Shown here piece after piece: positions 1 to 64,000 of a stretch of DNA of 64,000 nucleotides (positions are counted from its first letter, which is position 1; each line of letters begins with the position of its first letter). The notes beneath the pieces were generated by a model, which made no database searches, was not told the origin of the DNA, and saw nothing but the letters and a program-made list of their open reading frames with translations. The position numbers and the translations under genes were made by a program. The DNA is taken from positions 124,001 through 188,000 of the forward strand of contig NZ_CP017415.1 in NCBI RefSeq assembly GCF_001753245.1, read 5' to 3'. This stretch comes from Acidihalobacter yilgarnensis. Its GTDB lineage: Bacteria > Pseudomonadota > Gammaproteobacteria > DSM-5130 > Acidihalobacteraceae.

Positions 1-311
1 ACAACCAGGCGGTGGAGCTTGCCCGGCCGCTGGCACGTACCTTCGGCGCCCATCTGGATGTCGATTGCGTACGCCGTTTGCGGGCGACGCTACCGCAGAT
101 GTCATTGCCCGCGGCCCGACGTCGGGCCAACGTGCGCGGTGTGTTTGCGATGCGTGCCGGCCGCCGGCTGACGGGGTCGGTGGCGATCATCGACGACGTG
201 ATGACCACGGGGGCGACGGTGGAGGAGCTGGCCAGAGTGCTACGCCGCGCAGGCGCCTCGTCGGTGGAGGTGTGGAGCTTCGCGCGGGCTGGTCAGGCGC
301 GCAAGCCGTAG
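1..311 (+). CDS. comF: ComF family phosphoribosyltransferase-like protein, C-terminal part (5' truncated by window edge)
   Basis: The frame is open from base 3 to a TAG at 309-311, so only about 102 C-terminal residues are present. They contain the PRPP-binding motif [13 protein letters not shown] typical of type I phosphoribosyltransferases, preceded by a region like the ComF family ([14 protein letters not shown]). ComF is linked to DNA uptake in naturally competent bacteria, but many genomes carry the gene without proven competence. The gene runs convergently into ubiA and the two 3' ends overlap by 19 bases. The zinc-finger N-terminus that would confirm ComF lies outside the window, so another phosphoribosyltransferase is possible but less likely. 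Confidence 0.8.
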
Positions 312-1203
312 CTGAACGCCACACCCAGAAAAACGATCAGACCGAACCAATTATTGTTCATGAAGGCACGGAAGCAGAATTCCGGCACACGGTAGGCAAT
401 GAGCAGTTGCTGGTAGACGAATGTTCCGGCCGCGATCACGAGGGCGACGGTGTAGGGCCAGCCGAGCTGTGCATCGCGACCGATAAGATAGAGCGCGAGC
501 ATCATCAGGGTCTGCAGGATACCGATGATCAGACGGTCGGCTTCGCCAAACAGGATGGCCGTGGATTTGAGGCCGATCTTCAGGTCATCCTCGCGGTCGG
601 CCATGGCGTACATGGTGTCGTATATGGTCGACCAGAGCACCGCCGCGATGAAGATGAGCCAGGCGAGCGTCGAGGGTGCCTGCCCGGTCTGCGCGGCCCA
701 AACCATGGGCACAGCCCAGCCGAAGGCCGCGCCGAGGTGGATCTGGGGCAGGTGGTGGAAACGCTTCATGAAAGGGTAGCTCGCCGCCAGCGCAACCCCC
801 CCAGGGATAGCAGCACGGTTAGCTGGTTCATGCTCAGGACCAGCAGAAATGCGAGCAGGGCGAATGCGAGGAAGACGCCGATGGCCTCGATGGGACGTAT
901 GCGGCCACTGGCTAGCGGGCGGTTACGAGTACGCGCGACATGGCCGTCGAAGTCGCGGTCGGCGAAGTCGTTGATCGCGCAGCCGGCGGAGCGCATAAGC
1001 CAGGTGCCGGCAAGGAACACGACCAGCACCCAGGGGTTGGGCCGGCCGTCGGCGGCGATCCACAGTGCCCACAGCATGGGCCAGACCAGCAGTAGCGCGC
1101 CGATGGGACGATTGGCGCGAATCAGCAACGCGTATTGCCACAGGCGTTCGCGCAGAGGATGTCCGGGCCGGAGAGCGGTCAGTAGGCGATTGTAGTCAGT
1201 CAT
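293..1203 (-). CDS. ubiA: 4-hydroxybenzoate polyprenyltransferase (one-base frameshift in the sequence as given)
   Basis: UbiA attaches the polyprenyl tail to 4-hydroxybenzoate in ubiquinone synthesis and is an integral membrane enzyme. Both aspartate-rich motifs are visible: [11 protein letters not shown] in the first half and [13 protein letters not shown] in the second, separated by hydrophobic segments. The frame is broken at a run of seven C (796-802; G on the coding strand). Adding one base there joins ...LLSLGG to [15 protein letters not shown] and gives about 303 residues, a little above the usual 290. The ATG at 1203 begins MTDYNRLL. Chorismate lyase (ubiC), a frequent neighbour, is not adjacent. 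The break is more likely a sequencing error than a real mutation because ubiquinone synthesis is normally indispensable for aerobic growth. Confidence 0.88.
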
Positions 1204-1308
1204 GGCGGATGACTTTCGCACCCTCAAACCCCCAAAATCAAGCGCGGCGGCTCATCACGCAGTGGATCGGCGTAAAGTGCGCGCATTCATTCCCGGACGG
1301 AGGCAGAC

Positions 1309-2667
1309 ATGAGTATGGAGCAGCGGCACTTCGACTTGATCGCGATCGGCGGTGGTAGCGGTGGTTTGTCGGTCACCGAGCGCGCAGCCCGTTACGGCGC
1401 GCGTTGCGCGGTCATTGAGTCGCGGCGATTGGGCGGTACTTGCGTCAATGTCGGCTGCGTACCCAAGAAGATCATGTGGTACGGCGCGAGTCTCGCACAC
1501 GCCCTTGAAGATGCACGCGGCTATGGCTTTACGGTGGGCGAAACCGGTTTCGACTGGGCCGCCCTCAAGGCCAAGCGCGATGCCTATATCAGTGGGATCA
1601 ACGGTTGGTATCACACCTATTTGGCGGATTCGGACGTGACCCTGATCCAGGGGGAGGCACGCTTGATAGACGCTCGCACGGTTGAGGTCGATGGCGTGCG
1701 TTACACCGCCGATCATATCGTGCTGGCCACCGGCGGTGAGCCGATAGTGCCGAAGATTCCGGGGGCCGAGTATTCGATCACTTCCGATGGTTTTTTCGAA
1801 CTGGAACATCTGCCCGAACAGGTTGCGGTGATCGGCTCGGGTTACATCGCCGTTGAGCTGGCCGGGTTGCTCAACGCGCTGGGTTCCGAGGTGTCGCTAT
1901 ACTTGCGCGGTGAGCATCTGCTGCGACGCTTCGATGGCCTGCTGCGCGAACAACTCACCGAAGGGATGCTGGATGCGGGGATCTCGATCTTCCCGCGAAC
2001 ACGCCTGCAGGCGGTGCGGCGCGCGGCGGATGGTAGCCTGGATTTGATTTGTGAGGGTGGGCGCGAAACCCACGGCTTTGACACGGTGCTCTGGGCCATC
2101 GGCCGCCGACCGGCAGTGGATGCGCTGGGGCTGGCGGGGATTGGCGTGATTCAAGATGACAGCGGACATGTGGTGACGGACGCTTACCAGAACACTAACC
2201 TCTCCGGCATCTATGCGATCGGCGATATCACTGGACGCGCTGAATTGACGCCGGTAGCCATTGCTGCGGGACGCCGGTTGGCCGACCGGCTATTTGGCGG
2301 ACAAGCAGAGCGACGGCTCGATTATGAAAACATTCCCACGGTGGTTTTTACCCACCCGCCGATCGGCACCGTCGGGTTGACCGAAGACGAAGCCCGCGAG
2401 TTGCATGGCTCGTCCGTGAAAATCTATCAGACCACCTTTACGTCGATGTACTACGCGATGACGGACCATCCGGTGAAGACGGCAATGAAACTGATTACCG
2501 TCGGTGCCCAAGAGAAGGTTGTGGGTTGCCACATCATTGGACCGGGTGCAGACGAAATGTTGCAGGGGTTCGCCGTCGCGATTCGCATGGGGGCGACCAA
2601 ACACGATCTCGACGATACGGTGGCGATTCATCCGACCAGTGCCGAGGAGCTGGTCACGTTACGCTAA
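1309..2667 (+). CDS. gor: Glutathione-disulfide reductase
   Basis: This 452-residue flavoprotein reduces glutathione disulfide with NADPH in the cytoplasm. The N-terminal FAD-binding loop GGGSGG, the redox-active disulfide motif [13 protein letters not shown], the second Rossmann loop IGSGYIAVE, the FAD contact YAIGDITG and the C-terminal HPTSAEE (catalytic His-Glu of the partner subunit) are all present in the expected order. The length matches glutathione reductases and the [10 protein letters not shown] form favours Gor over lipoamide dehydrogenase or mercuric reductase. A good ribosome site (GGAGG) precedes the ATG at 1309. It stands alone, convergent with the OmpA-type lipoprotein gene. 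Confidence 0.92.
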
Positions 2668-2674
2668 ATCCAGC

Positions 2675-2709
2675 TGCTCCCGTCGGCGAGAGAAATGCCG
2701 ACGGGAGCA
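2675..2709. terminator. Perfect 13-bp hairpin between convergent gor and the OmpA-type lipoprotein gene
   Basis: Bases 2675-2687 (TGCTCCCGTCGGC) are the exact reverse complement of 2697-2709, with a nine-base loop. The hairpin lies between two convergent stop codons and can serve both directions. No strong T tract follows on either side. Confidence 0.6.
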
Positions 2710-2722
2710 TTCAGGGTGGGAC

Positions 2723-3391
2723 TTAGCCCTGAGGTGGCTGGGTGATGGGCACGAGGGTGATGGTGACGCGGCGATTCATCGCACGGCCTTGCGCGGTGGC
2801 GTTCGACGCGATGGGATTGGCTTCTCCGTAACCCACGGCCTGCAGGCGCGCCGGCAGCACGCCCTGCGCGACGAGATAGTCGGCCACCGATTGTGCGCGT
2901 CTGACCGAGAGCTGCTGGTTGTAGGCGGCGGTCCCGGTGCTGTCGGTGTAGCCGGCAACGTCGACGGCGGTCTTCGGATAGTGGGTGAGCACCTTGGTGA
3001 CCGAGTTGAGTACCGGGTAGAAGTGCGCGGCGATCTGGTACTGGTTGGTGGCGAAGGTGATGTCGCCGGGCATGTTGAGGATGATGTTGTTGCCACTGCG
3101 GGTCACGCTAACGCCGGTGCCTTGCAGTTGCTGGCGCAGCTCCGATTGCTGGCGATCCATGTAGTAGCCAACCGAGCCGCCGGCGAGTGCGCCCAAGCTG
3201 GCGGCCAGCGCGGTGTTGCGGCCGGGATTGCCGAGATTGTTGCCGAGGATGGCGCCGGCCACAGCGCCGATGCCCGCACCGATGCCTGTGCGGCTCACTT
3301 CTTGCTGTCCGGTGTAGGGGTTGGTGGTGCAGCCTGCCAGGCCAAGGGTGAAGATCACGGCCGAAGCGGGAATCAGTCTGCGCAGCATCAT
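2723..3391 (-). CDS. OmpA-family outer-membrane lipoprotein with glycine-zipper region
   Basis: About 222 residues. The N-terminus is a lipoprotein signal ending in the lipobox LAGC, so the protein should be lipid-anchored. A glycine/alanine-rich stretch with repeated GxGxGAVAG patterns (glycine zipper, roughly residues 35-80) follows, then a C-terminal OmpA peptidoglycan-binding domain with VAGYTDSTG, LSVRRAQSVADYL and GYGEANP. This layout is that of the YiaD/YfiB group of envelope lipoproteins that tie the outer membrane to murein. Two adjacent ATGs at 3391 and 3388 are possible; an upstream GGAG favours this site over the longer open frame, which lacks a signal. It lies upstream of no obvious operon partner. 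Confidence 0.85.
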   Translation of the reverse strand: MMLRRLIPASAVIFTLGLAGCTTNPYTGQQEVSRTGIGAGIGAVAGAILGNNLGNPGRNTALAASLGALAGGSVGYYMDRQQSELRQQLQGTGVSVTRSGNNIILNMPGDITFATNQYQIAAHFYPVLNSVTKVLTHYPKTAVDVAGYTDSTGTAAYNQQLSVRRAQSVADYLVAQGVLPARLQAVGYGEANPIASNATAQGRAMNRRVTITLVPITQPPQG

Positions 3392-3446
3392 GGGTCGTAC
3401 TCCAGAAGGAATCGGGTCAATATCGAGTGGGCCTGCACCCACTCAC

Positions 3447-4295
3447 TCAAGCATAGGCGCCGCTCAGAAAGTCGCGCAAGTCGGTAATGACTGACGGCGT
3501 CCGTGGCCGGATGCCGCGCCAGACGAAGAAGGCCTCGGCAGCTTGTTCGACGAGCATGCCAAGCCCGTCCGCCGCACAGGCTGCGCCGTGCGCCACCGAC
3601 CAGCGCATGAAGGGTGTGGGCGCGGCGGCATAGACCATGTCGTAGGCGAAGGTTTGCGAGGCGGTGAGGTTCGTCGGCAGGGCGAGGGCCTCGCCCGCCA
3701 GACTTGCGGAGGTGGCATTCACGATCAGGTCGAAGGGTGCTTCGTCTGACAGTGTATCGAGGCCGCAACCGGAGATGGGGCCTTGTAACGAGAAGTCGGC
3801 GGCGAGCTGTTCGGCACGTACGCGATTACGATTGGCGATGATCAGGGTGGTGGGTCGCTCGGCCAGTAGTGGCCCGATGACGCCGCGGGCCGCGCCACCC
3901 GCGCCGAGCAGCAGGATACGCCGGCCAGCCAGTATGAGGCCAAGGTTGCACGTGAGATCGGTGAGTAGGCCGACGCCGTCGGTGTTGTCGCCGAGAATGT
4001 CGTTCGTTGCGCCGAAGCTTAGCGTATTCACCGCGCCCGCCGCGCGCGCGCGTGCGCTTAGCTTGCCCGCGAGGCGCCAAGCTTCTTCCTTGAAGGGTAC
4101 GGTGATATTGAGGCCGCGACCACCAGCTGATCGGAAGCGGGCGACGGCCCCGGAAAACCCCTCCCTAGGCACCAGAATGGCTTCGTACTCGAGTTTCTGA
4201 CCGGTTTCGGCGGCGAACTGTTGGTGAATTCTGGGCGACAGGCTGTGCGACACCGGATGGCCCATCACGGCATAGCGGTCGATCGGTGTGCTCAT
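3447..4295 (-). CDS. aroE: Shikimate dehydrogenase
   Basis: AroE (282 residues) reduces 3-dehydroshikimate to shikimate with NADPH in aromatic amino acid synthesis. The shikimate site (GHPVSHSLSPRIHQ), the catalytic lysine context NITVPFKEEAW, the catalytic aspartate motif GDNTDGVG and the NADP loop LLGAGGAARGV are all intact. It is the last gene of a minus-strand series topA-tsaC-hemF-hemB-aroE, 22 bases after the hemB stop, and may share their transcript. Confidence 0.95.
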   Translation of the reverse strand: MSTPIDRYAVMGHPVSHSLSPRIHQQFAAETGQKLEYEAILVPREGFSGAVARFRSAGGRGLNITVPFKEEAWRLAGKLSARARAAGAVNTLSFGATNDILGDNTDGVGLLTDLTCNLGLILAGRRILLLGAGGAARGVIGPLLAERPTTLIIANRNRVRAEQLAADFSLQGPISGCGLDTLSDEAPFDLIVNATSASLAGEALALPTNLTASQTFAYDMVYAAAPTPFMRWSVAHGAACAADGLGMLVEQAAEAFFVWRGIRPRTPSVITDLRDFLSGAYA

Positions 4296-4317
4296 GTCGT
4301 TTGCGTCATTGCCGGTA

Positions 4318-6856
<2,539 letters not shown>

Positions 6857-6859
6857 GGC

Positions 6860-9370
6860 TTAACGTTGGCGGGCTGCGGTCCCGGTTTTGGCCTTTTCCG
6901 CTGTCGTTGGAGATTTACGCTTAGTCGCCGTTTTGCCGCCATCCTTCTTGGTAGCCGCAGCGGTCTTGGGTGAGGCTTTTTTACGGGTGGCGGTTTTCTT
7001 CTTCGGTGAAGTTTTAGGTTTGGCTGCAGCCTTGGGCGTAGCGGCTTTGGTTTTGGCCTTGGCCGCTGTGCGCCGCGATTTTTTCGGTGGGGCGGCGGCG
7101 AGCAGACTTTCGCAGGTTGCGATGTCCAACTTTTCCGGCTCCGCGTCCTTGGGCATGCGGGCGTTGCGCTCGCCGTCCGTGATATAGGGGCCGTAACGCC
7201 CGCGTAGTACCTCGATGGTGGCGGCACCGTCTCGCTCGAAGCGAAGGATGACGCGTTCCGCCTCTAGGCGCTCTTTCTCGGCGATCAGCTCCAGCGCGCG
7301 TTCGAGGGTGACGGTGTAGGGGTCGTCCTCGCCCTTAAGCGAGCAGTACTTCGGGCCATATTTCACGTATGGGCCAAAGCGGCCGATGTTGGCACTGACC
7401 GCGAGACCGTCCGGGTTTTCGCCAAGCTGACGAGGCAGGTCAAACAGCTTGAGGGCCTCTTCGAGGGTGACCGTGTCCATTTTTTGACCGGGCTTGAGTC
7501 CAGCGAAGCGAGGCTTGTCTTCGTCGTCCCGGCTGCCGATCTGGGCGAAAGGCCCGTAACGGCCCATGCGTACACTGACCGGTTTGCCACTGGTAGGGTC
7601 GATGCCGATCTCGCGGGCCTGCAAGGCTTCGTCGCGCGTCACGGTCTGCGCGCGATCCTCGACCAGCGCGTGGAAGTCTTTCCAGAACTCGTGCAGCACG
7701 GGTATCCAGTGCTTCTCGCCACGTGAGATTTCGTCGAGTGAGTCTTCCATGCGGGCGGTGAAGTCGTAGTCGACGTACTGGGTAAAGTGCTGAGTCAGGA
7801 ATCGGTTAACCACGCGACCGACGTCGGTCGGTGTAAATCGACGGCTTTCGAGTTCTACATATTCACGGCCGAGCAGGGTGGAAATGATGGCGGCGTATGT
7901 GGATGGGCGCCCGATACCGTGCTCTTCCAAGGCCTTGACCAGACTGGCCTCGCTGTAACGTGGCGGTGGCTCGGTAAAGTGTTGCTCGGTGACAATGTCG
8001 TTCAGCGGGAGCGCCTCGCCTTCGGTCATCGGAGGGAGTAGGCGATTGTCGCTTTCTTGCTCCGCGTCATCGAGACCTTCACGGTAGACGGCCATGAAAC
8101 CGGGATCGCGCAAGGCCGATCCGGTGGCGCGGTACAAATTACCTTCGCCACCCTCAAGATCGGCACTGACAGTATCCAGCGTGGCGTGGATCATCTGGCT
8201 GGCGACGGTGCGTTTCCAGATCAATTCGTAGAGCCGGAACTGATCTTGAGAGAGTCGCGATTTCAATTCATCGGGGAGCCGCGCTGCTGATGTGGGTCGC
8301 ACAGCTTCGTGCGCCTCCTGGGCATTTTTCGACTTGGTGCGGTAGCGATTGGGTGTGGCAGGCACAGCATCCTTGCCGTAGCGTTCGCTTATCAGCGCGC
8401 GTATTTCGCCGATGGCCTCATCGGCCAGGTTCACGGAGTCGGTACGCATGTAGGTGATCAGGCCGACAGGACCGGCACCGAGGTCGATACCCTCGTAAAG
8501 ATTTTGCGCGACCTGCATGGTCCTGCGCGTGGTGAAGCCGAGTTTGCGCGCGGCTTCCTGCTGTAGCGTCGAGGTCGTGAATGGCGGTGCGGGGTTGCGC
8601 TTGCGCTGCTTTTTTTCCAGCTTGGCGACGGTCAGTCGACCTTCGGCTGCGGCCAGTAGCGCCGTGCGGGTTTGTGCGGCATTCTCGGCGTCGCCGATGT
8701 CGAACTGACTGAGCTTGCGTCCCTGGAGATGCGTCAGTCGCGCGTTGAACGGCGTGTCGGCACAGGCCACCTTGGCATCCGCGGTCCAATATTCCTGGCG
8801 AACGAAGCGTTCGATTTCCTCCTCGCGCTCGACGATCATGCGTAGAGCGGGGCTTTGTACGCGTCCGGCAGATAGTCCTCGGCGGATTTTTCGCCAGAGT
8901 AATGGAGACAGGTTGAAGCCGACCAGATAGTCCAGCGCGCGTCTTGCCTGTTGGGCGTCGATCAGGTCATTGGACAAGGTGCGAGGGTTGCTGATGGCCT
9001 CGTTGACCGCCTGTCGAGTGATCTCATAGAAGGCCACCCGATGCACCGGTTTGTCCTTGAGCTGACCGCGTTCGCGCAGTATCTCGTACAGATGCCAGGA
9101 GATCGCTTCACCCTCGCGGTCCGGATCGGTCGCGAGGAACAGGTCGTCGGCCTGTTTGAGCGCCTTGCTGATGGCCTCAACATGCTTGAGGTTGCGAGGG
9201 ATGATCTCGTATTGCATGGCGAAGTCCCGCTCAGGGTCGACTGCGCCTTCCTTGGGTACCAGATCGCGGACATGACCATACGAGGCCAGGACTTCAAAGT
9301 CCTTGCCCAGATATTTCTTGATGGTCTTGGCCTTGGCGGGGGATTCGACGATGACCAGGTGTTTGCCCAT
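6860..9370 (-). CDS. topA: DNA topoisomerase I, with Lys-rich tail and no zinc fingers
   Basis: TopA relaxes negative supercoils. The 836-residue protein starts with the Toprim domain (VIVESPAKAKTI; acidic TDPDREGE at 81-88), then the DNA gate with the catalytic tyrosine in GLITYMRTDS (Tyr307). The C-terminal part holds three topoisomerase C-terminal repeats (MGRYGPFAQIG, IGRFGPYVKYG, RGRYGPYITDG). It ends in about 70 residues almost wholly of Lys, Ala, Thr and Pro. There are no Cys4 zinc fingers, unlike E. coli or Pseudomonas TopA; this layout resembles TopA of alphaproteobacteria and actinobacteria. Start at 9370 gives the family N-terminus MGKHLVIVE. Confidence 0.96.
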   Translation of the reverse strand: MGKHLVIVESPAKAKTIKKYLGKDFEVLASYGHVRDLVPKEGAVDPERDFAMQYEIIPRNLKHVEAISKALKQADDLFLATDPDREGEAISWHLYEILRERGQLKDKPVHRVAFYEITRQAVNEAISNPRTLSNDLIDAQQARRALDYLVGFNLSPLLWRKIRRGLSAGRVQSPALRMIVEREEEIERFVRQEYWTADAKVACADTPFNARLTHLQGRKLSQFDIGDAENAAQTRTALLAAAEGRLTVAKLEKKQRKRNPAPPFTTSTLQQEAARKLGFTTRRTMQVAQNLYEGIDLGAGPVGLITYMRTDSVNLADEAIGEIRALISERYGKDAVPATPNRYRTKSKNAQEAHEAVRPTSAARLPDELKSRLSQDQFRLYELIWKRTVASQMIHATLDTVSADLEGGEGNLYRATGSALRDPGFMAVYREGLDDAEQESDNRLLPPMTEGEALPLNDIVTEQHFTEPPPRYSEASLVKALEEHGIGRPSTYAAIISTLLGREYVELESRRFTPTDVGRVVNRFLTQHFTQYVDYDFTARMEDSLDEISRGEKHWIPVLHEFWKDFHALVEDRAQTVTRDEALQAREIGIDPTSGKPVSVRMGRYGPFAQIGSRDDEDKPRFAGLKPGQKMDTVTLEEALKLFDLPRQLGENPDGLAVSANIGRFGPYVKYGPKYCSLKGEDDPYTVTLERALELIAEKERLEAERVILRFERDGAATIEVLRGRYGPYITDGERNARMPKDAEPEKLDIATCESLLAAAPPKKSRRTAAKAKTKAATPKAAAKPKTSPKKKTATRKKASPKTAAATKKDGGKTATKRKSPTTAEKAKTGTAARQR

Positions 9371-9393
9371 AACGTCCTTGCGCGCGTTTATGC

Positions 9394-9870
9394 TCAGTGC
9401 AGGTAGGAGGGCGTTTCTTCGAACACCAAATCCTCGAGTTCGTTATATGCCAGTTCACGGTCTGGCTGGTTGAACAGGACCATGAGAACGATCCACTTGA
9501 GCTGTTCTAGGTCGATCTCGTCCTCGTCCAGCGCCATGACTCGATCCAGGACGAGTTCGCGAGTGGAGGGCGTGAGTACCTCGCTCTGCTCGAGAAATAG
9601 CAGAAAACCTCGCATCTCGCTGTCGAGACGGGCTTGCTCGGCATCGGTGTACAGCCGTAACGACGGACGCACGGTATGAGCCAGCGGCGCATCTCGCTGC
9701 TCGGCTAGACCATCGAGCCACTCGAACGCGCGGTCAATCTCGCTTGCCGGGAAACCGGCATCGATCAGGCGCGATTCGAGCTGTTCACGATCCGCTTCGT
9801 GGTCTTCCATATCCTCGTCGACATACTGCTCGAAGAGATACATGAGGACATCCAACACGGATTCTTTCAT
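9394..9870 (-). CDS. smg: Smg family protein (DUF494)
   Basis: A 158-residue acidic, helical protein beginning MKESVLDVLMYLFE, the signature N-terminus of the Smg/DUF494 family, which is regularly found between dprA and topA in gammaproteobacteria. Its biochemical role is not established. Its ATG overlaps the dprA stop by four bases (ATGA), so translation is probably coupled to dprA, and topA follows after 23 bases. Confidence 0.92.
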   Translation of the reverse strand: MKESVLDVLMYLFEQYVDEDMEDHEADREQLESRLIDAGFPASEIDRAFEWLDGLAEQRDAPLAHTVRPSLRLYTDAEQARLDSEMRGFLLFLEQSEVLTPSTRELVLDRVMALDEDEIDLEQLKWIVLMVLFNQPDRELAYNELEDLVFEETPSYLH

Positions 9871-10982
9871 TCGTTGTCTCGGTCGCCTTGCGGTGTACGG
9901 ACATAGCGCCCGCCGTCAATGGCGGCCACTCGGCCCTGCAGTTCAAGTATGAGGAGCATGGAGGAAACGGCTTCCGGGGTCAATCCGCAGCGCCCGACTA
10001 GGTGGTCCACGCTGACGGGGTCGTAGCCCATGGCATCAAGCAGCTCGACGTGCGGGCCATTGGTGGGTTGTGCCGTGACCGGGTGCCGTGTATTTGGGCG
10101 TGGCGCACTCAATTGCAGCCCGAGTTCTTCCAATATGTCGTCGGCGGTTTCGACCAGTTTGGCACCTTCGCGGATCAATTGATGGCAGCCTCGCGCCATG
10201 GGATTGTGGATCGATCCGGGGATGGCGAATACTTCGCGCCCTTGCTCGCCTGCCAGGCGGGCGGTTATCAAGGATCCGCTCTGGCGCGCGGCCTCGACCA
10301 CGAGCACGCCTTGGCTGATACCGCTGATGATGCGGTTTCGTCGCGGGAAAGAGCCTCGGGTCACACGGGTGCCTAGTGGGGCCTCGGAGATGAGAATGCC
10401 GGCGTGAGCTATGCGGCGGGCAAGATCGCGGTGCACGGAAGGGTAGACGCGGTCTAGGCCGGTGGCCGCCACCGCTACCGTAACCCCATCGGCGGCCAAT
10501 GCACCCTCATGGGCGGCGCCATCGATGCCCAGCGCTAACCCGGAGGCGATGCCAAGGCCGGTTGTTGCCAGATGGCGAGCAAATTCGAAGGCCGCTTCGC
10601 GTCCGTTGGGACTGGGGTGGCGCGTGCCCACGATGGCGAGTTGTGGGTAGCGCAGCAGTTCGCAGTCGCCGATTGCATAGAGCAGAAGGGGTGGGTCGTG
10701 AATCTCGCGCAGCGCCGCTGGGTAACGAGCGTCGATGATGGGGATCAGGTGGTGGTTATGTTCATCCGCCCACGCGAGGTCTTCGTCAACATTGAGCTGG
10801 CAGGCGGCATCAAGGGCCTGGCGCCGTTCGGCCGGTAAACCGGCCTGTGCCAGCGTTGCGCTGGAGGCGGCCAGTGCCGCTTCGGGATTGCCGGCAACGG
10901 CGAGCAACTGCGCCGCGCCGCGGGCGCCGAGACCCACCGTGCGGTGTAGCCGCAACCAGGCGGTGGGCCCGGTGCCCGTCAT
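9867..10982 (-). CDS. dprA: DNA-processing protein DprA
   Basis: DprA binds incoming single-stranded DNA and loads RecA during natural transformation. The 371-residue protein has an N-terminal helix-hairpin/SAM-like part, the Rossmann-like SMF domain (LAIVGTRHPS, ASGLALGIDGAAH, SFPRRNRIISG, VVEAARQSGSLITA) and a C-terminal winged helix (residues about 315-365). With the comF-like gene at the window start this hints at competence, though dprA is also kept in non-transformable species. It is followed by smg with a 4-base overlap. Confidence 0.95.
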   Translation of the reverse strand: MTGTGPTAWLRLHRTVGLGARGAAQLLAVAGNPEAALAASSATLAQAGLPAERRQALDAACQLNVDEDLAWADEHNHHLIPIIDARYPAALREIHDPPLLLYAIGDCELLRYPQLAIVGTRHPSPNGREAAFEFARHLATTGLGIASGLALGIDGAAHEGALAADGVTVAVAATGLDRVYPSVHRDLARRIAHAGILISEAPLGTRVTRGSFPRRNRIISGISQGVLVVEAARQSGSLITARLAGEQGREVFAIPGSIHNPMARGCHQLIREGAKLVETADDILEELGLQLSAPRPNTRHPVTAQPTNGPHVELLDAMGYDPVSVDHLVGRCGLTPEAVSSMLLILELQGRVAAIDGGRYVRTPQGDRDNE

Positions 10983-10987
10983 TTCGG

Positions 10988-12151
10988 TCAGGGGTTGTGG
11001 ACCAGGCTGCCGACCATGATGGGCTTGGTGGCCGACATGACCAGCGCATAGCTGATGCGCTCGAATGTCTTGAAGACCATCACGAGGCCAATGTGCTGAT
11101 TCGGCAATTCGACCGTTCGCGATTCCTGACGTGTGGCGAAGTGGTCGGTGATGACGCGCCCATGTTGGTCCACCGCAAGCACGTCGCCTCGGGTCAAGCC
11201 GTCACGTGTGCCGCTATCGATCACCACGACCTGATATTGCCCCACCATGCTGATCGAGTTGAATAGCGCGATGACCTGCGCGTGTATGCCGGACTTCGGC
11301 GCATGCGGCATGAAGGTGTAGTCGTAATGCTTACGCACCATCGGGAGCAGGCGGTCGCCAGCGGCTATCTCCTCGCGGGTGTGCTCAAGCACCCCGGTGG
11401 ATACCTTGCCACGGTGGGTGATGTGGATGTCACCCAGATAGATAACCTGGTGGCCGATGATTTCGCCGGTCTTCGGGTCCTTGAGTGCCCCGCCTGGGCG
11501 GTAGACGCTGTACCAGGACTCCTTGGCGTCCGACGGCAGGCCGCGTACATAGACGTGGTTGCCGGTGTCATAGAGAATGCGTCGGTCGGCCGCGGCGATG
11601 ATATGAGGCGCCTTGTCGAAGACCTCGACCGGTACGACACGGGGGTGCACCAGGAACGGGGTGATCGTCTGGATCGGTATCGGGTGCTCGGTCTTCGGCA
11701 GGGACTGGTACTCGACCGTGGGTTTGAGCACGACGGTCGGGAGTCCGCTGGTGCGCGGCCCGCCGGTAATCATGACTCTGGGTTTGCCGTTGACGTAATA
11801 AAGGGTCAGTACGTCACCCGGGTAAATCCAGTGCGGGTTCTTGATGTGCGGGTTGTCGTACCAGATTTCGGGCCAGTTCCAGGGCGAATTCAGGTAGTGT
11901 TTGGCAATGTCCCAAAGGGTGTCGCCTTTCTTGACCACATAGCGCGTGGGCGCCGTGGGTTTGATCTGGATTGGCGTAGCCACCGGCGGCTTTTCGGGCG
12001 GCAGAGGTTTCGCCGAGGACGCAGGGGGCGTCGGCGAAACGATTGGTGCGGGCGGTTGGTGCGGCGTACTGGCGCAACCCGCCGTGATAAGCGTTAGAAT
12101 CAGAGCCGATGCCGATGTTTTGGCTGTCAGGCGGAATCGCAGGGCCGGCAT
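10988..12151 (-). CDS. LysM-domain peptidoglycan-binding lipoprotein
   Basis: 387 residues. A lipoprotein-type signal ends in ITAGCAS, a Pro-rich linker follows, and then one LysM domain (YVVKKGDTLWDIAKHYL, with the WPEIWYDNPHIKNPHWIYPGD extension). The rest is a large periplasmic domain of unknown fold. This is the LysM protein commonly encoded just upstream of dprA and divergent from def in gammaproteobacteria; its function is not established, but binding to murein is a fair inference. The stop lies five bases before dprA, suggesting one operon with dprA-smg-topA. Confidence 0.9.
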   Translation of the reverse strand: MPALRFRLTAKTSASALILTLITAGCASTPHQPPAPIVSPTPPASSAKPLPPEKPPVATPIQIKPTAPTRYVVKKGDTLWDIAKHYLNSPWNWPEIWYDNPHIKNPHWIYPGDVLTLYYVNGKPRVMITGGPRTSGLPTVVLKPTVEYQSLPKTEHPIPIQTITPFLVHPRVVPVEVFDKAPHIIAAADRRILYDTGNHVYVRGLPSDAKESWYSVYRPGGALKDPKTGEIIGHQVIYLGDIHITHRGKVSTGVLEHTREEIAAGDRLLPMVRKHYDYTFMPHAPKSGIHAQVIALFNSISMVGQYQVVVIDSGTRDGLTRGDVLAVDQHGRVITDHFATRQESRTVELPNQHIGLVMVFKTFERISYALVMSATKPIMVGSLVHNP

Positions 12152-12310
12152 TCGGGTCCCCCTTATGGCATTCTGTTTATGTCAGGGCGCGGCGCTTAAC
12201 GCGTAAGCAATGTGACTTGCCATAGCGTGCGGTCAGCCTATACCGTAAGCTGATCATTACTTTAGCAGAGATTCATGCAAGCCTGCACGAATTAACTTTG
12301 GTACCGTTTC

Positions 12311-12844
12311 ATGGCTATTCTCGACATACTCCATTTCCCGGATACGCGCTTGCGGACGAAGGCAAAATCGGTCGCGAAGGTGGATGATGCGATTCGGCAA
12401 ACGGTAAAGAATATGTTCGAAACAATGTATGCGGCTCCCGGTATCGGTCTCGCCGCTACCCAGGTCAATATCCACCATCGTATCATCGTGATTGATGTGT
12501 CATCCGATCAGAACGAGCCTTTGTGCCTGATCAATCCGGAATTGGTCGCGCGGGATGGTGAAGAGGAGATGGAAGAGGGCTGCCTGTCGGTTCCGGGTTA
12601 TTACGAGACGGTGCGTCGCGCCGAGCGTATCCGCGTATGCGCGCTCAACGAGGCGGGCGAATCCTTTACGCTGGAGGCAGACGGACTGCTCGCTGTGTGC
12701 ATTCAGCATGAAATCGATCACCTTGATGGCAAGCTGTTTGTTGATTACCTCTCTCCGCTCAAACGTAACCGCATTCGTACCAAACTGGAGAAACAGTCCC
12801 GCCAGGAGGCGCAAACTGCCCGCGAGACCTCGCCGGCGATCTGA
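12311..12844 (+). CDS. def: Peptide deformylase
   Basis: Def removes the formyl group from nascent protein N-termini. The 177 residues contain all three family motifs: [17 protein letters not shown] (metal-ligand Cys) and [11 protein letters not shown] (two metal-ligand His and catalytic Glu). It is divergent from the LysM gene and is followed 157 bases later by fmt, its usual functional partner. Confidence 0.97.
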
Positions 12845-13001
12845 GCCGCCTTCCCCGCCGGAACCGCGTGCCGCAACCGGCACATATTGCGAGAATCATG
12901 ACTTACCTGAATTCCTGTTACGGGTCTGGGGCACTGCGGACATGTCGTCTGGAGTACGCCATGCATGCGGTGGCGCATTCTGTCGCTGGGTCCGATAGAC
13001 G

Positions 13002-13939
13002 ATGAATCCGCTCAAGATCGTCTATGCCGGGACGCCGGCATTTGCCGTGCCTGCATTGCAGGCGCTGGTGTCGGCAGGACATCGAGTGGCAGCCGTCTAC
13101 ACTCAACCGGATCGGCCCTCTGGGCGGGGTCGCCAGTTGCGCCCGAGCGCCGTCAAGGCGGCGGCACAGGCGCTGGGTATACCCGTGCAGCAACCGCTCT
13201 CGCTCCGCGATACCGAAGCGCTGAGTACCCTATCCGCCTATGCGCCGGACATCATGGTCGTGGCCGCTTACGGTTTGATCCTGCCCCAGGCGGTTTTGGA
13301 TCTGCCCCGCTATGGTTGTCTCAATATTCACGCCTCCCTATTGCCGCGCTGGCGTGGGGCGGCGCCGATACAGCGAGCTATCGAAGCAGGTGATGGCGAG
13401 ACGGGCGTTACAATCATGCAGATGGAGGCCGGTCTGGATACGGGGCCCATGTTGGCGCGATTGGCGACCCCCATCCTACCGGAGGACACCGCAGGCAGCC
13501 TTCACGAGCGTTTGGCAGATCTGGGTGCCCAAGCTTTGGTGAAGGTGTTGGCGCCGCTGGTAGCCGGCCGTGTGGAGGCTGAGCCACAAGCCGCCATGCA
13601 GGCCTGTTATGCCCGCAAATTGTCCAAGGAAGAGGCACGAATCGACTGGCGTCGCCCCGCCGTGGAACTCGTGCGCAAGGTGCAGGCCTTCAACCCTTGG
13701 CCGGTTGCCGAAACCGGCTGGGGTGGGCAGCCGCTCAAGCTGTTTGAGGCGCGCGTCGTTGAATATTCGGGTGACGTGCCACCGGGCACGGTACTGGCCG
13801 AATCGCGCGGGGGATCGATGTGGCCGCAGGAGATGGTTTGGTGAGGTTGTTGAGCTTGCAATTACCGGGACGGCGCATTCAGACGGCCGCAGAATTCATC
13901 AACGGAAGAAGCCTGATTGGCCAAACGCTCGCCAGTTAG
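13002..13939 (+). CDS. fmt: Methionyl-tRNA formyltransferase (one-base frameshift in the sequence as given)
   Basis: Fmt formylates Met-tRNA-fMet. Residues 1-270 are in frame and include the start [15 protein letters not shown], the folate-binding/catalytic [17 protein letters not shown] and [15 protein letters not shown]. The frame as read ends early at 13844. Adding one base in the G run at 13809-13813 restores the C-terminal domain, ending [14 protein letters not shown]...GQTLAS at 13939, for 312 residues, the normal length. Fmt is essential or near-essential, so a sequence error is more likely than a real truncation. The restored end overlaps the rsmB start by 23 bases. Confidence 0.9.
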
Positions 13940-15248
13940 GCCAGTCGATCCCCGCGTACTGGCGGTAGAGGTGGTCGATGCGGTTCGTCGACAAGGGCGC
14001 TCGCTGAGTCAGGCCTTGCCTCGTGCCGAGCGGCAATTGGAACCTGGGCCGGCCCGCGCGTTGCTGCGCGAACGGGTTTATGGTCTGCTGCGCTACGCTC
14101 CCAGATTGGATGCTTGGTTGGATGCGCTGGTCACGCAACCATTGCGCGCGCGCGATGCACCGGTTGCACGCCTCATCCAACTCGGGCTTTACGAACTCTT
14201 CTTTCTGCGTACGCCAGATTATGCCGCGGTCAACGAGGCGGTACGTCTTGCCGGGCTGCTGGGTCGGCCGTGGGCGGCGAGGTTGGTCAATGGCGCGTTG
14301 CGTAACGCGCAGCGACGCGAAGCGGAATTGGTCGCGATCGCCGAGCGTGTTGACACGGCGCGCTTCGCTCACCCCGAATGGCTGATCGATCGTGTTCGTG
14401 CGGACTGGCCCGAGGATGCCGAGGCGGTGTTTGCGGCCAATAATGCGCGTGCGCCGATGACGCTGCGTGTGAATCTGGCAATGACGGACGTTTCAGCCTA
14501 TGCCGATCTTTTGCATGGTGCTGGAATTGCCGCGAGCCCAGGTCTTTATGCGCCCGACAGCTTGGTGTTGGCTCAGTCGGTAGATGTCGAAGCGCTACCG
14601 GGGTTCCGGGAGGGGTGGGTTTCGGTGCAGGATGAGGCCGCCCAGCTGGCGGCCGGACTAGTGAATGCATTGCCGGGGCAGCGCGTCCTCGACGCGTGCG
14701 CCGCACCCGGCGGTAAGACCGCCCACCTCATCGAGCGCGCGGGCGGCAAATTAGATGTGACCGCTGTCGAAATCGATCCGGACCGGCTTGTGCGCGTGAG
14801 CGAGACGCTGGAGCGGCTGGGCTTACAAGCGCAGACCCTGGCTGCGGATGCCTGTTTGCCGGAAACATGGTGGGACGGCAAATCCTACGACTGTATCTTG
14901 CTGGATGCGCCCTGCTCGGCGACGGGCGTGATTCGCCGCCATCCTGATATCAAGCTGCTGCGCCGAGCCTCGGATATTGAAGCGACCGTGCTGCGTCAGC
15001 AGGCTTTGCTCGATGCCCTCTGGCCACTGCTGGCGCGTGGCGGTAGGCTTGTCTACGCCACGTGTTCTATCGTGTTGGATGAAAATACGCATGTCGTGGA
15101 TCGTTTCATCCAGACACATGCGGATGCGATTGAGTGGCCGATCGATGCCGACTGGGGTAGAGCTATGGCACGGGGCCGGCAGATCCTTCCGGGGGAAGGC
15201 GGCATGGATGGCTTTTATTATGCCTGTCTGCACAAGGCAGGGACGTGA
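13917..15248 (+). CDS. rsmB: 16S rRNA (cytosine-967-C5)-methyltransferase
   Basis: RsmB (Sun/Fmu, 443 residues) methylates C967 of 16S rRNA. An N-terminal NusB-like RNA-binding domain (residues about 10-135) precedes the SAM methyltransferase domain with motif I LDACAAPGGKTAHL and the two cysteines of m5C enzymes (DAPCSATGVIRRHPD and LVYATCSI). The start is a TTG at 13917 behind GGAAGAAG, inside the end of fmt; no ATG fits the N-terminal domain better. def-fmt-rsmB is the conserved gammaproteobacterial order, and the DUF4390 gene follows with a 4-base overlap. Confidence 0.95.
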   Translation: MAKRSPVRPVDPRVLAVEVVDAVRRQGRSLSQALPRAERQLEPGPARALLRERVYGLLRYAPRLDAWLDALVTQPLRARDAPVARLIQLGLYELFFLRTPDYAAVNEAVRLAGLLGRPWAARLVNGALRNAQRREAELVAIAERVDTARFAHPEWLIDRVRADWPEDAEAVFAANNARAPMTLRVNLAMTDVSAYADLLHGAGIAASPGLYAPDSLVLAQSVDVEALPGFREGWVSVQDEAAQLAAGLVNALPGQRVLDACAAPGGKTAHLIERAGGKLDVTAVEIDPDRLVRVSETLERLGLQAQTLAADACLPETWWDGKSYDCILLDAPCSATGVIRRHPDIKLLRRASDIEATVLRQQALLDALWPLLARGGRLVYATCSIVLDENTHVVDRFIQTHADAIEWPIDADWGRAMARGRQILPGEGGMDGFYYACLHKAGT

Positions 15249-15829
15249 GGCTCACGTCCCTTCGTGCCTGCCTGCGTGGCGTAGGCATGACCCTGGGGCT
15301 GATGGCTTGCACCCTGATCCTACCCGTGGCGCACGCGGATTCCGCCGACTTTGCGATCACGAGCGCGCGTACCTATCAGGTCTACTCGGTGTACTACCTC
15401 GATGCCATCGCCGATATCCCGCTAGATGCCACGCTGCGAAATGCCCTGACCAACGGCGTTAGTGTAGTGATTGCCTACGACGTCCGAGTGGTCCGTAGCC
15501 GAGGTTGGTGGTTCGACGATACCGTGGCCACCCTGACCCAGCGTTACCGTTTGCGTTATCACGCCCTATCTCGACGTTACCTGGTGGACAACCTCAATAC
15601 CGGGATTTCGCGCAGCTTTTCCAGGCTTGGCGAGGCGCAGGCCGACATTGCAAGGCTCCAGCGTCTGCCCTTGCTCGATCAGACCTTGCTGGGTAAGGGC
15701 CAGCGCTACGAGGTCGACCTCAAGGTGCGGGTGGATACTGGCGACTATCCGTTGCCCCTGCGCGTACGCGCGTTTCTAGAGGGCGCTTGGCGCCCGTCGA
15801 GCGCTTGGTACCGATGCCCCTTGACGTGA
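15245..15829 (+). CDS. DUF4390 exported protein
   Basis: 194 residues with a cleavable signal peptide ending near AHADS, then a beta-rich domain matching the DUF4390 family that is found between rsmB and ntrY-like kinases in many beta- and gammaproteobacteria. No catalytic motif is evident. The position immediately before the membrane sensor kinase suggests a periplasmic partner of that kinase, but this is inference from conserved neighbourhood only. Confidence 0.85.
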   Translation: MRLTSLRACLRGVGMTLGLMACTLILPVAHADSADFAITSARTYQVYSVYYLDAIADIPLDATLRNALTNGVSVVIAYDVRVVRSRGWWFDDTVATLTQRYRLRYHALSRRYLVDNLNTGISRSFSRLGEAQADIARLQRLPLLDQTLLGKGQRYEVDLKVRVDTGDYPLPLRVRAFLEGAWRPSSAWYRCPLT

Positions 15830-18018
15830 GGCGGCTGACCAACCGCGCCTGGCCTGCGGTGCTGCTGATCACTTTGACCTTGCTTTCGGTGCTGGCGATG
15901 TCTGGCGCGGTGGAGAATTCCGCAAGATTCAGCCGTCACTACATCTGGTTGCTGGTATTCAACACCGTTGTGATGCTGGCGTTGGCGACGCTGATTGCCG
16001 CTAACCTATATTGGGCGGTACGCCAAGCGAGGCACCAAGAGCCTGGGGCACGACTGACACTGCACCTGGTGCTGTTGTTCATTCTGATCGCACTGGTGCC
16101 GGTTTCGGTCGTGTATTTTTTCTCAATAAGATTTCTCGATCAGGGGATCGACAGTTGGTTTGACGTGCGCATCGAGCGCGCATTGGGCGATGCCCTCGAC
16201 CTCGGACGTGGCGCGCTCAATGATCGCATGCATGACCTGCAACGCCAGACACGAAATGCCGCTGTGGGATTGTCCGGCGCTTCAGATTTGAAGCTCCCGG
16301 TAGCCTTGGTGAGTTTGCGTGCTCAGTTGCAGGCCAGCGAAGTAGCGGTGTTCGGTGCGGATGACCATATCATCGCGGCGAGTACCGACCCGCCTGGTCG
16401 CGTGGTACCCGATCTGCCACCGGCAGATGCCCTGCGACATTATCGGCGGGATCATCGCTATGTGGGGCTGGAGCCCGAGGGGGGGCACCGCCTGCAGATA
16501 CGCGTCCTGGTAGCGATCCCGGCGCCGCCGGGATCGGTCGAGGCGTTGCAGCCACCACGTATGCTCCAGGCCGTGTTTCAGGTGCCGGGACGTATTAGTG
16601 AATTGGCCTCCCAGGTGCAGGATACCTACGATCATTATCAGGAACTGACCTTCCTGCGTACGCCGCTCAAGCAGAGCTTTGTGCTGACCTTGTCCCTGGT
16701 CCTGATGCTCTCGGTCCTGGCGGCGGTGTGGGCCGCGCTTTACTCCGCACGCCGCGTAGTACAGCCCATTCGCCGCTTGATCGATGCCATTCGCCGTGTG
16801 GCGGGTGGCGACCTTCAGGCCAAATTACCGCTGACGCGGGGCGATGAGTTAGGCCTGGTCGCTCGCTCCTTCAATGAAATGACGGCACGATTGTTGAGCG
16901 GTCATGAAGAGACGGAGCGGGGACGCCGCCAGTTGGAGCGTCAGCGGCGGTATTTGCAAACGGTGCTGGAGCATTTGTCATCCGGTGTGCTGACCATCGA
17001 TCGTAACGGTGTGCTACGCACCGCCAATGCCGCCGCCGACCACATCTTGGAAACCTCGCTGGACCCCTTTCACGGCCGGCGCCTCGCAGATCTCGGTAGC
17101 AATACCCACTTGATTTATCGCTTGTATCAGGCCATCGCGGAGCGGCTCATCGAGTCGGCTGATTCCTGGGAGCAGGAAGTTGAGTTGTTCGGCGAGAATG
17201 GGCGCAAGATATTGATTTGTCGGGGTGCGCGCCTGCCGGAGCAGCCTGGCGAGGGGAGTATCGGCGGCGGTAGCGTCATCGTGTTCGATGATATCACCGC
17301 GTTGATCCGTGCCCAGCGCGATGCGGCATGGGGTGAGGTGGCTCGGCGCTTAGCGCATGAAGTACGCAATCCGCTGACGCCGATACAGCTCTCGGCTGAA
17401 CGACTGCGGCGTAAATTGCTGCCGCACGTGAATGCCAGCGATGCGCGTATGCTGGAGCGCTCCACCGACACGATCGTGCAGCAGGTGGAAAGCATGAAGC
17501 AATTGGTCAATGCCTTCAGTGACTATGCGCGGGCGCCGGTGATGCAGCTCAGCGAGGTCGATTTCAACGCAGCAGTGGCCGAAGTCATTGAGTTATACGG
17601 GGCTCATCCAGGGATTTCGCTAGTGTTTTCTCCGGCGGATAGCGTCGGTCTGTTATATGCCGATCCGGGGCGTTTGCGACAATTACTGCACAATTTGATC
17701 AAGAATGCGGTGGAAGCGGTCAAGGACAGGGTGCACGGCGAGGTTCATGTGGAAACCAGCGTGACGGAGCGGGCGGATCAGCCCTTCGTGGAGCTGAGGA
17801 TCAGCGATAACGGGGATGGCATACCCGAGCCACTTCGCGGCCAGATTTTCGAGCCGTACGTTAGCGGCAAGGCGGGCGGCAGTGGCTTGGGTCTTGCGGT
17901 GGTCAAGAAGATCGTCGAAGAGCATAACGGGCTGGTCTGGGCCGAACCGCGCGACGGCAATGGAACCTGTCTGGTCGTACGATTGCCGCGCTGGCGCGCG
18001 GCGACGGGGGTGGTATGA
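15814..18018 (+). CDS. ntrY: NtrY-like membrane sensor histidine kinase
   Basis: About 734 residues from the ATG at 15814; a TTG at 15787 would add nine. Order: transmembrane helices near the N-terminus, an extracytoplasmic sensor region, another membrane helix (about residues 285-305), a HAMP segment, a PAS domain, HisKA with the phosphoacceptor in RRLAHEVRNPLTPIQ, and HATPase_c (ISDNGDGIPEP, GSGLGLAVVKKI). This is the layout of NtrY, which with NtrX is linked to nitrogen or redox control in proteobacteria. The gene overlaps the DUF4390 stop and the ntrX start (ATGA). Confidence 0.9.
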   Translation: MPLDVRRLTNRAWPAVLLITLTLLSVLAMSGAVENSARFSRHYIWLLVFNTVVMLALATLIAANLYWAVRQARHQEPGARLTLHLVLLFILIALVPVSVVYFFSIRFLDQGIDSWFDVRIERALGDALDLGRGALNDRMHDLQRQTRNAAVGLSGASDLKLPVALVSLRAQLQASEVAVFGADDHIIAASTDPPGRVVPDLPPADALRHYRRDHRYVGLEPEGGHRLQIRVLVAIPAPPGSVEALQPPRMLQAVFQVPGRISELASQVQDTYDHYQELTFLRTPLKQSFVLTLSLVLMLSVLAAVWAALYSARRVVQPIRRLIDAIRRVAGGDLQAKLPLTRGDELGLVARSFNEMTARLLSGHEETERGRRQLERQRRYLQTVLEHLSSGVLTIDRNGVLRTANAAADHILETSLDPFHGRRLADLGSNTHLIYRLYQAIAERLIESADSWEQEVELFGENGRKILICRGARLPEQPGEGSIGGGSVIVFDDITALIRAQRDAAWGEVARRLAHEVRNPLTPIQLSAERLRRKLLPHVNASDARMLERSTDTIVQQVESMKQLVNAFSDYARAPVMQLSEVDFNAAVAEVIELYGAHPGISLVFSPADSVGLLYADPGRLRQLLHNLIKNAVEAVKDRVHGEVHVETSVTERADQPFVELRISDNGDGIPEPLRGQIFEPYVSGKAGGSGLGLAVVKKIVEEHNGLVWAEPRDGNGTCLVVRLPRWRAATGVV

Positions 18019-19382
18019 GCGGCGAACGTATTCTGGTGGTCGACGACGAACCGGACATCCGGCGTTTGTTACAGGAAATTCTCGAGGATGAAGGTTACGC
18101 GGTGGTGGTGGCAGCCAATGCTGCGCAGGCGCGTGCATCGATCCGCCGTCAGGTACCTGACTTGGTGTTGCTCGACATCTGGATGCCGGAAGAGGACGGC
18201 GTCACGCTTCTTAAGTCTTGGAATGCGGAAAAACATGCGCCCTTCGTGGTCATCATGATGTCCGGCCACGGTACCGTGGAGACCGCTGTGGAGGCTACCC
18301 GTCAGGGGGCGCTCGATTACATTGAAAAACCCATTTCGCTGACCCGGTTGCTGATGACTGTACGTCGAGGCCTGGATATGGGGCGTGCTGGTCGCCAGAT
18401 GCCACCCGCCGGCGCCTCGCGCGAGCGGGCCCCGCAGCTCGTTGGGTCAAGTGCAGCCATGCGGGCACTGAGGGCACGGGTCGAGCTGCTTGCGCCTCGC
18501 CATGAGCCAGTACTCGCCGTGGGTGAGCCGGGTGCGGGGAGGACGACGTTGCTGCGCGTCCTACATGGTTCAGGGCCAAGGCCCGGCGGGCCGTTGGCGG
18601 ACCTGACCGAGCCGGTCTGGGCCGAACGTTTTGAGGCCAGCCTGGAGACGGACGGGCCGAGCGATTTTCTCGATCTCCTGCAGGCCGCCGAGGGTGGGAG
18701 CCTTTATCTTGGCGAACTGTCGCGCCTGACGCTGGATCAACAGGAGCGCATGTGTGAGCTGCTCGATCAGCCGGCAGTCCAGGCGCAGGGCGTGCGCTTG
18801 TTGGCGAGCCTGTTGGGGCCGGAGGGTCTTGACGATGTTGTGGCGCGTGGTCGGATGCTTGGAGATCTCGCAGCACATTTTCGCGTTGGACAGGTCCGAG
18901 TGCCGCCCCTGCGCGAACATGTCGAGGACGTCCCGGAGTTGCTGCAGTATCATACCGACCGCCTGCATCAGGACGAGGGATTGAGTTACCGGCATTTCAC
19001 CGTTGCCTCGCAGAATTTCCTACGCTATCACCACTGGCCTGGCAATGTGGCAGAGTTGAGGGCTCTGGTACGACTGGTGCTGGCGACGGGGCAGACTACG
19101 GAGGTCGAGCCGAGCGAGGCGGAGGATGCCCTGCGGAGCCTGCGCTTGCAGGCGGATCGAGCCCTGAGCGATGTGCCGCCCGGTTACGGCGAGTTGTTCG
19201 AATTGTCGCTCAAGGATGCGCGCGAACGTTTTGAGCGCGCTTATCTGGTCCACTGGCTGGCGGAAATGGGCGGTAACATTTCGCGTCTGGCCGAGCACGC
19301 GGGCGTCGAGCGCACGCACCTGTACCGCAAGCTGAGGGCGTTGGGCATCGAGCCGCGCAAAGAACGGCGAAAACGCCCATGA
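18015..19382 (+). CDS. ntrX: NtrX-like response regulator with degenerate AAA+ domain
   Basis: 455 residues: an intact receiver domain (VVDDEPD acidic pair, phosphoacceptor in LVLLDIWMPEEDG, K in YIEKPIS), a central AAA+ domain, and a C-terminal Fis-type helix-turn-helix (NISRLAEHAGVERTHLYRKL). The AAA+ part looks catalytically damaged: Walker A reads GEPGAGRTTL (Arg in place of the usual Lys), Walker B reads GGSLYLGEL where GGTLFLDEI is expected, and the GAFTGA loop that contacts sigma54 is missing. It may therefore regulate without sigma54 remodelling. It is translated with its kinase and followed 16 bases later by trkA. Confidence 0.9.
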   Translation: MSGERILVVDDEPDIRRLLQEILEDEGYAVVVAANAAQARASIRRQVPDLVLLDIWMPEEDGVTLLKSWNAEKHAPFVVIMMSGHGTVETAVEATRQGALDYIEKPISLTRLLMTVRRGLDMGRAGRQMPPAGASRERAPQLVGSSAAMRALRARVELLAPRHEPVLAVGEPGAGRTTLLRVLHGSGPRPGGPLADLTEPVWAERFEASLETDGPSDFLDLLQAAEGGSLYLGELSRLTLDQQERMCELLDQPAVQAQGVRLLASLLGPEGLDDVVARGRMLGDLAAHFRVGQVRVPPLREHVEDVPELLQYHTDRLHQDEGLSYRHFTVASQNFLRYHHWPGNVAELRALVRLVLATGQTTEVEPSEAEDALRSLRLQADRALSDVPPGYGELFELSLKDARERFERAYLVHWLAEMGGNISRLAEHAGVERTHLYRKLRALGIEPRKERRKRP

Positions 19383-19398
19383 GGGATAAGAAGCAATC

Positions 19399-20772
19399 AT
19401 GAAAATCATCGTGCTCGGCGCCGGACAGGTCGGCGGTTCGCTGTCGCACCACTTGGCCAAGGAGGCCAACGACATCACGCTGGTCGATACTCGGGCCGAC
19501 ATACTGCATGAGTTGCAGGATCGTCTCGATTTACGCACCGTGGTGGGCCATGGTTCACATCCCGACGTGCTTGAGCAGGCGGGCGCGCGCGACGCCGACA
19601 TGATCGTGGCGGTGACCAACAGCGACGAGACCAACATGGTCGCCTGCCAGATTGCCTATACCTTGTTCCGTACGCCGACCAAGATCGCACGCGTACGCGC
19701 CAACGAGTATCTCGCCTATACCAGCCTGTTCGCGCAGGAGGCACTGCCGATCGATGTGCTGATCAGCCCAGAGGAGCTGGTGACCAATTATGTACAGCGA
19801 TTGATCGAACACCCCGGCGCGCTACAGGTCCTGGATTTTGCCGACGGTAAGGTATCGCTGGTCGCAGTGCGCGCCTACTACGGTGGCCCACTGGTCGGCA
19901 ACGAGCTGCGTACGCTGGCTGAGCATATGCCCGGTATTCAGACACGCGTAGCCGCGATTTTCCGCCGTGACAAACCGATTCTGCCGCAGGGCGATACGAT
20001 CATCGAGGCCGACGACGAGGTTTTTTTCATTGCCGCCAAGAAAAACATCCGTGCCATCACCAGCGAACTGCGCAAGCTGGACAAGTCCTATAAGCGCATC
20101 GTGCTCGCCGGCGGCGGCAACATCGGCAAGCGCGTAGCCGAGCGTCTAGAGGCGCGCTATCAGGTGAAGATCATCGAGCATAACGCGGGCCGTGCCCGTT
20201 ATCTTTCCGAGACCTTGGACAAGGCGATGGTGCTGCGCGGCGATGCCGCCGACGAAGAGCTGCTGCTCGAAGAGAATATCGAGGCCACCGATGTATTCTG
20301 CGCCCTGACCAACGACGATGAGGCGAATATCCTGTCCGCGATGCTGGCCAAGCGCTTGGGCGCGCGCAAGGTGATGGCGCTGATTAACCGCCCGGCGTAT
20401 GTCGATCTGGTCGAGAGCGGCATCATCGACGTGGCCATCTCGCCACAGCAGGTCACGCTGGGCGCATTGCTCGCGCACGTGCGGCGGGGCGATGTGGTGG
20501 CCGTTCACTCGCTGCGCCGCGGTGCGGCCGAGGCCATCGAGGCCGTGGCGCATGGGGATCGACGCACCTCGCGGGTGGTGGGGCGTCGTGTCGACGAGAT
20601 CAAGCTGCCCAGGGGTACGACCATTGGCGCCGTGGTGCGCGGCGACGAGGTGCTGGTGGCCCACGGCGAGACGATCATCGAGGCGGAGGACCATGTCATC
20701 CTGTTCCTGGTCGATCGTTCGCGGATCACCGATGTCGAGCGGTTGTTCCAGGTCGACGTGACCTTCCTCTGA
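19399..20772 (+). CDS. trkA: Trk potassium uptake system NAD-binding regulator TrkA
   Basis: TrkA (457 residues) is the cytoplasmic ring protein that gates the TrkH potassium channel. It carries two RCK units: Rossmann loops GAGQVGGSL at the start and [11 protein letters not shown] in the middle, each followed by a TrkA_C domain. It lies between ntrX and two trkH genes, a common order, with ntrYX probably in the same transcript. Length matches E. coli TrkA (458). Confidence 0.96.
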
Positions 20773-20820
20773 TCTGCCTGCGGCGATCCTTCGTCGCGTC
20801 AAACGGAAACGGGAAGCTGC

Positions 20821-22272
20821 ATGCAACCACGCGTCATTCAACGCATTCTTGGCCTGCTGTTGCTGGTGTTCAGCTTCACGCTGTTGCCGCCGGCCGGTGT
20901 GGGATTGATCTACGGCGACGTAGCTATCCGCCCGTTTATCGAGGCCTTCCTGATCACTGCGGCCACGGGGTTCGCGTTGTGGTGGCCGGTACGTCGCGAG
21001 CGGCGCGACCTGCGGCTGCGCGACGGATTCCTGGTGGCCGTATCCTTCTGGCTGGTGCTGGGTCTGTTCGGTGCGATACCGCTGGCGCTCGCGTCGGCGC
21101 CGCACTTGTCGATTACCGATGCGGTGTTCGAGTCCATGTCTGGCCTGACGACGACCGGCGCAACCGTGATCGTCGGTCTGGACGAGCTACCCAAGTCCAT
21201 TCTGTTCTACCGTCAGGAGCTACAGTGGCTGGGTGGCATGGGTATCATCGTGCTGGCGGTCGCAGTTCTGCCGATGCTCGGAGTCGGCGGCATGCAGCTC
21301 TATCGCGCCGAAACCCCCGGGCCGATCAAGGACGCCAAGCTGACCCCGCGCATCGCCGAAACGGCCAAGGCGTTGTGGTACATCTATCTGGGCTTAACCG
21401 TGTCCTGCGCCGTGGCTTACTGGCTTGCCGGCATGGACGTGTTCGATGCCATTGCGCAGAGTTTTTCGACGGTATCGATCGGCGGGTTTTCAACCCATGA
21501 CGCGAGTCTCGGCTATTTCCGTAGCCCGGAGATCGAGGGCGTTGCCATCGTCTTCATGCTCCTGGCTGGCGCCAATTTCGGTTTGCACTTCGTGGCCCTA
21601 CGGCGCATGAGCCTGCGCCCCTACTGGCAGGACGCCGAGTTTCGGACCTATTTCGGTATTCTCGCCGCGTTGGCCGCGATCACCATCGGCTATCTGTACA
21701 TCATGGGTCACTACACGCATTTTGGCACCGATTTTCGGCAGGGCCTGTTTCAGGCAGTCTCCATCGGCACGACGACGGGATTCACCACGGCCGCCTATCA
21801 CCATTGGCCGGGTTTTCTACCCGCCCTGCTCATATTTGCAAGCTTCATCGGCGGTTGCGCCGGATCGGCAGGCGGCGGAATCAAGGTGGTGCGTTTCCTG
21901 CTGCTGTTCAAGCAGGGCGTACGAGAGCTCATGCGCTTGGTGCATCCCAGTGGCCAGTTCGCGGTGAAGATCGGCCGCCGCCCGGTCGATGACCGAGTGA
22001 TCGATGCGGTCTGGGGTTTCTTCGCGGCCTATGTCGCAACCTTCAGTGTCTTCATGTTGTTGCTGATGGCCACAGGCCTCGATCAGGTCACGGCCTTCTC
22101 CGCCGTGGCCGCCTGCATGAACAACCTGGGGCCAGGATTGGGCGCGGTCGGCGACAACTATGCGCAGCTCAACCCATATGCGAAGTGGGTGTTGAGCATG
22201 GCCATGTTGTTCGGTCGCCTCGAAATATTCACGCCGCTGGTATTGTTTACACCGGGTTTCTGGCGGCGCTGA
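20821..22272 (+). CDS. trkH: Trk potassium transporter TrkH (first copy)
   Basis: A 483-residue membrane protein with four pore-loop repeats of the TrkH/KtrB superfamily. The four filter glycine sites can be seen in order as TTTGATV, STVSIGGFST, GTTTGFTTA and CMNNLGPGLG. It conducts K+ under TrkA control. It follows trkA by 48 bases and precedes a second, diverged trkH by six bases. Confidence 0.95.
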   Translation: MQPRVIQRILGLLLLVFSFTLLPPAGVGLIYGDVAIRPFIEAFLITAATGFALWWPVRRERRDLRLRDGFLVAVSFWLVLGLFGAIPLALASAPHLSITDAVFESMSGLTTTGATVIVGLDELPKSILFYRQELQWLGGMGIIVLAVAVLPMLGVGGMQLYRAETPGPIKDAKLTPRIAETAKALWYIYLGLTVSCAVAYWLAGMDVFDAIAQSFSTVSIGGFSTHDASLGYFRSPEIEGVAIVFMLLAGANFGLHFVALRRMSLRPYWQDAEFRTYFGILAALAAITIGYLYIMGHYTHFGTDFRQGLFQAVSIGTTTGFTTAAYHHWPGFLPALLIFASFIGGCAGSAGGGIKVVRFLLLFKQGVRELMRLVHPSGQFAVKIGRRPVDDRVIDAVWGFFAAYVATFSVFMLLLMATGLDQVTAFSAVAACMNNLGPGLGAVGDNYAQLNPYAKWVLSMAMLFGRLEIFTPLVLFTPGFWRR

Positions 22273-22278
22273 CGGCCC

Positions 22279-23723
22279 ATGCAAATCGCTGCCGTACAAA
22301 GGGTGCTCGGCGCCCTGATCGCCGCCTATAGCGTGACCATGCTGGTGCCGGCAGTGGTCTCCTTGATCTACGAGGACGGGCAGGCCGGCTACTTCCTGGA
22401 CTCTTTTTTGGTGACCTTCGCGTTGGGGTTTCTCGCTTGGTTGCCGGTGCGCAACTCCAGGCAGGAGCTGCGGCGGCGCGAGGGGTTTCTCATCGTAGCG
22501 TTGTACTGGGTGATTTTGTCCGCGGTCAGCACGCTACCGTTTCATTTTAGTCCGCATTTGGATTTTACCGACGCCTTTTTTGAATCTGTTTCGGGTTTCA
22601 CCACAACGGGCGCGACGGTCATCGTGGGACTCGATCACCTACCAAAATCCATTCTCTACTACCGTGCCCAGCTCAACTGGCTGGGTGGTATGGGCATCAT
22701 CGTGCTCGCGATCGCGGTACTGCCCATGCTGCGTGTCGGTGGCATGCAGCTGTTTCGTGCCGAAACGCCGGGGCCGATGAAGGACGAAAAACTGACCCCG
22801 CGTCTGGAGCATACCGCGCGTGCGCTGTGGGGTATTTACGTGGGCTTGACCGTGGCCTGCATCATCGCCTACTGGGTGGCGGGCATGAGCTTTTTCGATG
22901 CGCTGTGCCAGGGCTTCGCAACCATCGCCACTGGCGGATTCTCCACGCATGATGCCAGCTTCGCGTATTGGAATAGTCCCTGGATCGATGGTGTGGCCGA
23001 TGTCTTCATGTTCCTCTCGGGGATGAATTTCGCGGTGCATTATCTGGCGCTCATGCGCGGTTCGGCCCGTCCTTATGCCGTAGACCCCGAGGTCAAGGCC
23101 TACATGGGCTTTGTGGCCATGAGCATACTCGTCGTGACATTGACGCTGTGGTACACGCAGACCTATCCCACGCTCATGACCGATTTGCGCTATGGCGCCT
23201 TCCAGGTATTGACCGTGCTTACGTGCTGCGGCTTCACCAGCGCGCCCTTCAATCACTGGCCGCTCTACTTGCCAGTATTGCTGATGCTGATTCCCATCGT
23301 CGGCGGCTGTGCCGGCTCGACGGCAGGCGGTATGAAGGTGGTGCGCGTCCTGTTGGTCGTCAAGCAGAGCTTCCGCGAGTTGCATCGACTCAACCACCCG
23401 CGTGCCGTAATCCCAGTCAAACTCGGGAAGACAGTGCTCCCGAGCGTGTGATCAGTGCCATCTGGAGCTTTCTCGCCGCCTACGTACTGGTTTATCTCGT
23501 GTTGATGCTGGCGCTGATGGGGGCGGGATTGGACTGGGTGACTGCGTTCTCGGCAGTCTCCGCCTGCATCAACAACATGGGGCCTGGGCTGGGTTCTGTA
23601 TTTGCTAACTTCGCGAATATCAGCGAGCCGGCCAAATGGATCTGCTCATTGGCGATGCTGATCGGCCGCCTTGAGGTCTTTACCCTCTTGGTGCTGCTGA
23701 CACCGATGTATTGGCGGCATTGA
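22279..23723 (+). CDS. trkH: Trk potassium transporter TrkH (second, tandem copy; one-base frameshift as given)
   Basis: A paralogue of the preceding gene, sharing long stretches such as LPKSILYYRAQLNWLGGMG. Its frame ends early at 23451, but the shifted frame continues without loss: PERVISAIWSFLAAY to CINNMGPGLG and the family end TPMYWRH at 23723. One missing base, in GGG (23425-23427) or CCC (23439-23441), explains this and gives 481 residues, nearly the same as copy one. The second and third filter sites differ from copy one (TIATGGFST, LTCCGFTSA), so ion selectivity or regulation may differ. Confidence 0.88.
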
Positions 23724-23724
23724 G

Positions 23725-24297
23725 GTGTCCGCCGAACCTGACTGGGAGGCACGCTATACTGGACGCGATCCGCGTGAGGCGGTCGCGTCCCAAGTGTTGC
23801 GCGACCATATGCATCTGTTGCCGAAGCGGGGCTGCGCGCTGGACCTGGCCTGTGGCCTGGGCGCGAATGCATTATTGTTGGCACGGAACGGGCTTGAAAC
23901 CGTGGCTTGGGACCGCGCGTCGACGCCCATCGCGGCGCTGAGGCGGGTGGCGATCGCCGAGGGTCTGCGGCTAGTGGCCGAGGTACGCGATGTGGTTGCG
24001 CAGCCGCCGATACCGGCGGGTTTCGACGTCATCGTGGTCAGCCGATTTCTGGACCGTGGGCTCGCGCCGGCATTGATCGTGGCTCTACGTCCTGGCGGTT
24101 TGTTGTTCTACCAGACCTTCGGCCCGGCGCTGGTCGACCCCACGCGTGGCCCGCGCCACCGCGACTTCCGGCTCGCAGAGGGAGAACTGCTACGTCTATT
24201 TGCATCCTTGCGGTTGCGGGTTTATCGCGAGGAGGGTGGGGCCGGAGACACCCGTGACGGTCTGCGCGACGAGGTCTACGGCATTTTCCAACGGTAG
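23725..24297 (+). CDS. Class I SAM-dependent methyltransferase
   Basis: 190 residues with a clear motif I (LDLACGLGANALLLA), an acidic motif II region (TVAWDRAS), and FDVIVVSRFLDRGL and LRPGGLLFYQTFG as later motifs. The overall pattern resembles TehB/UbiE-like small-molecule methyltransferases, but the substrate cannot be told. The start is a GTG two bases after the second trkH stop, so it is probably cotranscribed with the potassium transport genes. Confidence 0.8.
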   Translation: MSAEPDWEARYTGRDPREAVASQVLRDHMHLLPKRGCALDLACGLGANALLLARNGLETVAWDRASTPIAALRRVAIAEGLRLVAEVRDVVAQPPIPAGFDVIVVSRFLDRGLAPALIVALRPGGLLFYQTFGPALVDPTRGPRHRDFRLAEGELLRLFASLRLRVYREEGGAGDTRDGLRDEVYGIFQR

Positions 24298-24345
24298 AGG
24301 GCGACACTACTTGTCCGTGAGTACGCGAGGGGATAGTGTTGGGGC

Positions 24346-24684
24346 ATGGACATGATTGAACGCTTTGAGGCGATGCTCGCTGCGGGGCAGGATAATGCGC
24401 TGCTGCGCTTTACGTTGGGTGGCGCTTATCTCAAGGCTGGTCGCTCGTCCGAAGCGGTGACGCATTTGCGCGCGGCGGTAACGCAGGATGCGCAGTACTC
24501 GGCAGCCTGGAAGTTCCTTGGGCGCGCGCTGGCGGATTGCGGCGAGACGATAGCGGCGGCCGCCGCCTTCGATCATGGCATTGAGGTGGCCGAGGCGCGC
24601 GGCGATAAGCAGGCTGCGAAGGAAATGATGGTGTTCAAGCGGCGCTTGACGCGTACCGGTGCGGGTGGGAATACGAAGGTCTGA
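24346..24684 (+). CDS. Small TPR-repeat protein
   Basis: 112 residues forming about two and a half tetratricopeptide repeats (LLRFTLGGAYLKAGRSSEAV, then AAWKFLGRALADCGETIAAA), with no signal peptide or catalytic domain. It probably acts as a cytoplasmic scaffold. It lies 48 bases after the methyltransferase gene and ends the plus-strand run. Confidence 0.75.
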   Translation: MDMIERFEAMLAAGQDNALLRFTLGGAYLKAGRSSEAVTHLRAAVTQDAQYSAAWKFLGRALADCGETIAAAAAFDHGIEVAEARGDKQAAKEMMVFKRRLTRTGAGGNTKV

Positions 24685-24689
24685 GGCTT

Positions 24690-24722
24690 CACCGGCGAGG
24701 TGCGTGCCGCACGTCGCCGGTG
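24690..24722. terminator. Hairpin between convergent TPR gene and solute-binding protein gene
   Basis: CACCGGCGA at 24690-24698 pairs with TCGCCGGTG at 24714-24722, with an inner GTGCG/CGCAC pair (24700-24704 and 24708-24712). It lies between two convergent stops and is suited to bidirectional termination, although no clear T tract is seen. Confidence 0.6.
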
Positions 24723-24732
24723 CGCCAGGTGC

Positions 24733-25707
24733 TTAAAGCGCCTTGAGTTCAAGCTCTTTGGGCGTGGCACGAATGAACCCATGCTTCTCGTAGATCGCTT
24801 GCGCTGCATCGGTGCTCAGATATTCCAGGAAGCGCTTGGCATTCGCTGGATTGCGGCCGGTAGTCAGGTCGCCGATGGCATAAGCGACTTTGTCGGCCAT
24901 GTTGTCCTTGGGTGGCAGGGCTACGCCCTCGACCGGTCGGCCTTCGGACTGCGCGTAGACGACTTCGGTGGCCCAGACGATACCGGCGTCTGCCTTGCCG
25001 TGTTCGATACGGTAGGGCGTCTCGCGATGATGACGTGCGGTGAACCAGGTTTTTTTGGGCACTGCCCAGCAGTGCTTGCAGCTGAAATCGGCGGTGAGCT
25101 TCTGGTACAGACCGTTCTGTTTGAGCATGGGCATGACGTAGAACTTGGCGATGCCCTCGGTGATCGGGTTGGGCAGCGAGAGCACGACGTCGTCGCGCGC
25201 GAGATCCTCCACGCCCTTGATGTGCTTGGGGTTGCCCTTGGCGACCATGATTTCCAGCTTGTTGTGGGTGTAGATCATGTATTCCTTCATCAGCCCCCTG
25301 CTGGCCAGCGTGCGCAGGTGGTTGAGATTGACGCTGGCGTAAAGATCAGGATTCTTGGCAGTCTTCTGCTTGTTGATGCGGCCTTGTCGCAGGATCTGGC
25401 TCTTGAGGATCTGGCCGGGTGGTATGGTTTCGACGTAGACCGATTTGATGTCGGGATTGCGTTTCTGGAAGTCCTTGATCAAATCGTCCATCACCATGAA
25501 CTGGTTGCCGGCCAAGTACATGACGAGGCTGGCCTTGTAGGAATCGCCAATACGCCCGTAGACAACCTTGTCGCCGCCTTCGAAGGTACGGTAGTCGTGG
25601 TGAAGCCCGGCGGCGTCTTTCTTGGCGGGCTTGGCGTCGGTGTTAGCCGCCAGTGCTACCGCTGGCAGTAGGGCGATGGCGGAAAGAAACAGCATGTTGC
25701 GCAGCAT
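24733..25707 (-). CDS. Periplasmic solute-binding protein (ModA/SBP_bac_11-like), orphan
   Basis: 324 residues with a signal peptide cleaved near AVALA-AN. The body looks like a type 2 periplasmic binding protein: MVMDDLIKDFQKRNPDI, NLNHLRTLASRG, ADAGIVWATEVVY and AKRFLEYLSTDAAQAIYEKHG are typical of molybdate/iron-type binding proteins. An uncommon CKHCW segment (two Cys and a His) lies mid-protein and could bind metal or form a disulfide. No permease or ATPase gene is adjacent, so the ligand and transport role are unknown. The start at 25707 has a strong GAAGGGGG ribosome site. Confidence 0.72.
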   Translation of the reverse strand: MLRNMLFLSAIALLPAVALAANTDAKPAKKDAAGLHHDYRTFEGGDKVVYGRIGDSYKASLVMYLAGNQFMVMDDLIKDFQKRNPDIKSVYVETIPPGQILKSQILRQGRINKQKTAKNPDLYASVNLNHLRTLASRGLMKEYMIYTHNKLEIMVAKGNPKHIKGVEDLARDDVVLSLPNPITEGIAKFYVMPMLKQNGLYQKLTADFSCKHCWAVPKKTWFTARHHRETPYRIEHGKADAGIVWATEVVYAQSEGRPVEGVALPPKDNMADKVAYAIGDLTTGRNPANAKRFLEYLSTDAAQAIYEKHGFIRATPKELELKAL

Positions 25708-25822
25708 GTAAACCCCCTTCTTGTCGTGTTGTTTTAATGCCGGAGTGATCGACCGGACAGAGAGAGTGTAGACAACGGGGGCGAGTGCGGCGCCGGGGTG
25801 GTTGCGAGTGTTGTCCTAGAGT

Positions 25823-26710
25823 TTAGGCTTGCGTTGTGGTGTCTGGCGGTGGCTGGCGAGCGAAGCGGCGATAGCTCCACAGGTACTGTGTCGGGCAGCG
25901 GCGGATCAGCAATTCTACGCAGCGATTGAGTTCGCTGGCGGCGGTTAACGGGTCGTTGTCATAAATCGTCTGCGAGGCCGCGACGCAGTGCACGCGAAAA
26001 CCGGCTCCTCTGGGCAGGCGTTCGCAGAAGGCCAGGATGACAGGAGCACGTGTGCGCCTGGCCAGTTGGGTCAGTAGGCGCATGGTGTAGGCGGGTTGTC
26101 CGAAAAACGGCGCGAAGACACCACCGCTGCCTTTGGGCGTTTGGTCTGGCAGCATGCCGACCACTTCGCCGACATCGAGCGCTTGTCGCAGCGCGCGCAA
26201 ACCCGTCGGCGTGGTCGGTACGAGACGGGAGCCTGTACGGCTGCGCGAGGCACGGATGAATCCGTCGAGGGCCTTGATCCGCGGTGGCCGATACAGCGCG
26301 GTGGTGGGGCGCAGCGTGGCCAGACACAGCCCGGCGAATTCCCAACTGCCCAGATGTGGTGTCGCGATAATGGCCTCGCCATGGGAGCCGGCAGCCTCTA
26401 GCAACGCGGCCTGTTCGCCGGGTATCAGCAACGTGCGCAGGGTTTCGGCGCTTTGTCGCCAAAGCCAGGGTGCCTCGGTGAGCGAGCGGGTCGTTTCGAT
26501 CAGGCTGCGCCGCCCGATGCGGCGATGCCAAGCCGCATCCTGCTCCGGAAAGCAACGCGCGAGATTGTTCAGGGTGTTTCGGCGCAGCTTGGGGGAAACA
26601 AGCCAGCTGAGTGTCCCCAGCGCGCCGCCGAGCGCTTGGTTGACGCGCAGGGGCAGTCGGGCGAATACACCCAAGAGGAGGCGAATGAGGACAGTACGCA
26701 CGCGTCTCAA
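25823..26710 (-). CDS. Lysophospholipid/lipid A acyltransferase (LpxL/HtrB family)
   Basis: 295 residues with an N-terminal membrane-associated segment and the acyltransferase motif ATPHLGSWEFAG (catalytic H-x4-E). VVGMLPDQTP and GVFAPFFGQPAYTM follow the LpxL/LpxM pattern. Such enzymes add secondary acyl chains to lipid A at the inner membrane. Which chain is added cannot be determined. The start is a TTG that overlaps the ttcA stop (TTGA), so translation is coupled to ttcA; a GTG at 26701 is an alternative. Confidence 0.85.
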   Translation of the reverse strand: MRRVRTVLIRLLLGVFARLPLRVNQALGGALGTLSWLVSPKLRRNTLNNLARCFPEQDAAWHRRIGRRSLIETTRSLTEAPWLWRQSAETLRTLLIPGEQAALLEAAGSHGEAIIATPHLGSWEFAGLCLATLRPTTALYRPPRIKALDGFIRASRSRTGSRLVPTTPTGLRALRQALDVGEVVGMLPDQTPKGSGGVFAPFFGQPAYTMRLLTQLARRTRAPVILAFCERLPRGAGFRVHCVAASQTIYDNDPLTAASELNRCVELLIRRCPTQYLWSYRRFARQPPPDTTTQA

Positions 26711-27462
26711 GCGTCGTCTGGCAGCCCTGCGGACATCAATGGCCTCAGGGTAGAGAGTAGATTGCGGAACAGTCGCGGCTGTTCCGCCTCCTGTCGTGCC
26801 AGCAGTTGCTTCATGTGTTCGCGCTGGGTGGGCATGGCGAAGCAGGCTGGACAGTTTTCCGGAATCACGGGTAGCCGAGCAGTTTCTGCAAAGGCGCGAG
26901 TCTGGCGTTCGCGGGCATAGACCAGTGGGCGTATGACCCTCAGATCGCCGGCATCGATGCGGTAATGCGCTTTCATTGTGCGCAGCTGGCCGCCGTGAAA
27001 AGCGGACATCAGGAAGCTTTCGGCGAGATCGTCCAGGTGTTGGGCCAAGGCGATGACATTGTAGCCTTCGCGGCGTGCGGTGCTGTACATCACGCCGCGC
27101 TTCATGCGCGCGCAGAACGAGCAGAACGAGTCGTTGTCCATATGCGCGTCGGCCAGTTCGATGATGCGTTCACGCTCGTAGTGATAGGGCACGCCGAGTG
27201 CGGCGAGATACGGGATCATCGGACTTGGATCGAAATCCGGGGATTGCGGGTCTACGGTGATGGCGCCGAGCTCGAAGCGGATGGGCGCGCGCCGCCGGAA
27301 GTGCAGAAGCAGCATCAGCAGACTGAGCGAATCCTTGCCACCGGAGAGTCCTAGTAATATGCGATCTCCCTCGCGGATCATGCGGAAATCGGCGATGGCC
27401 CGGCCCGCCAGGCGGGCGAGCGTTTTCGGAGGGGGAGCCGGAATCGGTTGTTGTGTGTTCAT
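26707..27462 (-). CDS. ttcA: tRNA 2-thiocytidine(32) synthetase TtcA
   Basis: TtcA thiolates C32 in a subset of tRNAs using ATP and a [4Fe-4S] cluster. The 251-residue protein has the PP-loop LGLSGGKDSLSLL, the cluster cysteines CSFCARMKRG and the downstream PENCPACF cysteine, and the HLDDLAESFLM motif. The frame is open much further upstream, but the ATG at 27462 (MNTQQPIP) gives the normal length and a normal N-terminus. It is divergent from pip. Confidence 0.94.
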   Translation of the reverse strand: MNTQQPIPAPPPKTLARLAGRAIADFRMIREGDRILLGLSGGKDSLSLLMLLLHFRRRAPIRFELGAITVDPQSPDFDPSPMIPYLAALGVPYHYERERIIELADAHMDNDSFCSFCARMKRGVMYSTARREGYNVIALAQHLDDLAESFLMSAFHGGQLRTMKAHYRIDAGDLRVIRPLVYARERQTRAFAETARLPVIPENCPACFAMPTQREHMKQLLARQEAEQPRLFRNLLSTLRPLMSAGLPDDA

Positions 27463-27590
27463 GCGCGCAAGATAGGGAGGCTGACGCGTGAAGGCAAGCG
27501 CGGCAGATGCGAGGTATCCTGATGCCAGCCTGTACGTCCCTCGGCGTACACCTCCCGCGCCGTTGCCCGCGCGTTCTGGATGAGGACCCG

Positions 27591-28547
27591 ATGAATCGCC
27601 TACCCCTGTTTCCCAGTATTTTGCCCTACCGGACCCATGCCCTGGCGATGGATGAGCGGCATACCCTGTACGTCGAGGAGTGTGGGCGCCCGGACGGTTT
27701 GCCGGTGGTGTTTCTGCACGGAGGCCCTGGTTCCGGCTGCGAGCCCTGGCATCGACGTTTTTTCGATCCGGCGATCTATCGCATCGTGCTCTTCGATCAA
27801 CGTGGTAGCGGTCGTTCGACCCCGCATGCCGAATTGCGTGACAACACCACGATGCATTTGATTGAAGACATCGAGCGCATCCGCGAATATCTGGAGATCG
27901 ACCGTTGGGTGGTGTTCGGCGGGTCCTGGGGCGCGACGCTGGGACTGGCATATGCCGAGGCGCATCCCTCGCGCGTGCGAGGTGCAATTCTGCGAGGTAT
28001 CTTTCTGTGTCGGCAAGAAGATATCGATTGGTTCTATCAGTTCGGGGCCGGGCGTCTTTTTCCAGATTACTGGGAGGACTTCCTTGCGCCGATCCCGCCT
28101 GCGGAGCGCGGCAATATGGTCGCCGCGTACCAGCGACGTCTCGTAGGTGATGATGAGGTGGCGCGGATGGCCGCGGCGCGTGCCTGGTCAGTCTGGGAGG
28201 GGCGTACGGCGACCTTGTATCAGAGCCCTGCGGTGGAGGAGCACTTTTCCGATCCCTACGTCGCGCTCGCACTCGCGCGGATCGAGAATCACTATTTCGT
28301 GCATCACGGTTTTCTGGATTCTGGGCAGCTGCTGAAAGAGGCGGATCGTCTGGCCGACATCCCGGGCGTGATCGTGCATGGTCGTTACGACGTGATCTGC
28401 CCACTGGACCAAGCTTGGGCGCTACAGCGTGCCTGGCCGGATGCGCGGCTTGAGGTCGTGCCCGATGCGGGCCATTCCGCGGCAGAGCCGGGGATCATCG
28501 ATGCACTGGTACGCGCAACGAACGCTTGGGGAGCCGAGTTGGCATGA
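27591..28547 (+). CDS. pip: Proline iminopeptidase
   Basis: A 318-residue alpha/beta hydrolase of peptidase family S33 that removes N-terminal proline from peptides. The oxyanion motif HGGPGSG, the nucleophile elbow [10 protein letters not shown], the acid in HGRYDVICP and the final histidine in PDAGHSA complete the triad. ATG at 27591 follows a GAGG site and begins MNRLPLFP as in the family. dtd follows with an ATGA overlap. Confidence 0.93.
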
Positions 28548-28993
28548 TCGGTCTGTTGCAGCGCGTCAGCCAGGCCAGCGTGCGTGTCGATGGCGCGGTG
28601 ATCGGAGAAATCGGTTGGGGTTTGCTGGTGCTTGTGGGCGTCGAGCGCGGTGATGGGTTGCCGCAGGCGGATCGCCTGCTGGAGCGGCTACTCGGTTATC
28701 GCGTGTTCCCCGATGCCAGCGGCAGAATGAATCTGGGTCTCGGAGCGGTAGGCGGCGGATTGCTGTTGGTGCCGCAGTTTACCTTGGTGGCCGATACCGA
28801 TAAGGGGCTGCGCCCGAGTTTTGCGCCGGCCGCGGAGCCTGTGTTGGCGCGCACGTGTTTCGATTACCTGCTGGCTTGCGCGCAGGACAGCCATGCGGTT
28901 GTGGCGTCCGGCCGCTTCGGTGCGGAGATGTCGGTGGCCCTGGTGAATGAAGGGCCAGTGACTTTTCGAGTTCGAGTGGCGCCTGGGGGGTGA
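28544..28993 (+). CDS. dtd: D-aminoacyl-tRNA deacylase
   Basis: Dtd (149 residues) hydrolyses D-amino acids from tRNA as a quality-control step. It starts [17 protein letters not shown] and has PQFTLVADT (family SQFTL site, with Pro for Ser at the first position) and the cross-dimer motif NEGPVTF. The start overlaps the pip stop. The Pro in place of Ser is a mild departure worth noting but is outside the invariant catalytic core. Confidence 0.95.
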
Positions 28994-29013
28994 AGTGAGA
29001 AGTCCGGTGGTTT

Positions 29014-29775
29014 CTAACCGTGGCGCGGCTCGCCAGCGGAAGCGGTCGCACTGAGGTTGCACAGCCCGCTCATGCGGCTGCGATCGACGAGGGTGATGGC
29101 CTTGCGGTCTACTTCGATGAGGCCTTCCTGCTGGAAGCGGGTGAACAGACGGCTGACGGTTTCCACCGCCAGGCCCAGATAGTTTCCGATGTCGCTGCGC
29201 GACATGCTCAGATTGAAGGCCTGGCCGGAATAACCGCGCAGTTCGAAACGTGAAGCCAGGTTGAGCAGGAAGCTGGCGAGCCGTTCCTCGGCGCTGCGGT
29301 TGGCGAGCAGGCGCATGAACTGCTCGTCGGAATTGAGTTCGCGGCTCATGATGCGCAGCAATTGTCGTTGCAGGCCGTCGACTTCATGGGCGAGGGTGTG
29401 CAGGCGGTCGAACGGTAGTTCGCAGATGCTGGTGGTTTCCATGGCGACCGAGGATTCGGGGTGGATGCCGCTGCCGATGGCATCGAGCCCGAGGATTTCG
29501 CCGGGGAGGTGGAAGGCGTTGATCTGCTCCTCGCCACTGTTCGTGGTGGCGTAGCTCTTGATCGAGCCGGAGCGCACGGCATACAGCGCCTGGAATCGAT
29601 CACCCTGGCGGAACAGGCTCGCACCGCGCTGCAGGGGTTTGCGGCGGTTGACGATCTGGTCGAGACGCTCGATGTCGCCGCGGGAAAGGCCGAGCGGCAG
29701 ACATAAATCCTGTAGCTGGCATTCGTTGCAGGCGCGGGACAGATTGTGGATGTTGATGTAAGTCGACGTGTCCAC
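29014..29775 (-). CDS. fnr: Fnr-type oxygen-sensing transcriptional regulator
   Basis: Crp/Fnr family, 253 residues from a GTG at 29775 preceded by GGGGGGA; an upstream ATG at 29862 would add 29 atypical residues. The N-terminal cysteines C16-x2-C19-x5-C25 (CNECQLQDLC) and Cys118 (SICELPF) match the four [4Fe-4S] ligands of E. coli Fnr. The cyclic-nucleotide fold and the helix-turn-helix with MSRSDIGNYLGLAVETVSRL follow; the recognition helix E-x2-S-R is the Fnr type, predicting TTGAT-N4-ATCAA sites. It likely switches anaerobic respiration genes, possibly including the formate dehydrogenase cluster in this window. Confidence 0.92.
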   Translation of the reverse strand: MDTSTYINIHNLSRACNECQLQDLCLPLGLSRGDIERLDQIVNRRKPLQRGASLFRQGDRFQALYAVRSGSIKSYATTNSGEEQINAFHLPGEILGLDAIGSGIHPESSVAMETTSICELPFDRLHTLAHEVDGLQRQLLRIMSRELNSDEQFMRLLANRSAEERLASFLLNLASRFELRGYSGQAFNLSMSRSDIGNYLGLAVETVSRLFTRFQQEGLIEVDRKAITLVDRSRMSGLCNLSATASAGEPRHG

Positions 29776-29928
29776 GCGGTGCGTCCCCCCAAGGATTGCG
29801 AATGCGCGACCTAGCTTAACAAAAAATGGCGGGGCCGCGTATGGGCGTCCCGTTGCGGGCAATCAGTTCTGCTTTGGATGCGATATGGTATGCTTTCAAC
29901 CCCGATTTATCGCCTTGCCGGCACGATC

Positions 29929-30522
29929 ATGGAACGACGCATAGCAGAGGTTCAGCGCGAGACCCTGGAGACCAGGATCAGCGTCCGCATCGACCTGGAC
30001 GGTTCGGGTGAAACCCGTCTGGAAACAGGGGTGCCCTTCTTCGATCACATGCTTGACCAGGTTGGCCGACATGGTCTGATCGATCTCGACGTACATGCGC
30101 AGGGCGACCTCAATATCGATGCACATCATACGATCGAGGATGTCGGCATTACGCTGGGACAGGCCTTTGCACGCGCGCTCGGCGACAAGCGCGGTATCCG
30201 CCGCTACGGACATGCCTATGTTCCCCTGGACGAAGCGCTATCCCGAGTCGTCGTCGACTGTTCAGGCAGACCGGGCCTGACTCATGAGGTCGATTATCGC
30301 CGGGCCGCCATCGGTGACTTCGATGTGGATTTGATCCACGAATTTCTTCAAGGTTTCGTCAACCATGCGGCGATCACGCTGCAGGTCGACAACCTGCGCG
30401 GTCGCAACGCGCACCACATCGCCGAGACCGTGTTCAAGGCCCTTGGACGAGCCTTGCGCATGGCCGTGGAGCCCGATCCCCGCGCCGCCGGCACACTGCC
30501 TTCGACCAAGGGCGCGCTCTAA
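29929..30522 (+). CDS. hisB: Imidazoleglycerol-phosphate dehydratase
   Basis: Monofunctional HisB of 197 residues, carrying out the sixth histidine step. Metal-binding histidines are seen in [32 protein letters not shown] and [16 protein letters not shown]. The ATG at 29929 ([12 protein letters not shown]) is preferred to upstream starts because it matches the family N-terminus. It opens the cluster hisBHAF-hisIE-tatABC and is divergent from fnr. Confidence 0.96.
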
Positions 30523-30556
30523 CCCTCATACGCACTCAAGACTGGTCCTCACAGCT

Positions 30557-31210
30557 ATGGCCGTCCTGGCAATTATCGATTACGGCATGGGCAACCTGCG
30601 CTCGGTTTCCAATGCATTACTGCGCGTGGCGCCGGCAGGAGACCGCGTGGTTCTCACGTCGTCACCGGAGGTTGTCCGCGCCGCCGATCGGGTGGTCTTC
30701 CCCGGCCAAGGCGCGGCGCGCGATTGCATGCGTGAAATCGTGGGACATGGCTTGGTGGACGCGGTGCTCGATGCGGCTGCAAGTCGGCCGTTTCTGGGCA
30801 TTTGCATGGGTATGCAGGTACTGCTCGCACACAGCGAGGAAAACGGAGGAATCGACTGCCTCGGGGTCTATCCCGGTACGGTGCGTTACTTCGGACGCTC
30901 GCCGCGCGATCCGCTGAGCGGCGAACGTTTGAAGGTTCCGCACATGGGCTGGAACCAACTGCAGCAATCCCGCCCGCATCCGTTGTGGTCCGGCATCCTG
31001 GATTTGTCGCGGTTTTACTTCGTACACAGCTATTACGTAGCCCCGGCAGAGACTGGGCTGGTGGCTGCTACGGCCAGCTATGGCGTGGACTTTTGTGCTG
31101 CGCTGGCACGCGACAATGTCTTCGCCATCCAGTGCCACCCGGAGAAAAGTGCGGAGGCGGGTCTGCAGTTGCTGCACAATTTTGCGCGCTGGAACGGCAA
31201 GCCCGCTTAA
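30557..31210 (+). CDS. hisH: Imidazole glycerol phosphate synthase, glutaminase subunit
   Basis: HisH (217 residues) releases ammonia from glutamine and feeds it to HisF. The class I amidotransferase triad is complete: nucleophile in FLGICMGMQVLL, His and Glu in FAIQCHPEKSAEAG. Start MAVLAIIDYGMGNLRS is family-typical. It lies 34 bases after hisB. Confidence 0.96.
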   Translation: MAVLAIIDYGMGNLRSVSNALLRVAPAGDRVVLTSSPEVVRAADRVVFPGQGAARDCMREIVGHGLVDAVLDAAASRPFLGICMGMQVLLAHSEENGGIDCLGVYPGTVRYFGRSPRDPLSGERLKVPHMGWNQLQQSRPHPLWSGILDLSRFYFVHSYYVAPAETGLVAATASYGVDFCAALARDNVFAIQCHPEKSAEAGLQLLHNFARWNGKPA

Positions 31211-31258
31211 GCGGGCACCGGGCCGATATATTGCAATGACAATGGGAGGTACGGGTTC

Positions 31259-32002
31259 ATGTTGTTGATACCGGCGATCGATCTCAAGGACGGCCAGTGC
31301 GTGCGTCTGCGACAGGGCCGCATGGACGATGCCACGGTTTTTTCCGAGGATCCACTGGCGGTTGCCGAGCGTTGGGTGGCCGCGGGCGCCCGACGCCTGC
31401 ATCTGGTCGATCTGGATGGAGCCTTTGCCGGTAGTCGGCGCAACGCCGCCATCGTTGAGCAGATCGCCCGGGCCTATCCAGACATCCCGGTACAGGTCGG
31501 CGGTGGCGTGCGCGATGCGGACACGGTCCAGGCTTATCTGGACGCAGGTGTGGCCTACGTCATCATCGGTACCAAAGCGGTGAGCGCACCCCACTTCGTC
31601 AACGATCTGTGTCTGGAATTCCCGCAGCACATCATCGTCGGACTCGATGCCAAGGACGGTCGTGTGGCGGTGGATGGCTGGTCCAAACTCTCCAATCACG
31701 ACGTGCTCGATCTGGCCCAGCACTTCGAGCAGGATGGCGTGGCGGCCATTGTCTACACGGACATCAACCGTGACGGCATGCTCAGCGGCGTCAATGTCGA
31801 AGCGACTACCCGCCTGGCGCAGTCGGTGCATGTGCCGGTAATCGCCTCCGGTGGCGTCACCAACATGGCCGACATCGAGGCCCTGTGCGCGGTCGAGGAT
31901 GAAGGCGTCACAGGGGTGATTATCGGACGCGCCCTCTATGAGGGCACACTGGACTTTGCCGAGGCGCAGCGGCGTGCCGACACCCTCAACGGGGCGGGCT
32001 GA
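31259..32002 (+). CDS. hisA: ProFAR isomerase
   Basis: HisA (247 residues) is a TIM barrel that isomerises ProFAR to PRFAR. The N-terminal catalytic aspartate is in [11 protein letters not shown] and the second in [11 protein letters not shown]; phosphate-binding glycine loops are at VQVGGGVRD and IASGGVTN. hisF begins four bases after its stop. Confidence 0.97.
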
Positions 32003-32006
32003 CGCA

Positions 32007-32780
32007 ATGCCATTGGCTAGGCGCATCATCCCTTGCCTCGACGTTGACAACGGGCGCGTGGTCAAGGGCGTGCGCTTCATCGATATCCGCGATGCCGGTG
32101 ATCCAGTCGAGATCGCCCGGCGCTATGGCGAGCAGGGGGCTGACGAGATTACCTTTCTCGATATCACCGCCAGCAGCGACGAGCGCGAGACCATGGCGCA
32201 CGTGGTCGAGGCGGTGGCCGCCGAGGTCTTTATCCCGCTGACCGTCGGCGGCGGTATCCGCGCGCTGGAGGACATTCGCCGCATCCTGAATGCCGGGGCA
32301 GACAAGGTGGCGATCAATTCGGCTGCGGTGGCGCGGCCAGAGTTTGTGCGTGAAGCCGCTGAGCGCTTCGGCAACCAGTGCATCGTGGTGGCGATCGATG
32401 CCAAACGCGTCAGCGTGCCGGGCGAACCGCTCAAGTGGGAGATATTCACCCACGGTGGACGCCGTGCGACCGGCATCGACGCGATTGCGTGGGCTATCCG
32501 CATGGCCGAATACGGTGCCGGCGAGCTGCTAGTGACCAGCATGGATCGCGACGGCACTCGCGAGGGCTTTGATCTGGAATTGATGCGGGCGGTTAGCGAG
32601 GCGGTGCCGGTGCCACTGATTGCCTCCGGCGGGGTAGGCAATCTCGAGCATCTGGCCGAGGGCATTACCCAGGGCCGTGCCGACGCGGTGTTGGCGGCGA
32701 GTATCTTCCACTTTGGAGAACATACGGTAGGGGAGGCCAAGGCGCATCTTGCCGCCGAAGGCATCGAGATTCGGTTGTGA
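32007..32780 (+). CDS. hisF: Imidazole glycerol phosphate synthase, cyclase subunit
   Basis: HisF (257 residues) closes the imidazole ring using ammonia from His[16 protein letters not shown] and [13 protein letters not shown] carry the two catalytic aspartates, and LTVGGGIR and IASGGVGN bind phosphate. The start at 32007 gives the family N-terminus [12 protein letters not shown]. Confidence 0.97.
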
Positions 32781-32845
32781 GCGCCAGCCGTCATGCGGAC
32801 AACGCTAGGCGCCCACGCAATGCCTAAGCGGGTACAATCTCGTTC

Positions 32846-33250
32846 ATGAATACATCAGTCGTGTCGTCGTCTCCGTGGTTGGGCGACATTCAGTGGAATA
32901 GCGAGGGCTTGGTGCCCGTCATTGCCCAGGATGCAACCAGCGGGCGGGTGCTGATGTTCGCGTGGATGAATCGAGAGGCGCTGGCGCAGACAGCGGCATC
33001 CGGCGAGGCCGTGTACTGGTCACGTTCGCGCCGCCGCCTGTGGCGCAAGGGCGAGTCTTCCGGGCACGTGCAGCGTGTGCGCGAGCTGCGCCTGGACTGC
33101 GACGGCGACGTGCTGTTGCTGCAGATCGAACAGCTCGGCGGCATTGCCTGCCATACAGGGCGCGAGAGTTGTTTCTACAGCGTCCTGCGTGAGGGCCAGT
33201 GGGTGCCGGTCGATCCGGTGCTCAAGGACCCGGAGGACATCTACGGATGA
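32846..33250 (+). CDS. hisI: Phosphoribosyl-AMP cyclohydrolase
   Basis: A separate HisI domain (134 residues) that opens the purine ring of PR-AMP. It shows [28 protein letters not shown], the metal motif [10 protein letters not shown] (acidic ligands) and [13 protein letters not shown]. Its stop overlaps the hisE start (ATGA), so the two steps that are fused in E. coli HisI are separate but coupled here. Confidence 0.96.
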
Positions 33251-33567
33251 GCGATCCGATCCTGGACGAGCTTGCGCGCATGCTGGAGGCACGCAAGCAG
33301 GCGGAGCCAGATGGTTCCTATGTTGCCGGCCTATACGCCAAGGGGCTTGACGCGATTCTCAAGAAGATCGGCGAGGAAGCCACCGAGACCGTGATGGCAG
33401 CCAAGGATGGCGTGCCCGACAAGATCGTGTACGAGGTGGCGGATCTCTGGTTTCACACCCTGGTATTGCTAGCGCATCAGGGCCTCGGCCCGGACCATGT
33501 GCTGGCGGAACTGGCGCGCCGGATGGGAACCTCCGGGCTGGTGGAAAAGGCGCGGCGCGGGAACTGA
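33247..33567 (+). CDS. hisE: Phosphoribosyl-ATP diphosphatase
   Basis: HisE (106 residues) is an all-helical MazG-type pyrophosphohydrolase that converts PR-ATP to PR-AMP. The metal-binding acidic pattern is seen in [17 protein letters not shown] and [14 protein letters not shown]. It starts inside the hisI stop codon and is followed by the tat genes. Confidence 0.95.
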
Positions 33568-33681
33568 ACGTCTGCGCAGCGGTTCATGTTAGTCTGCCGG
33601 ACCGGCCTCTTTGCCGATCCGGCCGGAAACGGACAAGGGCACCGCGAATGCAACGCGGGCTCAATGAGCGGGAGAACCGAT

Positions 33682-33939
33682 ATGTTGATTCCGGGTGGTT
33701 ATGAGTGGCTGGTGCTGCTGCTGGTGGTAGTGCTGGTGTTCGGGACCAAGAAGCTGCGCAATGTCGGCGGCGATCTGGGCTCCGCAGTGAAGAATTTCAA
33801 GAAATCCATGCAGGAAGGCGAGGCAGAGGCTGGCAAGCCAGAAGAGCCGTCGGCGCGCATCAAGCAGGAAGATGAGGCGGGTCGCGTGTTCGATGCCAAG
33901 ACCGAACAGCATCACGTCAAGGACAAGGACAAGGTCTGA
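33682..33939 (+). CDS. tatA: Twin-arginine translocase subunit TatA
   Basis: An 85-residue TatA: short N-terminal membrane helix ([18 protein letters not shown]), the FGTKKLRN hinge, an amphipathic helix ([11 protein letters not shown]) and a charged tail. It forms the translocation pore for folded, twin-arginine substrates. The ATG at 33682 after GGGAG is preferred; the ATG at 33664 would place six extra hydrophilic residues before the helix. Confidence 0.92.
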
Positions 33940-33984
33940 TCGCGATCATGTTGCGATGCCGGCCTTGAGCCGCATGGAGGCTTG

Positions 33985-34524
33985 ATGTTCGACTCGGGAT
34001 TTTCCGAGCTGATGCTCATCATGATCGTGGCCCTGGTTGTCGTGGGGCCCGAGAGGTTGCCTGGGCTGGTTCGCAAGATCGGTTACTGGGTCGGCCGCTT
34101 TCGGCGCTATGCGACCACCGTGCGCGCCGAGATCGAGCGTGAGCTCAATGCCGACGAGCTTCGTAATATGCTCACCCGTCAGGAAGACGAGATACGCGAG
34201 CTGCGCGACATGCTCCAGGATACCCGCGAGCAGATGCTTGGGGAGGTTGACGATATCGCCGGCGAGGTCCGCAAGGTCGGTGAATCGCCCGCCGACCCTG
34301 CGGCAGTGAAACGTGATGAGATGCCTGGGCCAGCGCCAGTACACACCTTGGCGGAAGAATCTGAATTCGTCAGCGCCGCGTCGCGGCATGATGACAATGA
34401 CGCCCCTGCCACCCCGGTGGATGACGTCGAAGGGCATCACGAGCACGTACAGCCAGCTCAGGATCGCGTAAGCATAGAGACCTCGCCCGTAGACAAGACG
34501 ACGCATGGCCGAAAATCCGAATAA
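33985..34524 (+). CDS. tatB: Twin-arginine translocase subunit TatB
   Basis: TatB (179 residues) begins MFDSGFSELMLIMIVALVVVG with the conserved VGPERLPGLVR that sets TatB apart from TatA, followed by an amphipathic and a long acidic tail. It forms the substrate receptor with TatC. GGAGG lies six bases before the ATG at 33985. Its 3' end overlaps tatC by 20 bases. Confidence 0.94.
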   Translation: MFDSGFSELMLIMIVALVVVGPERLPGLVRKIGYWVGRFRRYATTVRAEIERELNADELRNMLTRQEDEIRELRDMLQDTREQMLGEVDDIAGEVRKVGESPADPAAVKRDEMPGPAPVHTLAEESEFVSAASRHDDNDAPATPVDDVEGHHEHVQPAQDRVSIETSPVDKTTHGRKSE

Positions 34525-35506
34525 GGAAACGCCGGAATCGCCACAGGACCCGGCGGCGGGAAGCGAGGCGCCGGAGGCGAGCGAAGGCAGCGGGCTGTCC
34601 AGCCTGATGTCGCACCTGATCGAGTTGCGCACGCGACTATTGCGCTCGATCGTCGCGGTACTGGCCCTGTTTATCGGGCTGAGTCCCTTCTCGGATCAGA
34701 TCTACAGCTGGCTGGCGGTGCCCCTGGTGGCGCAGTTGCCCAAGGGCAGCAGCATGATCGCGATCGACGTGGCCGCCCCCTTCATTGTGCCCTTCAAGCT
34801 GACCCTGCTGGTTGCGGTGGTGATCGCAATACCCTTCCTGCTGTATCAGATATGGGCCTTCGTGGCGCCAGGACTCTATCGTCACGAAAAGCGCATGGCC
34901 ATACCGCTGCTGGTGTCCAGCACATTGCTGTTCTACACGGGCATGGCCTTCGCCTACTTCATTGTCTTCCCGATGATGTTTCACTTCTTCGCCAAGGCCA
35001 CGCCGACCGACGTGAAGATGATGACCGACATCGGCGCCTATCTCGGTTTCGTATCGAATATGTTCCTGGCATTCGGCGCGGCCTTTGAGGTGCCGGTCGC
35101 GATTGTCTTGCTGACCGTCATGGGTTTCGTCACGCCGGACAAGCTGGCGGGGGCGCGGCCCTACATCATCGTGGCCGCGTTCGTGATCGGCATGTTGCTG
35201 ACTCCCCCGGACGTGATGTCGCAGGTCTCGCTCGCCATTCCGCTGCTGCTGCTGTTCGAGATCGGCCTGCTGGTCTCGCGGATGGTGGTGCGCCGCAAGG
35301 CCGCGCGGGAGACGGCCGAAGCCGACGAATACGAGGCGGAGTCAGGCGAAACCACCGTCTACCCGGCACCCATGAGCGATGAGGCGATGACGCGCGCACT
35401 GGATGAGGCCGAGGCCGACGAGCGTGCGCAGCAAGCCGCCAACGAAAAGAATACGGACGACAAGGGACCGACCGACGCCAGTCCTGACGACGAACGCAAG
35501 CCTTGA
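34505..35506 (+). CDS. tatC: Twin-arginine translocase subunit TatC with extended acidic tails
   Basis: TatC binds the twin-arginine signal. Six membrane helices are evident, with the conserved MSHLIELRTRLLRS start of the core and GLYRHEKR and FEVPVAI motifs. At 333 residues it is longer than the usual 250: about 30 acidic residues precede the core and about 65, rich in Glu/Asp/Ala, follow it. The tails are low-complexity and probably cytoplasmic. Its presence fits Tat-exported cofactor enzymes. Confidence 0.95.
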   Translation: MAENPNKETPESPQDPAAGSEAPEASEGSGLSSLMSHLIELRTRLLRSIVAVLALFIGLSPFSDQIYSWLAVPLVAQLPKGSSMIAIDVAAPFIVPFKLTLLVAVVIAIPFLLYQIWAFVAPGLYRHEKRMAIPLLVSSTLLFYTGMAFAYFIVFPMMFHFFAKATPTDVKMMTDIGAYLGFVSNMFLAFGAAFEVPVAIVLLTVMGFVTPDKLAGARPYIIVAAFVIGMLLTPPDVMSQVSLAIPLLLLFEIGLLVSRMVVRRKAARETAEADEYEAESGETTVYPAPMSDEAMTRALDEAEADERAQQAANEKNTDDKGPTDASPDDERKP

Positions 35507-35585
35507 GGCATCCGCCCCGGCGGGGACGCGGCCGGCCGATACTGATAAAATCGCCGGCCCCAACCGCCATTTTCTAGAGACGATC

Positions 35586-37119
<1,534 letters not shown>

Positions 37120-37132
<13 letters not shown>

Positions 37133-37991
37133 ACGATCGTCCCGGCCGGGCGTAACGCCGCTCGGCCGTGTTCGACCAGCCGCTCGGGGCCAGCGTAGAC
37201 GTTGAAGCGCGGCGGGCGCAAAAAACCGATCAAGGTCATCCCCGATGCGTTCGCCAGTTCGACCGCGAGGCTGCTCGGCGCAGAAACCGCGGCGAGGATC
37301 GGGATGCGTGCACGGATGCACTTCTTGACGATTTCGTAGCTGGTGCGCCCGCTGACCATCAGCATGTGGCGTGAGAGTGGCAGCCGGTTTTCCAGATACG
37401 CCCAACCGACGACCTTGTCGACGGCGTTATGACGTCCCACGTCCTCCTCCAGTCGCAGCAGCCGGCCTTGTAGATCGAACAGTGCCGCCGCATGCAGTCC
37501 CCCGAGCTTGCGAACAGCGTTTGTGCCTTGTGCAGGCGTTCGGGCAGCTCGAGGATGCGTTGTACTGGAACGGGGGGTATGACATCTAACGGGTGTGACG
37601 CGAGCAGGGCATCGAGCTCGAAATGGCTGTCCCCGCAGATACCGCAGGCACTGGTGATCGGGGTCAGTCGTGGTGCTGCGGCAGGTTGCGGTGCAGTCCC
37701 GCGACGCAGGTGAATCTGAATGCGATTGGGGTGCGGCTGACGAATGCGTAGCAGTTTGTCCGCAGTGTCCAAAATGCCCATGTCGTGTAGGAGCCCGACG
37801 GCGAGGAGTGCGTCGGCGCCGGGTGTACGCATGGTGACGAGCCGGTTGAAGGGTTCCTCGCCGTAACGGATTTCCAACGGGGACTCCTCGGCCAAGGCAT
37901 CGAAATCCGGGAACAGTGCCCCGTTCCCGGTATGACGCCAGACCGCGGCGCGCTCGTTGGCATCGTCCGGCAGGCTAAAGATCGAATTCAT
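37120..37991 (-). CDS. fdhD: Formate dehydrogenase accessory sulfurtransferase FdhD (one-base frameshift as given)
   Basis: FdhD passes sulfur from a cysteine desulfurase to the molybdenum cofactor of formate dehydrogenases. The N-terminal part includes EPFNRLVTMRTPGAD and the TSACGICGD cysteine motif. The frame breaks at a run of five C (37499-37503). One more base turns the out-of-frame tail into SGGLHAAALFDLQG and EDVGRHNAVDKVVGWA, the family C-terminal motifs, ending with PPRFNVYAGPERL. Restored length 290. The start overlaps the stop of the DUF1641 gene, in one operon with fdhF. Confidence 0.9.
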
Positions 37992-38425
37992 GTACCGAGT
38001 TCGCGGTTGAAGGCCTTGAGGAAGGCGGCGATACCGGTTACAGCCTCCCACAGCTCGCGGTCGCGCAGTAGCTTGAACACGGCTGAAATTCCTGCCTGTT
38101 GGGGCTGATCATCCAGCGCTGTTTGTTCGAGCGCGGCCAGTCCACCGTCGAGCGCGCCGATCAGTCGCTCGATACGTGCCATGTCGAGTTCGCCAAGTAG
38201 GGCAATGAGCCGGGTGAAGTTGAGCATGAGGCGCCGGCTGCCTTCGCGATCAAGCAGCTCCGCGATCTGCGTGGTCAGCTCCGGTCCCGCGCCCAGCGCA
38301 TTGTTGACGAGGCGCAACATATCCTTTTCATGGAGGAGTCTGACCAGCTGATCCAGCGCGGCACGCGCGTCGGCGTCCTGATCCTGCTGGCGCGGCGGTG
38401 GTGTGTACGCAAGTGGCGTTGCCAT
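37988..38425 (-). CDS. DUF1641 protein, formate dehydrogenase partner
   Basis: 145 residues, helical, ending in a segment (LLRDRELWEAVTGIAAFLKAF) typical of DUF1641. Family members such as B. subtilis YjgD and YrhD are encoded next to FdhF-like oxidoreductases (YjgC, YrhE). It has no cofactor motif; a structural or assembly subunit is a reasonable guess. It lies three bases after fdhF and overlaps fdhD. Confidence 0.85.
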   Translation of the reverse strand: MATPLAYTPPPRQQDQDADARAALDQLVRLLHEKDMLRLVNNALGAGPELTTQIAELLDREGSRRLMLNFTRLIALLGELDMARIERLIGALDGGLAALEQTALDDQPQQAGISAVFKLLRDRELWEAVTGIAAFLKAFNRELGT

Positions 38426-38428
38426 GGC

Positions 38429-41389
38429 TTAGAGGCCTCCGTTGTCGGGCAGCTTGTGCGGGGGGCGTTGGTAATCGGCTCGCCGCCACTTCTCGCGTAG
38501 CTCGGGCCCGCTTCTGGGCGTGGGTTTGCCGTAGCGGGAGTTGTTTGAGGGTAATGGACTGGGGCCCTGAGTTTCGAGCACTTCCAGCGTGATCGACAAC
38601 TCCTTGTAGGCCGGCGTGTGCGTATCGCGGTCGGTGTGGCTGCCAGTGAGGATGTTGATGGGTTCCGCCACCGAGTTCATCGGCATGTACAGCTCATCGC
38701 CCTGCACACGGTCGGTGACCAAGGCGCGTGCCTCGATGCTGCCACGACGTGAGGTCAGGCGGACCAAGCTACCATCGCTGACGCCGCGCTTGCTCGCGAG
38801 TTCGGGCGATAGCTCGACGAAGGTGTTCGGTACCTTGTCGTGGATGCCCTGTGAGCGGTTGGTCATATTGCCTTCGTGAAAATGCTCCAGCAGCCGGCCA
38901 TTGTTGAGGTGTAGGTCATAGCGCTGATCCGGCATCTCTGTGGGTTCGATCCAGTCGAGAGGATGTAGACGCGCGCGGCCGTCCGGGAATGGGAAGCGGT
39001 CGGTGAACAGAATAGGCGTGTCGGTGCCATCCTGGGCTACCGGCCATTGCAGTGACTTGAAGCCCTCCAGGCGGCTGTAGTCGACGCCTGCGAACAAGGG
39101 GGTCAGGCTCGCAGCTTCGGCCATGATTTCACTGGGATGTGTGTAGCCCCAAGGGCGTCCCAATCGGTCGGCAAGATCGGTGAGAATGCGCCAGTCCGGG
39201 CGGGAATCCTTGAGCGGGGGCATGACCTCGTAGAGGCGCTGAATCCGGCGCTCGGTATTGGTGAAGGTGCCCTCTTTTTCGACGCTGGGAGAGGCCGGCA
39301 GGACCACGTCGGCAAATTGCGCGGTGCGTGAGAGGAAGATGTCCTGCACCACGAAGAAGTCGAGTTTCTCGAAGGCCGACTGTACATACAAGGCATTGGA
39401 ATCGACCAAGGCCATGTCTTCGCCGATGACGTACATCGACTTGAGCGTACCGGCATGGACCGCGTCGACCATTTCGTGATTGTCGAGGCCGGTTTTCTCG
39501 GGCAGCTTGACGCCCCAGCCTTGGCCGAAGCGCGCGCGCGCGGTTTCGTCGTCGACCGGCGAATAGCCGGGCAGAAAGGCGGTTAGCGCACCGAAGTCGC
39601 TGGCACCCTGCACGTTATTATGTCCGCGCAACGGGTAGGCGCCGGTGCCGGGGCGGCCGTAGTTGCCGGTGATCAGTAGCAGGTTGGAGATGGCGGTACT
39701 GGTGTCCGAGCCGCCGCAGTGCTGGGTAACGCCCATGGCCCACAGTGCGCACACGCCGCTGCTGTGCGCGATGCGTTCGGCCAGATCGCGCAGGGTGTCG
39801 GCGGGGATGCTGGAGATGGCTTCGGCGTATTCCAAAGTGAAGGGTTCGAGTGAGGCGCGCAGCTCGTCCAGGCCGTTGACGCGCTCGGCGAGAAAGCCCT
39901 TGTCCTCCAGACCGTGATCGAGAATATAGCGGCTCAGCGCAGACAGCCAGACGAGATCGGTGCTGGGCCGCGGACGGATGAATATGTCGGCACGCTCGGC
40001 CATCTCGTGCTTGCGCAGATCGGCGACGACGAGTTGTTGGCCGTGCAGCTTGTGTGCGCGCTTGACGCGCGTGGCGAGCACGGGATGGCTCTCGGCGGTG
40101 TTGGAGCCGACGATCAGTACGAGATCGGCCTGCTCGATGGAGGCGATACCACCCGAATCGCCACCGTAGGCGACGGTGCGGAACAGGCCCATGGTGGCTG
40201 GGTTCTGACAGTAACGCGAGCAGTTGTCGATGTTGTTGGTGCCGATCACGCCGCGCGCCAGTTTCTGCATCAGATAGGCCTCCTCATTGGTGCACTTGGA
40301 GGAGGCGATGAAGCCGAGTGCGTCCGGGCCGTGGGCGTCTTTGATCTCGCCGAAACGGCGTGCGATCAGGCCGAGTGCCTCGTCCCAGCTGGCCTCGCGG
40401 AAGCGACCGTTTTCGCGGATCAGCGGTGAGGTCAGACGGTCCTCGTGGTTGACGAAGTCCCAGCCGAACTTGCCCTTGACACAGGTAGAGACGCCATTGG
40501 CGGGGCCTTCGAGCGGCTCGACCTTGAGAATGTCGCGGCCGCGGGTCCACATCTCGAAGCTACAGCCGACGCCGCAATAGGTGCACACCGTCTTGGTACG
40601 GCGCACGTCCTGCTTGCGCATGGTGGCGTCGAGTTCGGATATCGCGATGATGGGAATGAAGCCGATGGCGGGCTCGACGGCCTTGACGGCATTGATCATC
40701 GGTTGCCGGGCCTTTTCGGGGACTGCAGTGAATACGCCAGCCTGACCGAGCATGCTTTTTTCCATCAGGGCGTTGCAGGGGCAGACGGTGATGCAGTGGC
40801 CACAGGAGACGCAGCTCGACTCGTTGATCGGGCTGCCGCCATCCCAGACCACGCGAGGGCGTTCGAGGCTCCAGTCAATGCTCAGCGTTTCGTTGACCTG
40901 CAAGTTCTGGCAGGCCTCGACGCAGCGGCCGCAGAGGATGCACTGATCGGGGTCGTAGCGGTAGAACGGATTGCTGGCGTCGATCTCGTAGGGCTTGGTC
41001 GTGAAGGGATAGGACTGATGGCTGACGTCCATATCACGGACGGTATTGTGGACGGTACAATTGCCGTTGTTGTTGTCGCAGAGGGTGCAATAGAGATCGT
41101 GATTCTTGAGGACGCGACTGAGGCCTTCCTCGCGGGCTTCGACGGCCTCGTCGGAATCGAGGTGGATGTCCATGCCCTGTGCGAGCGTGGTCGCGCAGGC
41201 CCGTCGTGGACTGCCGTCAACCGTGATCCAGCAGGTGTCGCAGCTCTGGATCGGTCCGAGCGCGGGGTGGTAGCAGATGTGCGGGACAGCGAGGCCGTTG
41301 TGTTCGAGAAACGGTATCAGTGCTTCATCGGCTTCGCCGAGGAGCGTCTCGCCATTGACCGTGACCCGGCATTTTGACCCTTGATCCAT
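38429..41389 (-). CDS. fdhF: FdhF-like molybdenum oxidoreductase (putative formate dehydrogenase alpha subunit)
   Basis: 986 residues. Order: [2Fe-2S] domain (C39, C50, C53, C65), His-Cys cluster region (H97, C101, C104, C111), two [4Fe-4S] clusters (C150-C160 and C193-C203 groups), then the molybdopterin domain with its own cluster (CTYCGVGC, 269-276, and C303) and the C-terminal cofactor domain. The metal ligand is a plain Cys394, not selenocysteine, in SRYCQNPATMG; the next residue is Gln395 where classic formate dehydrogenases have His. With DUF1641 and fdhD beside it, this is the YjgC/YrhE-type enzyme. Formate as substrate is likely but not proven. ATG at 41389 follows GGAGAT. Confidence 0.9.
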   Translation of the reverse strand: MDQGSKCRVTVNGETLLGEADEALIPFLEHNGLAVPHICYHPALGPIQSCDTCWITVDGSPRRACATTLAQGMDIHLDSDEAVEAREEGLSRVLKNHDLYCTLCDNNNGNCTVHNTVRDMDVSHQSYPFTTKPYEIDASNPFYRYDPDQCILCGRCVEACQNLQVNETLSIDWSLERPRVVWDGGSPINESSCVSCGHCITVCPCNALMEKSMLGQAGVFTAVPEKARQPMINAVKAVEPAIGFIPIIAISELDATMRKQDVRRTKTVCTYCGVGCSFEMWTRGRDILKVEPLEGPANGVSTCVKGKFGWDFVNHEDRLTSPLIRENGRFREASWDEALGLIARRFGEIKDAHGPDALGFIASSKCTNEEAYLMQKLARGVIGTNNIDNCSRYCQNPATMGLFRTVAYGGDSGGIASIEQADLVLIVGSNTAESHPVLATRVKRAHKLHGQQLVVADLRKHEMAERADIFIRPRPSTDLVWLSALSRYILDHGLEDKGFLAERVNGLDELRASLEPFTLEYAEAISSIPADTLRDLAERIAHSSGVCALWAMGVTQHCGGSDTSTAISNLLLITGNYGRPGTGAYPLRGHNNVQGASDFGALTAFLPGYSPVDDETARARFGQGWGVKLPEKTGLDNHEMVDAVHAGTLKSMYVIGEDMALVDSNALYVQSAFEKLDFFVVQDIFLSRTAQFADVVLPASPSVEKEGTFTNTERRIQRLYEVMPPLKDSRPDWRILTDLADRLGRPWGYTHPSEIMAEAASLTPLFAGVDYSRLEGFKSLQWPVAQDGTDTPILFTDRFPFPDGRARLHPLDWIEPTEMPDQRYDLHLNNGRLLEHFHEGNMTNRSQGIHDKVPNTFVELSPELASKRGVSDGSLVRLTSRRGSIEARALVTDRVQGDELYMPMNSVAEPINILTGSHTDRDTHTPAYKELSITLEVLETQGPSPLPSNNSRYGKPTPRSGPELREKWRRADYQRPPHKLPDNGGL

Positions 41390-41509
41390 GATGCGATCTC
41401 CTGGGCTAGTGTGGACGCACAGACTATGACAACATCTATTATCAGGCAAATTTCTTTTGTATATTTTATCTATTTAAATTTCCGATAATTTGGCGCCTAA
41501 GGTCATCTC
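41390..41509. promoter_or_regulatory. AT-rich divergent control region between fdhF and the LysR gene
   Basis: The 120 bases between the divergent starts include a markedly AT-rich core (about 41431-41490). ATTATC at 41438-41443 and GATAAT at 41484-41489 form an inverted pair. LysR-type regulators usually bind such divergent regions, so this is the probable operator for both genes; exact sites are not proven. Confidence 0.5.
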
Positions 41510-42406
41510 ATGGTCAATCCGCAACATCTGCTTACCTTTACCGTTGTCGCGCGCCTGCGCAGTATCAGCCGTGCGGCCGACGCCCTGTATTTGAGCCAGC
41601 CCGCGGTCTCCGGACAGCTCCGGCAGTTGCAGAATCTGGTGGGCGAACCGCTTTATACCCGGCGCGGCTACGGTATCGAGCTGACCGCCGCCGGGCAGGG
41701 GTTGCAACGATATGCCGAAACCCTGCGGCGCGCGCATGCGCAGGCCGACGACTATATCCGCCAGTTGCAGGGCGTCGAGGCCGGGAGCATCCATATCGGT
41801 TCGACCAGTACGCTCGCCAGCTATTACCTGCCGGAATGTGTCGTGCGGTTTCAGCAGGATTACCCCGGTGTTTCGGTGTATATCGATACCGACAGCTCAC
41901 TGGCGCTGATGCATCGACTGGAAGAGTTCGACATCGGGATGGTCGAGGGGCCATTGCCCGATGTGCCAATGTCCGGGCAATACGAACTGCTGCCTTGGGT
42001 GGCTGACGAGGTCGTTTTAGTATTGCGTGCCGAACATCCACTTGCACAGCGTTACCCTGAGGTTGTGCCGATGAGCGCGTTGGCCGACTACCCGATCATC
42101 TGGCGCGAACCGACTTCGGGTGCGCGTCAGACCTTCGAGCGGGCGCTGGCCGAGGCAGGTATGCATCTGCCGGTGAAGATCGTGGTGACCGGCGTGGACG
42201 CGATCAAGGAGGCGGTGCGTGCGGGTCTGGGCATCGGGTTCGCCTCGTTCCGTGCGCTCGCGCATGCCGGGCCTGAGCTCGTTTATCGACACCTTGAACA
42301 TGCCCGTGGCATCTGCTGGAACCTCTATATCGCGGCTCCAGTCGGGCGCTTGCGCTCGCGCGCGACGCAATCCTTCCTGGACGCGCTTGCGCGGGTCGAG
42401 GATTGA
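41510..42406 (+). CDS. LysR-type transcriptional regulator
   Basis: 298 residues with an N-terminal winged helix-turn-helix (SISRAADALYLSQPAVSGQL) and a C-terminal periplasmic-binding-like effector domain (STSTLASYYLPECVVRFQQ, GLGIGFASFRAL). The pattern resembles the CysB/CbbR/YeiE group. Being divergent from fdhF, it most likely controls the formate dehydrogenase operon; the effector is unknown. Confidence 0.88.
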   Translation: MVNPQHLLTFTVVARLRSISRAADALYLSQPAVSGQLRQLQNLVGEPLYTRRGYGIELTAAGQGLQRYAETLRRAHAQADDYIRQLQGVEAGSIHIGSTSTLASYYLPECVVRFQQDYPGVSVYIDTDSSLALMHRLEEFDIGMVEGPLPDVPMSGQYELLPWVADEVVLVLRAEHPLAQRYPEVVPMSALADYPIIWREPTSGARQTFERALAEAGMHLPVKIVVTGVDAIKEAVRAGLGIGFASFRALAHAGPELVYRHLEHARGICWNLYIAAPVGRLRSRATQSFLDALARVED

Positions 42407-42486
42407 GGGCGCGACCCGCGCGTGCTTAACGACCCAGTTAATGCCTGTATAATGGAATTTTGTCTGTCGGCCGGGGTCAGCACTGA

Positions 42487-43342
42487 ATGGACGCACCGCG
42501 CACGGAGAACGATTTGCTCTTGGAGGCCCTGCAACGCTTGGGTGCCTATCATTTTCAGACACGCCTGGACGCCGGGGATTTCCCTACGATGGGGCCTCTG
42601 GCCGATGCCTTCAATACCATGGCCGACTCGATCGAGGCCTTCGTAAGCAACGATGTGACGCGCCGCGTCACCTGGTCCGAGCGTGACCGTCTGACCTGCA
42701 TGAGCCAGCTGACGGCCGGCATCGCGCACGAGATACGCAATCCTCTTGAGGCGATCGTCAATTCAATCGCCCTGCTGGTACGTAATAATCTGAGTCCCCG
42801 CGAGAAGCAGGAGCTTTCGGGGATCGTTTCCGACGAATGCACCCGGTTGCAGCGCATTTTCAGGCATTTCATACAGTTTTCGCGTTTTCCGATCGCGCGT
42901 ATGGAGGCGACCGATATCGGCGAGGCAATACATAAGCTGTACACGCTCCTGAGCACGAATAACCCAGAGTCGGTGGATTTCGTATTGGAATCCGGCGCCG
43001 AGGGGGTGATGGTGTTGTGCGACGCCGATCTGATCCACCAGGCTCTGATGAATCTGATGCTCAACGCAATCGAGGCGATGCCAGAGGGTGGGCGGCTCGC
43101 GGTGCGCGTGACGTCGGACGAACGTCACGTCACGGTGTGTGTGACGGATAGTGGAGAAGGTATTCCCGCGGAGCGCCTTGAGCAGATCATGGAACCCTTC
43201 TACACCAGCCGGCCTACCGGGGTCGGCCTGGGGCTGGCCATCACCCAGCACATCCTGGCCCAGCATGGCAGTCGGCTGGAGATGAGCAGCGATCCGGGAC
43301 AGGGTGCAAAAGCCTCGTTCACGCTGCCCAGGGCCAGAAGCC

Positions 43343-43350
<8 letters not shown>
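42487..43350 (+). CDS. Soluble sensor histidine kinase
   Basis: 287 residues without a signal or membrane helix. A short HAMP-like segment (MGPLADAFNTMADSIEAF) leads directly into HisKA (GIAHEIRNPLEAIV phosphoacceptor) and HATPase_c (NLMLNAIEAMPEGG, DSGEGIPAE, TGVGLGLAI). No separate sensory domain is visible, so the input must come through the short N-terminus or a partner. It overlaps the regulator gene by eight bases, forming a two-component pair; the LysR gene lies 80 bases upstream. Confidence 0.9.
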
Positions 43351-44689
<1,339 letters not shown>

Positions 44690-44697
44690 CTGGGGGC

Positions 44698-45911
44698 TTA
44701 GGCTATTCGGGGCGGTGCGACGTTTGCCGTGAGCTGGAGTACCGAACTTGCCCAGTCGAGCGCGTCAAGGCGTGCGCGCGTGAGCAGCGCCGCGGGAATG
44801 CCGCCCCGGGCAATTTCACGCCAGCGGCTCAGTTCATAGGCCATCACCACCCCGAGATAGCGTCCCAGCACCCCTTCATGTCCGAGGATGGCCTGCTTGA
44901 TCTCACTGGACAGCGGTAGCGGCGAGATGACCTGTGGCAACGGACGGTCGAGCAGGATATCGAGAGCGGACAGCAGGCCCACGATGAAGCCGTCGCCGGA
45001 CTCGATACTATTGGTGGCTTCGCCAAGTAGCTCGCACATGCGTGCCCGCGCCAGGGCGATGACGAATACCGCCGCGGGCTTGTCGCTGAGTTGTGTCAGC
45101 GCAAGCAATGTGCACCAGGTGGCGAGGCGCTGCCTGCCCAGCAGGAGGATAGTGTCCTTGAGGGCGGTGACCGGGCGGGGCAGATTGAAGAATGCGGAAT
45201 TGATCAGGCGTAGCAGTTTATAGCTGAGGATCGGGTCTGCGGCGATCGCGCGCTCGATCTCACGGGTTTCGGTAAGCGGGTCGTGGATGATCGCGAACAG
45301 CCTGAGCAGTGCGATCTTGTTGGGCGGTAGGCTGGCGCCATGCTTGATCACGCGCGGCCGGCTGAGGAAATAACCCTGGAAGTAATCGAATCCAAGATCT
45401 CGGAAGCACTCGAACTCGGCCAGGGTCTCGATGCGCAAGGCGAGCAGTTGCAGCCCGAAGCGCTTGAGCGCGGCCATGTCTGCCGGCAAACGATCCAATG
45501 CAATATTGCGAATATCGAGTTTGATGATATGGGCAAGATCGTATAACTCGGCCAGCGCGGCGTCGTAATGGCCATCATCCAGGGCCAGTGTGTAGCCAAT
45601 GGTAACGAGGCGGCGTAGTTGCGGGAGTTTATCGAGGGTGGCGAGTTCGGGGGGATGTCGAAGATGATCCGCTTCGCGGGTAGCGGCAGCTCGTGGGCGA
45701 TGTCGAGCAGCTGGGGACTCAGGTTGATACCGACTCGACGGGTACCGGCGAGCTGGTCGATACCGAATTCCTGAAAGGCATTGATTACAACATGCGCGGT
45801 GGCCACGTCGGCCGCCGTAGGCCCGCTGCCACGGAACAGGAGCTCGTAGGCGTCCACGCCCAGCTGTGTGTTGTAGATGGGCTGTCGCCCGATGAGTACC
45901 TCAAGCGACAT
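44698..45911 (-). CDS. EAL-HDOD domain signalling protein, YuxH-like (one-base frameshift as given)
   Basis: An N-terminal EAL-like domain (LIGRQPIYNTQLGVDAYELL) lacks the EAL signature and is probably inactive against cyclic di-GMP. A C-terminal HDOD domain follows (ADPILSYKLLRLINSAFF). The frame breaks at a run of six G (45649-45654). One more base joins KRIIFDIPP to ELATLDKLPQLRRLV and gives 404 residues, the family's usual size. Its 3' end meets the NtrC-type regulator eight bases away. Function is signalling by inference from family only. Confidence 0.82.
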
Positions 45912-46074
45912 TATTTGGATTGTGCCTGGCTGATGGCGTGCATTCGGTGGTCGGTCCGTAGCGCGGTTTCAGAATGTGAGTATGGTGGGTTCTGGCCCGA
46001 CCACCAATACCGTGTTTTACGGCTTGAGGAATAGGGTGAGTCTATCAGTGAGTCATCGTTACGATGAAATGTTA

Positions 46075-46140
46075 TTAACATACCATTTGACATCATTATG
46101 ATTTGTTATGATCATAATGCCTTTCGATGATCGTGATCAT
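46075..46140. promoter_or_regulatory. Promoter with two palindromic operators upstream of the RpiR gene
   Basis: TTAACA (46075-46080) and TATGAT (46097-46102) with a 16-base spacer form a fair sigma70 promoter. CATTATGAT (46094-46102) is repeated as its exact reverse complement ATCATAATG (46111-46119), covering the -10. A second palindrome, ATGATC-GT-GATCAT (46127-46140), shares the ATGATC core and ends 14 bases before the RpiR start. This is the arrangement expected for autorepression by the RpiR protein, by inference. Confidence 0.6.
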
Positions 46141-46154
46141 GCGGAGTGAGGCGA

Positions 46155-47003
46155 ATGGACTGGATCGGTGCGGTCGTTGGACACGATGCCAGCTTCACCA
46201 AGCTGGAAAAGCGTGTCGCCGCCTATTTGACCGCCAACCCAGATGCCCTACTGATCGATACCAGCCGGGCCATCGCCGAGCGCGTGGGCGTCAGCCCAAT
46301 GACCGTGACCCGGTTTTTCAAGAAGCTTGGATACGAAAACGCGGCTGCGGCAAGGCGCAAGCTCAAGCGTCAGGTGTATGGCCCGGAGATGAATCGTATC
46401 GGCAATCGTTTCGAGCTGTTTCGGGAATCGAAGCCGCCGGTGGGGGGCGATGCGGTGATGCAGGGCGGTATCGCTGCGATTCGGCGAGCATGCGATGTCC
46501 GCGGGCAGGACATGTGGCGTCGGATCGTCGAAGCGGTGGCAGGTGCTGACAGCGTGTATGTGACCGGATTTCAGACCATGGCTTATTTGGCCCGGGGATT
46601 TGCCATGCGCCTGGGTTATGTCCGTTCGAACGTACATGAGATCGACGGCGCCGATGGCGTTTACGCCAAGTTGCTCACCGATCCTGCGCCGCGCCGTGTA
46701 CTGGTGATGATGGATATTTTCCGGTACGCGCGCAACGGCCCGGTGTTGGCAAGGGCGGCCCGCGATCGTGGTGTGGATGTGATCGTGTTCTGCGACGAAT
46801 TCTGCGATTGGGCGGCGGAAATCACGCCCTATGTCGTTGCGCTGCCGTCGGCCACCCCGCTTTTTTTTCGCTCGGATACGGGGATTCATTTTAGTTTGGG
46901 TTTGCTTGAACAGGATGTGATCGATGCGTACGGAGAGGGTGTGCGCAAGCAGATGGAACTGCTTTCGGAGGCGCAGGAGTTGTTCGGCCAATATATGAAA
47001 TGA
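46155..47003 (+). CDS. RpiR/MurR-family transcriptional regulator
   Basis: 282 residues: N-terminal RpiR helix-turn-helix (ERVGVSPMTVTRFFKKLGY) and a C-terminal SIS sugar-phosphate-binding domain (roughly residues 130-260). MurR, a family member, senses N-acetylmuramate 6-phosphate. The gene opens an operon with a dipeptide transporter and a D-Ala-D-Ala dipeptidase, so a murein-derived effector is plausible. ATG at 46155 is preceded by GGAG. Confidence 0.88.
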   Translation: MDWIGAVVGHDASFTKLEKRVAAYLTANPDALLIDTSRAIAERVGVSPMTVTRFFKKLGYENAAAARRKLKRQVYGPEMNRIGNRFELFRESKPPVGGDAVMQGGIAAIRRACDVRGQDMWRRIVEAVAGADSVYVTGFQTMAYLARGFAMRLGYVRSNVHEIDGADGVYAKLLTDPAPRRVLVMMDIFRYARNGPVLARAARDRGVDVIVFCDEFCDWAAEITPYVVALPSATPLFFRSDTGIHFSLGLLEQDVIDAYGEGVRKQMELLSEAQELFGQYMK

Positions 47004-47060
47004 GGTCTGCTCGTAAAGCGGACCCGTTGTAACCGAAATCATCGCGATAGGAGCAGGGCA

Positions 47061-48629
47061 ATGATTGGATTCAAATGGATGAGTGTATCGGCCGTCGGCT
47101 TGGCGGTCGTGTCGCTGGCGGGAGTGCCTGCATTTGCCGCGACGCCAACGAACGTACTGGTGATTGGCAAGGCGGCGGATCCGCAGACGTTGGACCCCGA
47201 CGTGACCATGGACAATAACGATTGGACGGTCACTTATCCGGCCTACCAGCGCTTGGTACGCTACAAAACGGTTGCTGGCAAGGGCACTACCAGCGTGGTT
47301 GGCGAGTTGGCCAGATCATGGACGGTATCGCCGGACAAGCTGACCTGGACCTTTAAGCTTAGGCCTGGCGAACGCTTCGCGGATGGCACCCCGGTAACGG
47401 CGTCGGCGGTGAAGTTCTCCTTCGACCGCCTGCTCAAACTGGGTAAGGGACCGGCCGAACCATTCCAGGATCTCGCCTCGGTCATGGTAATCAATCCGTA
47501 CACGATCCGATTCCGGCTCAAGGAGGCCTTTGCGCCTTTCTTGTACACCCTCGCCAATGATGGTGCCGCGATTATCAATCCCAAGGTGATGACGCATCAG
47601 GTCAATGGCGATCTGGCACAGGCCTGGCTCGCGGGGCATACCGCTGGCAGCGGCGCTTACCAGTTGCGTAGTTGGCAGAAGGGACAGAGCCTGATCATGA
47701 CCCCCAATGCACACTATGCCGGGCCTAAGCCGCATTTCGCCGAGGTGATCGTCAAGATCGTGCCGGACGCCTCCGCAAGGCGGTTGCAACTCGAGCGCGG
47801 CGATCTCGACATCGCGGAAAATCTGCCTGCCGACCAGCTGAATGCGATGAAAAAGGCGGGTACACCAGGCGTCATCGTGCGCGAGTATCCGAGCCTGAAG
47901 GTCACTTATCTCTACCTCAACAACAAGCGCCCGCCGCTCGATAAGGTAGCGGTACGCCGCGCGATCATCGAGGCGGTGGACGCGAGGGCCATTATCGGTG
48001 GCATCCTCAACGGCGAAGGCAAGCCGATGGGCGCGCCTATTCCGGATGGCATGTGGGGTTACGATCCGACGCTCAAGCCGGTTGCGCGGGATATCGCCAA
48101 GGCACGTGCCCTGCTCAAACAGGCGGGCGCCGAGCATCTCAAGCTCAGCTTCGATTATTCCGACGCCGATCCTAACTGGTCGACCATTGCGTTGGCGGTG
48201 CAGGCCAATCTCGCCGACGCGGGTATCAGCGTGAAGCTGGAAAATTTTGCCAACGCGACCTACCGTGATCGCCTGGGTAAGGGCGATTTCGATATTGCCA
48301 TCGGTAATTGGAGCCCGGATTTTGCCGATCCCTATATGTTCATGAATTACTGGTTCGATTCGGCTAACGGCGGTTTGGCGGGCAATCGTTCGTTTTACTC
48401 GAATCCTGAGGTCGACAAGCTGGTGCGCACGGCGGCGGTGGCCACCACCCAGCGCGAGCGGATGCGGCTTTATCAGCAGGCTCAGCGGATCGCCGTTAAA
48501 GACGCGGCCTATGTTTATCTCTTCCAGAAAAACTCGCAGATCGCGATGCGCAAGGCGGTGAAGGGCTTCGTTTTTAATCCGATGCTGGAGCAGATCTACA
48601 ACATCGCCAGCATGTCGAAGACGCACTGA
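47061..48629 (+). CDS. ddpA: Dipeptide-type ABC transporter substrate-binding protein (DdpA/DppA-like)
   Basis: 522 residues, family 5 binding protein with a signal peptide cleaved near PAFAA. LARSWTVSPDKLTWTFKLR and RFADGTPVTASAVKFSFDRL are the family signature region. It should bind a short peptide in the periplasm; the downstream D-Ala-D-Ala dipeptidase suggests D-alanyl-D-alanine. It is followed by a stem-loop and then the two permease and two ATPase genes, the same content as the E. coli ddp operon. Confidence 0.88.
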   Translation: MIGFKWMSVSAVGLAVVSLAGVPAFAATPTNVLVIGKAADPQTLDPDVTMDNNDWTVTYPAYQRLVRYKTVAGKGTTSVVGELARSWTVSPDKLTWTFKLRPGERFADGTPVTASAVKFSFDRLLKLGKGPAEPFQDLASVMVINPYTIRFRLKEAFAPFLYTLANDGAAIINPKVMTHQVNGDLAQAWLAGHTAGSGAYQLRSWQKGQSLIMTPNAHYAGPKPHFAEVIVKIVPDASARRLQLERGDLDIAENLPADQLNAMKKAGTPGVIVREYPSLKVTYLYLNNKRPPLDKVAVRRAIIEAVDARAIIGGILNGEGKPMGAPIPDGMWGYDPTLKPVARDIAKARALLKQAGAEHLKLSFDYSDADPNWSTIALAVQANLADAGISVKLENFANATYRDRLGKGDFDIAIGNWSPDFADPYMFMNYWFDSANGGLAGNRSFYSNPEVDKLVRTAAVATTQRERMRLYQQAQRIAVKDAAYVYLFQKNSQIAMRKAVKGFVFNPMLEQIYNIASMSKTH

Positions 48630-48646
48630 GCAGACGATTTTGTACA

Positions 48647-48672
48647 GCGGGTGGCGACCAGTCGCTGCCCGC
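48647..48672 (+). other. Stem-loop between binding protein and permease genes
   Basis: Eleven base pairs (48647-48657 with 48662-48672, two G-U pairs) around a CCAG loop, 17 bases after the binding-protein stop. Such hairpins stabilise the upstream mRNA or cut back read-through so that the binding protein is made in excess of the membrane subunits. No T tract follows, so full termination is unlikely. Confidence 0.55.
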
Positions 48673-48729
48673 CCCTCCCGCGGCCGGCGCGGCCGGTCTC
48701 CACGTGATGCGGCGTGAGCAAGCACATCC

Positions 48730-49746
48730 ATGGCTTTTTTGAATGTCATCCGACGACGACTGCTGTTTCTGATTTTGGTGGTGTTTGGCGTCTCGCTCGT
48801 CACCTTCGTCATTTCGCATCTCATTCCAGGCGACCCCGCGCGGCTGATAGCCGGACCACATGCCTCTAGCGAGGTCGTGGCCCATATCCGTCACCAGTTG
48901 GGCCTTGATCTACCGTTGTGGCGGCAGTATGCGCACTATGTCGACGATCTGGCGCATGGCAATCTCGGCGTGTCTATCCGTACCGGACGCCCAGTTGCGC
49001 AAGACATCGCGGCGTTCTTTCCAGCCACGCTGGAATTGGTGGTTGTGGCCCTGTTATTCGCTGTGCTGGCCGGAGTGCCGCTTGGCGTCGCCTCCGCAGT
49101 CTGGCGCGATCGTCCGATCGATCACATCGCACGCGTGCTGGCCGTCACCGGCATTTCCGCACCGGCATTCTGGCTTGGGCTCGTGTTGATTGCCGTGTTT
49201 TACGGTCATCTCGGCTGGTTTCCCGGAGGAGGGCGAATCAGCGCCATGATCGTGCCGCCAACACCGATCACGGGTTTTTATTTGATTGATTCGTTATTGG
49301 AAGGTAACGCCATCGCCTTTTGGAGCAGTCTGCGGCACATTGCCTTGCCGGCCTTCACGCTGGGTTTTGTGAATGTCGGCGTCATCGCACGGCAAATTCG
49401 TTCGGCCATGCTCGATCAACTGGGTGAGGACTATGTGCGTACCGCACGGGCAGGTGGGTTGTCGCGCCCGCGCGTGATCCTCGGACACGCCTTGCCGAAT
49501 GCGCTGATCCCCTCGGTGACGGTACTTGGGCTTGCCTTCGGCGATCTGCTCTACGGTGCCGTGCTGACCGAGACCATCTTCGCTTGGCCGGGTATGGGCA
49601 ATTACGTCGTTGCCTCGATCCAGGCGCTCGATTTCCCTGCGGTCATGGGGTTTACCTTGGTGGTGTCACTCGCCTATGTACTCGTCAATCTGGCGGTCGA
49701 TCTGGCCTATCTGGCCCTCGATCCGCGTATTGCGGAGATCGGCTGA
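48730..49746 (+). CDS. ddpB: Dipeptide ABC transporter permease (DdpB/DppB-like)
   Basis: 338 residues with six membrane helices, the N-terminal ISHLIPGDPARL of the DppB group and the ATPase-contact loop DYVRTARAGGLSRPRVILGH. It pairs with the next gene product to make the membrane channel. The stop is immediately followed by the ATG of ddpC. Confidence 0.92.
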   Translation: MAFLNVIRRRLLFLILVVFGVSLVTFVISHLIPGDPARLIAGPHASSEVVAHIRHQLGLDLPLWRQYAHYVDDLAHGNLGVSIRTGRPVAQDIAAFFPATLELVVVALLFAVLAGVPLGVASAVWRDRPIDHIARVLAVTGISAPAFWLGLVLIAVFYGHLGWFPGGGRISAMIVPPTPITGFYLIDSLLEGNAIAFWSSLRHIALPAFTLGFVNVGVIARQIRSAMLDQLGEDYVRTARAGGLSRPRVILGHALPNALIPSVTVLGLAFGDLLYGAVLTETIFAWPGMGNYVVASIQALDFPAVMGFTLVVSLAYVLVNLAVDLAYLALDPRIAEIG

Positions 49747-50625
49747 ATGTCCGCGGTAGAGCCTGCGATCGTCAATGGCGCCGGTGCGCGCGGTGGTTAT
49801 CTGTTGCATCGCCTGCGCCGTAGCCCATTGACCTTGCTCGGCACGGGTATGATCGTGGCGATTCTGTTCGCCGTGCTGCTGTTGCCATTCTTCATCACGA
49901 CCAACCCCGACCATATCGACCTTGCCGCGAGGCTTGCATCGCCATCCTGGGCGCACTGGTTCGGGACCGACGAGGTCGGGCGCGATATCTTTACCCGCGT
50001 GCTCTACGGCGGGCGCATCTCGATTGGCGTCGGTTTCTTCGTGGTGGCGGTGTCGGCTGGTATCGGCACTCTGATCGGTGCATTGACCGGGGTGATCGGC
50101 CGCTGGGTCGATACGGTGGTGATGCGGTTGATGGACGTGGTCATGTCCGTACCTTCGCTGGTGCTGACGTTGGCACTGGCCGCAGCCCTGGGACCGAGCC
50201 TGTGGAACGCCATGCTGGCCATCGCATTGGTACGTATCCCGGCCTATGTGCGCCTCACCCGTGGCCAGACTTTGAGTCTGCGCGAAAGCGGATACGTACA
50301 GGCTGCGCGGGTATTTGGTGCCAACCCGTGGCAGCTGCTGCGCTGGCATATCGCGGCCAACGCCATGCCGCCGATCATCGTGCAGGCCACCTTGGATATC
50401 GGCAACGCCATATTGATGGCGTCGGCCTTGAGCTTCATCGGCTTGGGCGCGCAGCCACCGACGGCCGAATGGGGCGCCATGGTGGCGACCGGTCGCAATT
50501 ACATCCTTGATCAGTGGTGGTATTCGGCCTTTCCCGGGGGGGCAATCCTATGCACCGCAGCGGCGTTCAATTTATTGGGCGATGGTCTGCGCGACTTGCT
50601 AGATCCGCGGCAAAGAGGGCGCTGA
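49747..50625 (+). CDS. ddpC: Dipeptide ABC transporter permease (DdpC/DppC-like)
   Basis: 292 residues, DppC type, with a hydrophilic N-terminus, the family motif WFGTDEVGRDIFTRVLYG, and the coupling loop GYVQAARVFGANPWQLLRWH. It starts directly after the ddpB stop and is two bases from ddpD, so it belongs to the same transcript. Confidence 0.92.
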   Translation: MSAVEPAIVNGAGARGGYLLHRLRRSPLTLLGTGMIVAILFAVLLLPFFITTNPDHIDLAARLASPSWAHWFGTDEVGRDIFTRVLYGGRISIGVGFFVVAVSAGIGTLIGALTGVIGRWVDTVVMRLMDVVMSVPSLVLTLALAAALGPSLWNAMLAIALVRIPAYVRLTRGQTLSLRESGYVQAARVFGANPWQLLRWHIAANAMPPIIVQATLDIGNAILMASALSFIGLGAQPPTAEWGAMVATGRNYILDQWWYSAFPGGAILCTAAAFNLLGDGLRDLLDPRQRGR

Positions 50626-50627
50626 AC

Positions 50628-51626
50628 ATGCCAGATGCACGTGACATGGTGCTGGATATCCAGCACCTGAGTGTGGAGTTTCCCGTTTACGGTGGGGCTG
50701 TACGCGCGCTAGACGGCGTGACGCTGACGATTGCGCGTGGCGAGACGGTGGGCGTAGTGGGCGAGTCCGGTTGCGGGAAATCGGTCACCTCGTTGCTGGC
50801 GATGGGATTGCTGCCAAGACAAGCCTACCGCGTGCGCAGCGGTGATATCTCGCTGTTGGGCGTCGACGTGCTGACGGCGCCCGAGCGCGAGCTGGCCGCG
50901 TTGCGCGGGAATCGTGCCGCGATGATCTTCCAAGAGCCGCTGACGGCATTGAATCCGACGCGCCGGATCGGCAGTCAGATGATCGAGGTGATCCGCCGCC
51001 ACCGACGAATCGGTAAAATCGAGGCACGTGCGCAGGCCATTCATCTTCTGGGCGAAATGCGAGTTGCCGATGCCGGCGAAGTGCTGCGGCGTTACCCCTT
51101 CGAGCTGTCCGGAGGCATGCGGCAGCGGGTACTCATTGCACTGGCCTTTTCCGGTGACCCGGCCATTGTCATCGCCGACGAGCCGACCACCGCGTTGGAT
51201 GTCACCGTGCAACGCCAAGTGTTGACCTTGCTGCGCGCGCGCGCGCGCCGTTCCGGCACCGCCGTCCTGTTGATCACCCACGACATGGGTATCGTTTCGC
51301 AGTACACCGATCGCGTCTACGTCATGTACGCGGGCCGAGTGGTGGAGTCCGGTGACACCCGCGGCGTCCTCTGCGCGCCCGCGCATCCCTATACCCGTGC
51401 ACTGCTCGGTGCCTTGCCGGAGCGGGCAACCGCCAAGGCATCGTTGAACGCGATACCCGGCAGCGTGCCCGATTTGCGTCATCCGCCTGCGGGGTGCGCC
51501 TATGCCCCTCGCTGCGCCAGTGCCGGCCCCTTGTGCGTCGATCGTCCACCGATGTTCCCGCAGAGTGGCGCCGCTGAGCGGCATGCTGCCTGCTGGTTGC
51601 TAGCAGAAGAGCGTGTACTTGCATGA
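50628..51626 (+). CDS. ddpD: Dipeptide ABC transporter ATP-binding protein (DdpD/DppD-like)
   Basis: 332 residues with Walker A GESGCGKS, signature LSGGMRQRV, Walker B VIADEPTTALD, and the oligopeptide-transporter C-terminal cysteine region (GCAYAPRCASAGPLC). The open frame extends upstream into ddpC, but the ATG at 50628 gives the right N-terminus and spacing. Its stop overlaps the ddpF start (ATGA). Confidence 0.92.
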   Translation: MPDARDMVLDIQHLSVEFPVYGGAVRALDGVTLTIARGETVGVVGESGCGKSVTSLLAMGLLPRQAYRVRSGDISLLGVDVLTAPERELAALRGNRAAMIFQEPLTALNPTRRIGSQMIEVIRRHRRIGKIEARAQAIHLLGEMRVADAGEVLRRYPFELSGGMRQRVLIALAFSGDPAIVIADEPTTALDVTVQRQVLTLLRARARRSGTAVLLITHDMGIVSQYTDRVYVMYAGRVVESGDTRGVLCAPAHPYTRALLGALPERATAKASLNAIPGSVPDLRHPPAGCAYAPRCASAGPLCVDRPPMFPQSGAAERHAACWLLAEERVLA

Positions 51627-52654
51627 GTGCGTTGGACGAGACATTTCGCGACGCGCCGCTGACCGTTACCGGATTGCAGATCCGTTATCCGGTCAAGCGC
51701 GATTGGTTGGGTCGCCCGCGGGCTTATGCGCATGCGCTCAATGGCATCGACCTGAGCGTCGCGCGCGGTGAGACCTTGGGTATTGTCGGTGAGTCAGGTT
51801 GCGGCAAGAGCACGCTCGCGCAAGCGTTGATCGGGCTGGTTACACCTTCCTCCGGCCATGTGCGTGTGGCTGGCATGAGCTCCACGGGTGGACTACAGCC
51901 AGTACAGATCGTCTTTCAGGACCCCAATGCCTCACTTGACCCGCGCATGCGTGTCTGGCGCATCATCACGGAGCCAGTGTTTTTGCGCAGTCGTCATAGC
52001 CGTGCAGAGCTACGTCGAATGGCCGCCGCACTCGCGGAGCAGGTTGGTTTGCGCGCCGAGCACATCGATCGCTATGCGCATGAATTTTCGGGCGGACAGC
52101 GCCAGCGCATCGCCATCGCGCGGGCCCTGGCGTCAGAACCCGAGATCATCGTGCTCGACGAGCCGACCTCGGCACTCGACGTTTCCGTTCAGGCGCAAAT
52201 CCTCAACCTGCTGCTGAGCCTGCAGCAACGGCAGAACCTGACCTACGTGCTCATCTCGCACGATGTCTCGGTCATCCGGCATATGGCAGACCGAGTCGCA
52301 GTCATGTATCTCGGTCAGATCGTCGAGATCGGCCCGGCCAGATCCGTACTTGGCGAGCCACGACACCCCTACACGCGCCTACTCTGCGAATCGGTGCCTC
52401 GGGTCGACAGCGGCAGCGCTCCAGACCTGCCTGCGGAGACCACCGAGCTGCCCTCAAACCGTACGCTGCCATCGGGTTGCTTCTTTCGCGAGCGCTGCCC
52501 ATCCGCCGCTGCGGGTTGCGAACGACCCCAGGCACTGGCGACCTTGGCGTATGACACGGCCCATGCCGTGCGCTGCCATCTGGTCCACGCCGACACTCCG
52601 CCGAAGTGGCGACCGGACACCCTGTCCCCGCTTGACCAAGCCATGGAGGAATGA
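51623..52654 (+). CDS. ddpF: Dipeptide ABC transporter ATP-binding protein (DdpF/DppF-like)
   Basis: 343 residues with Walker A GESGCGKSTLAQ, signature FSGGQRQRIAIARAL, Walker B VLDEPTSALD and the C-terminal CFFRERCPSAAAGC cluster region. It forms the ATPase dimer with DdpD. The start overlaps the ddpD stop and the stop overlaps the ddpX start, so the whole set is translationally coupled. Confidence 0.92.
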   Translation: MSALDETFRDAPLTVTGLQIRYPVKRDWLGRPRAYAHALNGIDLSVARGETLGIVGESGCGKSTLAQALIGLVTPSSGHVRVAGMSSTGGLQPVQIVFQDPNASLDPRMRVWRIITEPVFLRSRHSRAELRRMAAALAEQVGLRAEHIDRYAHEFSGGQRQRIAIARALASEPEIIVLDEPTSALDVSVQAQILNLLLSLQQRQNLTYVLISHDVSVIRHMADRVAVMYLGQIVEIGPARSVLGEPRHPYTRLLCESVPRVDSGSAPDLPAETTELPSNRTLPSGCFFRERCPSAAAGCERPQALATLAYDTAHAVRCHLVHADTPPKWRPDTLSPLDQAMEE

Positions 52655-53202
52655 ACTTGCTAGTCATCGACCACCCCGCGATCTGCGTCGATTTACGCTA
52701 CGCCAGCGCAGACAACATCACCGGTCAGCCGATCTACGCGCGCGCGATTGCGCTCCTGCACCCCGACGCACACGCCGCGCTTACGCGTGCCGCCGACCTT
52801 GCGGGTACGCTGGGTTATCGGCTGACGGTCTATGACGCCTACCGCCCGCCTGCGGCACAGTGGCGGTTGTGGGAGGCGTTGCCCGATCCCACCTTCGTGG
52901 CCGATCCGGTCGAGGGTTCAACCCACAGTCGCGGCATCGCCGTGGACCTCACCCTGGCGGATGAACACGGTCAGCCTCTGGTCATGGGCACCGGCTTCGA
53001 TGCCATGCTCGAACAGTCCTACCATGGTCGGCTGGATCTGCCACGCGAGGCCCAGCGCAACCGCACCCTGCTGCTCGGCCTCATGACCGCTGCCGGCTGG
53101 GTCCATCAGCCGCATGAATGGTGGCACTACAACCTGCCTGAGGAACTGAGTTATCCGATCATCGACGATGCCGACACCGTCGCGCGGATGATGGACGATT
53201 AA
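52651..53202 (+). CDS. ddpX: D-alanyl-D-alanine dipeptidase (VanX/DdpX family)
   Basis: 183 residues. The zinc site motif S-x-H-x6-D is present as STHSRGIAVDL, and the catalytic/zinc region PHEWWHY near the C-terminus is intact, as are YDAYRPP and its arginine. No signal peptide is seen, so it should act in the cytoplasm on imported dipeptide. It is coupled to ddpF by ATGA. In E. coli the ddpX-ddpABCDF operon salvages D-Ala from murein; here ddpX is last instead of first. Vancomycin-type resistance is unlikely because vanH and vanA ligase genes are absent. Confidence 0.92.
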   Translation: MNLLVIDHPAICVDLRYASADNITGQPIYARAIALLHPDAHAALTRAADLAGTLGYRLTVYDAYRPPAAQWRLWEALPDPTFVADPVEGSTHSRGIAVDLTLADEHGQPLVMGTGFDAMLEQSYHGRLDLPREAQRNRTLLLGLMTAAGWVHQPHEWWHYNLPEELSYPIIDDADTVARMMDD

Positions 53203-53728
53203 TCGGGTGGGATTTGAAGAGAGGTGGTGGGCTCCACCGCTCACCGTGTCGCGTGAACTGCGTCGTTTGCTTGAACGGTGTTCGAGTCTGAAATTTTAGG
53301 TGTCGCTAGGCAGGCTGCGAATGAGGTTGTCTGGTAAATTTATATGGAAGTTGTGAGCGGCGCGGTATGCGAGCAGCAGCACGCGGGCTCTATCAAGCTC
53401 GCTACTTAATGGACAGGGAGGGGGCTTACGGCGAGCCGCTAGGGGAGATTGTTTTTGGTCTGCGTTGTGGCGACGTGGAGGTCCAGACGTGAATCCACGT
53501 GTGGGCTGTGATCGATGCGTCCCACCAGTCTATAGGCATCACCGCGGATCTAGTCAGCGCTAATAAGTTTGAACTGCGTGAGGGTTTGGCTTACTTGGAG
53601 TCCTGTCAATAACTGTGCGCGCTATGTGGTTCATCAGCTGCGAATTTAGCCATCTAGTACTGTTTCAATGTCGCACAAAGCTCGTTCATACCCCGCTGTC
53701 ACTGTGCCCATTTCGCCACGCTTTCGCC
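53203..53728. other. Gene-free AT-richer spacer after ddpX
   Basis: I find no credible protein gene: open frames are short and lack family motifs or ribosome sites. A small hairpin, GGTGG (53223-53227) with CCACC (53234-53238), lies just after ddpX and may aid termination. Base composition is visibly poorer in G+C than the flanking genes, which hints at acquired or decayed DNA. Confidence 0.5.
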
Positions 53729-53777
53729 CACAAGTTGTGCACAGATCATCCACAAGCCATCCACAGACAGATCCACA
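53729..53777. repeat. Phased ATCCACA motifs and TTGTG/CACAA palindromes upstream of a promoter
   Basis: ATCCACA occurs three times, at 53748-53754, 53759-53765 and 53771-53777, spaced 11 and 12 bases, that is about one DNA turn. Just before are CACAA-G-TTGTG (53729-53739) and the palindrome TGTGCACA (53736-53743). TCATCCACA (53746-53754) differs from the DnaA box TTATCCACA by one base; the other two differ more. They end 13 bases before a strong -35, so they look like a phased protein-binding array controlling it. Confidence 0.5.
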
Positions 53778-53790
53778 TCATATTGTGTGA

Positions 53791-53819
53791 TTGACCGACT
53801 ACAATGCACATCCTATAGT
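53791..53819 (+). promoter_or_regulatory. Near-consensus sigma70 promoter
   Basis: TTGACC (53791-53796), a 17-base spacer and TATAGT (53814-53819). Transcription should start near 53826 and run through the structured leader into the tRNA at 54002. No comparable protein-coding start follows, so the product is expected to be RNA. Confidence 0.65.
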
Positions 53820-53825
53820 TGTCAC

Positions 53826-54001
53826 TCCAGTTTAAGGTTTGGCAACCGAGGAGTTTACGAGGAAGGGTAAATGATGAGAAGAGACATGCTTCCGTGTTCT
53901 GCAAACGCTCGGTAACCGCGTCACCGAGCACGGAGGCGAAAAAAAGGCTCGATAGCTGTATCAGAGCTACCGAGCCGTGGTGACAAGTTGCCGACTTTTA
54001 A
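53826..54001 (+). ncRNA. Structured RNA (tRNA leader or separate small RNA), family not recognised
   Basis: The predicted ends pair: 53832-53846 with 53987-54001 gives 14 of 15 positions paired (three G-U, one mismatch at 53838/53995). Inside are a helix 53889-53895/53930-53936 stacked on 53907-53913/53923-53929, and a 12-position hairpin 53946-53957/53965-53976 with one mismatch. Bases 53847-53888 are purine-rich and mostly unpaired. This is a three-way-junction fold about 175 nt long, ending where the tRNA starts. It does not match 6S, tmRNA, SRP or RNase P RNA. The last hairpin is preceded by seven A (53939-53945), so on the minus strand it could instead act as a terminator. Confidence 0.45.
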
Positions 54002-54095
54002 GCGGGTGTGGCGAAATGGTAAACGCAGTGGTCTAGGACACCACCGGATAAAAGCTGAGTAAGCTCCCTTGCGGGTTCGAATCCCGCCACCCGCA
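54002..54095 (+). tRNA. Class II (leucine-type) tRNA with AGG in the anticodon position, no encoded CCA
   Basis: A full cloverleaf of 94 nt: acceptor 54002-54008/54088-54094 (7 bp, all Watson-Crick), D stem 54011-54013/54024-54026, anticodon stem 54028-54032/54040-54044, T stem 54071-54075/54083-54087 with loop TTCGAAT. The seven-base loop CTAGGAC places A35-G36-G37 (window digits) as AGG, which reads proline CCU. Body features are leucine-like: acceptor and D arm closely resemble E. coli leuW, with A14 and discriminator A73 (54095). The variable arm is 26 nt, with 54053-54056/54062-54065 pairing, longer than leucine tRNAs usually have. CCA does not follow A73, unlike tRNA-Ile2 nearby. It may be mistranslating, repurposed or decayed. 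Confidence 0.6.
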
Positions 54096-54450
54096 TTCTT
54101 AGTATCGTACAAAATGTACACGTACAAAAGGCCTTTGCTTTTGTTTGTGTAAAATTTTTTCTTTCATTCTTTTTCTCTCTTTTCGGAGAAACCCAGTTTT
54201 TCTGGCGTGCATACTTTGTGGGCATTCCGCAGCGATCACCTGACTCGTTCTCGTGTTTAGCAATGACCAGTCTTTAATCGCGGTGATTGGGCTGTGCTGG
54301 CGAACCTACCCTTTAGGGAGGGAGTTAGGCAGCATTCACGAGGGTTCGTGATCGTTTTTGTCCATGCCCTGCATCTCTTCGATGTGTCTATATCTTGTCT
54401 ACTATCAAATGATCAAAATGACGCATTGTTTATAACTGGTTGTTTTTTTA
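54096..54450. other. AT-rich spacer between the two tRNA genes
   Basis: No protein gene is seen. CGTACAAAA occurs twice (54108-54116 and 54121-54129). A weak hairpin ACAAAAG/CTTTTGT (54124-54130/54138-54144) followed by a long pyrimidine-rich tract to about 54180 could terminate the tRNA transcript. The remainder shows no structure I can defend. Confidence 0.45.
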
Positions 54451-54527
<77 letters not shown>

Positions 54528-54540
54528 GTCACTGGGTGGC

Positions 54541-54570
54541 GCTCTGTCGGGATAGTTTGCCCGACAGAGC
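54541..54570 (-). terminator. Hairpin after rpoD
   Basis: GCTCTGTCGGG (54541-54551) and CCCGACAGAGC (54560-54570) are exact reverse complements around an eight-base loop, between the rpoD stop and tRNA-Ile2. There is no U tract on the minus strand, so it may be a processing or partial termination site. Confidence 0.6.
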
Positions 54571-54593
54571 GTGGCGACTTTTTATTGCTCTGC

Positions 54594-56423
<1,830 letters not shown>

Positions 56424-56486
56424 GGAATGAAACACCCAAAAAATCGAATAGAACAGGCAATGATAGTACAAAGCAAGCTGCCCCGG

Positions 56487-58265
56487 CTAGGGTTGCTTGC
56501 TTTGTGTATCTCGCCCGCCGGTTAATGCGAGTCGGCCGAACTCGGCTTTTTCCACGGGATCAAGGCCTTCGCTCTGTGCCTTGCGGCGTAACGTTTCGAA
56601 GCGCGCTTCACTGCGCTGCGTGAGCAACCGCGCGACGGCGTCCAGAAACTCGCGGCGTGCCGCGGCGGGGTCGAGGTACACATCGCGCGATTCGATCAGG
56701 CGTAGCAGATGAGGCTCCTCGGCGCGACCACGCCAACGCTCCAATATCCCTGCCGTGGTGATATTGGGATGGTTGCGTAAGGTTTCAAGGAGGCTGGCGT
56801 ACAGCGCGATACCGGGATTGTCCCGAACACCCAGGGCATCGGCCTCTGGCGCGTCGGTCGCGAGTGTCGGGTGCTCGATCAGGAGTGCGATGGCGGCGCG
56901 TAGGGGTGACCAGCGAACCGTCTGCCTGCGATCCGGTTTGATGGGGCGGCTGCCGGAAGTGGGTGCCGTCCCGCGTGTCTCGGTGGGGCGCGTCGTGTTT
57001 TTTTCGAGGCGGGTGGGATCCAGGCCTACCTCGCGTGCGAGTGCTTCGACAATCTGTGCCCGCAGAATCTCCGCGCGGAGCCCTTGCACGAGGGTCATGC
57101 CTTCGCTGACAAGGCCAGCGCGGGCTTCCATATCGGTGCCGGGGTGCCGGCGGCGTAATTCCTGAAGCAACATGCGAGAAAGGCTGAGGGCTTGGCTGCA
57201 GGCATCCAAGAATGCGTCGCGTCCTTCGCTGCGCACGTAGCTGTCTGGGTCCTGACCTTCGGGCAAGAAGAGGAAGGCGGCTTCACGGCCGTCTTCAAGC
57301 ACGGGTAGGGTCTGCTCAAGGGCGCGCCAAGCGGCGCCGCGCCCCGCGCGGTCCCCATCGAAGCAAAACACCACCCGTTTCGCGATGCGATAGAGGCGCT
57401 GGACGTGCTCGTGGGTGGTGGCAGTGCCGAGCGTGGCCACGGTGTTGTGGATGCCCTGTTGTGCGAGTCCTATGACGTCCATGTAACCTTCGACGATCAC
57501 TATTTCGTCGAGCGATGCACCTGATTGGCGCGCCTCGTAGAGGCCGTACAGCGCTTGTCCTTTGTGAAACAGCGGGGTTTCGCTTGAGTTCAGGTACTTG
57601 GGCGTTCCCTCCCCGATAATGCGCCCGCCAAAGCCGATGATCCTGCCTCGGGGGTCGTGGATCGGGAACATGATGCGGTCACGGAAGCGATCGTATTGCC
57701 GTTGCTCGCGGGCGACGATGAGATCGGCCTCTATCAGACGCTGCAGGTCATGGTGCGGGCCTAGTGCCTTGAGCAGACCGTCCCAGGCAGCCGGAGCATA
57801 GCCGAGGCCGAATCGTGCTGCGGTTTCCCCGTCGAGTCCGCGATGCTTGAGGTAATCGATGGCGGGAGGATGCTGGCGCAGTTGTTGTTTGAACCAGTTG
57901 GCGGCGTCCTCCAGACACCGGAACAAGGTGTCGCGCTCGTCGCTGCGTACCGTTTGGTGATTGTTGCCTTCGTAGGGGACTTCGAGCCCGAGCGTGCTGG
58001 CGAGGGTTTCGACTGCCTCGATGAAATCCAGGCGGTCGTGTTCGATTAGAAAGCCCAGTGCCGTGCCGTGGGCGCCGCAACCGAAGCAGTGGTAGAACTG
58101 CTTTTGCGGACTGACATAAAAAGAGGGTGTTTTTTCGTTATGAAACGGACAGCAGGCCTTGAATTCATGGCCGGACCGCTTCAGCGGTACGCGGGCATTG
58201 ATGAGCTCAACGATATCGGCGCGGGCGAGGAGTTCATCGATGAATGGCTGTGGTATGCGGGCCAT
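56487..58265 (-). CDS. dnaG: DNA primase
   Basis: DnaG (592 residues) makes RNA primers at the replication fork. The N-terminal zinc-binding domain has CCPFHNEKTPSF and FYHCFGCGAHG, the RNA polymerase core has the Toprim acidic motifs (VIVEGYMDVI, FCFDGDRAG), and a helical C-terminal domain for DnaB contact follows. It precedes rpoD as in most proteobacteria. Confidence 0.97.
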   Translation of the reverse strand: MARIPQPFIDELLARADIVELINARVPLKRSGHEFKACCPFHNEKTPSFYVSPQKQFYHCFGCGAHGTALGFLIEHDRLDFIEAVETLASTLGLEVPYEGNNHQTVRSDERDTLFRCLEDAANWFKQQLRQHPPAIDYLKHRGLDGETAARFGLGYAPAAWDGLLKALGPHHDLQRLIEADLIVAREQRQYDRFRDRIMFPIHDPRGRIIGFGGRIIGEGTPKYLNSSETPLFHKGQALYGLYEARQSGASLDEIVIVEGYMDVIGLAQQGIHNTVATLGTATTHEHVQRLYRIAKRVVFCFDGDRAGRGAAWRALEQTLPVLEDGREAAFLFLPEGQDPDSYVRSEGRDAFLDACSQALSLSRMLLQELRRRHPGTDMEARAGLVSEGMTLVQGLRAEILRAQIVEALAREVGLDPTRLEKNTTRPTETRGTAPTSGSRPIKPDRRQTVRWSPLRAAIALLIEHPTLATDAPEADALGVRDNPGIALYASLLETLRNHPNITTAGILERWRGRAEEPHLLRLIESRDVYLDPAAARREFLDAVARLLTQRSEARFETLRRKAQSEGLDPVEKAEFGRLALTGGRDTQSKQP

Positions 58266-58294
58266 GGCGTCAGGGTCTGTTAACGCGATCGCGG

Positions 58295-58325
58295 GGCCGA
58301 TCGCGGGGGATCGCCGCGATCGGCC
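58295..58325 (-). terminator. Perfect 12-bp hairpin after gltB
   Basis: GGCCGATCGCGG (58295-58306) pairs exactly with CCGCGATCGGCC (58314-58325) around seven bases. It lies between the gltB stop and the dnaG start and may separate their transcription. No T tract is visible. Confidence 0.6.
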
Positions 58326-58334
58326 GTATCGTAA

Positions 58335-62798
<4,464 letters not shown>

Positions 62799-63081
62799 GC
62801 TACGCGACTCCTGAGGCTGAAGTTTTTTCGATTCGGCCGACCAGTATAGTGCTGGGCTGTCACCCGGTTCAATTCACCCCGTGGACCGCAGTCTGTCGAT
62901 CGGTGTTTTCCGGGCCGTTGCGTGCATACCCTGTCAGGCGGGGAAGCCGCCATCTGCAACGGGCGCGAGCTTTGCGTATCCGTAGTGGGAGTATCGCGTG
63001 CGATATCCATCTTCAGCTGTATGACATAGTGCCGGGCGCTGATCGCGAAGAGGTAGGGCGGGTTCAATTGTTTGCCAAGGT

Positions 63082-63912
63082 CTAGGTGGCGTTACCGACC
63101 GCAGCGGGTGTTGGTGGTAAAGGTAAAGGATGTGTGTGCGTATGCTTTGGCGAGGCGGGCAGCAGCAGTGCCGCGGCGATGACGATGAACGCGAATGCAC
63201 CTGCAGCGAAGAGCAATTGCTTGCGGATGGGCGATGTGGTTTGGATCGGTGACTTGTCTTCGGTTGCGATCGCTCGGATCAGCAGACCGGGGAGCCCGCG
63301 GCTCGTCCGATAGAGATGCGCGACATCGTTGGACGTCAGCGTCTGGTCGCGATGACGGACAAAGGTTTCGGTTTCCTGTCGGGTCAATGGGCGGAGTCCT
63401 AGGCTGACTGGGAGTTGCCGATGTCCGAATTCGGGGGTTAGTGCGGCAATGCGCGGTTCCAACACCGATCCGTCGCACAGAATCAGGCCAAAGCGCGCGG
63501 CTGCGTCCTGATCGATGGCGTGTTTGAGACCAAGGATGCCTTTGAGTTCGGCCCTCGAAAGGCGATTGGCATCGTCGATGATGAGTAGCGGCGGGTGGTC
63601 GGGGGGCGCATCACACAGGACGTGGAGCAGATGGCTTGTGCTAGCGGTTTGTGCGTCGCCGGGCAGCCAGTGGCGCAGTATGGCTTCGTGTAACGATGTG
63701 GCGTCGGACGACACACGGGCTGCTCGAAACAGGCAGACGTCGTAGATGTCATCGGAATCGCGTGCGATTCGTTCGAGCAGAGTAGTTTTGCCCGCGCCCG
63801 GCTCGCCCAACACGATGATGGGGGGCGAATGGCCCGCCAGATGTTCTTGGATCACATTGCGCATCATGCGCAGGCTTGGCGTGTCGAAGGACGACTGAGG
63901 TTTGTCAGGCAT
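63082..63912 (-). CDS. AAA ATPase with C-terminal membrane helix (DamX/ExeA-like), no SPOR domain
   Basis: 276 residues from the ATG at 63912; an in-frame ATG at 63945 would add 11 within the dgt end. Walker A is VLGEPGAGKTTLLERIA and Walker B LLIIDDANRLSRAELK, as in ExeA/GspA and DamX N-terminal domains. A single hydrophobic helix (LLFAAGAFAFIVIAAALLLP) lies near the C-terminus, followed by only a short Pro/His-rich tail. DamX proteins at this gltB-side position usually end in a murein-binding SPOR domain, which is absent; the 283 bases before gltB show no SPOR coding. Role uncertain, possibly cell division or envelope transport. Confidence 0.78.
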   Translation of the reverse strand: MPDKPQSSFDTPSLRMMRNVIQEHLAGHSPPIIVLGEPGAGKTTLLERIARDSDDIYDVCLFRAARVSSDATSLHEAILRHWLPGDAQTASTSHLLHVLCDAPPDHPPLLIIDDANRLSRAELKGILGLKHAIDQDAAARFGLILCDGSVLEPRIAALTPEFGHRQLPVSLGLRPLTRQETETFVRHRDQTLTSNDVAHLYRTSRGLPGLLIRAIATEDKSPIQTTSPIRKQLLFAAGAFAFIVIAAALLLPASPKHTHTHPLPLPPTPAAVGNAT

Positions 63913-64000
63913 GGGTAATAGCGTGGATGCGTGCATGTTCGGCATAGGCGTAGCGGTCGGTCATGCCGGCCACGTAGTCGGCGATGATGCGGGCGTGGGC
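63905..64000 (-). CDS. dgt: Deoxyguanosinetriphosphate triphosphohydrolase-like protein, C-terminal fragment
   Basis: The last 31 codons of a gene entering from beyond the window edge. They read ARIIADYVAGMTDRYAYAEH, which matches the conserved C-terminal end of the dGTPase-like HD phosphohydrolase family. The stop (63905-63907) overlaps the start of the DamX/ExeA-like gene. The HD domain itself is outside the window. Confidence 0.75.
   Translation of the reverse strand, partial: AHARIIADYVAGMTDRYAYAEHARIHAITHA

Follow-up and report, generated by a model that had tools for sequence, protein, structure and literature searches.

Natural tRNAs in which the body belongs to one amino acid and the anticodon to another have been described in few bacteria, as far as the literature at hand goes, and the family that we found described uses a proline body. 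These are the tRNA-ProX molecules of Streptomyces and Kitasatospora, which, in the accessible part of the source (PMC11415595), combine a proline body with alanine, asparagine or threonine anticodons, carry A33 and A15-A48, are served by a dedicated synthetase, ProRSx, and are predicted to mistranslate. With regard to the identity elements in E. coli, the excerpted sections of a 2023 review (PMC9976931) name A73, A14, A15-U48, G18G19, A20a and contacts between the D and T loops as leucine determinants, treat the anticodon and the variable arm as dispensable for LeuRS, and state that C2:G71 repels SerRS. For proline they name G72, G35, G36, A73, G15-C48 and methylated G37, with C1:G72 as a strong element, and one sentence adds A37. 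Altered anticodon loops are also found on phage-carried tRNAs, where the changes are proposed to avoid cutting by host nucleases (PMC10264068); a change of the decoded amino acid is absent from the abstract of that work. A narrow literature search returned no report of leucine-bodied tRNAs with proline anticodons or of tRNA cargo in IS1595 elements.

The window analysed in this study, a stretch of 64,000 nucleotides of Acidihalobacter yilgarnensis (G000:C1:124001-188000, in a genome of 3.57 Mb on a single contig), contains a tRNA gene that resembles tRNA-ProX in joining one body identity to the anticodon of another amino acid, in having A34 and in its predicted mistranslation, but differs from it in the leucine body, the proline anticodon AGG and the normal U33 and A15-U48. 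On balance, we regard it as a horizontally acquired, anticodon-shifted leucine tRNA that was probably the cargo of a mobile element. ARAGORN calls tRNA-Pro(agg) here as one of two tRNA genes in the window, and the Rfam tRNA model covers the same nucleotides at 59.5 bits (E = 2.4e-10, gathering score 29), so far over the cut-off that a chance cloverleaf is ruled out; we are almost certain that the gene is intact (Table 1). The cloverleaf, the CTAGGAC loop, the long variable arm, A73 and the missing CCA claimed by a sequence-only reading of this DNA are all borne out by ARAGORN, Rfam and our parse. Free folding recovers the parsed stems at a z of only -1.6, and 15 of 200 shuffles equal or exceed it in stability; folding energy by itself is therefore weak proof. 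According to the parse, the D stem has 3 bp, the D loop 5' of G18G19 reads AAAT and is one base shorter than in all five leucine tRNAs of the same genome, the variable arm has 26 nt against 13-15 nt in those tRNAs, and the gene is directly followed by TTC, hence no CCA is encoded.

Table 1. Features of the AGG tRNA locus (coordinates of the window)
Feature	Coordinates	Strand	Evidence
Class II (leucine-type) tRNA gene, anticodon AGG, 94 nt, without encoded CCA	54002..54095	+	ARAGORN, Rfam RF00005, parse
Acceptor stem, 5' strand GCGGGTG (G1, C2)	54002..54008	+	7/7 pairs with 54088-54094
D arm: GCG stem, 10-nt loop AAATGGTAAA (A14, A15, G18G19, A20a), CGC	54011..54026	+	parse
Anticodon arm GTGGT-CTAGGAC-ACCAC, 5/5 paired	54028..54044	+	parse
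Anticodon AGG for codon CCU; the next base is A37 and not G37	54035..54037	+	ARAGORN and parse
Variable arm, 26 nt, short stem AGCT/AGCT	54045..54070	+	folding and parse
T arm GCGGG-TTCGAAT-CCCGC, 5/5 paired	54071..54087	+	parse
Acceptor stem, 3' strand CACCCGC, and discriminator A73	54088..54095	+	parse
Possible tRNA promoter: near-copy of an nrdA-type promoter region located elsewhere in this genome	53706..53819	+	genome self-match
tRNA with CAT anticodon, beside rpoD	54451..54527	-	ARAGORN

The class II body, A73, A14, A15-U48, G18G19, A20a and C2:G71 are common to this tRNA and ordinary bacterial tRNA-Leu, so that every named leucine base is present; the proline anticodon in place of one for leucine codons, the shorter D loop, the 26-nt arm and the lack of CCA set it apart. 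Because LeuRS ignores the anticodon and the named leucine determinants are kept while those for proline are largely missing, the tRNA, if expressed, would likely be charged with leucine, to judge from its bases; the shortened D loop is the one doubt in this regard. The insertion of leucine at CCU foreseen by the sequence-only reading is thus what the anticodon-independent LeuRS of E. coli, as described in the excerpts of PMC9976931, would lead one to expect of an expressed gene. We consider it very improbable that ProRS recognises the gene product by G35, G36 and A73, so that it would serve as a proline tRNA despite its class II body. The NGG anticodon and those three bases fit, A37 is named in that single sentence, and C1:G72 together with G37 occurs in a viral relative (L173), which looks as though it had switched to proline identity, but the AGG tRNA itself has G1:C72, A15-U48, A37 and a 26-nt arm where a tRNA-Pro has C1:G72, G15-C48, methylated G37 (PMC9976931) and a short loop. 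The suggestion that A34 is deaminated to inosine, which would let the tRNA read three codons, found no support and decoding through TadA was rejected, since A34 in bacteria is described as almost confined to tRNA-Arg(ACG), the TadA substrate (PMC11415595, in the part available).

The genome has 45 tRNA genes with 44 distinct sequences (ARAGORN), and 43 of these end in CCA, the AGG tRNA being the sole exception. Five leucine genes (UAG, UAA, CAA, CAG, GAG) and four proline genes (UGG, CGG and GGG twice) make up a full set for both amino acids, so the AGG tRNA is not needed to complete the decoding of either. Of the proline codons CCU is used least, with 120 of 1106 in 50 non-overlapping window ORFs of at least 150 aa, mechanically chosen. 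Compared with 19 tRNAs of the same genome by global identity, the AGG tRNA is closest to Leu-GAG (0.639), Leu-UAA (0.632) and Leu-CAG (0.625), followed by Ser-UGA (0.622) and Leu-UAG (0.604), with Leu-CAA lower at 0.567 and three proline tRNAs at 0.534-0.551. The leucyl body proposed earlier therefore stands as a type, though it is no close copy of any leucine tRNA of this genome; an origin from the Leu(UAG) gene was rejected, since the two genes differ in stem and loop and share a core identity of 0.70. That the sequence is a sequencing or assembly error in an ordinary leucine tRNA, a mis-sequencing that had also been suggested, is hardly credible. The gene does occur in only one of the genomes searched, but this is a single-contig genome with the full normal leucine set elsewhere, the anticodon stem is paired 5/5, and the seven-base loop and perfect stem are kept where a single indel would break them; to turn the Leu(UAG) loop into this one would take two compensating indels.

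The AGG tRNA lies in a 1.25-kb spacer with a GC content of 49.7%, against 61.5% for the window. The spacer is bounded by an M15 D-Ala-D-Ala dipeptidase gene and by the CAT tRNA, which we take to be of the Ile2 type, and beyond the latter stand rpoD and dnaG (Pfam). The block of rpoD and CAT tRNA is shared by three relatives (G001, G002 and G004), where the 8 kb read at this place contain the CAT tRNA only and no AGG tRNA, so that the decay in relatives that had been raised beforehand turns out to be absence at this locus. A query with the AGG tRNA gave no match in G001-G004 at E<=0.001, and among 56 relatives including the source genome the five with a match at this threshold were its own copy and four T-arm matches of 21-30 bases. 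We consider it very likely that the gene was acquired. In G001 an integrase gene stands directly after the CAT tRNA (Pfam), which suggests a place able to take up foreign DNA. BLAST of the AGG tRNA and the spacer against phages and plasmids gave no useful match. A terminator-like hairpin is present on the minus strand just before the tRNA, at 53946-53976 (two terminator-like sites found, 1.5 expected), and a transcript running from rpoD through the CAT tRNA may cross the AGG tRNA in antisense.

Upstream of the tRNA, the near-copy listed in Table 1 matches G000:C1:2677752-2677876 in 110 of 125 aligned columns, 11 of the remainder being a single gap. The source region precedes an ORF that begins like the ribonucleotide reductase large subunit (nrdA; read from the translation), and 82 bases of it are kept in G001 and G002, at 79 and 82%. 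Its repeats are presumably DnaA- and NrdR-box-like. The copy ends in a -10-like TATAGT, 182 bases 5' of the tRNA and aimed at it, with TTGACC 17 bp upstream; promoter-like sites in 53200-54600 number 2 against 1.2 expected from shuffles. TGTCACT stands on both sides of the copy (53697-53703 and 53820-53826) in the manner of a target duplication, and the copy looks like an inserted promoter fragment. It may drive the AGG tRNA.

These features bear on whether the gene is a silent relic, that is, an acquired or old leucine tRNA gene that serves no function and is drifting in its anticodon loop, D loop and variable arm. Such drift would account for the lack of CCA where 43 other distinct tRNA sequences encode it, for the D loop one base short and the weakly paired variable arm, and for the AT-richer spacer, and the number of shuffles that fold at least equally well agrees with it; the stems, however, are all fully paired, the match to the Rfam tRNA model is strong and the promoter-region copy is aimed at the gene. 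We judge a relic unlikely and prefer the acquired, anticodon-shifted leucine tRNA.

The sequence-only reading had named a mistranslating tRNA as one possibility, and what it missed is that tRNAs of the same kind exist on viral contigs and inside IS1595-family transposons. A pattern search of the 2.9 million contigs of IMG/VR found 15 with a leucine-type tRNA bearing a proline anticodon: the leucine-body pattern with AGG gave three (L159, L164, L166), and with CGG, UGG or GGG it gave 12, which by reading are 11 UGG and one GGG (L179). The three AGG contigs were left from 11 first matches, eight having been set aside by eye with an apparent insert in the anticodon loop. Those eight (L157, L158, L160-L163, L165, L167) are viral leucine-like tRNA starts whose insert begins with TAGGG, and the inserts may be group I introns or another tRNA-like element. 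A cloverleaf filter passes 13 of the NGG sequences; the anticodon stem has 3 of its 5 pairs in L159 and 2 of 5 in L177, and L164 has G73 and a poorer acceptor stem. The exact anticodon arm of the AGG tRNA had no match in IMG/VR, from which records very near the source genome may have been left out. In bacteria, the AGG pattern was found in 1 of 369 genomes of the class and the NGG pattern in 1 of 398 genomes of the phylum, the source genome both times.

This shift is not particular to proline. With control anticodons in the same leucine frame, AG[ACU] gave two IMG/VR matches, one of them spurious, U[CU]G gave 19 raw matches on viral contigs, many near-identical, and UG[ACU] gave 10. As other shifted anticodons match about as often, shifting in leucine-type bodies is general, and a proline-specific phage class was dropped. 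Two viral class II tRNAs with a UUG anticodon (L186 10893-10977 and L191 7623-7707) have, by eye, U1:A72 and G73, as though a leucine body had become glutamine in identity.

When bodies were compared without anticodon loop and variable arm, the closest to the AGG tRNA were L179 (GGG) and, equally, L207 (UGA) at 0.823, followed by L166 (AGG, 0.79) and L172 (0.774), against 0.754 for the best of 21 pattern-matched ordinary leucine tRNAs and at most 0.738 for the leucine tRNAs of the same genome. The NGG bodies exceed the ordinary leucine bodies in identity (Mann-Whitney p=0.013), but the search pattern fits both sets as well as the window tRNA, which makes the test, and the body comparison as a whole, weak. 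The shortened D loop was found in none of the 15 NGG tRNAs and none of the five leucine tRNAs of the genome. A variable arm of at least 25 nt occurs in 6/13 NGG, 6/21 ordinary leucine and 0/13 other tRNAs; as a mark of the class it was rejected, since six ordinary leucine tRNAs share it and the leucine set comes partly from a long-arm scan. CCA is encoded in 4 of the 15 viral NGG tRNAs and in L203, so its absence is not universal.

That the closest bodies among those compared are viral-contig tRNAs, together with the nuclease evasion proposed in the abstract of PMC10264068, would suit a phage-type spare tRNA or a decoy for anticodon nucleases, whose altered loop escapes or distracts host tRNA-cutting defences. 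We find this improbable, as the shifted anticodons are diverse (UGG, AGG, GGG, UGU, UGA, UGC, UCU, AGA and CUA) and indicate no single nuclease, and a tRNA with a changed anticodon could not stand in for a cut tRNA-Leu at its own codons.

The link between such tRNAs and mobile elements, on which our preferred reading of an acquired leucine tRNA draws, comes from IS1595-family transposons. Genes for IS1595-family transposases (three of them checked by Pfam, PF12762 and PF12760) are present in 5 of the 15 NGG loci (L159, L174, L175, L176, L178; L174 and L175 partial only) and in 1 of 98 other loci taken from comparable scans (Fisher p=1.2e-4); these counts are lower bounds, each locus covering part of its contig, and the one control locus with such a gene, L203, itself has a shifted tRNA (UGU). 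Across 22 loci, inverted repeats and 8-bp duplications enclose the tRNA in L176 (170-3147), L178 (3893-6594) and L203 (140-4003), each with 8/8 duplicated bases, the duplication of L178, AATTTTTT, being of low complexity. L176 encloses, besides the transposase and a UGG tRNA, a gene whose product has AlbA and RecG-C-terminal domains. Small lysine-rich proteins that share GPxPxxLKxEGxWE (by eye) are encoded divergently from the tRNA in L180 (9514-9825) and L176 (2941-3078), and may be a recurring passenger gene.

A transposase query had matches in 18 of the 274 genomes searched for the class and in 46 of the 398 for the phylum, the source genome being one of these 46. Seven of the 60 loci returned have ARAGORN tRNAs, nine in total, so most IS1595 loci carry none. 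Six of these nine lack CCA (L287 UGG, L296 UCU, L297 UCU, L304 AGA and UGC, L353 CUA), the UGC tRNA of L304 ending in TCT, compared with 2 of 36 tRNAs, both poor calls, at 80 dnaG loci of other genomes. L304 (1599-1768; L330) has, next to a partial IS1595 transposase, a leucine-type AGA tRNA and after it a short UGC tRNA whose body resembles, by eye, that of a Cys tRNA. Longer stretches contain complete elements in L328 (4890-7684, UCU), L329 (4883-7347, leucine-type UCU) and L372 (2141-5898), the last an IS1595-family element on a bacterial chromosome with a leucine-type amber (CUA) tRNA and the target duplication AAACGTTA. With TAG read as leucine, the L372 transposase would be 333 aa long instead of 301, and an ORF of 358 aa would gain residues on its start side to reach 413; the amber tRNA is not convincing as a suppressor for the element's own genes.

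Altogether, six IS1595-family elements have inverted repeats and perfect 8-bp duplications, and five of them carry leucine-type shifted tRNAs (L176, L178, L203, L329, L372). The looser finder also yields pairs in shuffles (1, 2, 0, 0 and 3 of 40 for L176, L178, L203, L328 and L329), so a single match by it is weak. A strict rule, requiring an 8/8 duplication, an enclosed tRNA and a transposase that starts no more than 150 bp from one end, selected five of eight loci (L176, L178, L328, L329, L372; not L159, L317 or L203), with 0/60 shuffles passing for each of the eight; it is a confirmation and not a discovery, because its five were first chosen by the looser finder, and the L203 element is supported by the looser rule only. 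The tRNAs of L176, L178, L329 and L372 all have G1:C72 and A73, that of L328 has, by reading, a different class II body with G73, and class I bodies are found in the L287 tRNA and the second L304 tRNA, so the cargo is not all leucine-type. In body, the transposon tRNAs of L297, L304 and L353 reach 0.758-0.762 identity to the window tRNA, scarcely above the best ordinary leucine tRNA.

With the tRNAs of these transposons the AGG tRNA shares the leucine-type body with a non-leucine anticodon and the lack of encoded CCA, and with L304 also A34. It differs from them in its surroundings, since it does not lie between inverted repeats with a target duplication, nor with or near a transposase gene. 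A transposase profile found no remnant in the spacer (best E 1.1), and no terminal inverted repeats with at least 7/8 duplicated bases were found within 4.5 kb on each side; pairs with a 6/8 duplication number 4 against 0.95 in shuffles, all with their ends inside neighbouring coding genes. The terminal repeat motif CGGAAGTATGNNCTT was absent from G000-G004, and around the source genome's own IS1595 transposase (L324) the finder detected no element ends and ARAGORN no tRNA within the 10.4 kb read. As transposase, inverted repeats and duplication are lacking, the tie of the AGG tRNA to the class is one of sequence and anatomy, and by these it rather likely belongs with the mobile tRNAs. We would therefore say that it works like, and probably derives from, IS1595-borne tRNAs, and not that it is one.

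It is possible to put these observations into a single scheme. The AGG tRNA would have been acquired horizontally from leucine-type tRNAs with shifted anticodons, a dispersed pool that is found on viral contigs and also within IS1595-family transposons, the ends of which are shown in several cases. Any transcript would be completed with CCA by the cell, charged with leucine, and would compete at CCU with the product of the two tRNA-Pro(GGG) genes, giving low-level substitution of leucine for proline. That such mistranslation is meaningful in this host seems doubtful. Leucine-type bodies may be used because LeuRS ignores the anticodon, so that any codon (proline, serine, threonine, arginine or amber) can take leucine. 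We tentatively suggest, while leaning slightly against it, that IS1595-family transposons, carried in part by phages, disseminate natural suppressor tRNAs of both missense and nonsense type, and that the AGG tRNA is a stranded member of this pool, possibly now driven by a captured copy of the nrdA-type promoter. A set with leucine bodies does not depend on a dedicated synthetase and so could function in nearly any host, and carriage on transposons would let such tRNAs spread, making mistranslation or the suppression of mutations a mobile trait.
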